From contig WGCQ01000068.1 in assembly GCA_015493765.1 (NCBI GenBank), positions 1 to 32,089 on the forward strand: DNA of 32,089 bases. Reading direction: 5' to 3'. This document shows, piece by piece, positions 1 through 32,089 of the stretch (positions are counted from its first letter, which is position 1; every line of letters starts with the position of its first letter). The translations under genes and the position numbers were made by a program. The notes beneath the pieces are model-generated. The model saw only the letters and a program-made list of their open reading frames with translations. It was not told the origin of the DNA and did no database searches. This stretch comes from Deltaproteobacteria bacterium (GTDB lineage Bacteria > Myxococcota_A > UBA9042 > DTJE01 > S145-11).

Positions 1-300
1 CGTAACGAACCCCACGGCCTCGGCCACGGTCAACGGCCAACGGACCACGGAAAGGCGGGCGGGACGCCCGCGAAACAAGCAGGCGAGGCCGCCTGCGCTC
101 CACGGCTTCCGTCACCGCCATGGAAAGGCCGGCTGGAAGCCGGCGATCCCGGGAGGCCGCCTGCGCTCCACGGCTTTCATTTTCACCGGGATCACACTGC
201 CACGGACTCGGCCAACGGTCACGGCCACGGCCTCGGCCTCGGCCTCGGTCAACGGTCACGGCCACGAATTCAGTGACAGTGATGACGGGGATGGGATTTT
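1..300. repeat. Gene-free stretch of short GC-rich repeats and hairpins
   Basis: I see no credible gene in 1-363. The stretch is built from degenerate six-base units of the type CGGCCA, CGGCCT and CGGTCA, clearest at 11-50 and 190-266. It also holds two copies of GCCTGCGCTCCACGGCTT (91-108 and 159-176) and strong hairpins: GCAGGCG / CGCCTGC at 79-96 with a 4-base loop, and GCCGGCT / AGCCGGC at 128-144 with a 3-base loop. The tail 266-300 resembles, in opposite orientation, 15861-15900. A short run of the same six-base unit recurs at the right edge (about 32008-32022). Reading frames through this block have a composition expected of repeats rather than protein. Confidence 0.75.
128..152 (+). 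repeat. Palindromic GGCTGGAAGCCGGC-type repeat, copy A
   Basis: A perfect 7-bp stem GCCGGCT / AGCCGGC around a GGA loop, followed by GATCCCGGGA. A close copy lies at 1730-1753 and a diverged one on the minus strand at 8680-8702. All three are intergenic, which suggests a dispersed extragenic palindromic repeat. Confidence 0.6.
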
Positions 301-363
301 TAAGCACTTTTGGCCTTTGGTGTCGGCCACCACCCAGGCCAATCCCGGAAGAGCCAAATATTG

Positions 364-1506
364 TTACTGATGGCCAGACAATCCCATTGCTTCCCTGTAC
401 AGCCGACAGTGCTTTTCCACCTCGGAATGCAGGCTCCACTGGGCAAGCGCACGTTTCCTGGCATTACGGGACAAGGACGCGGCCAGTTCCTGGTCGTTCA
501 GCACACGCCGGATCGCCTGTGCGATATTTTCCGGATTAATATCGATCAACAAGGCCTCTACCTCGTTTTTGGCCATGTCGCTCATTGCCGGCATGTCCGT
601 TGCAATGCACGGCACACCACAAGCCATGGCCTCCAGGAGGTTCTTGGGGTTACCGTCCGAGGCAGAGGGTTGCACAAATACAGAGGCCTTTGCATAGTAT
701 TCCGGCAATTTGTCGTGATCAACGAAACCCGTGAATTCCACGTCCAGTGACAGGTCCCTTGCCAATGCCTCGAGTTCCCTGCGGTGAGGGCCATCGCCAA
801 CCACGTGCAGGTGAGCGCCAGGGACCAGGGAAACGGCACGCATCAGTTGGTCTATGCGTTTTTCGGGATGAACCCTGCCTACAAAAAGGACATACCCCGG
901 TTCACGTGGCCCATTTGGGGCAAACTTATCGGTATCCACGTAGTTTGGCATCACGGGAATATCAGGACGTATCACGTGAAGCACCATGCGCACGTGATCC
1001 CGTTCGTGGGGGCTGGTTGCAGCCACGTACGTATTCAACGAATAGGCGGTCCAGTCATGGATTCGATACAGTACCTGGCGCCATAACGGATGGTCACGCC
1101 TGTTTGGCGCCTCACTGGGCAAAAAACCGCCCCTCAGCAACGTAGGCACGCCATGTGCCAATCGCACCATGGGCAGCAAGGCACCACCCAGGACACGCTG
1201 GGAACGCATCACGGATACCCGGCGCAATTTGCGGGCCTGCAACAGGGGCAAAAACAACCCGTACCACCATCCGCCGACCCACTTTGGCCTGGGGATCACA
1301 CGGATTTTCAGGGGCCTCAGTATATCGTCCAAATCACGGGGAACCTCCGTATCCCAGGTGAAAAACCATATCTCGTCAAAAATCGGACAACTACGGTTTA
1401 GTTCCTTGTAGTAATCCAGTTCACGCGACAATAAGCCTTTTTTCTTCCAGATATCGATGGTCATGCCCGGCGTAAACAACAGGCCTAATATGCGAGGCGA
1501 ATCCAT
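364..1506 (-). CDS. Family 4 glycosyltransferase (GT-B fold)
   Basis: This 380-residue protein probably moves a sugar from a nucleotide-sugar donor onto a cell-surface polysaccharide or lipid precursor. The C-terminal half is typical of the Glycos_transf_1 family: a GRVHPEKRIDQL stretch near residue 210, VVGDGP near 235, and the donor-binding DGNPKNLLEAMACGVP segment at 284-299, where the first acidic residue of the EX7E motif is Asp284 and the second Glu292. The N-terminal half is the more variable acceptor domain. I chose the ATG at 1506 over an upstream GTG at 1554 because a good promoter (TTGTCA-17-TATATT) ends 6 bases before it and because the longer version would start inside a repeat element. 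It stands alone, with no other sugar gene in view, so acceptor and sugar are unknown. Confidence 0.85.
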   Translation of the reverse strand: MDSPRILGLLFTPGMTIDIWKKKGLLSRELDYYKELNRSCPIFDEIWFFTWDTEVPRDLDDILRPLKIRVIPRPKWVGGWWYGLFLPLLQARKLRRVSVMRSQRVLGGALLPMVRLAHGVPTLLRGGFLPSEAPNRRDHPLWRQVLYRIHDWTAYSLNTYVAATSPHERDHVRMVLHVIRPDIPVMPNYVDTDKFAPNGPREPGYVLFVGRVHPEKRIDQLMRAVSLVPGAHLHVVGDGPHRRELEALARDLSLDVEFTGFVDHDKLPEYYAKASVFVQPSASDGNPKNLLEAMACGVPCIATDMPAMSDMAKNEVEALLIDINPENIAQAIRRVLNDQELAASLSRNARKRALAQWSLHSEVEKHCRLYREAMGLSGHQ

Positions 1507-1512
1507 ATCTAC

Positions 1513-1541
1513 AATATATCCTGGTCGCAAGTTTTTGACAA
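1513..1541 (-). promoter_or_regulatory. Promoter of the glycosyltransferase, probably leaderless
   Basis: Read on the minus strand: TTGTCA (1541-1536), a 17-base spacer, then TATATT (1518-1513). The ATG at 1506 begins 6 bases after the -10 box, where transcription would be expected to start, so the mRNA should have almost no 5' leader. No Shine-Dalgarno is needed or seen at a normal distance. The -35 box lies 3 bases outside the inverted repeat that ends at 1545. Confidence 0.5.
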
Positions 1542-1544
1542 GAA

Positions 1545-1853
1545 CCCAAATCACCTGTCAAATTATCTGTCAAATTTGAGGACAATGGTCGCTGAAAGTG
1601 GTTCAAATGCAATGAGTTGAGCCCATTTGAGCGGAGGCGTGCCAAGGGTGTTGATTTGATGGATTTAGTGACGAATTCGGAAATTCGTATGTTTTGTAAT
1701 AGTTTGAAATACAAAGATAATCCAAGATACCGGCTGGAAGCCGGCGCTCCCAGGAAGGACATTTTCAACAACATTGTACTGACACAGGCGAAAACCACGA
1801 AGCAGACGGACCGCTTGCTGCAACCGACTGCCGAATTCAGGCAGGTAATTTGG
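1545..1853 (+). mobile_element. MITE-like repeat element, copy 1
   Basis: The element is bounded by CCCAAATCACCTG (1545-1557) and CAGGTAATTTGG (1842-1853), which are inverted copies of the 13-base end seen perfectly in copy 2. Inside the left end is a small duplication, then the palindrome TCAAATTTGA, then blocks shared with the other copies: GAAAGTGGTTCA, GAGTTGAGCCC, GAGCGGAGGCGT, and near the right end CAGACGGACCGCTTGCTG and CCGACTGCCGAATTCA. It encodes no transposase and no convincing protein. A GGCTGGAAGCCGGC-type palindrome sits in its right half. It fills the gap between two divergent genes, and a promoter abuts each end. I see no clear target-site duplication. Confidence 0.6.
1730..1753 (+). 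repeat. Palindromic GGCTGGAAGCCGGC-type repeat, copy B
   Basis: CCGGCT / AGCCGG stem with a GGA loop followed by CGCTCCCAGGA, matching copy A (128-152) at all but a few bases. It lies inside element copy 1 and is absent from copy 2, so it looks like a nested insertion or replacement. Confidence 0.6.
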
Positions 1854-1859
1854 TAGAAT

Positions 1860-1888
1860 TTGACAAATACGACAATGCGTTGTAAAAA
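1860..1888 (+). promoter_or_regulatory. Promoter of the TonB receptor / kinase operon
   Basis: TTGACA (1860-1865), 17-base spacer, TAAAAA (1883-1888). The -35 box is a perfect match and the -10 box matches four of six. It lies 6 bases outside the right end of element copy 1. The predicted start near 1895 leaves a leader of about 65 bases that contains a perfect inverted repeat. Confidence 0.45.
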
Positions 1889-1924
1889 TTAAAAATAAGG
1901 ATTGTTTTCCTATTTGAGATTATA

Positions 1925-1938
1925 AACAGGTGCCTGTT
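1925..1938 (+). promoter_or_regulatory. Inverted repeat in the operon leader, possible operator
   Basis: AACAGG-TG-CCTGTT is a perfect 6+6 inverted repeat with a 2-base centre, between the predicted transcription start and the receptor's start codon. The short spacing fits a dimer-binding site better than a terminator, and no T-run follows. The binding protein is unknown. Confidence 0.3.
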
Positions 1939-1958
1939 AACAAGGTGGTTGTGGGACG

Positions 1959-4265
1959 ATGACGGTTTTACGGAAACAATGGCTGGTTTCCATTTTGTTT
2001 GCGGGTATCTTTATCTGGATTTTACCTCATCCGGCCCAGGCAAAAACAGCACAACAGGGTGGCCAGCCATCCCCAAAACCTACTGATTATCAACAACTGG
2101 ACCTGAAAAAACTGCTGTCCATGGTGATTACAGCAACCCGGCATAAACAGTGTATTGAAAACGCCCCGGCCATTATAACGGTGATCACGGCACGCCAGAT
2201 CCGCGAACGCGGCTACAAAAGCGTGGCCGACGCCTTGCGCTCCGTACCTGGCATATCGATAATCAACGACCACACTTATCAGCATATTGGCGTGCGTGGT
2301 GTATTCGGTGACTTCGAGACGCCCAATGACACGATCAAAGTGATGCTGAACGGCCAGCCAGTGGACTTTCGGCCACTGGGCGCAAATTTCCTGGGACGGT
2401 CGCTTGTACCGATCGAAGCGGTCAAGCGTATCGAGGTGGTCCGCGGCCCTGGTTCGGCCCTCTACGGGGCGAATGCATTTTTAGGGGTGGTCAATATCAT
2501 CACCTTCGACGGTTCGGAGTCGCCCAGGCGTAACGCGGTGGCGGGGGAATTCACTTACACATCAAACGAATTCCACCAGGACCCGGGGGGCAGCGTATCG
2601 GCATACAGCGGGGGCACCTTCGGCAATTTCAGGTATTTTGCAGCCGGTTCCTTTCACCGGGCGGATCGCTCAGGGCTTGCCCTGCCTGGCGTGGCTGACA
2701 TGGCAGCACAAAAATTCCACAAGGAGGACCCTTCCAGTTACCCGGTCCAGAAGGGCTGGCCATCGCCAGGATGGGACCCGGCGACACGTGAACGCCTGCT
2801 ACTGAACTCCCCCAGTGCTAACGATATGGGCCAGGAGGCCAGCGGGTACCTGATAACATCGTACTCGTTCGGTAAAAAGGGGACCATTTCCCTGGACGGC
2901 AACATTCAGTACATGGACCACTATGGCGAATTCCAGGAATATTCAGCGCTTACGCATGCAAACAGGGTCACCTACCTCAACGGCTTTGCCAGGCTCAGGT
3001 ACACCTTGACCCCCAAAACCTCAGGCCCGGGGGTTTCGGCCTCGGTCACAGTTTCGGGTGGCAGGCCTACCTCGGACCACCTGATGGACCCGCTTACACC
3101 GGACTCATACAAACGCAGGCGCTTTGGATACCTGGCCGTGGACAGCGCGGTGGAGGGATCGTACATGTTCGCCAAGGGTGATTTCATATCGGCCGGACTG
3201 GACCTGAGCGTGGACCGGGAAAACCTGCTCACCATGGAGGTGGTAAACACAAAAACCGGCAATACATACAACGAGCCGGGCTTCGGAAACAAAAATTTTA
3301 CGAATTTCGGGGCCTATGTACAGGGCGCATACACGCCGTTGAAAGGATTATTTTTTACACTGGGCACGCGCATGGACTACAACAGCGTGATCGGTTGCAA
3401 TTCGGATGACTGGGCCTGTGCATGGTCAAAAAACGGACGTGGCAAAGTACGCTTTTCGAACCGTGCAGGCATCACATGGCAACCTGGCGTGGGTGGCATT
3501 TACATCAAGGCCATCTACGGGTCCTCATTCAGACCGCCTTCGCCTTACCAGTTGTACCACAACCAGACCACGATCGTCGGGTCCAAAGGGAATCCCAAAT
3601 TGCTGCCCCAAACCGCGGAAACCATTGATTTCCTGTTTGGCACGAAACCTGTGTCCGGACTTCACGTGTATGCGGATTTTTACTACACCTGGATCCATGA
3701 CATGGTGTTTTCATACCTGCAGGGCAGTTCCGTGCACAGCCGTAATGCCAACGGCCGGGTTTACGGCCTGGAAGGCCAGGTGTCATGGGCGTGGAAACAG
3801 CGGTTGTCACTGTTCGCAAACGCAAGTTACGTGTTAGGTGGTTACATACACCCCAGGCGCTTACCCAATGAAACGGATGCACTGTGGGCCGTATCGATCT
3901 TCAACGACAGGATTGGGCTCGGCCAGTACCCACGCCTGATGGTAAACGGCGGTATAAACCTAAGGGTGCCCGAGGGTCACGTCAACGTAAACCTCCAGGT
4001 CAATTACGTGGGTGCCAGGCCCGCATCCCTGGTAAACAACCTGCTGTACAACAGCACGAGCCTGGGCAAAACGTACACCCTTGGGGGTTATTTCATGGGC
4101 AGCATCACCGTATCCTCACTGGGACTGCGGTGGTCTGGCAAGGAAACCGTGCTTGCCGCGGGCATCAGGTATGCCCCTAATACACGCGTGGACCCTGGCG
4201 TGGGCGGGATCGATATCCCTGGTATCGGTCCGGAATTTTTCCTGCGTTGCGAGCAACGTTTTTGA
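1959..4265 (+). CDS. TonB-dependent outer-membrane receptor
   Basis: A 768-residue outer-membrane beta-barrel receptor expected to bind an extracellular ligand and respond to the TonB-ExbBD energy complex. A signal peptide covers residues 1-28, ending HPAQA. A TonB-box-like region follows (LDLKKLLSMVITATR), then the plug domain with APAIITVITARQI, the GVRG stretch and the diagnostic VEVVRGPGSALYG-like segment near residues 160-175. The rest is barrel, ending in Phe (EQRF), as outer-membrane proteins do. The N-terminal pattern resembles receptors found beside YfiR-like proteins and kinases. It is the first gene of a four-gene operon without permease genes, so a signalling role is at least as likely as uptake. 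The ligand cannot be read from sequence. The start follows AAGGTGG by about 10 bases. Confidence 0.92.
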   Translation: MTVLRKQWLVSILFAGIFIWILPHPAQAKTAQQGGQPSPKPTDYQQLDLKKLLSMVITATRHKQCIENAPAIITVITARQIRERGYKSVADALRSVPGISIINDHTYQHIGVRGVFGDFETPNDTIKVMLNGQPVDFRPLGANFLGRSLVPIEAVKRIEVVRGPGSALYGANAFLGVVNIITFDGSESPRRNAVAGEFTYTSNEFHQDPGGSVSAYSGGTFGNFRYFAAGSFHRADRSGLALPGVADMAAQKFHKEDPSSYPVQKGWPSPGWDPATRERLLLNSPSANDMGQEASGYLITSYSFGKKGTISLDGNIQYMDHYGEFQEYSALTHANRVTYLNGFARLRYTLTPKTSGPGVSASVTVSGGRPTSDHLMDPLTPDSYKRRRFGYLAVDSAVEGSYMFAKGDFISAGLDLSVDRENLLTMEVVNTKTGNTYNEPGFGNKNFTNFGAYVQGAYTPLKGLFFTLGTRMDYNSVIGCNSDDWACAWSKNGRGKVRFSNRAGITWQPGVGGIYIKAIYGSSFRPPSPYQLYHNQTTIVGSKGNPKLLPQTAETIDFLFGTKPVSGLHVYADFYYTWIHDMVFSYLQGSSVHSRNANGRVYGLEGQVSWAWKQRLSLFANASYVLGGYIHPRRLPNETDALWAVSIFNDRIGLGQYPRLMVNGGINLRVPEGHVNVNLQVNYVGARPASLVNNLLYNSTSLGKTYTLGGYFMGSITVSSLGLRWSGKETVLAAGIRYAPNTRVDPGVGGIDIPGIGPEFFLRCEQRF

Positions 4266-4297
4266 CACGGAGCGCAGGGGAGGAGGCTTGTTTCACA

Positions 4298-5617
4298 ATG
4301 AAAGGAACTGGACATTTCGCAAAGGTCATCGCCGGGATTACGATTTTTCTGATAGTTGCAGGATGCGGAAGCAGTACAGGAGGACATCAGGCATCCGGCT
4401 CCCGTGCCGTACCAGGACTGCACATGTGTTCCGTTCTGACGCCCGGATACTATTATATCGGCGTCGCCTTTCCTTACACCGGTGCGCTGGCAGCCTTTGC
4501 CAAAAGCCTCGAACAATCAGCGGCGCTGGCGGTTGATGAAATCAATCGGTCAGGCGGGGTTCATGGCCACCCGGTGGGACTGGTTCGTTGCGATACCCGT
4601 GACGAGGTGGTGACATCCGGGGACGTAATACGCGAACTGGCTCATATTCCAGTGGTTGACGGCATAGTCGGACCGTGTGCCAGTGCCGATACCCTGTCCG
4701 CCGCACCGGAGGTAATCGCTGCAAAGAAGGTCATGGTTTCACCTTCTGCCACCTCACCAAAACTGACGTTGTTACAAGACAAGGGATTCGTGTTCCGTAC
4801 GGCCATGTCCGATGACTTCCAGGGCGCTGTTATGGCCATCGTGGCCTACGAAAAGGGCATTCGTGACGTGATGATTGTATTTCGCAATGACGACTACGGG
4901 CAGGGACTGAGTGCCACATTCAGCAAAAAATTCAAGGAACTCGGCGGACACAGCGATTCCATGGCCTACAACGACGTCACGTTTAATGCAGGAACAGTGG
5001 CCAATGCAATCCAGAAACGCTCACCAGGCGCAGTCCTGTTGATTTCGTTTGTAAACGACGGCGCATCGATCATAAAGGCCGCAACAAACCTGGGACTACA
5101 CGTCAGGTGGCTGCTGACCGATGGCATAAAAGACCCGAGTCTCGTGGACAAGGTCGGGGGACCTGCGCCCTTCAAGGATTCCTTTGGTACCGCCCCCTTC
5201 CTGCCGTACGGCAAGGAACACGACCTGTTCGTCCACGCCTATAAAACCCAGTGGGGCGAGGAACCGGGCAGTTTCGGGGCAAATACGTACGATGCAACCT
5301 ACCTGGTGGCGCTCGCCATGGAACTGGCCAAGGACCCGGACGATGGCACGGAAGTCAGGAACCGAATGGCTTCGAACACCATGTCAGGGCCAAGGGTGGG
5401 CCCCGGAGGCTGGTCACAAGTGTTAAAGTATGTATCCGATGGCAAGACGGCCATCAATTACGACGGTGCATCAGGGCCTGTTGACTTTGATAAACACGGG
5501 GATGTGATGTCCGATATAGAACTGTGGGGGGTGGATGCCCAGGGACACATAGTCGCCACAGGGTGTCGCAAACCGGACGGTACGGTTTGCACAAACGGGG
5601 AGACACCGAATTTATGA
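4298..5617 (+). CDS. Type I periplasmic binding lipoprotein (LivJ / Peripla_BP_6 family)
   Basis: A 439-residue lipoprotein with the fold of branched-chain amino-acid and amide binding proteins. The leader ends in the lipobox VAGC with Cys23. The mature part shows the family start (IGVAFPYTGALAAF), the AVDEINRSGGVHGHPV stretch, GIVGPCASADTLSAAP, SPSATSP and the DDYGQGLS segment of the second lobe. It begins 32 bases after the receptor, behind AGGAGG, and the ORF extends upstream only without a better start. No ABC permease or ATPase is nearby. It probably presents a small ligand to the receptor or kinase system rather than to a transporter; this is inference. Extra cysteines near both ends could form disulfides. 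Confidence 0.85.
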   Translation: MKGTGHFAKVIAGITIFLIVAGCGSSTGGHQASGSRAVPGLHMCSVLTPGYYYIGVAFPYTGALAAFAKSLEQSAALAVDEINRSGGVHGHPVGLVRCDTRDEVVTSGDVIRELAHIPVVDGIVGPCASADTLSAAPEVIAAKKVMVSPSATSPKLTLLQDKGFVFRTAMSDDFQGAVMAIVAYEKGIRDVMIVFRNDDYGQGLSATFSKKFKELGGHSDSMAYNDVTFNAGTVANAIQKRSPGAVLLISFVNDGASIIKAATNLGLHVRWLLTDGIKDPSLVDKVGGPAPFKDSFGTAPFLPYGKEHDLFVHAYKTQWGEEPGSFGANTYDATYLVALAMELAKDPDDGTEVRNRMASNTMSGPRVGPGGWSQVLKYVSDGKTAINYDGASGPVDFDKHGDVMSDIELWGVDAQGHIVATGCRKPDGTVCTNGETPNL

Positions 5618-6282
5618 TGCATTCGGGGCACATACATGGAATCCCGGTGAGCGCGGTTGGCGCAAGGGGTTTCCATGCATTGTGTGTAATATCCGCCATG
5701 CTTATAATATTGGTATCCGGTACCCCTTTACAGGCCAAGGTCCCGCAGGAGGAAAAAACCGGCTACCTGGGATTGCAATTGAAGATCCTGATGAGGGCAC
5801 TGACTTATGAAAAGGGGCTTCAGAAACAAAAAAAGGACCTGCCAATGGTGGTTGGTGTTTTGTTCGACCCGGCGAATTCCAAGTCCGTGCTTACGTCTTC
5901 GGCCGTAGTCCAGACACTGGAGGACCAGGCCCGGCAGATGAAATTCATGGGCAGGCCCATCAAAATTAGTGCGATCCCATTGATGGATGACCCCCGGATG
6001 GACGTATTGATAGGCAAGCACCTGGCTGCGCTGTACGTGGCCCCGGGTATCGCTGACAAGGATGTACGGCGTGCCCTGAAACACACACGCCAGCGCAGTA
6101 TAATCAGCATGTCAGGCACCGAGCACTATATTGACCTGGGTGTAACACTGACGGTGCTTGTACAGGACCCAAGACCCAGAATTATCATAAACGAGGAGGC
6201 AGCACGCGCAGAAGACGCCATGTTTTCTTCCAGGCTGTTGCAATTAGTGGAAATCCGTCACAAGGGGCATAGTCATGAGTGA
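5614..6282 (+). CDS. YfiR-like (DUF4154) periplasmic protein
   Basis: A 222-residue exported protein resembling YfiR/DUF4154. A signal peptide ends near LQA (about residue 41). The body follows the family pattern: an early helix, a VVGVLFDP strand, the LAALYVAP strand, [21 protein letters not shown], and the closing [24 protein letters not shown], where YfiR proteins carry a similar asparagine and 'ss.lL.la' ending. YfiR of Pseudomonas binds the periplasmic CHASE8 part of YfiN and represses it. Here the next gene is a kinase with such a sensor, so this is probably its periplasmic regulator. The ATG at 5614 overlaps the upstream TGA (ATGA), and the gene overlaps the kinase by 8 bases. Confidence 0.75.
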
Positions 6283-8614
6283 CATACGCAGGGTGACGGA
6301 TCGCATAATTCTGCACGGCTACAGGCGTTTTTTGTTCTCCATCCGGGCCAAACTGGTCCTGGCCATGACCGTGCTGGCAGGCTTTACCACGCTGGTTCTG
6401 GTGCTGGAATCGTCAGCCAGGATGAACCGGGAGTCCTGGAATGCGATCGAGCACGGCGAGGCCGCAACACTCAGGCTACTGGCATACCAGATGGCACCGG
6501 CCATCGAATTCAACCGCAAAGACAACGCCGCTGACCTTATAAACAGCCTGATGGCAAATCCGGACGTAAAATACGCGGCCGTGTATGACGCCAAGGGGCA
6601 CCTGTTTATTCAAAAGGCGAGGGGGATCAACCTGAAAAAGACAGAATTAGCACGACAATTCCAACATGTAAAAACCCGGGACGTAAAGGGTGACATATTT
6701 TTCTCGGTGTATCCAATATATAATCCTGCCGGTGAGGTGGTGGGTCGCGAGGTTGTGGGCTTTTCCATGAAAAATCGTAATGAAATCAGGTGGGAAAACT
6801 GGGCGATGGGCCTGGGTATAGGGTTCCTGGTGATGTTGGGTGCCCTGGTCATGGCCTTGTTCCTGGGTGGACTTTTGACGCGGCCTATCATACGCCTGCG
6901 CAAAATTGCGGCCCATATTGAGACACAACGGGACCTGAAGCAACGTGTGCCCGTAAAGGGTTACGATGAAATCGCGGAATTGACACGCACCTTCAACCGG
7001 ATGCTGGAGAGACTCGACGATGCGGTTGTATCCAGGGAGGCGGCCGAAGCGGCCAACCAGGCCAAAAGCGAGTTCCTGGCCAACATCAGCCACGAATTTC
7101 GGACCCCAATGAACGCGATCATCGGCATGACTGACCTGGCCCTGGATGCCGAACCCAGCAACAGGGTACGGGAATACTTGATGGATGTGAAGGCCTCGGC
7201 GAATTCACTGCTATGCCTGCTGAATGACATACTGGATTTTGCCAAGGTTGAGGCCGGGAAATTAGTACTGGATGAACGTCCTTTCAACCTGCTCGAGGAA
7301 ATAGAGCAAAGTATTCGCGGACTTGCATTTCAGGCCCAGGAAAAGGGTATCGAGGTGATCTGCAACATTTCCCCCGAACTGATGCAGCCTGTGGTTGGGG
7401 ATAAACTGCGCATCCGACAAGTACTGGTAAACCTGGTGGGCAATGCCACCAAGTTCACAGAAAAGGGATGGATTCTGGTAAAGGCGGATGTGGAATCGGT
7501 CCTGGAAACCAGGATACGAATCGGATTTGAGGTGACGGACACCGGCATAGGTATCCCGTACGACAAGCAACGCATCATATTCGACCGGTTCACCCAGGCT
7601 GACGGGTCGATTACACGAAGCAGGGGTGGAACAGGGCTGGGGCTGTCCATATCATCCAGGCTGGTGTCCATGATGGACGGCAGGTTGAGAGTCAACAGCA
7701 CACCTAACCGGGGCTCCACATTCCGATTTTCAGTAGCACTGAAAAAATACGATGACGGGCAGAATGATGAAATGTTTCCACTGGATGGCAAGGGCAGGCA
7801 TGTGGTGGTGGTTGAACCGCTGGGACCAGCAGCACGGGCCTTGGAACGCATGCTTTCGTATTGGGGATTCAGTCTAAATGTGGTAAGCACTGGCAAGGAT
7901 GCCCTGGATGCATTGGAGGACCCTCAGGATGATACAGGGGTTCCCATAATTATTTTCAACCACACCCTGCCTGATATGACGGGTGAGGAGCTGGCGCACA
8001 AGGTCAAAGAACTGTATGGTGAACATCCCATGTGCATGATGATTCCGGCATTTCAACGTGAGGATATGGGCGACGAACCTGATTTTATCCACGGCATCCT
8101 GATGAAACCTGTCCGATGGTCGGATTTATGGAAAACCCTAAAAGGGATAGTGGATGACGGTAAAGAGGTCCAGCAACATACAAACACATTGCTCTTACCA
8201 AAGCCAAAACGCAATACCACGGACCATAAAGTAAAAGTATTGTTAGTAGAGGACAATCCGCTTATCCTGAAACTGGCCTGGTTACTGTTGGAACAGGAGG
8301 GGTATCAGGTGGAATCCGCAAATAACGGTTTGGAAGGCCTGCAGGCATTTACAAAGGGACAATTTGATTTGGTCTTGATGGACGTGCAAATGCCTGTAAT
8401 GGATGGTTACGAGTGTACCAGGGGAATTCGTACATTTGAGGAAACAAATCACATACCCAGGACACCGGTGGTCGCCCTGACCGCCGCAGCCATGGCCGAA
8501 GACAGGCAACGCTGCATTGATGCCGGAATGGACGACTATATTCCCAAACCGTTCGACAACCAACAATTTATTAAAACAATCAAAAGATTACTGGCAAAAT
8601 ATCAGCAAACCTGA
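6275..8614 (+). CDS. Hybrid histidine kinase with CHASE8-like sensor, pseudo-receiver and receiver
   Basis: A 779-residue inner-membrane kinase. Order: TM1 about 25-44, a periplasmic segment 45-177 resembling CHASE8 ([20 protein letters not shown], then [11 protein letters not shown]), TM2 about 178-200, HAMP 200-252, HisKA with phospho-accepting His273 in NISHEFRTP, HATPase with N box around Asn390, DTGIG at 422-426 and GGTGLGLS at 451-458. Two receiver modules follow. The first (508-626) has Asn562 where the phosphorylated Asp should be and VEPL in place of the acidic pair, so it cannot be phosphorylated normally. The second (653-776) is complete: Glu659-Asp660, Asp703, Thr736, Lys758. No output domain or DNA-binding partner is nearby, so the phosphate probably passes to an unlinked Hpt or regulator. 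Last gene of the operon. Confidence 0.92.
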
Positions 8615-8679
8615 CACAACGTGCCGGGACGTATTGAGCCTGAACGGCCAGGCGAGGCCGAGGGTGTTGAAATTATCCG

Positions 8680-8702
8680 CCCTGGAATCGCTGGCTTCCA
8701 GA
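8680..8702 (-). repeat. Palindromic GGCTGGAAGCC-type repeat, diverged copy C
   Basis: On the minus strand this reads TCTGGAAGCCAGCGATTCC, a diverged form of the repeats at 128-152 and 1730-1753. It lies between the end of the kinase gene and element copy 3. Confidence 0.4.
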
Positions 8703-8727
8703 GGATGTTGATTTGATGGTAATTTCA

Positions 8728-8748
8728 GGGCGGGTTTAGAACTCGCCC
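8728..8748. repeat. Intergenic hairpin GGGCGGGTT / AACTCGCCC
   Basis: A 9-bp stem with one G-U pair and a TAG loop, 114 bases after the kinase stop codon. It is strong enough to block transcription but no T-run follows on either strand, so I list it as a repeat-type hairpin rather than a terminator. It may protect the 3' end of the operon mRNA. Confidence 0.4.
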
Positions 8749-8834
8749 CTATACGAATCATGCACGGTCTTCTTCCCCACCACCCCACACAAACGGGTCC
8801 GACTTTGGCCCTGACGACTGGCACAAGAGGTCGA

Positions 8835-9049
8835 TGAATTCGGCAGTCGGGCACCGCAAGCGGCCCATCTACTTTGTCGTTTGCACCTGTGTATGCTCAA
8901 CGTAGCGCTGTGGGTCATTGCGTCAAAGGCGCAATGAATTAAAGCATCCACGGATGCGCAGAACCACGCCTGCGCTCAAACAGGCTTAACTCCTGGTATC
9001 TGAACCACTTGCCGCACCCTTTGTCCTCAAATTTGTCCGGTAATTTGGG
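8835..9049 (-). repeat. MITE-like repeat element, copy 3 (one end lost)
   Basis: Read on the minus strand it starts CCCAAATTACCGG at 9049-9037 (one mismatch to the 13-base end), then ACAAATTTGAGGACAA, CAAGTGGTTCAGATACC, GGAGTTAAGCCTGTTTGAGCGCA in pieces shared with copies 2 and 4, then GAGCATACACAG, ACGACAAAGTAGATGG and CCGACTGCCGAATTCA shared with copies 1 and 2. Homology stops at 8835 and no right inverted end is found, so this copy is truncated or fused to other sequence. The 8615-8834 part holds hairpins and GC-rich repeats and no gene. Confidence 0.55.
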
Positions 9050-9063
9050 AATTCGGGATTTGC

Positions 9064-9093
9064 TTGACAGGCCAAAAGGATTTGCACCATAAT
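9064..9093 (+). promoter_or_regulatory. Promoter of the Ser/Thr kinase operon, nearly leaderless
   Basis: TTGACA (9064-9069), 18-base spacer, CATAAT (9088-9093). Transcription should start near 9100, only a few bases before the ATG at 9105, so the leader is about 5 bases. The -35 box lies 14 bases outside the end of element copy 3. Confidence 0.5.
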
Positions 9094-9104
9094 AACAAAG
9101 AGGA

Positions 9105-10724
9105 ATGATGAATGAATCGGTGTCACAGGAAGGTATTTGTCCCCATTGTGGGGGAAGGGGGGACTCATTTTTCACGCCATGCCCTGAAAAGGCCTGTCAG
9201 GTACATGGGTACAACCTGATACCTGTTGAGTATTTTCCGAAAAAAGGTCTGCCGCAGGGTCTGGACCCCAGGATCGGACTGGTTCTGGACAGGTATCTGC
9301 TGGTAAAAAAGCTGGGGGCCGGTGGCATGGGTGCGGTTTACCTGGCCCTGCAAAAACCCCTGATGCGCGAGGTGGCGCTCAAGTTGCTAACCCAGGTCAA
9401 CGTGAACAAGGAGGTGGAGGAACGCTTTTTCCGCGAGGCAAAGGCCATGTCCCTGTTGGGGCATCCCAATGTCATTCGACTACACGATTTCGCGCTCATC
9501 GATATACAGGGACAGCCCACGCCCATCATGGTAATGGAGTACCTCAAAGGTGGAATCACTTTGCGTGAGTGGTTCCAGGATAAACGTAACCAGGGACAGA
9601 AGATCACCATAGAGGATGTGGACATATTATTTTCCCAGGTCCTGACCGGGTTGTATGCCGCTCACAAGCAGGGTTTGATCCACCGTGACATCAAGCCTGA
9701 AAACATCATGGTGGTACCCATCGAGGGCAACCCCCTGCATGTGAAGATCCTGGACTTCGGCCTGGCCAAGGCGCTGGAAAACATCGAAGGGTTCAACACG
9801 GACCTGTCCCACACGGGTAGTTTCCTGGGAACACCCTACTACATGGCCCCGGAACAGACGATGTTCGCATCAAAGGATGCCCGGGTCAGCCCTGCCTCGG
9901 ACCTGTATGCGGTCGGGGTCATGCTGTTCGAAACCTTTGCCGGGGTCAGGCCCTTTACAGGGGCGAATTACAGGGAAATTATCTGGAACAAGGTCAACCC
10001 GGACTTTGACCCCTTTGCCATACCAGAGGCGGAAAAGTGGCCGCCGGTTCTGAAAAAATTTCTAAAAAAGGCAATGGCGATCAACCAGGATGAGCGGTTT
10101 AATGATGCCCTGGACATGTTGGATGCCCTGGAAGATGTGCTGACCGAGTTGGACACGTCAACCGCACCGGTTGGATTGAGTGTGGGCAAGGGTCTGGGGT
10201 CATCCAGGATCAAAACACGGGTCAGGCAGGGAACCACGCCCACCGTAAGACGAGAGAAGCACGAGGATTCTTCGATCGAGGAGACCGATACACCAAGACG
10301 CACATCAAAAGGGCCGTTCATAGTGATTGGCATTCTACTGGCTGCCCTGGCAGGGGGCGTGTTGTTCTGGCTTTCAGGTACAGGCAGAAAGGAACGCAAA
10401 ACACCCGCTACCGCATCGAGTACAGCCATGGCATCGTCCAATGTCGTCATACCCCGACTTCGGGCAATGGCCACGGATTTATGGCAAAGCAAGCGTAGGC
10501 CCATGGTCGTAGTGTTCGAAACCAGAGCCGGCCGGCCACGAAAGGTGGTGATACGACGCAAAAAGGCTGTAACCGAAAAGGTCACTTCGCATGAATCCGG
10601 CACTTTACAACCTCGATCCCGGGGACAGGTAACGAAACATCGGGCCACGCCAAACCTGTGGAAGGCACTCGATGAGCCTGCACAGAAAAAACCTGCGAGA
10701 AAAGGCAACATTCCATGGTTGTGA
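9105..10724 (+). CDS. Membrane-anchored Ser/Thr protein kinase with Cys-rich N-terminus
   Basis: A 539-residue Hanks-type kinase. The first 40 residues carry CPHC (12-15) and Cys26, Cys31 and His34, spaced like a small zinc-binding knuckle. The kinase domain spans about 60-345: glycine loop GAGGMGAVY, ATP-binding Lys93, HRDIKPEN with catalytic Asp195, DFG at 217-219, and GTPYYMAPE ending at 250. All catalytic residues are present, so it should be active. A linker rich in Ser, Thr and Arg leads to one TM helix (about 404-423) and a basic C-terminal tail of about 115 residues outside the membrane with no domain I recognise. Two ATGs in tandem (9105, 9108) are possible starts. It heads an operon with a TPR protein and a PQQ lipoprotein. 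Confidence 0.93.
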   Translation: MMNESVSQEGICPHCGGRGDSFFTPCPEKACQVHGYNLIPVEYFPKKGLPQGLDPRIGLVLDRYLLVKKLGAGGMGAVYLALQKPLMREVALKLLTQVNVNKEVEERFFREAKAMSLLGHPNVIRLHDFALIDIQGQPTPIMVMEYLKGGITLREWFQDKRNQGQKITIEDVDILFSQVLTGLYAAHKQGLIHRDIKPENIMVVPIEGNPLHVKILDFGLAKALENIEGFNTDLSHTGSFLGTPYYMAPEQTMFASKDARVSPASDLYAVGVMLFETFAGVRPFTGANYREIIWNKVNPDFDPFAIPEAEKWPPVLKKFLKKAMAINQDERFNDALDMLDALEDVLTELDTSTAPVGLSVGKGLGSSRIKTRVRQGTTPTVRREKHEDSSIEETDTPRRTSKGPFIVIGILLAALAGGVLFWLSGTGRKERKTPATASSTAMASSNVVIPRLRAMATDLWQSKRRPMVVVFETRAGRPRKVVIRRKKAVTEKVTSHESGTLQPRSRGQVTKHRATPNLWKALDEPAQKKPARKGNIPWL

Positions 10725-10769
10725 TGGTTGAATTGTGATACGATTAGTGAATGTTTATCCGGAGGTGGC

Positions 10770-11489
10770 ATGAAAAAAGGCGTTGTGTTGTTTTCAATAA
10801 TTGTGATTACCGTCTTTGGGGTAAGGCTCCAGGCCCAGACCACGGCTAACGGGTTTGCAATCAGGGCAGTGCAGGCATGGAAGGCTGCCCGTTATGCGGA
10901 TGCCCTGAAATGGTTCGAACAGGCACACACACTGGAACCTGAGAAGGCCGTGTATGTGTGGGGTATGGCACGGTGCCAGGAAAAATTGGGACATATCAAC
11001 GAGGCCTTGTCCCTGTTCAAGGAGATGCTGAATATGGACATTCCCCCTTCCAAGCGCACCGAGGTCCAGGCCAAGGTTCGGGAAATGAAGAGGTTGATTC
11101 AGGCAGAAAATGCGGCGAAAAAGACAGGAAGGGTTCAGGTGGGGCGTAAGACAGAAACCGGGATGACTATAAGAAAACCGGTGCAGCCCGTGCGATCCAG
11201 GCATGTGTTGAAACAAGCCTTATTGTGGACTGGTGTGGGGATCGGTGCCCTTGCCATAGGCATGAACGTCTGGGGATTCGTCCAGGGCAAGGATACCAGC
11301 GGTACGTACCCGGAGGCCAAATCCAGGCAGGATGCGGCAAAGGTCAAGTACTACGTGGCCGGAGGGCTGTATGGGGTGTCGGCAGGATTGATCCTGGCAG
11401 GTTTGCTGATACCGGAGCACCCAAAGGGCATGGTTAGTGTTGCCCCGGTACGTGGTGGAATGGTGTTTGGCTATACCACGGAATTTTGA
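10770..11489 (+). CDS. TPR-containing exported membrane protein
   Basis: A 239-residue protein of unknown function. A signal peptide (1-22, ending RLQA) is followed by two TPR-like helical pairs at about 30-90 (AWKAARYADALKWFEQAH, then MARCQEKLGHINEALSLF), a basic linker, and two hydrophobic segments at about 148-171 and 194-214. It ends in a short strand pattern, VSVAPVRGGMVFGY. TPRs mediate protein contacts, so it may be a partner or substrate of the kinase encoded 45 bases upstream. I chose the ATG at 10770, not 10728, because GGAGG lies just before it and a signal peptide starts there. Confidence 0.75.
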   Translation: MKKGVVLFSIIVITVFGVRLQAQTTANGFAIRAVQAWKAARYADALKWFEQAHTLEPEKAVYVWGMARCQEKLGHINEALSLFKEMLNMDIPPSKRTEVQAKVREMKRLIQAENAAKKTGRVQVGRKTETGMTIRKPVQPVRSRHVLKQALLWTGVGIGALAIGMNVWGFVQGKDTSGTYPEAKSRQDAAKVKYYVAGGLYGVSAGLILAGLLIPEHPKGMVSVAPVRGGMVFGYTTEF

Positions 11490-11504
11490 GGAGGGAAGGA
11501 ACCC

Positions 11505-13457
11505 ATGGCAGGGCTGAAATGGAATGTTCTTTTTCTGGTTGGTATTGTAATGACAGGGTGCCTGGCTGACCTTTCAAACAAACAGTTCAAATGTGCCAAG
11601 GATTCGGACTGCCCCCCCGGCCAGGTATGTAACCAGGCCCAGGGATTATGTGTATTGAAAACCGCATTAAAGGACGTGTTCGAATCAAAGATGGATGTGC
11701 AGGATACCATCCAGAGAGAGGACCTGCTGTATATGGAAGTGGATGGTGTTCGTGACATCGGCCCCGGGGATGTACACCAGCATGAAATCATCGGTGACCA
11801 GGCCCCTGGTGATGTGTTATCGGATGAGGTTATTGCCGACACGGGCGATGCGGAGGTACCTGAAGACCTGGATACTTCAGAAGACGAAGGGAATCATGTG
11901 GCGGATGTATGCATACCCCAGACCTGTGCTGAATTGGGCAAGGAATGCGGTGACTGGGACGACGGGTGCGGTGGAAAGGTGCAATGCGGAAAATGCGACG
12001 ATTCATTGACGTGCACCCAGGATTCCTGCGACAATGCTGGGAAATGCCAGCATGCATTGGGGGCATCGAACTGCTTGATAGATGGCACGTGTTATAGCAG
12101 CGGGGATGTCGACCCATCGAATCCGTGCAATACCTGTTCACCGACGGATAACCAGAAGGCCTGGACCTACCTGGGTGATGGACATGACCTGGGCAACGGG
12201 AAGGTCTGTTATGGTGGCAAGGCTTGTAAACCCCAGACTTGCACTGATCTGGGCAAGGAATGCGGTATCTGGGACGACGGATGCGGTGGAAAAACATTGT
12301 CTTGTGGGCAATGTGGCTCCGGTCTTTTGTGTTCAAATTACGGCCACTGCGTAAACCACTACACGGCCGTGAAAATCAAAACCAACGGGTCCATAAAAGG
12401 AGGGGCCGCAGCTGCCGGATTTGATGTTTATTTTGTCGGCGGCGATAAATACCTCTATGCAGTCAAGGGGGATGATGGTACGCTTCAGTGGAAATATAAT
12501 CTTGGGTGTCTGGCGGAAAACACACCTGCTTATTATTTTGGTGGTTATGTTATTGTAGCCTGTCACAGTGGTAAGCTTATTGCAGTCCAATCGCCCAATA
12601 ATCACCCTGAATTGAAATGGAGTTACAGCAAAGTCTCTGGTCAGATATCAGCGTCCCCTGCCGTGGATTATGGTAATGTCTATATTGGCAGCCTTGATAA
12701 TAATCTGTATGCACTTAAGGCCCAAGATGGTACGCTGAGATGGAAGTTTCCCACTTCCGGCAGCATAGAGAGCTCCCCGGCCGTAGACCTTAATGGTAGG
12801 GTTTACGTAGGCAGCGATGACAGCAAATTGTATGCAATCAACAAGGATGGCACCCGGATATGGGCCTTTTCGACGGGCGGTCCCGTGCGCAGTTCGCCAG
12901 CCCTGATAGGTGACCCCAATGACCCTACTTCTTATGTAATCTACGTGGGCAGCGATGACAAAAACCTGTATGCAATCAACGCGGGTGGCACCCAGAAATG
13001 GGCCACGCAACTGGATTCCAAGGTATCCGCCGGACCGGCAGTAACCGCTTCAAATGACGGCCAGAAGACCCCTCTTCGGGTCTATGTGGGCACTGAAAAC
13101 GGTACGCTGTACGCCCTTGATGCCACCGATGGTCATATTGTGTGGCACAAGGCTTCGGGTCAGGCCATAGAGGGTACACCTCTGATTATCGAGAACGGTA
13201 ACATTTTCGTTGGCAGTGATGACGGCACTTTGTACGCGTACAAAGACGATGGCAGTCTTCTTTGGTCACAAGCATTAGGGGGGAAGATATCCGGTTCAGT
13301 AAATGCCATTGATGCGTTAAATGGACATGGTTACCTGTGCGTGCCCTCCCAGGACGGTTTCCTGTACTCCATAGCAATTCCAGAGAAAGCTGAATTAAAA
13401 TCCGGCTGGCCCAAGTTTCATTGTGACCGTGCGTGCACAGGTGTGATGCAGTGGTGA
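11505..13457 (+). CDS. Cys-rich lipoprotein with C-terminal PQQ-type beta-propeller
   Basis: A 650-residue lipoprotein (lipobox MTGC, Cys19) likely on the cell surface or in the periplasm. Next comes the short motif CAKDSDCPPGQVC (30-42), an acidic low-complexity linker (about 55-133), and two copies of a Cys-rich module, CxPQTCxxLGKECGxWDDGCGGK, at 136-164 and 241-270, separated by another Cys-rich stretch. Residues about 290-640 form repeated blades of the PQQ/WD-like type (VYVGSDDSKLYAINKDGT, LYALDATDGHIVW). It ends with a GWPKFHCDRACTG motif, a variant of the WPxFxxDxxxTG ending of such propellers. PQQ-like blades without enzyme residues usually serve as binding scaffolds; no enzymatic role can be assigned. 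It starts 15 bases after the TPR gene, behind AGGAGGG. Confidence 0.88.
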   Translation: MAGLKWNVLFLVGIVMTGCLADLSNKQFKCAKDSDCPPGQVCNQAQGLCVLKTALKDVFESKMDVQDTIQREDLLYMEVDGVRDIGPGDVHQHEIIGDQAPGDVLSDEVIADTGDAEVPEDLDTSEDEGNHVADVCIPQTCAELGKECGDWDDGCGGKVQCGKCDDSLTCTQDSCDNAGKCQHALGASNCLIDGTCYSSGDVDPSNPCNTCSPTDNQKAWTYLGDGHDLGNGKVCYGGKACKPQTCTDLGKECGIWDDGCGGKTLSCGQCGSGLLCSNYGHCVNHYTAVKIKTNGSIKGGAAAAGFDVYFVGGDKYLYAVKGDDGTLQWKYNLGCLAENTPAYYFGGYVIVACHSGKLIAVQSPNNHPELKWSYSKVSGQISASPAVDYGNVYIGSLDNNLYALKAQDGTLRWKFPTSGSIESSPAVDLNGRVYVGSDDSKLYAINKDGTRIWAFSTGGPVRSSPALIGDPNDPTSYVIYVGSDDKNLYAINAGGTQKWATQLDSKVSAGPAVTASNDGQKTPLRVYVGTENGTLYALDATDGHIVWHKASGQAIEGTPLIIENGNIFVGSDDGTLYAYKDDGSLLWSQALGGKISGSVNAIDALNGHGYLCVPSQDGFLYSIAIPEKAELKSGWPKFHCDRACTGVMQW

Positions 13458-13470
13458 CGTATTATCACTG
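13449..13470. repeat. Hairpin spanning the stop codon of the PQQ lipoprotein
   Basis: CAGTGGTGA / TTATCACTG pair over 9 bp including two G-U pairs, with a CGTA loop. The TGA stop is inside the left arm. No T-run follows on either strand, so it may stabilise the mRNA end rather than terminate. Confidence 0.4.
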
Positions 13471-13491
13471 ACCGGGATAGACAGGAAAAAG

Positions 13492-13833
13492 TTATCTGTT
13501 ACCTATTGCGGCATTGATGAAACTCAGGGGGTAAAAGCATATCCCCCTGGATTTGGTACGCAAGATCAGGACATGGCGTTCCTGCTCCGGGTTACTGACA
13601 AACTTGTACAGCCTGGGATAATCGCAGCGGACTATCGTGCGTTCGCCCTCCCGGATTGTGTCCAGATCCGGGTCGATTGTATTAAGTGGCCTGCCGTCCT
13701 GCAACACCTCGAATTCCTGTGGGCCTTCGCTGCCAGGTGCCACCACCACGACCACGGCCTTCGCCTGGTAGGATATGATGATTTCACCAGGGTTTTTAGG
13801 TTCTTCCGGAATTAGCCTGGGTAGACGGATCAT
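13492..13833 (-). CDS. Orphan domain similar to the C-terminal domain of thioredoxin-like proteins
   Basis: A 113-residue protein with no signal peptide. Its pattern, KAVVVVVAP, then FEVLQDGRPL, then a short acidic turn, then YPRLYKFVSNPEQERHVLIL and GICFYPLSF, resembles the beta-sandwich domain (Thioredoxin_10 type) that follows the thioredoxin fold in DipZ-like and redoxin proteins, where it reads VxVxLDGxPL, RLYxLV and YAFTFG. No CxxC thioredoxin part is found upstream within the 130 bases to the next gene. It may be a decayed remnant or a stand-alone domain. The start has no clear Shine-Dalgarno. It is convergent with the PQQ lipoprotein and divergent from the lipoprotein at 13967. Confidence 0.6.
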   Translation of the reverse strand: MIRLPRLIPEEPKNPGEIIISYQAKAVVVVVAPGSEGPQEFEVLQDGRPLNTIDPDLDTIREGERTIVRCDYPRLYKFVSNPEQERHVLILRTKSRGICFYPLSFINAAIGNR

Positions 13834-13905
13834 TTACAAAGAAGATTGGGCGGTCTAAAGCATGTTTGGAGGATATGGAGTTGCGATGACACTAAAACCT
13901 TTTTA

Positions 13906-13918
13906 CAGAAAATTTGGG
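13906..13918 (+). repeat. Solo inverted-repeat end of the MITE-like family (weak)
   Basis: CAGAAAATTTGGG differs at two positions from the family end CAGGTAATTTGGG, and the next bases ATTT match the flank of copy 2. No body or opposite end is found. It lies 48 bases upstream of a lipoprotein start, again in promoter position. Confidence 0.25.
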
Positions 13919-13966
13919 ATTTGAAAAAAAAAGCGATTTTTGTATTCTGTAACAGGAGGGGTGGTT

Positions 13967-15547
13967 ATGAAAAAGATCTGGATTTTTTTGTTTTTTATGG
14001 TATGGGTTCCCACGTCTTGTAGTAACAGCAATAGTGGTTCAAAGATTGACGCAATCGAACCCATCCAGGGCGACCAGGGGGACATAAATCAGGGACCGGA
14101 CGGACTTTCCCAGGAAGAAGGCGTGGACATTGCTGCCAGTGGTGAAGTGGCTGACAGTAAAACCATCGAAGACAGCGAGCTTACGAGCGATAAATCGGTT
14201 ATGCCCGATGCTCTGGATGCCACGGACGCTGCGGATAGTGCCATGCTGTGCCTGAAAGTCCCACAACAAGTGGATTTTGGGACCTTGAAAAGGGATGAAA
14301 ACTGGGTGGCGCCACCGGTGGATCAAAAATTTCTCATATACGCCTGCGGGACCCAGGCCGTGACTATCACAGGGCTCACCCTGAAACAGGACCAGGCCAA
14401 TGCATTCGCCATTGACATGATGCCCTGGGATCACAAGCCCACGAAGGCCTCACCGGTACAAATCCCAGCGAACAGCGATGTAACGTTGAGCGTGTCCTAT
14501 ACACCGCGCCTCCACCCGCCTGCAGGGACACCGACCAATAATACGGGTTACATCCAGATAACCAGCAATGCCGGTGAATTCAAAATCATGCTGAAGGGTC
14601 GGACCGTGGACCTGCCTATGGCGGATTTCACAATGGAGGCCAGGATTTGCGACCCGCCCACCTGCAACCCGGATGCCCAGGAACTGAAGAACTGCACCAC
14701 GAAAGCGGTTGAAAGCGGCGACATCCTGCCGGCCCGGACCATGGTCCAGTTGCACGATCACAGCAGGGTGGCATCAAGCGGCGAGGAACTGGCCGCCTGG
14801 AGTTGGAGTGGCGGGGATACCTACGAGCCAGGACCTGATGCACGGGAACCCTCGGTGTGCCTGGACAAACCAGGGCGCCATGATTTTACGCTGAAGGTCA
14901 CGGACAAGGCAGGAAACGAAAGCAGGCCGGTAAAGAAATACCTGGCCGTGCTGTCGCAGCAGGGATTACGCATAGAATTGACCTGGGATACACCTGCGGA
15001 CCAGGACCAGACGGACAGGTGTCCTGTTACCAAGGACTGTGGTTCCGACATGGACCTGCACCTTTTGCACCCGAATGCAGGGGACAATGACCAGTGCGGC
15101 AGACTGGGTTACTTCACCAATATATGGGATTGCTATTGGAACAACCCTGACCCCTTATGGAGCGAACAGGACCGGGATGCCAATCCCTCGCTGGTCCGGG
15201 ATGACGTGGACGGAGCCGGGCCTGAAATAATCCAGGTGCTGGAGCCCGAGGTATTCAGCAACGGGAAATGTTACAGGGTGGGTGTCCATTATTTTGATGA
15301 CCATGGTTTCGGTGAAAGCCTGGCTTACCTGAAGGTCTATGTGGACGGCACCCTGGTATGGAAAAATTCCCAGGGTGTGGCAATGAAAAAACTGGACCTG
15401 TGGAACGCGCTGGATATCTGCTGGGCCACTGACCACAGCCAGGTCCAGGTAAAGGAAATCGTACCTGATTCCGGGTCAGGCCCGGTTATCGTACATAACG
15501 TAAACCGGAGATGCTTCTTTTTTGTAGATCAAACTCGTCCATTCTGA
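13967..15547 (+). CDS. Multidomain lipoprotein (ASH-like, PKD-like and C-terminal beta domain)
   Basis: A 526-residue lipoprotein of unknown function. The lipobox PTSC gives Cys18. An acidic, low-complexity linker (20-92) precedes an ASH/choice-of-anchor-D-like domain (about 97-212: VDFGTLKRDENW at the start, GYIQITSN, ending MLKGRTV). Then comes a PKD-like domain (about 250-330: SWSGGDTYEPGPDAREPSV, GRHDFTLKVTDKAG) and a C-terminal domain (333-495) with DMDLHLLHPN, like the VDLHL start of DUF2135-type domains, and many cysteines that could pair. Such chains are common surface proteins of Myxococcota. AGGAGG ends 7 bases before the ATG, fixing the start. The stop codon's last base directly touches repeat element copy 2, so the original C-terminus could have been altered. 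Confidence 0.82.
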   Translation: MKKIWIFLFFMVWVPTSCSNSNSGSKIDAIEPIQGDQGDINQGPDGLSQEEGVDIAASGEVADSKTIEDSELTSDKSVMPDALDATDAADSAMLCLKVPQQVDFGTLKRDENWVAPPVDQKFLIYACGTQAVTITGLTLKQDQANAFAIDMMPWDHKPTKASPVQIPANSDVTLSVSYTPRLHPPAGTPTNNTGYIQITSNAGEFKIMLKGRTVDLPMADFTMEARICDPPTCNPDAQELKNCTTKAVESGDILPARTMVQLHDHSRVASSGEELAAWSWSGGDTYEPGPDAREPSVCLDKPGRHDFTLKVTDKAGNESRPVKKYLAVLSQQGLRIELTWDTPADQDQTDRCPVTKDCGSDMDLHLLHPNAGDNDQCGRLGYFTNIWDCYWNNPDPLWSEQDRDANPSLVRDDVDGAGPEIIQVLEPEVFSNGKCYRVGVHYFDDHGFGESLAYLKVYVDGTLVWKNSQGVAMKKLDLWNALDICWATDHSQVQVKEIVPDSGSGPVIVHNVNRRCFFFVDQTRPF

Positions 15548-15834
15548 CCCAAATTACCTGTCAAATTTGAGGACAAGGTGCAGAAAGTGGTTCAGATACG
15601 TGGAGTTAAGCCTGTTTTCTGCGTACCTACACGGCTGATAGAGTGAGCGCAGGCGTACTAACGGGTACGTCGAGCATACACAGAAGCGACCAAGGGGAGC
15701 GTGACCGTAGCATTGCGAAGCACACGCACGACAAAGCAGATGGACCGCTTGCTGTGCCTTGTCCAAGGCCGCAGGCTCGTGACAACGAGCCGTCAGGCGA
15801 AGTTTCACCGCTGAGTTTAGTCAGGTAATTTGGG
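15548..15834 (+). mobile_element. MITE-like repeat element, copy 2 (reference copy)
   Basis: This 287-base copy has perfect 13-base inverted ends: CCCAAATTACCTG (15548-15560) and CAGGTAATTTGGG (15822-15834). Next to the left end is the perfect palindrome TCAAATTTGA, then GGACAAGG, AGAAAGTGGTTCAGATACG and GGAGTTAAGCC. Further in are GAGCGCAGGCGT, GTCGAGCATACACAG and ACGACAAAGCAGATGGACC, all found in at least one other copy. No ORF of interest and no target duplication is seen. It starts at the first base after the stop codon of the upstream gene and separates it from the convergent dnaA gene. Confidence 0.65.
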
Positions 15835-15860
15835 ATTTACGCCAGGAGGTGACCTGATAC

Positions 15861-15900
15861 ATCGAAATCCCCATCCCCGCCCACACACTGACACTGAATC
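15861..15900 (-). repeat. Short dispersed repeat related to 266-300
   Basis: On the minus strand this reads GATTCAGTGTCAGTG, then GGCGGGGATGGGGATTT. The plus strand at 266-300 reads GAATTCAGTGACAGTG, then GACGGGGATGGGATTTT. Both are intergenic. The rest of 15835-15925 shows nothing I can name. Confidence 0.45.
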
Positions 15901-15925
15901 ACAAGCCTGATCCGTTATCCGAAAG

Positions 15926-17233
15926 TCACCTGGCCAGCCTTTCCTCCATCAGGCGTACAGCCCTTTCGAGTTCCGGTTCCGTTTTGATCTTGCCGGTAAT
16001 GGATCGTAACCCCGATATCACGGTAGCATGATTTCGGTTTCCATAAAAACGCCCAATATCAACCAATGGCGCATCCATTGTATCCCTGGACACCAAATAG
16101 GCAACATGCCTGGCCAGTACGACCTTTCGCTGCCTGGACCGGCCCCTCAATTCAGCAACCGGTATGTCGAACTGCTGGGCCACGGCATTTGCAACCGTAT
16201 CGAGTGTCAATTGTTTTCCGTGCCCACCAAGATTACGTCGCAGCAATTGCCTGGCCGTGGTCAGATCAACCTTGACATGCCTGACCAGGGTGTATGCGGT
16301 TAATTTATTCACAGCCCCTTCGATTTCCCTGACAGACCCGGTAAACCTGTCCACGATCAACCCAATCACATCGGGATCCAGGTCTATGCCCTCGCGCCTG
16401 ATTTTTTCCTGTACGATGCGCAAACGTGTATCCCGGTCCGGCGGCTCAATTTCCACCACCAGGCCCCACTCGAAACGCGAACGCAAACGTTCTTCCAATT
16501 GGGGTAATTCGCCAGGTGGCATATCGGAACTCAACACGATGCGCCTGCCGGATCCATGTAACTCGTTGAATGTATGAAAGAATTCACTTTGCACAAAATT
16601 GGCCTTTGGATACCGTGCAATGAACTGGATGTCGTCCACGATCAGTATGTCGGTTTCGCCTCTGTATTTGCGTCTCACAGCGTTCAAGTCGTGATTCTTT
16701 ACCCCGTTCATCACCTCGTTCACCAGGGTTTCCGCAGATACGTAAAGCGCCCTGAACCTGCCCTGTGCCAGCACCTGGTGGGCAATGGCCTGCAGCAGGT
16801 GGGTCTTGCCCATGCCCACGCCTGCATGGATAAACAGCGGGTTAAACGCACTCGCATCCAGGTCAGCAGCCTGCTTTGCCACGGTCAACGCCAGTTCATT
16901 GGACGGACCAGCAACAAAACGGTCAAACGTGTAACGACCGGTCAGTCCCCATGTACGTGATGTATTATCATGCTGTTGGGCATGTTGAGGGGTATGCCTG
17001 TTGACAGATACCTCTATACCAAGGTGTTTCCCGTACAATTCCCACAAAATATCCTTCAGCAGTTCCAGGTAATTACTGCGGATCCATTTCATGCTGAAAT
17101 CGTCATCCACTGCCAACTCCAGCCTGGTATCCGAAAACTCCAAGGGCCTGGCATTGGCAAACCACTGCTCGAATTCGTGCTTGCTGAGTCGGGCCTTCAG
17201 AATATCGCGTACAGTATCCCATTCCTGCTTCAT
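15926..17233 (-). CDS. dnaA: Chromosomal replication initiator protein DnaA
   Basis: DnaA binds the origin and melts it when loaded with ATP. This 435-residue protein has domain I (1-70: RLSKHEFEQWFANARPL), a short linker, and the AAA+ domain starting at YTFDRFVAGPSNELA. The Walker A motif is GVGMGKTH with Lys143, Walker B is ILIVDDIQ with Asp200-Asp201, and the arginine-rich LEERLRSRFEWGL stretch follows. The DNA-binding domain IV ends with DIGRFYGNRNHATVISG, the family signature. Linker domain II is very short (about 75-98), which makes the protein shorter than E. coli DnaA (467). It is alone: dnaN, recF and gyrB are absent and no cluster of DnaA boxes is visible nearby. A terminator and AT-rich gap separate it from the AAA gene upstream. 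A GGAG precedes the ATG by about 10 bases. Confidence 0.95.
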   Translation of the reverse strand: MKQEWDTVRDILKARLSKHEFEQWFANARPLEFSDTRLELAVDDDFSMKWIRSNYLELLKDILWELYGKHLGIEVSVNRHTPQHAQQHDNTSRTWGLTGRYTFDRFVAGPSNELALTVAKQAADLDASAFNPLFIHAGVGMGKTHLLQAIAHQVLAQGRFRALYVSAETLVNEVMNGVKNHDLNAVRRKYRGETDILIVDDIQFIARYPKANFVQSEFFHTFNELHGSGRRIVLSSDMPPGELPQLEERLRSRFEWGLVVEIEPPDRDTRLRIVQEKIRREGIDLDPDVIGLIVDRFTGSVREIEGAVNKLTAYTLVRHVKVDLTTARQLLRRNLGGHGKQLTLDTVANAVAQQFDIPVAELRGRSRQRKVVLARHVAYLVSRDTMDAPLVDIGRFYGNRNHATVISGLRSITGKIKTEPELERAVRLMEERLAR

Positions 17234-17324
17234 TATACTTCATCTCCACTTTTTTAGGGAGCCATTCGACTCGTCCAACAATCTATTTTTAGGCCCCTGC
17301 CAAAAAAAATTCAACGAATTTTTT

Positions 17325-17352
17325 AGATTATTTTATGGCCTTTTGCCGTCAA
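17325..17352 (-). promoter_or_regulatory. Possible dnaA promoter
   Basis: On the minus strand, TTGACG (17352-17347), 16-base spacer, TAATCT (17330-17325), inside the AT-rich gap just after a terminator. The -10 match is weak. It would leave a leader of about 85 bases before dnaA. Confidence 0.25.
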
Positions 17353-17370
17353 TGGGTTACGGTACACGTG

Positions 17371-17405
17371 TGAAAAACAAAAAACCGCCAGTTTGTCCTA
17401 ACTGG
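17371..17405 (-). terminator. Rho-independent terminator between the AAA gene and dnaA
   Basis: On the minus strand: stem CCAGTT / AACTGG with a 6-base loop (17405-17388), then CGG and the T-rich run TTTTTTGTTTTT (to 17373). It would end the long yebC-to-AAA transcript, so dnaA should have its own promoter. The T-run exists only in this direction. Confidence 0.6.
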
Positions 17406-17491
17406 TTAAGATACAAGGGGGACATCAAAAAGCCCTTTAACATCAAAGTATTACAAAACAAGTTCCAAGTACTTGATTTTCTTGATCTTTA

Positions 17492-19564
17492 TCAATCCTC
17501 TTCCTGGGGCCTGCGGAACAATTTTCCAGCGGCCCTGGCCTCCGCCTCCGCGGCATTGATTATATCCTGCATGGACACGGGTCTGCGGTGCCTGGCAGCC
17601 ATGTAAGCGGCCTTTAACACGGCATTTTTGATGTGACCGCCCGAGAGTTCGAAGTTCTGACCTATGGTTTCCCAGTCTATATCATCGGCCAGCGGACATT
17701 CCCTGGGAAACAGGGTTTGCCATATCAGGGCGCGATATTTGGGCTCCGGGAACGGGAACCGGATCTTGAAGTTAATCCGTCGTTCAAATGCCTTGTCGAT
17801 GTTTTTTTCCAGGTTGCTGGTAAGGATGACTATGCCGTTGAACCGTTCGATCTCCTGCAACAGCAGGTTGACCTCCATGTTGGAAAACCGATCTATCGAT
17901 GTCTGGACCTTGACACGCTTGGTAAACAGGGCGTCCGCCTCGTCGAACAGCAGGATCGAATTCGTGGCCCTGGCCTGCTGGAACACCTGTTCGATATTTT
18001 TTTCCGTTTCGCCGATGTACTTGCTCATGATCCTGGGGATGCTGATCTGGTACAGCCCCTGGCCCAGTTCCGATGCCAGGATCTCGGCACAAAATGTCTT
18101 ACCGGTGCCGGGTTCCCCGATGAACATCACCACCAGGCCCTTGCCAGTGACGAGCCTGCGGTCAAACCCCCACTGTGTCATAATGAAGGTCCTGTTTTTT
18201 GCCGCATCCATCACCTGCCTGACCGACTCCTTCTCGGTTTCCGGCAGGATCAGGTCATCCAGCGACAGGTCAACCCGCCGTTTCAATGCGTACTCATCCA
18301 GTTCGGCCCGAATCTGGGCATATGCGCCTTCCTCCAGTTCCGCCTTACCCGTTGTTTCAAGCCCCCTGGATGCCGTAATATTTATGGCCATGCGGACCGC
18401 GTTCTCGATTTGTGCACCTGTGATTTCAAAGGTGTTTGCCAGTTTGGCGAGTTCCAGTTTGGACAGTTCGATTCCCTGCTGGTCCAGGGTGTTGGTCCAG
18501 ATTTTCAACCTGTCCGCCTGGGAAGGCATGCCCAGTTTCACCCTGTATGATACCACCCTTTCGAGCCCCGGGTCCAACTGGGAGTGGTCCCTGGTTATCA
18601 ACACCACCATGCCAGGATATCGACTGATCCCGTCGTACAGCAACGGCAGCCTGGGGTTTTTTTGCCCGAACAGGAATTCGGCATGCTCGAACACCAGCAC
18701 TGCGTTCCGCATCCAGGCCTCGTGAAACAAGGTGCGGGACACCTCGGAAAAATCCTCATCCGTTTCGGCCATCTTTGCGGTATCGACCCTGATTAAAGGA
18801 CGCAGGATCACCGAGGCCAGTACCCGGCTTAACAGGGTTTTACCAGAGCCTGCCCTGCCTTCGACCTCCAGCACCAGTGGTTCTGTTGGCTGCACGTCTG
18901 CGGCCCAACCCTTTGCCAGGTCTATGACGCGCTGCTTTTCCACCTGGTCCATGTAAAGCCTGTCCTCGGATACATCCTCGTTTCTGATCGTGGCGAAACC
19001 GGTCAACAGCCTGTCCAGGACCTCAAGCCCGGTTATGTATGACGCCACGTGTTCCGGCATGATGATTGCGTGGTGCTGAAAACCGGCATTATTGAAGGTG
19101 TTTCGATACATACGCAGGTACAGCAGCTCATTTTTGAACAGGGTTGCATCCGGTGTAAAATATTTCAAGGCTGCCAGACGTTCAATCCGGTCATCCAGGA
19201 ACAATTTTAATGCAAAGTCGATGGTAATCAGGTCCAGGCTGCCCCCGTAAAAATTACCGACCCTGGCGTTGAATTCAGGTTCCACCGTGGGCGCCAAGGC
19301 CAGCAGCAGTACATTGGCCTCGAGCGGGCTCAGGTCGAACCGGGCAACCAGGTGGTCAAACGAAAAGACCCTGCCCATGGCCCTGGCCTGCAACCGCAAC
19401 TGCTCGGCGCGATTCGTGGATTCGCGCATCATGTCGTCGAATCCATCATTATGCAGCCACTTTTCCTCGCCGTTGCGCTTCGCGGTCTTGAGGTCGATCA
19501 GCAATTCCAGGGAATGCACGACCTGGTCCAGGAACGCATGTTGTAGTCGCTCGAATTCGCCCAT
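17492..19564 (-). CDS. Tandem AAA+ ATPase with degenerate first domain
   Basis: A 690-residue soluble protein. The N-terminal 220 residues are helical and include FSFDHLVARFDLSPLEANVLLLALAP (66-91), like the winged-helix region of the AAA ATPases found with contractile injection systems. AAA domain 1 has a good Walker A (GRAGSGKT, 236-243) but a broken Walker B (VFEHAE, 291-296, where DE is expected), so it probably binds but does not split ATP. Domain 2 is complete: Walker A GEPGTGKT (483-490), Walker B LLFDEAD with Asp541-Glu542, sensor ILTSN and arginines ERR at 594-596. Its role is likely remodelling of an unknown protein. No injection-system genes are present. It begins 2 bases after the DUF59 gene. 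Confidence 0.85.
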   Translation of the reverse strand: MGEFERLQHAFLDQVVHSLELLIDLKTAKRNGEEKWLHNDGFDDMMRESTNRAEQLRLQARAMGRVFSFDHLVARFDLSPLEANVLLLALAPTVEPEFNARVGNFYGGSLDLITIDFALKLFLDDRIERLAALKYFTPDATLFKNELLYLRMYRNTFNNAGFQHHAIIMPEHVASYITGLEVLDRLLTGFATIRNEDVSEDRLYMDQVEKQRVIDLAKGWAADVQPTEPLVLEVEGRAGSGKTLLSRVLASVILRPLIRVDTAKMAETDEDFSEVSRTLFHEAWMRNAVLVFEHAEFLFGQKNPRLPLLYDGISRYPGMVVLITRDHSQLDPGLERVVSYRVKLGMPSQADRLKIWTNTLDQQGIELSKLELAKLANTFEITGAQIENAVRMAINITASRGLETTGKAELEEGAYAQIRAELDEYALKRRVDLSLDDLILPETEKESVRQVMDAAKNRTFIMTQWGFDRRLVTGKGLVVMFIGEPGTGKTFCAEILASELGQGLYQISIPRIMSKYIGETEKNIEQVFQQARATNSILLFDEADALFTKRVKVQTSIDRFSNMEVNLLLQEIERFNGIVILTSNLEKNIDKAFERRINFKIRFPFPEPKYRALIWQTLFPRECPLADDIDWETIGQNFELSGGHIKNAVLKAAYMAARHRRPVSMQDIINAAEAEARAAGKLFRRPQEED

Positions 19565-19566
19565 GC

Positions 19567-19869
19567 CTACAGCGCCCAGTTCTTTTTCGACAGGTCAAAA
19601 AAATGCGCCTTTTGCTGTTCATCCATCTCGCGTACCGCCACCTCGATGTCCACGTCCGGGTCCAGGGCCGCGATCGCCTCCGCCACCATGTTGATCAGCA
19701 TGTCCCGGATAGGAACCCCTATCATGGGCACCAGCAGTGTAAAGTGGACTTTGCCCTCCTCGTCAATGGCAAGGTCATCGATCATCCCCAGTTCCACCAG
19801 CGTGTTATTGATTTCCGGGTGCCTTACACCCTCGACAGCCTTTTTCAACGCATCCATTTCAATAGCCAT
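19567..19869 (-). CDS. DUF59 / MIP18-family protein
   Basis: A 100-residue protein with the FeS_assembly_P (DUF59) pattern: ALKKAVEGVRHPEINNTLVELGMIDDL, then a two-strand hairpin, then GVPIRDMLINMVAEAIAAL and VDIEVAVREM. Members act in iron-sulfur cluster delivery (Mrp N-terminus, SufT) or in ring hydroxylation complexes (PaaD). The usual PGCP motif of SufT/PaaD-type members, with its cysteine, is replaced by MIGVP here, so a classical cluster role is uncertain. It lies 8 bases after the kinase gene and 2 bases before the AAA ATPase, so it probably works with one of them. Confidence 0.75.
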   Translation of the reverse strand: MAIEMDALKKAVEGVRHPEINNTLVELGMIDDLAIDEEGKVHFTLLVPMIGVPIRDMLINMVAEAIAALDPDVDIEVAVREMDEQQKAHFFDLSKKNWAL

Positions 19870-19877
19870 GTCTCCTC

Positions 19878-20972
19878 CTATTTTGGTAACTCGATTCCAA
19901 AAAGCGCCAGCAGCAATGCCGCAGCGAACAATAAAAACAAGATAACCACCAGTAATTTTACGGTAAAATGGTGGTCATTACCAGACTTTTTTTGGGTGGA
20001 ATCCCTGCCTGTTTCCGGTATGACATTTTTGTCATGGTCCCGGTGTTTTTTTGTCGTCCCGGACACGGCAGTGGCGGACTTTGCGGCCTTGCTGCGACGT
20101 TTGACCGCCGACTTACCCAGGCTGTGTCCGGCGGCGAGCGCATCGAATCCCAGGGCATTGATCGCACCCAGCATGGCCGCTGCACTCGCAAAACGCTGTC
20201 CCGGCTCCTGGGCCGTTGCCTGCATCACGATATCCTTCATTTCGTCATCGCACTCCAAGGCCTCTACCGCCTCACGGTGCAACGGCCTGGACCCCACTCT
20301 CTCGCCCTTCAACATCTCGAACATGACCACGCCCAGGGAATATATATCCGCGGCAGGCGTTGCACTGGCCCCTTTCATTATTTCCGGTGCAATATACGCG
20401 ATCTTGCCTTTTACAATGCCCGTTTTTGTCTTGTCGGACCTGAAACTGCCCTTTGCGATCCCGAAATCACACAATTTAACCGTGCCCGCTTCGTCGATCA
20501 GGATATTTTCCGGCGTCACGTCCCTGTGCACCACCACCTGCTTACGCCTGTCCGGTCCCCTGAAATTGTGCGCATAATCCAACGCCTTCAACACCTGCTG
20601 CATCACGTACAGTATCTCGGCCTTTTCGAACACCGCCTGCCGCCGCTTGAAGCGCCGCTTCATGACCTTGGCCAGGCTCATGCCGGACACGTATTCCATG
20701 GCAATGAAATAACCCTGGCCGGCCTCCTCGCCAAAATCCAGCACGGGCACGATGTTGGGATGAACCATCCTGGCACCCAGTCGGGCCTCGTCCATGAACA
20801 TGTTGACCATCTGGGGGTCCCTGGCCGCAGATGCGTTCAACACCTTGATTGCAAATAGTTTTTCGAATCCGGCAGGCCCCTGCAAACCGGCCTTGTACAC
20901 CCGGGACATCCCGCCTTCACCCAGTTTTTCCAGGATCGTGTATTTGCCTATCTTTTTTAAGCCATCAGTCAT
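19878..20972 (-). CDS. Membrane-anchored Ser/Thr protein kinase
   Basis: A 364-residue Hanks-type kinase. The start is the ATG at 20972, one base after the asnS stop; the longer reading frame only shadows asnS. Domain 10-275: glycine loop GEGGMSRVY, Lys43 in FAIKVLN, HRDVTPEN with catalytic Asp151 (Thr in place of the common Lys after the aspartate's next residue), DFG at 169-171, and APE at 195-197. A basic linker with several Ser/Thr leads to one C-terminal TM helix (about 337-360) and almost no external part, so it is tethered but does not look like an external sensor. A PP2C phosphatase is encoded two genes upstream, on the far side of asnS, and probably opposes it. Confidence 0.93.
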   Translation of the reverse strand: MTDGLKKIGKYTILEKLGEGGMSRVYKAGLQGPAGFEKLFAIKVLNASAARDPQMVNMFMDEARLGARMVHPNIVPVLDFGEEAGQGYFIAMEYVSGMSLAKVMKRRFKRRQAVFEKAEILYVMQQVLKALDYAHNFRGPDRRKQVVVHRDVTPENILIDEAGTVKLCDFGIAKGSFRSDKTKTGIVKGKIAYIAPEIMKGASATPAADIYSLGVVMFEMLKGERVGSRPLHREAVEALECDDEMKDIVMQATAQEPGQRFASAAAMLGAINALGFDALAAGHSLGKSAVKRRSKAAKSATAVSGTTKKHRDHDKNVIPETGRDSTQKKSGNDHHFTVKLLVVILFLLFAAALLLALFGIELPK

Positions 20973-20973
20973 T

Positions 20974-22266
20974 TCACGGTTTGAGCCGGTCCAGCATCCT
21001 TGGGAACGGGATCGTTTCCCGTACGTGCGGCAGTCCGCAAATCCACGCCAGTGTCCGTTCCACGCCCAGGCCGAATCCCGCATGAGGCACCGAGCCGTAC
21101 CTGCGCAGGTCCAGGTACCAGTCGAATGCGTCCTCGGGCAGGCCTGCGTCCTCGATAGCCTTTTTCAGGGTCTCGTAATCCGCTTCCCTCTGGCCGCCTC
21201 CCACGATCTCGCCGTAGCCCTCCGGCGCCAGGATATCCACGCTGAGGGTCAGCCGTTCGTCCTCCGGTGCCCTGGCCATGTAAAAGGCCTTGCACGAGGC
21301 CGGGTAACGATGCACCACCACTGGCTTGTCGTACTGTTTTGTCAGCATGGTTTCATCGTCCCCGCCAAAGTCGTCGCCCCATTCGATGTCACTGCCCAGT
21401 TTGTGCAGTTGCTCGACCGCATCCGAGTAATGCAGGTGCACGAATGGCGCCTTGACCCGTTTCAGGGGTTCGATGTCGCGCCCCAGGATCTTTAGTTCGT
21501 ACGCCCGTTCATCGAGTATCCGGGTGACGATGTATTCGATCATGCCCTCGGCCACCTCTATGTCCTCGTCCAGGTCGGCGAATGCCATCTCGGGCTCCAC
21601 CATCCAAAACTCCATCAAGTGCCGCCTGGTCTTGGATTTCTCCGCCCTGAACGTTGGGCCAAAACAGTACACCCTCCTGAAGGCCATGGCCGTGACCTCG
21701 TTGTACAACTGTCCGCTTTGTGACAAAAACGCACTCTTGTCGAAGTACCTGGTTTCGAACAGCGTGGTGGTCCCCTCGCACGCGGCCGGTGTCAGTATGG
21801 GCGCATCTATCTCCAAAAACCCGTTGTTATCCAGAAAATCCCGAATCGCACGCATCAACGTGGCCCGTACCCGCATGATCGCCCACTGCCGCTTCGAACG
21901 CAGCCACAAGTGACGATGGTCCATCAAGAATGCAGTGCCGTGTTCCTTGGGCGTGATTGGATAGTCGTTGCTGGGCGAAATCACCTCCAGTCCGCTTACG
22001 CCTATTTCATAGCCAATGGGCGAACGCGCATCCTTGCGAACCGTGCCAGTGACCTTTAACGCGGTTTCCTGGCCCAGGTGGTCGGCCAGGTGAAACATCT
22101 CCTCTGGCACCAGGCGTTTTTCCATGACGCACTGGATGATTCCCGTGCCATCCCGCAGTTGCAAAAAGTGGATTTTCCCGCTGGACCTGCGCTGGTACAG
22201 CCAGCCCTGCAAGATGACTTCCTGGCCTTCGTGTTTTGCAATCCTGTCAATGGTTGTCTGTGTCAT
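20974..22266 (-). CDS. asnS: Asparaginyl-tRNA synthetase
   Basis: Charges tRNA-Asn with asparagine. The 430-residue chain has the class IIb layout: an OB-fold anticodon-binding domain (about 1-100: [25 protein letters not shown]), motif 1 around [16 protein letters not shown], motif 2 [21 protein letters not shown], and motif 3 [15 protein letters not shown] followed by VRETIPFPR, the ending that marks AsnRS rather than AspRS. It is somewhat shorter than E. coli AsnRS (466). It overlaps the phosphatase gene by 20 bases upstream and abuts the kinase gene downstream, so its expression is tied to both. Confidence 0.93.
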
Positions 22267-23047
22267 CCAAGTCCCCCAAAATCCTTACAATAAGTACCGT
22301 GATATTATCCATACCGCCTGCAGCCAACGCCATATCTACCAGCGTGCTGCACTGTTCGTTGATGTCATTTATATTGTTGAGTGCATCCTGGATGTCCCTG
22401 TCGTGGACCATGTCCGTCAGGCCATCCGTGCAAAACAGGTACAGGTCACCGGGTTGCACCCTGACCCGCCTGACCTCGGCCTGGCAATTCGGCGTCAAAC
22501 CGAGTGCCTGGAGGATCACGTTTTTGTATGGGAAGTACTCCGCCTCTTTTGCTGAGATCTTCTTTTCCTTCAAGTACTTATTTAACAGGGAGTGGTCCTC
22601 TGTAATCTGTTTCAGCCTGCCCTGGCGCAGCCTGTACACCCTGGAGTCCCCGCTGTACAGGATAAACATGGTGCTGCCGTGCAAATAGCCCGCTGCAATC
22701 GTGGTCCCGACCCCGTGCACCGGGTCCAGCAGCAACCCTTCCTCGTACACCGCCATGTTGGCCTGTTCGATTGCCTCGAACAGGTGGGCCTCGCCCTTGG
22801 TACGCAGACCCAGGGCCTCTTTGACAGACTCGGCGCCCGTGGACTTGTCCTCTTCTAAACTGTCCAGGGTCTCGTAGTATTTACGGATCGTGTCCACGGT
22901 TGTAAACGAGGCCACTTCACCGCCCACGTGTCCTCCCATGCCGTCTGCAACCACGAAAATCCGTGCTTCCGGAAGCACTACGAGGTTGTCCTCGTTCTTT
23001 TCACGCACCAGACCCCGGTCAGTAGTGGCACAGTACTCAAATTTCAT
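22247..23047 (-). CDS. PP2C-family Ser/Thr protein phosphatase
   Basis: Removes phosphate from Ser and Thr with two bound metal ions. This 266-residue soluble protein is a single PP2C domain: [11 protein letters not shown] at 11-21, the metal site [12 protein letters not shown] with Asp35, [26 protein letters not shown] and [10 protein letters not shown] at the end. All metal-binding acidic positions appear present. The ATG at 23047 overlaps the upstream stop as ATGA and starts at the normal PP2C N-terminus; the longer frame is only a shadow of the TldD gene. Its likely target is the Ser/Thr kinase two genes downstream and that kinase's substrates. Confidence 0.93.
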
Positions 23048-24723
23048 TTGTCCGTCCCCGGTGGAGGCAGCAACAGCGGCCTTTGTTTGGGCTGAGGGCT
23101 GCGTTGTAATTCCACCTCGCGCATCAGGATTGCCGGTGCAATCGCGGACACGGGTACACTGCCCGATTCGGCACCGCAAAAGCCGTTGAATACACCGTAA
23201 GTCGAGGAAGCTGCAACGATTTTGTCGATGCTGGCCAATGGTGTACCCACCACATCCACGCCCCGAACAAGGGTCTTTTTGCCGGTTTTGGCATCCACCT
23301 TGTAGATGATCACGGGCCTGCCCTTGAATGCCTGGTACCCGTAGGTTGAAGTGTTGGTGGAACCGCCGAATACCTTGGCTATGATCACACCGAAGGGCTT
23401 GTGCTGGCGCCTGGCCTCCTGCAGCAGCATCTTTTCCAGTTTTGCCTGGCTCACGGTCTTGCTGGCCTTGACCAGCAGGTTACCCATGCGCCCCACCGGT
23501 CGCATCAACCCGTTGGACCGTCCGTGTCCGTTGGACCTGGTAAACCCTTTTATGGGCGTGCGGGACATCAGGAAATTCTTCAATACCCCGTTTTTCACCA
23601 GGGTCACCCTACGGGCGGGCACACCCTCGTCATCCACCCGGTAATAGCCGTTCAGTTGGACCCCCTGGAAGGTCTCCATGGTCGGGTCGTCATACACGTC
23701 TATGAAATCCGGCAGGATCTTTTTGCCCACGTAACTGCGAAACGTCTGGCCCTCGTTTTTGCCCTGCTGACGTTGCCCTTCCAGGCGGTGGCCGATTGTT
23801 TCGTGGAAAAACACACCGGCCGGCCCGGGCATAAAGATCGCTGGCACTGTCATGGGCTGCAAAACCGGGGCCCGGGTGAGTTTTTTCAGTACCTTGGCCT
23901 CCTTGTCCACGGCCTTAATCACCCTTTTGGTGCCAGGCAGGCGGTCAGGCGTCCGGGTGTACCAGGTCAGCATGTCCGTCAGCAGGGTCCCGTCCTGTGC
24001 CCTCGAGTACATGGTAATCACAATGCCGTAATACTTGTCCACGGTACGAACAGCCGTGCCCTCCGTGTTCACCATGTAGCGAACCCACCTGCTGGCCGAA
24101 ACAGCCATGTTTTCGTCAAATATTACGGGGAATTTCAACAGTTCGGTAGTGACCTTTCGCACCATTGCCTCGTATCCCCGCCTGTTGACCTTCAACGGCG
24201 TGATCGGTTCCATCAGGTGAAACGGCTTTTCATGGCTGAACGCCGGTGGTTCATCCTTGTCCACGTCCGTGACAGCAGCGGCCCGTACCCTGAAAAAACG
24301 TTGAAGCGCCTGCTTGTACTTGTAGTCGTTGAGCAACCACAGCGCGCGACGTAAGGCCGTGGTATTGCCGTCTATGGGCGCCATGGTCCCGGGCAAATAA
24401 CGCGAAGGTCCCTCGTCCAGTTCATAGCCCTTGTACTGCGAGGAATCGGTCTGGTAACTGCCCACGCGGCAGTCCACGTACAAAAAGGCATTCCTGACCC
24501 TGGTGTCCTTGAATATGGAACCGGCCTCGCCCAACAGGAAAAACTGGTCCGAATCCCTCAGTGCATAGGATATGAAATACGGCTTTTGAAAGCCCTTGAT
24601 CTGGAGTTTTGACTGGTTACGATGCAGTTCCTGAAGCATGGCGGTCAGTTGTGGATCGGTGCGCGCACGAGTTGGCAATGCAACAAACAGGCCCAAGCCC
24701 AGGAACAACAGGATTCTCTTCAT
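23044..24723 (-). CDS. Exported TldD/PmbA-family metalloprotease
   Basis: A 559-residue member of the TldD/PmbA peptidase family with a signal peptide (1-20, ALPTRA), so it acts in the periplasm or outside, unlike cytosolic E. coli TldD. The zinc motif is HETIGH followed by RLE: His307, Glu308, His312 (HExxxH). The late NGFCGAESGSVPVSAIAPAIL segment carries Cys516, at the place of the family's third metal ligand. An extra N-terminal region of about 280 residues matches the first TldD domain only loosely. No PmbA/TldE partner is present, although TldD usually pairs with one. The ATG at 24723 overlaps the nudix stop as ATGA. Substrate unknown. Confidence 0.85.
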   Translation of the reverse strand: MKRILLFLGLGLFVALPTRARTDPQLTAMLQELHRNQSKLQIKGFQKPYFISYALRDSDQFFLLGEAGSIFKDTRVRNAFLYVDCRVGSYQTDSSQYKGYELDEGPSRYLPGTMAPIDGNTTALRRALWLLNDYKYKQALQRFFRVRAAAVTDVDKDEPPAFSHEKPFHLMEPITPLKVNRRGYEAMVRKVTTELLKFPVIFDENMAVSASRWVRYMVNTEGTAVRTVDKYYGIVITMYSRAQDGTLLTDMLTWYTRTPDRLPGTKRVIKAVDKEAKVLKKLTRAPVLQPMTVPAIFMPGPAGVFFHETIGHRLEGQRQQGKNEGQTFRSYVGKKILPDFIDVYDDPTMETFQGVQLNGYYRVDDEGVPARRVTLVKNGVLKNFLMSRTPIKGFTRSNGHGRSNGLMRPVGRMGNLLVKASKTVSQAKLEKMLLQEARRQHKPFGVIIAKVFGGSTNTSTYGYQAFKGRPVIIYKVDAKTGKKTLVRGVDVVGTPLASIDKIVAASSTYGVFNGFCGAESGSVPVSAIAPAILMREVELQRSPQPKQRPLLLPPPGTDK

Positions 24724-25139
24724 TTTGCACTTCCAACGAGCTGTTTTATTGCATCCTCGTCCGCGGGCGGGAACTTGTATTTCGTCAGATCCGCAGGGTT
24801 TACCCATACAAAATCCCTGCAACCCAGGCACTGGGGTTCGCCGTCTATCAGTTTCGCCTTGAACAAGTAGAAATCCACGATCAATTCCGTGTATTCGTAG
24901 ATCTTACGGCCCATGGCCTCGTTGACCTCGACCGTAACGCCCAATTCCTCCTTGATTTCACGCACCAGGGCCTCCTGGTTGGACTCCCCGTATTCGACCT
25001 TGCCACCCGGGAACTCCCACAGCAATGGGAATACCGCATCCTCCTTGCGCTGCGATATCAGGATCCTGCCCTGGTCATCGCTGATCACCGCGGCCACCAC
25101 CCTGTGAAATTCCTTGGTATCCATGTCGTCTCTTTGCAT
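24720..25139 (-). CDS. Nudix hydrolase, MutT-like
   Basis: A 139-residue enzyme that probably hydrolyses oxidised or other nucleoside triphosphates. The nudix box is intact: GGKVEYGESNQEALVREI followed by KEELG, fitting GX5EX7REUXEEXGU. The LLWEFPGG stretch before it, and the ISQRKED segment, are typical of the MutT/8-oxo-dGTPase group. A CLGC motif near residue 104 is unusual. It starts 2 bases after the methyltransferase-like gene and overlaps the TldD gene by 4 bases. Confidence 0.88.
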   Translation of the reverse strand: MQRDDMDTKEFHRVVAAVISDDQGRILISQRKEDAVFPLLWEFPGGKVEYGESNQEALVREIKEELGVTVEVNEAMGRKIYEYTELIVDFYLFKAKLIDGEPQCLGCRDFVWVNPADLTKYKFPPADEDAIKQLVGSAK

Positions 25140-25141
25140 AT

Positions 25142-25981
25142 TTACCTCGGTCTGAATGTTGTACCCAGTTCCTTTTCCTTGACCGCAAACACGGCCATGC
25201 TGCCACCTGCGGCATCTTTGATACGCCCGGGGATCCTGGATTCCAGGTCATCGAGTACATAAAAGGCCCTGCCAAACGGAATATTCAGCCCCAAACGCCC
25301 CATGAACAAGGTGAGGGGCAGGGCCAGCGTTTCCTTGGTCATCGTTTCCTGAATAGTAAATTCCCTGGACATCTCTTCAATAACTTTAGCATTTGTCGGC
25401 AATCTAAGCAAATTTTCCAAGATCGGCCTTACCCTGTCCGATACTAACCTGACTGCCTTTGTTACAGGCCCGGGCAGTTCGATTCGTTCGGGCAGCCGGA
25501 AGTCCGGCCTGGTCCTGAAACGCGCAAAGACCTGTGCACCAGCCTTGAGTTCCCGCTTGACCTTGCGCACCACCACGAAGGGCTCGGAATAGCGAGCCAG
25601 GATCGAAAACAGGCAGGCCAGGTCAAAACTGGCACGTGCAAACTCGCGGCGGATGTACTCGTCACAGATCGCATTCAGTTTCAGCCCCACTCCCCTGTGC
25701 GCGGCCAGGTCGTTCAGTGCATCAATCCGCTGCTGCACCGGGTCAACCACGGTCACGAACATGCCCTTTTCCAGCAAACGCATGGCCAGGTTGCCGTGGT
25801 CCTCCAGCCCGACCACCAGTGCCCGCTTGGAAGGCCTTGCCCCCCATTCGACCACCTTGTCCACCAGGCCGCCCGTGAACGCCTGCATCCACTCGTGGCG
25901 CAATACCACCGGGTCGGCCATGGGCTGGTCCAGCAGGCGTACCCGTTGTTCCTCTTCTATGCTGCGTTTCGTCCTGACCAT
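25142..25981 (-). CDS. Methyltransferase-like (class I SAM fold) protein
   Basis: A 279-residue protein with a probable Rossmann-like core at 50-155: RALVVGLEDHGNLAMRLLEKG, then VTVVDPVQQRIDAL (an acidic residue after strand 2), then FDLACLFSIL and a KRELKAGAQVFARFR strand, the order of a class I methyltransferase. The glycine motif is poor (GLEDHGN instead of GxGxG), so SAM binding is uncertain. The last 90 residues match nothing I know. It follows thrS by 4 bases. It could instead be an inactive relative. Confidence 0.5.
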   Translation of the reverse strand: MVRTKRSIEEEQRVRLLDQPMADPVVLRHEWMQAFTGGLVDKVVEWGARPSKRALVVGLEDHGNLAMRLLEKGMFVTVVDPVQQRIDALNDLAAHRGVGLKLNAICDEYIRREFARASFDLACLFSILARYSEPFVVVRKVKRELKAGAQVFARFRTRPDFRLPERIELPGPVTKAVRLVSDRVRPILENLLRLPTNAKVIEEMSREFTIQETMTKETLALPLTLFMGRLGLNIPFGRAFYVLDDLESRIPGRIKDAAGGSMAVFAVKEKELGTTFRPR

Positions 25982-25985
25982 ATCA

Positions 25986-27890
25986 TCACCAGTCCACTAT
26001 CCTGCGTTCCTCGATTTCCTGCTTCAGCATCAACACGAATTCATCCAGTTTAAACGGCCCGATCTGCTGGTTACCGCGTGTCCTGGGTGCCACGCTGTTC
26101 GTCTCCGCCTCGCGCGGTCCCACCACCACCTGGTAGTTAACGCGTTCCATCTGGGCGTCCCGGACCTTCTTGCGCAGCGTCTCGGACCGGTCGTCCAGCA
26201 CGGCGCGGATCCCGTTTTTCCGCAATGTGTCCGTGACCTTTTTCGCATATTCCAATGCCTTGTCGCTGACCGGCAGGACCTTTACCTGCACCGGGGACAG
26301 CCACAGCGGGAACTTGCCGGCATAGTGTTCGATCAGGATCCCGATAAAGCGTTCCAGGGAGCCCAAAACGGCCCGATGGACCATGACCGGGACCTTGCGG
26401 CTGCCGTCCTTGTCCTCGTAAAACGCGTGAAACCGCTCGGGCATGGAAAAATCCACCTGCACGGTACCGCATTGCCACGACCGGTTCATGCAGTCACGCA
26501 CGTGGAAATCGATCTTGGGCCCGTAAAACGCGCCGTCACCGGCATTTATCTTGTATTCACCGCCCACGGCATTCAGTGCGTTGCGCAGCGCGGATTCCGC
26601 GTTTTCCCACATCTCGTCCGTACCGATCGAGTCATCGGGCCTGGTGGACAGTTCCACCGCCACTTCATCGAAACCAAAGGTCGCATACACCTCACGGATC
26701 AACCGGATCACGCCGATCACCTCGTCCTCCAACTGGTCGGGCGTACAGAAGATGTGGGCATCGTCCTGGGTGAACGCCCGAACCCTGAACAGGCCGTGCA
26801 GTACGCCGCTCATCTCGTGGCGGTGTACCAGGCCCATTTCGGACACCCGCAGGGGCAATTCCCGGTACGAGTGGCGCCTGGACTTGTAAATCAGCAGGCC
26901 GCCCGGACAGTTCATGGGCTTGACCGCGTGCACCACGTCGTCGATCGTGGTGAAGTACATGTTGTCGCGGTAGTGGTCATAGTGCCCGGAGCGCTTCCAC
27001 AGGTCCTGGTTCAGGATCATGGGCGTCAGGACCTCGCTGTAGCCGTAGCGGTCCAGCACCTCGTGCATGTAGGCCTCGATCGAACGCCTCAGCACCATGC
27101 CGTTTGCGTGCCAGAACGGGAAACCACGGCCCTCGTCGTGGAATGAAAACAGGTCCATCTGGGTCCCGATCCTGCGGTGGTCACGTTCCCTGGCCTCCTC
27201 CAGTAATTTCAGGTATGCCTTCAATGCATCCTTGGTCGGGAAACTGATCCCGTAAATCCGCTGCAACTGGACGTTGCTGGAGTCACCCCGCCAGTATGCA
27301 CCCGCCACCTTCAACAGTTTGAACGCACGGATGAAACGCGTGTTCGGCACGTGCGGCCCCCGGCAAAGGTCCGTGAAATCGCCCTGCTTGTAAACCGTGA
27401 TCGTCCCTTCCAGTTCCTGGATCATCTCGACCTTGAATTGGTTGTCCGCAAACATCTTCAAGGCCTCGTCCTTTGTCACCTCGATCCGCTCGATGGGCAG
27501 GGCCTGGTTGCGGTAATATTCCATGCGTTTTTCGATGCGTTTCAAATCCTGTTCCGAAAAGGGCTGCTCCACGTAAAAATCGTAGTAAAACCCCTCCTCC
27601 ACCACCGGGCCAATCGTGGGTTTGGCGTCCGGAAACAGCGACAGCACGGCCTGGGCCATCAGGTGCGCGCTGGAATGGCGAAACACCTCCATGCCCGCCT
27701 CGTCCTCGAAGGTCAAAAACCGCAGCACCGCATCTTCCGGCACCCGGGTGGACAGGTCCATGACCTTGCCGTTGACCATCACGGCCAGCACGGCTTTTAC
27801 CATGTCCGGCGCCACCTGTTGCAGCACGTCCGCAGCGCTCGCGCCGGGATTCACATCAAAATCGCCTTTATCCTCAATCCTTATTCGCAT
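25986..27890 (-). CDS. thrS: Threonyl-tRNA synthetase
   Basis: Charges tRNA-Thr and edits mis-charged serine. Residues 1-62 form the TGS domain, followed by the editing domain with His72 and His76 (HSSAH) and CRGPH near 176-180. The class II core has zinc ligands Cys328 (MNCPGG), His379 and His505, each six residues from its E. coli counterpart. The anticodon domain follows at about 535-634 (VLPVSDKALEYA, ending VDW). I use the ATG at 27890 (634 residues); a TTG at 27905 would add five residues. It overlaps the upstream gene by 17 bases. Confidence 0.96.
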   Translation of the reverse strand: MRIRIEDKGDFDVNPGASAADVLQQVAPDMVKAVLAVMVNGKVMDLSTRVPEDAVLRFLTFEDEAGMEVFRHSSAHLMAQAVLSLFPDAKPTIGPVVEEGFYYDFYVEQPFSEQDLKRIEKRMEYYRNQALPIERIEVTKDEALKMFADNQFKVEMIQELEGTITVYKQGDFTDLCRGPHVPNTRFIRAFKLLKVAGAYWRGDSSNVQLQRIYGISFPTKDALKAYLKLLEEARERDHRRIGTQMDLFSFHDEGRGFPFWHANGMVLRRSIEAYMHEVLDRYGYSEVLTPMILNQDLWKRSGHYDHYRDNMYFTTIDDVVHAVKPMNCPGGLLIYKSRRHSYRELPLRVSEMGLVHRHEMSGVLHGLFRVRAFTQDDAHIFCTPDQLEDEVIGVIRLIREVYATFGFDEVAVELSTRPDDSIGTDEMWENAESALRNALNAVGGEYKINAGDGAFYGPKIDFHVRDCMNRSWQCGTVQVDFSMPERFHAFYEDKDGSRKVPVMVHRAVLGSLERFIGILIEHYAGKFPLWLSPVQVKVLPVSDKALEYAKKVTDTLRKNGIRAVLDDRSETLRKKVRDAQMERVNYQVVVGPREAETNSVAPRTRGNQQIGPFKLDEFVLMLKQEIEERRIVDW

Positions 27891-28986
27891 CCTGCTCACC
27901 TTCAATATCCGCCTGCGCCTCTTTTTCCGCTGCGATCCGTTCCTTTACCTGGTCCACAAGGCGTTTTGCCAGCCCCTTAAACAGGCTGTAATCGCCGGGA
28001 TTCAGCGCATCCACGTCCGCCATGGCCCTGGCCAGGTCTAACAGTGCCGCGGCATTCGCCTGGTTGCCCGCCTTGGATTCGCAATACGCGGCAACACGGA
28101 AGTACAGGTCCATCATACCTGCGTATGCCTTTAAAAAGGTCTTCACGTGCCCCATAACACCTTGAATGGCCAGCGATTCCCTCTGTGCGTCGTCCACGGC
28201 CGTCACCGCATTCAATGCATCCTCCACGGCCTTTTGCATGTCAACGCGCACCGCAGGGTCAGGTATGCTGACCTCCCAATTTGCCAGGGTTTCCTCGCCA
28301 TCCGGCTTGATTTCCGCCAGTTGTCCGTCGAACCACTCGGCCAGCAGGGGCTGGTCCTTGAAGGGCTTAAAGACCGCTGTCAGGTGCGCCGCGTGTTCAA
28401 TGGAAAACTGATCACTTGCACCAGCCGGCGACCGGCCGATCGAATCCAGCACGAAACGCGCCGCAACCTCGTACGGAAGGTCTGCAATGGGCGATGCGCT
28501 GTCCTCTTTAAGATAGTCGTTGATCCTGCGTGCATTCTGCGCAGATGCCTCGAACAGGGACACGGCCACTACACGGTCACCCTTGAATTCGATCATGGGT
28601 ATCTCGGGACCTGCGCCGCCTTTTTCCGGCACGTTGAACAGGACCCTGAAACGCCCCAGTTTGTCCGACGGCTTCAGCGCAGCCGTATTCGGACGGTTCA
28701 GCAGGTCCTGCACCTGTTTCGCAGCGGCCTTCCTGGGACCGCCCGGTACTATGCCGAATGCGCGCAGCCCTTCCAGTGCCTTGCGTGCCGACTTGCGCAC
28801 CGCCTTGAAGTGTGTTTCCTGCCGCAGTTGCTCCAGCAGGTCCGCGGCCTTTGCAGCATGCAGCGCGTCCACCATGGCCTTCTGTACGTCCACGCCGAGC
28901 GTATCAATACCACCCTCGGCCAGCGTTTTCACCGCCTGCCTGACATCCTCGTTCGGGATATTAGCCAATACTTCATTTACATCCAT
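27874..28986 (-). CDS. Conserved-looking helical protein of unknown function
   Basis: A 370-residue soluble protein I do not recognise. It is almost all helix, with an early stretch (LLEQLRQETHFKAVRKSARKALEGLRAFGI, split here as LLEQLRQETHFKAV and RKSARKALEGLRAFGI) like a HEAT-type repeat with the K-x-x-R-K-x-A-R-x-A-L pattern. A middle region (about 110-200) alternates strands and helices: FRVLFNVPEKGG, PMIEFKGDRVVAVSLFEAS. The tail is highly charged, ending EGEQDANKD. No signal peptide or TM helix is seen. It lies 14 bases after ruvB, behind GAGG, and overlaps thrS by 17 bases, so it is firmly part of the operon. Confidence 0.75.
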   Translation of the reverse strand: MDVNEVLANIPNEDVRQAVKTLAEGGIDTLGVDVQKAMVDALHAAKAADLLEQLRQETHFKAVRKSARKALEGLRAFGIVPGGPRKAAAKQVQDLLNRPNTAALKPSDKLGRFRVLFNVPEKGGAGPEIPMIEFKGDRVVAVSLFEASAQNARRINDYLKEDSASPIADLPYEVAARFVLDSIGRSPAGASDQFSIEHAAHLTAVFKPFKDQPLLAEWFDGQLAEIKPDGEETLANWEVSIPDPAVRVDMQKAVEDALNAVTAVDDAQRESLAIQGVMGHVKTFLKAYAGMMDLYFRVAAYCESKAGNQANAAALLDLARAMADVDALNPGDYSLFKGLAKRLVDQVKERIAAEKEAQADIEGEQDANKD

Positions 28987-29000
28987 GGTTCAACCTCTAA

Positions 29001-30014
29001 TCAAAAGAGTTCTTCCTGTTCACCGGCATCTGTCACCGGTTTCTTCATGTGCCTGTAACCGAGGTTTGTAACGACCCTGCCCCTGGGTGTGCGCTTTATC
29101 AGGCCCTGTTGCAGCAGGTAGGGTTCGTACACCTCCTCGAGCGTGTCCTTTTGTTCGCTTAACGCGGCCGCGATCGTATCGATGCCCACCGGACCGCCGT
29201 CAAACTTCTCGATAATACACAAAAGATAGCGTCTGTCCATGGGATCGAGACCCATTTCATCGACCTCCAGGACCTCCATTGAGCGTTTTACCAGATTTAG
29301 CGTGATTATTCCAGTCCCTTTTACCTGTGCAAAGTCCCGGATCCTGCGCAGCATGCGGTTGGCAATCCTGGGTGTGCCCCTGGAGCGCCGCCCGATTTCC
29401 CTGGCCGCGTCCGGTTCAATTTCTATGTTCAATATGCCGGCGCTGCGCGTCACCACCTGGCGCAGTTCGTCGGGGGTGTAGTAGTTCAGTCGTTCCACTA
29501 TGCCAAAGCGCGACAGCATGGGTGCCGACAGCAACCCGGTCCTGGTGGTGGCCCCGATCAGGGTAAACGGCTTCAAGGGCAGTTTCACGGACCGCGAATG
29601 CGGTCCCTGGCCAATCATGATGTCGAATTCGAAGTCCTCCATGGCAGGATACAGGTTCTCCTCGACCGCCGGGTTCAGGCGGTGGATCTCGTCCACGAAC
29701 AGTACGTCCCGTTCCTCCAGGTTCGTGAGTATGCCCGCGAGGTCGCCCTTGCGTTCCACGGCCGGTCCGCTGGTCGAGTGGCACTGCACGCCCAGTTCGT
29801 TTGCAATAATGTGGGCCATGGTGGTCTTGCCCAGGCCCGGTGGCCCGAACAGCAACATGTGGTCCAGGTGCTCGCCCCTTTCCCGGGCCGCCTGAACATA
29901 GACCGCGAGTTTTTCCTTCAGTTTTGACTGGCCTATGAAGTCCTTCAGGCGTTGCGGCCGCAGCGTAACCTCAAGGGTATCGTCCGCACCTTTCTTTACG
30001 TCGAGTGTATCCAT
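29001..30014 (-). CDS. ruvB: Holliday junction helicase RuvB
   Basis: The ATPase motor that drives branch migration of Holliday junctions with RuvA. This 337-residue protein starts [16 protein letters not shown] after a short lead; Walker A is GPPGLGKT (57-64, Lys63) and Walker B is [10 protein letters not shown] with Asp108-Glu109. [19 protein letters not shown] and the [14 protein letters not shown] arginine segment are classic, and the winged-helix end has [15 protein letters not shown]. The ATG at 30014 overlaps the ruvA stop (ATGA); the long upstream frame is a shadow of ruvA. Confidence 0.97.
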
Positions 30015-30604
30015 CAGCCCTTTGATAACTCCCGTATGGCCTGTTGCAGCAGCCTGGTCAGGTCCGATTTTTCCGTTGGTTCCTGTTGCAATTGCTGGAC
30101 CACTGCCGCGATCTCGCGGTCCTTGTAACCCAGGGAACGCAGTGCGGCCTTCAATTCCGCAAACACGGGCGGGCCCTTGGTAGTGGCCACGGGTCGTTGC
30201 AAGGCCAGTCCCTGGAATTTCTCCTTCAGTTCCAGCACGATCCTTTGGGCCGTCTTGCGGCCTACACCGGAAACCTGCGTCAATGGCTGCCACGCGTTGT
30301 CCGCCACCGCGCCAAGCAGGTCGTCCAGTTCCAGTGCGGACAGCAACCCCAGGGCGGTTTTGGGTCCGATCCCGGAAACGCTGCGAATCATGTCGAACAC
30401 GCGGCGGTGTTCAAGGCTCTGGAACCCGTACAGCGTGATTGAATCCTCCTTGACCACGGTGCTGACAAAAAATTCCACCTCGTCGCCTTCCTGGCAATTC
30501 AACAGGCTTGCAGGCGCCATCACGTGCCAGCCCACGCCGCCCGCGTTCACCACCACGGACTCATCATCCACGTACACCACCCGGCCTTGGACGTATGCGA
30601 TCAT
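30014..30604 (-). CDS. ruvA: Holliday junction DNA-binding protein RuvA
   Basis: Binds the four-way junction as a tetramer and recruits RuvB. This 196-residue protein has the OB-fold start [10 protein letters not shown], the [13 protein letters not shown] segment, two helix-hairpin-helix motifs ([16 protein letters not shown] and [16 protein letters not shown]) and the C-terminal RuvB-binding domain after a short linker ([12 protein letters not shown]). It overlaps both neighbours at ATGA junctions. Confidence 0.97.
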
Positions 30605-31092
30605 CCGAGTCCCCCCTGCATTGCGTGCGTCAGGGCCACGGCCAACGCATCCGAGGTATCCAGTCCCATGACCTTGTCCACTCCCAACAGCATCATCACC
30701 ATCTCGCGCACCTGCTCCTTGTCGGCGCGCCCGTAACCCGTAACCGACATCTTTACCACGGCCGGGCTGTACTCAAAGACCTCCATGCCCGCATCAGCCA
30801 AAGCGGCCAGCACCGCGCCCCTGGCCTCGCCCAACTTCAATGCCGACCTCCAATTTTTTGACATGAAGACGCCTTCCACCGCAGCCTGTTGCGCACCGCA
30901 GCCCGCAGCAATCCTGCGTACCTCCTGGTACAGCATGGACAGGCGTTGTGCCAGGCCGTGCTGTTTGCCACCCAGCCTGATTGCGCCGTAATCCACTGGC
31001 CTGAAGGTCCTGCCTGCGTCGATTACCCCGTATCCTGTTACGTTACTGCCCGGGTCTATACCCAGGACCCTGACATTTTTGTCATGCCCCAA
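30601..31092 (-). CDS. ruvC: Holliday junction resolvase RuvC
   Basis: Cuts Holliday junctions symmetrically as a dimer. This 163-residue protein has the four catalytic acids: Asp13 (GIDPGS), Glu73 (VEGVF), Asp145 and Asp148 (LDTSDALA), matching D7, E66, D138 and D141 of E. coli. The best start is a TTG at 31092, since no in-frame ATG or GTG lies before the first catalytic residue; AAGGA precedes it within yebC. This makes an 11-base overlap with yebC and suggests coupled translation. Confidence 0.95.
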
Positions 31093-31834
31093 GGATCCTT
31101 TCCATTTCCTCTTCGTCGATGTCGAAATTCGCCCACACGTTCTGGACGTCGTCGTTATCCTCGAGGTTATCCAGCAGTTTCAAAAGGGACTCGGCCTGCT
31201 TGCCCGAGACCTTGACCTGGGTCTTGGGTATCTTGGCCTGTTTTGAACTCAGCACCTCGTAACCGGCCTTTTGCAGGGCCTCGGTCACGTCCGTCAGTGC
31301 CGAGGGTTCCGTATAAACGTTGTACACCTCACCCGCGGATTCCAGGTCGTCGGCACCCGCGTCCAGTGCCGTTTCCATGAGTTCGTCCTCCCTGGAGCCG
31401 TCACATTTGACCTCGATCAGGCCCCTGGAGTCGAACATCCAGCCCACGGAATTGGGCTCGCCAAGCGACCCGCCGGCCTTGGAGAACATCTTTTTTACCT
31501 CTGACACGATCCGGTTCTTGTTGTCTGTCTGGACCTCAACCAGGATCGCCACGCCACCCGGGCCGTAACCTTCGTAGGTGACCTCTTCGTAGCTCACGCC
31601 CTCCAGTTCCCCCGTACCACGCTTGATTGCGCGGTCGATGTTTTCCGACGGCATATTGGCGGCCTTGGCAGCAATGATTGCCTGTCGCAGCCTGGGGTTG
31701 CCCTCCGGGTCACCACCACCGCTGCGTGCAGCGATCGTGAGTTCGCGGATCAGTTTGGTAAAGACCTTGCCGCGTTTTGCGTCTTCCTTGGCCTTTTTAT
31801 GCTTGATGCTTGACCATTTGTTGTGTCCTGACAT
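31082..31834 (-). CDS. yebC: YebC/TACO1-family translation-associated protein
   Basis: A 250-residue protein of the YebC family, linked to ribosome rescue at difficult stretches and earlier described as a transcription regulator. It begins [19 protein letters not shown], the family's signature, with [12 protein letters not shown] next, [23 protein letters not shown] and [14 protein letters not shown] in the middle, and an acidic C-terminus. The ATG at 31834 is preceded by GGAAGAAG. It is the first gene of the long minus-strand operon. Downstream of it lie ruvC, ruvA and ruvB, a common arrangement in bacteria. Confidence 0.96.
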
Positions 31835-31883
31835 AACTTCTTCCAGAAAAAGGTTAACTTTTAAAACGATCCAACCATGATGT

Positions 31884-31912
31884 AATCTAACAGATAAAAG
31901 GATTTGTTGCAA
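31884..31912 (-). promoter_or_regulatory. Promoter of the yebC-ruvCAB operon
   Basis: On the minus strand, TTGCAA (31912-31907), 17-base spacer, TAGATT (31889-31884). Each box matches four of six. The start near 31877 gives a leader of about 43 bases with a purine-rich ribosome site. The -35 box lies 14 bases outside the end of element copy 4, the same distance as in copy 3. Confidence 0.4.
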
Positions 31913-31926
31913 GGGGTTTTGCATGG

Positions 31927-32008
31927 CCCGAATTACCTGTCAAATTTGAGAACAAAGTATGCCGAAAGTGGTTCATGTACGCGGAGTTAAGCCCATTTGA
32001 GCGCATAC
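31927..32008 (+). repeat. MITE-like repeat element, copy 4 (left part)
   Basis: Begins CCCGAATTACCTG (31927-31939, one mismatch to the family end), then TCAAATTTGAGAACAA, CGAAAGTGGTTCATGTACG and GGAGTTAAGCCC, then TTTGAGCGCA. After about 32008 it turns into CGGCCA-type repeats like those at the left edge and then AT-rich sequence to the window end; no gene is seen there. Whether the right end exists beyond the window cannot be told. A second GTGAAAGTGGCTCG near 32070 may be a fragment. Confidence 0.5.
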
Positions 32009-32089
32009 GGCCACGGCCACGGAGACTGTCTCATGGTTCGTCAAATAAACATATATGGATATCTAATGCCAGTGAAAGTGGCTCGTAAG

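Follow-up and report, generated by a model that had tools for sequence, protein, structure and literature searches.

Bacterial MITEs such as Correia/NEMIS, Nezha and Chunjie are moved in trans by an IS transposase, and a known MITE family generally depends on a single IS and is limited to a few related hosts. A repeat of the Bacillus cereus group, bcr1, is reportedly a mobile intergenic element of ~150 bp that conserves an RNA fold and has duplications of 5 bp (Kristoffersen et al. 2011, as cited in PMC4853749). REP sequences are 20-40 bp palindromes with a GTAG or CGTC tag at one end (PMC3733652), and the IS1634 family is characterised by C-----YT ends together with duplications of 5-6 bp (PMC2266710).

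Here we describe a family of repeats that resembles several of these systems in part. Like the bacterial MITEs named above, the repeats are short, non-coding, high-copy and intergenic, with terminal inverted repeats and target duplications; unlike known MITEs, they show one RNA core across phyla, combined with varied terminal repeats and, in all likelihood, varied transposases. They share with bcr1 a mobile intergenic character, a conserved RNA fold and 5-bp duplications, but bcr1 is limited to one Firmicutes group. As with REP sequences, they are high-copy intergenic hairpins, yet most of them are 160-310 bp long and have terminal inverted repeats and target duplications; in size and ends they do not fit the REP/RAYT group, and terminal repeats with duplications also speak against membership of the integron attC sites. 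We conclude that the repeats are likely non-autonomous, MITE-like DNA transposons that carry a conserved structured RNA of unknown role. The recurrence of their central hairpin in similar high-copy repeats of several unrelated phyla suggests that this is probably a widespread transposon-borne RNA.

Results

Four copies in the window

The window, by which we mean the whole 32,089-nucleotide stretch of DNA analysed, is an entire contig (C68) and holds four copies of the repeat. Copy 3 (15548-15834, + strand) is complete at 287 bp, with 13-bp terminal repeats that are perfect at both ends; it matches our model R1 with 161 bits (E=5e-38) and folds with an energy of -117.1 kcal/mol (z -5.96). Its core hairpin, GCGCAGGCGTAC...GTACGTCGAGCA, lies at 15637-15685 (+ strand) and matches model R2 with 40.9 bits (E=1.4e-7). 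Copy 2 runs on the - strand from its left end CCCAAATTACCGG at 9049 down to about 8838, its right terminal repeat being gone; model R1 matches 8784-9049 (119 bits), and model R2 matches the core hairpin at 8885-8985 (- strand; 33.1 bits, E=1.7e-5), which has additional hairpins within its loop. Copy 4 (31927-32089, + strand) consists of the left end CCCGAATTACCTG and the left half, truncated by the contig end, so that model R1 matches only over model positions 1-110 (53 bits, 3′ cut).

Copy 1 (1545-1854, + strand) has the ends CCCAAATCACCTG / CAGGTAATTTGGT, with one mismatch apiece, and matches model R1 at 1557-1854 (101 bits). Flank comparison gives a putative target duplication, the unstranded AGAA at 1541-1544 on the left and 1855-1858 on the right; 4 bp alone is weak evidence. 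The interior of this copy is disrupted by a nested, degenerate repeat of a second family (1644-1775, + strand), placed by a left-end match at 1644 and with an approximate right border. This second family is ~130 bp long, with ends GAGGGTGTTGATTTGATG / CAACACCCTC and 40 end matches in the 798 kb sampled; GAGG-type sequence is often found at its flanks. Apart from the match at 1644 it has one at 8701 in the window, and others elsewhere (L031-L070).

The sequence-only reading had claimed four copies with 13-base inverted ends, none of them encoding a transposase. These claims hold: all four copies were found, with small corrections to their ends; the terminal inverted repeats are ~13 bp long; and the mechanical ORFs across the copies are short, with no protein encoded. 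Its further claim that all copies are strictly intergenic is nearly, not absolutely, true. The elements are mostly between genes, but one copy in the genome interrupts a transposase ORF (below), and of the 51 copies sampled, 10 share >40 bp with a crude ORF call.

Copy number and anatomy of the family

The family is abundant in this genome (3.57 Mb in 279 contigs, 96.75% complete). Its ~13-bp terminal inverted repeats, CCCAAATTACCTG, recur genome-wide, far more often than by chance: the 25-base end pattern CCCAAATTACCTGNCNAAATTNGRG, with ≤2 mismatches allowed, has 315 matches, against none for the reversed pattern. When copy 3 was used as a BLASTN query, 75 matches were obtained in 40 scored regions, drawn from 459 first-look candidates, and the genome contains 94 core hairpins.

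We surveyed the elements in 798 kb, made up of 40 stretches and the window. The lengths between paired terminal repeats cluster at ~160-180, 213-228 and 250-310 bp. The two main element forms differ by a 46-nt right-hand module, further variants have extra hairpins in or next to the central hairpin, and core-less derivatives of 37-120 bp lack the RNA core and retain mainly the ends.

Several other features of these regions were observed. End-to-end pairs of 0.4-3.5 kb are also present, none with a duplication >2 bp. Tandem copies spaced ~5 bp apart, with end matches separated by 182-184 bp, occur in L027, in L046:11583-12491 and on contigs C37, C88, C104, C200 and C232. Short tandem repeats of CCGTGG/CCGTGA type (e.g. 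GGCCGTGACCGTGGCC) lie near several copies (L013, L025, L231 and others). In three further genomes (G014, G020 and G055) many contigs start or stop within a copy; the repeats therefore appear to break metagenome assemblies.

Evidence for transposition

Target duplications in this genome are 5-6 bp long. Among 51 elements bounded by terminal repeats, seven have exactly identical 5-mers at their two flanks, against 0.33 expected and a maximum of 3 in 2000 shuffles; of the 20 perfect-ended copies, nine have a duplication of 4-7 bp. A clean insertion is seen in a 178-bp copy (L232:594-771, on contig C192) that splits a DDE transposase ORF (229-771 region) and duplicates ATATA. Once the element and one ATATA are removed, the frame of this ORF is uninterrupted. 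Carriage of the family among relatives is patchy, with 17 of 52 genomes in the class, varying within genera, and 30 of 379 in the phylum.

The number of copies, their ends, the target duplications and the interrupted gene are thus directly established, and together with the patchy carriage they identify a transposable element without its own transposase. Three of the four criteria for a MITE (terminal inverted repeats, target duplication, and no own transposase with many copies) are fulfilled; the fourth, an autonomous partner with matching ends, applies in two other genomes but was not found in this one (below). The earlier suggestion of a non-autonomous transposon is supported on all these grounds, and its proposed comparison of flanks was positive, the 5-bp duplications being significant.

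Candidate transposases

A search for a transposase gene bounded by the same ends, also proposed in the earlier reading, found no such gene in this genome, and no complete transposon with the family ends was found there. The genome has one IS1634-family transposase gene (L233:937-2280, on contig C12), truncated by the contig end. The family ends, CCCAAATT, and the 5-6 bp duplications fit the IS1634 signature. However, it has not been shown that this gene and the repeats share ends: for the family ends CCCAAATTACC...GGTAATTTGGG, the nearest CCCAAATTACC lies ~530 bp upstream, and the contig stops within the gene. We infer that the mobiliser here is probably an IS1634-family enzyme. Towards its C-terminal part the encoded protein has a ParB-like HTH segment, and its relatives in two other genomes (G032 and G042) have open frames of ~740-750 aa. 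Two other transposases, those of L234 and L231 (IS1182-like), were rejected as mobilisers, having no matching end pair.

In two other genomes the repeats resemble IS1380. In a member of the Bryobacterales (G054) and a Gammaproteobacterium (G055), the repeat ends match those of resident IS1380 elements (CCYGCATTTCTCACCA and CCCGSAWATCTCACCGAT), and repeats and IS1380 have identical 4-bp YTAR target duplications. The mobiliser in the Bryobacterales and in this one Gammaproteobacterium would thus probably be an IS1380-family enzyme. In contrast, the genome studied here has duplications of 5-6 bp, and its sequence, complete to 96.75%, gave no match to the IS1380 transposase (PF13701); IS1380 was rejected as the mobiliser in this genome because it has no IS1380 transposase gene.

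A conserved fold within the element

A first MAFFT alignment analysed with RNAalifold showed almost no structure, because of the variable modules; we therefore set a structure by hand on a cleaned seed alignment. This structure has 62 pairs on 16 copies, and 15 of these pairs are changed on both sides. Its covariation score is 0.154, compared with 0.114 for shuffled alignments (0 of 500 as high), and slid versions, in which relatedness is kept, reach no more than 0.049. The main helices also agree with the minimum-energy fold of a single copy. Compensatory change among copies is therefore established for these helices.

The strands are not equivalent. The fold energy of the + strand is -106.3 kcal/mol (z -9.0) and that of the - strand is -81.6 kcal/mol (z -4.75). 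In the internal helices G-U pairs outnumber A-C pairs by 306 to 56, a ratio inflated because alignments fitted to a model lean towards the structure, and at five internal pairs G-U is the commonest pair on the + strand. From the strand gap in fold energy and the G-U pairs on the + strand, we conclude that the RNA sense is the + strand, as first drawn. On this strand, the terminal repeats are predicted to form a long closing stem, followed by a second stem and then by an apical hairpin whose internal loop is fixed in sequence.

These results modify the earlier view that the copies differ more inside than at the left end, as if that end were under selection. This is incomplete, as both ends are conserved; much of the interior variability is compensatory change in RNA helices, and most of the divergent interior of copy 1 is accounted for by the nested second-family repeat that starts near 1644.

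The core hairpin in other phyla

The apical hairpin has the form GC-GCA-GG(stem)(stem)YC-GA-GC-A, that is, GCGCAGG-stem-YCGAGCA. Five bases in or beside its internal loop (C, A, G, A and G; columns 12, 15, 95, 96 and 97 of alignment A6) are invariant in 40 of 40 copies from this genome. The stem, in contrast, shows compensatory change: among 48 distinct sequences the closing pair of the core is C-G in 27 but G-C in 12.

The exact pattern GCAGGCGTACN{3,8}GTACGTCGAGCA occurs in at least 113 stretches of GTDB contigs; by our own estimate from base counts, fewer than one would be expected by chance. The carriers include Bryobacterales and other Acidobacteriota, Gammaproteobacteria (among them a Coxiellaceae MAG), Oxalobacteraceae and Herbaspirillum (Betaproteobacteria), Hydrogenedentota, Desulfobulbus and Desulfobulbaceae, Geobacter, Myxococcales and others. 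In these stretches the core sits in hairpins of similar size that are bounded by terminal repeats and have unrelated arms, with a few single or chance-like exceptions; a match in Nocardioides (L153), which lies inside a gene, looks like chance and was rejected. Copies matching the core model range from one to 150, the ceiling of the search, per genome, two Bryobacterales genomes being at or near that upper figure. Among cultured carriers, Acanthopleuribacter pedis KCTC 12899 has about 10 copies and Geobacter sp. OR-1 has three. A set of 19 Bryobacterales copies has a common fold of 64 pairs; most substitutions in it leave the bases paired, chiefly as G-U.

The core is thus common to several phyla with different terminal repeats. 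Because the search used the exact core pattern, the identity of the core across phyla is partly a product of selecting for it; less biased evidence for conservation of the loop is the covarying set from this genome and its same-class relatives. Taken together, these results make it likely that the interior of the element is a conserved, strand-specific RNA found in different transposon shells across phyla.

None of the repeats scores above the threshold of an Rfam family; the only hit was to a tRNA at a separate position of one locus. Viral contigs do not contain the core pattern, and a query with one gammaproteobacterial copy, the only one used, gave no match in plasmids or phages. Neither the core sequence nor a description of such elements was found in the open-access literature searched, subscription papers being outside its scope.

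Discussion

The proposed mechanism has several steps, most of them inferred. A DDE transposase acting in trans would recognise the terminal inverted repeats and insert the element with a short target duplication. The RNA would be made probably through read-through from neighbouring genes; there are no expression data. The fixed internal loop would bind a widely conserved protein, and binding would either make insertions tolerable or help movement. The core may itself be dispensable for movement, since derivatives of 37-120 bp without it keep the ends. Given that the elements use their ends to move and that some derivatives lack the core, a conserved RNA partner is the simplest account of a loop that stays fixed across phyla. 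As the role of this partner we place tolerance or spread first and host regulation second; neither has been shown.

A host-serving role is the alternative that survives best, and it remains possible. The RNA core would regulate or stabilise, the transposon would be partly domesticated, and copies upstream of promoters or between genes would have been kept for the benefit of the host. In favour of this, the gene to the right is co-directional with the element in 34 of 44 copies, compared with ~59% expected from gap lengths, and several copies sit a short distance upstream of sequences that resemble promoters. However, the orientation bias is modest and based on crude ORF calls, the distribution is patchy even inside one genus, and many copies are decayed or nested, as parasites would be.

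Alternatively, the repeats could be plain MITEs, in which folding merely follows from the inverted ends and from shared ancestry and no RNA is under selection. Folding comes easily to MITEs, their terminal repeats necessarily pair, and apparent covariation can arise among related copies. We consider this unlikely: the covariation affects internal helices at a distance from the ends, and it exceeds that of slid controls that keep relatedness, the loop bases are invariant while the stem varies, and the core recurs inside unrelated stems in other phyla.

A third explanation is that the structure acts as single-stranded DNA: hairpins extruded in replication would be the targets of a recombinase or of a Y1/HUH-type transposase, as happens in the IS200/IS605, REP-RAYT and integron attC systems. 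The long hairpins with a sequence-fixed apical region would suit such a system, in which G-T pairs on one strand could be tolerated as well. But terminal inverted repeats and duplications are typical of DDE transposition and not of IS200/IS605 or attC, the ends match IS1380 in two other genomes, and the large strand gap in RNA fold energy points to RNA; this explanation, too, is improbable. Finally, the idea that the repeats are remnants of a decayed gene, which the sequence-only reading had named as a possible refutation, is all but excluded: nothing was found in its favour, and the conserved helices, the precise ends with duplications, the insertion into another gene and the shortness of the mechanical ORFs across copies all speak against it.

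Our preferred reading thus remains that of a MITE-like transposon carrying a conserved RNA. In a bolder version of it, the apical hairpin would act as a module of RNA bound to a protein common to many phyla, and MITEs whose transposases belong to unrelated families would have carried it on repeated occasions, its binding being part of their spread or tolerance; the repeats would then form a cross-phylum class of RNA-bearing mobile elements. We hold this version only tentatively, and lean slightly against it.

Bacterial MITEs are usually viewed as decayed copies of one IS. Conservation of the interior across phyla, with ends that change, suggests that the folded RNA is the persisting lineage and that it switches transposases. 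If this is true, the repeats represent a new family of RNAs that number in the hundreds in a single genome, which would give a direct means of searching for the protein that binds it and would explain many broken contigs in metagenome assemblies.
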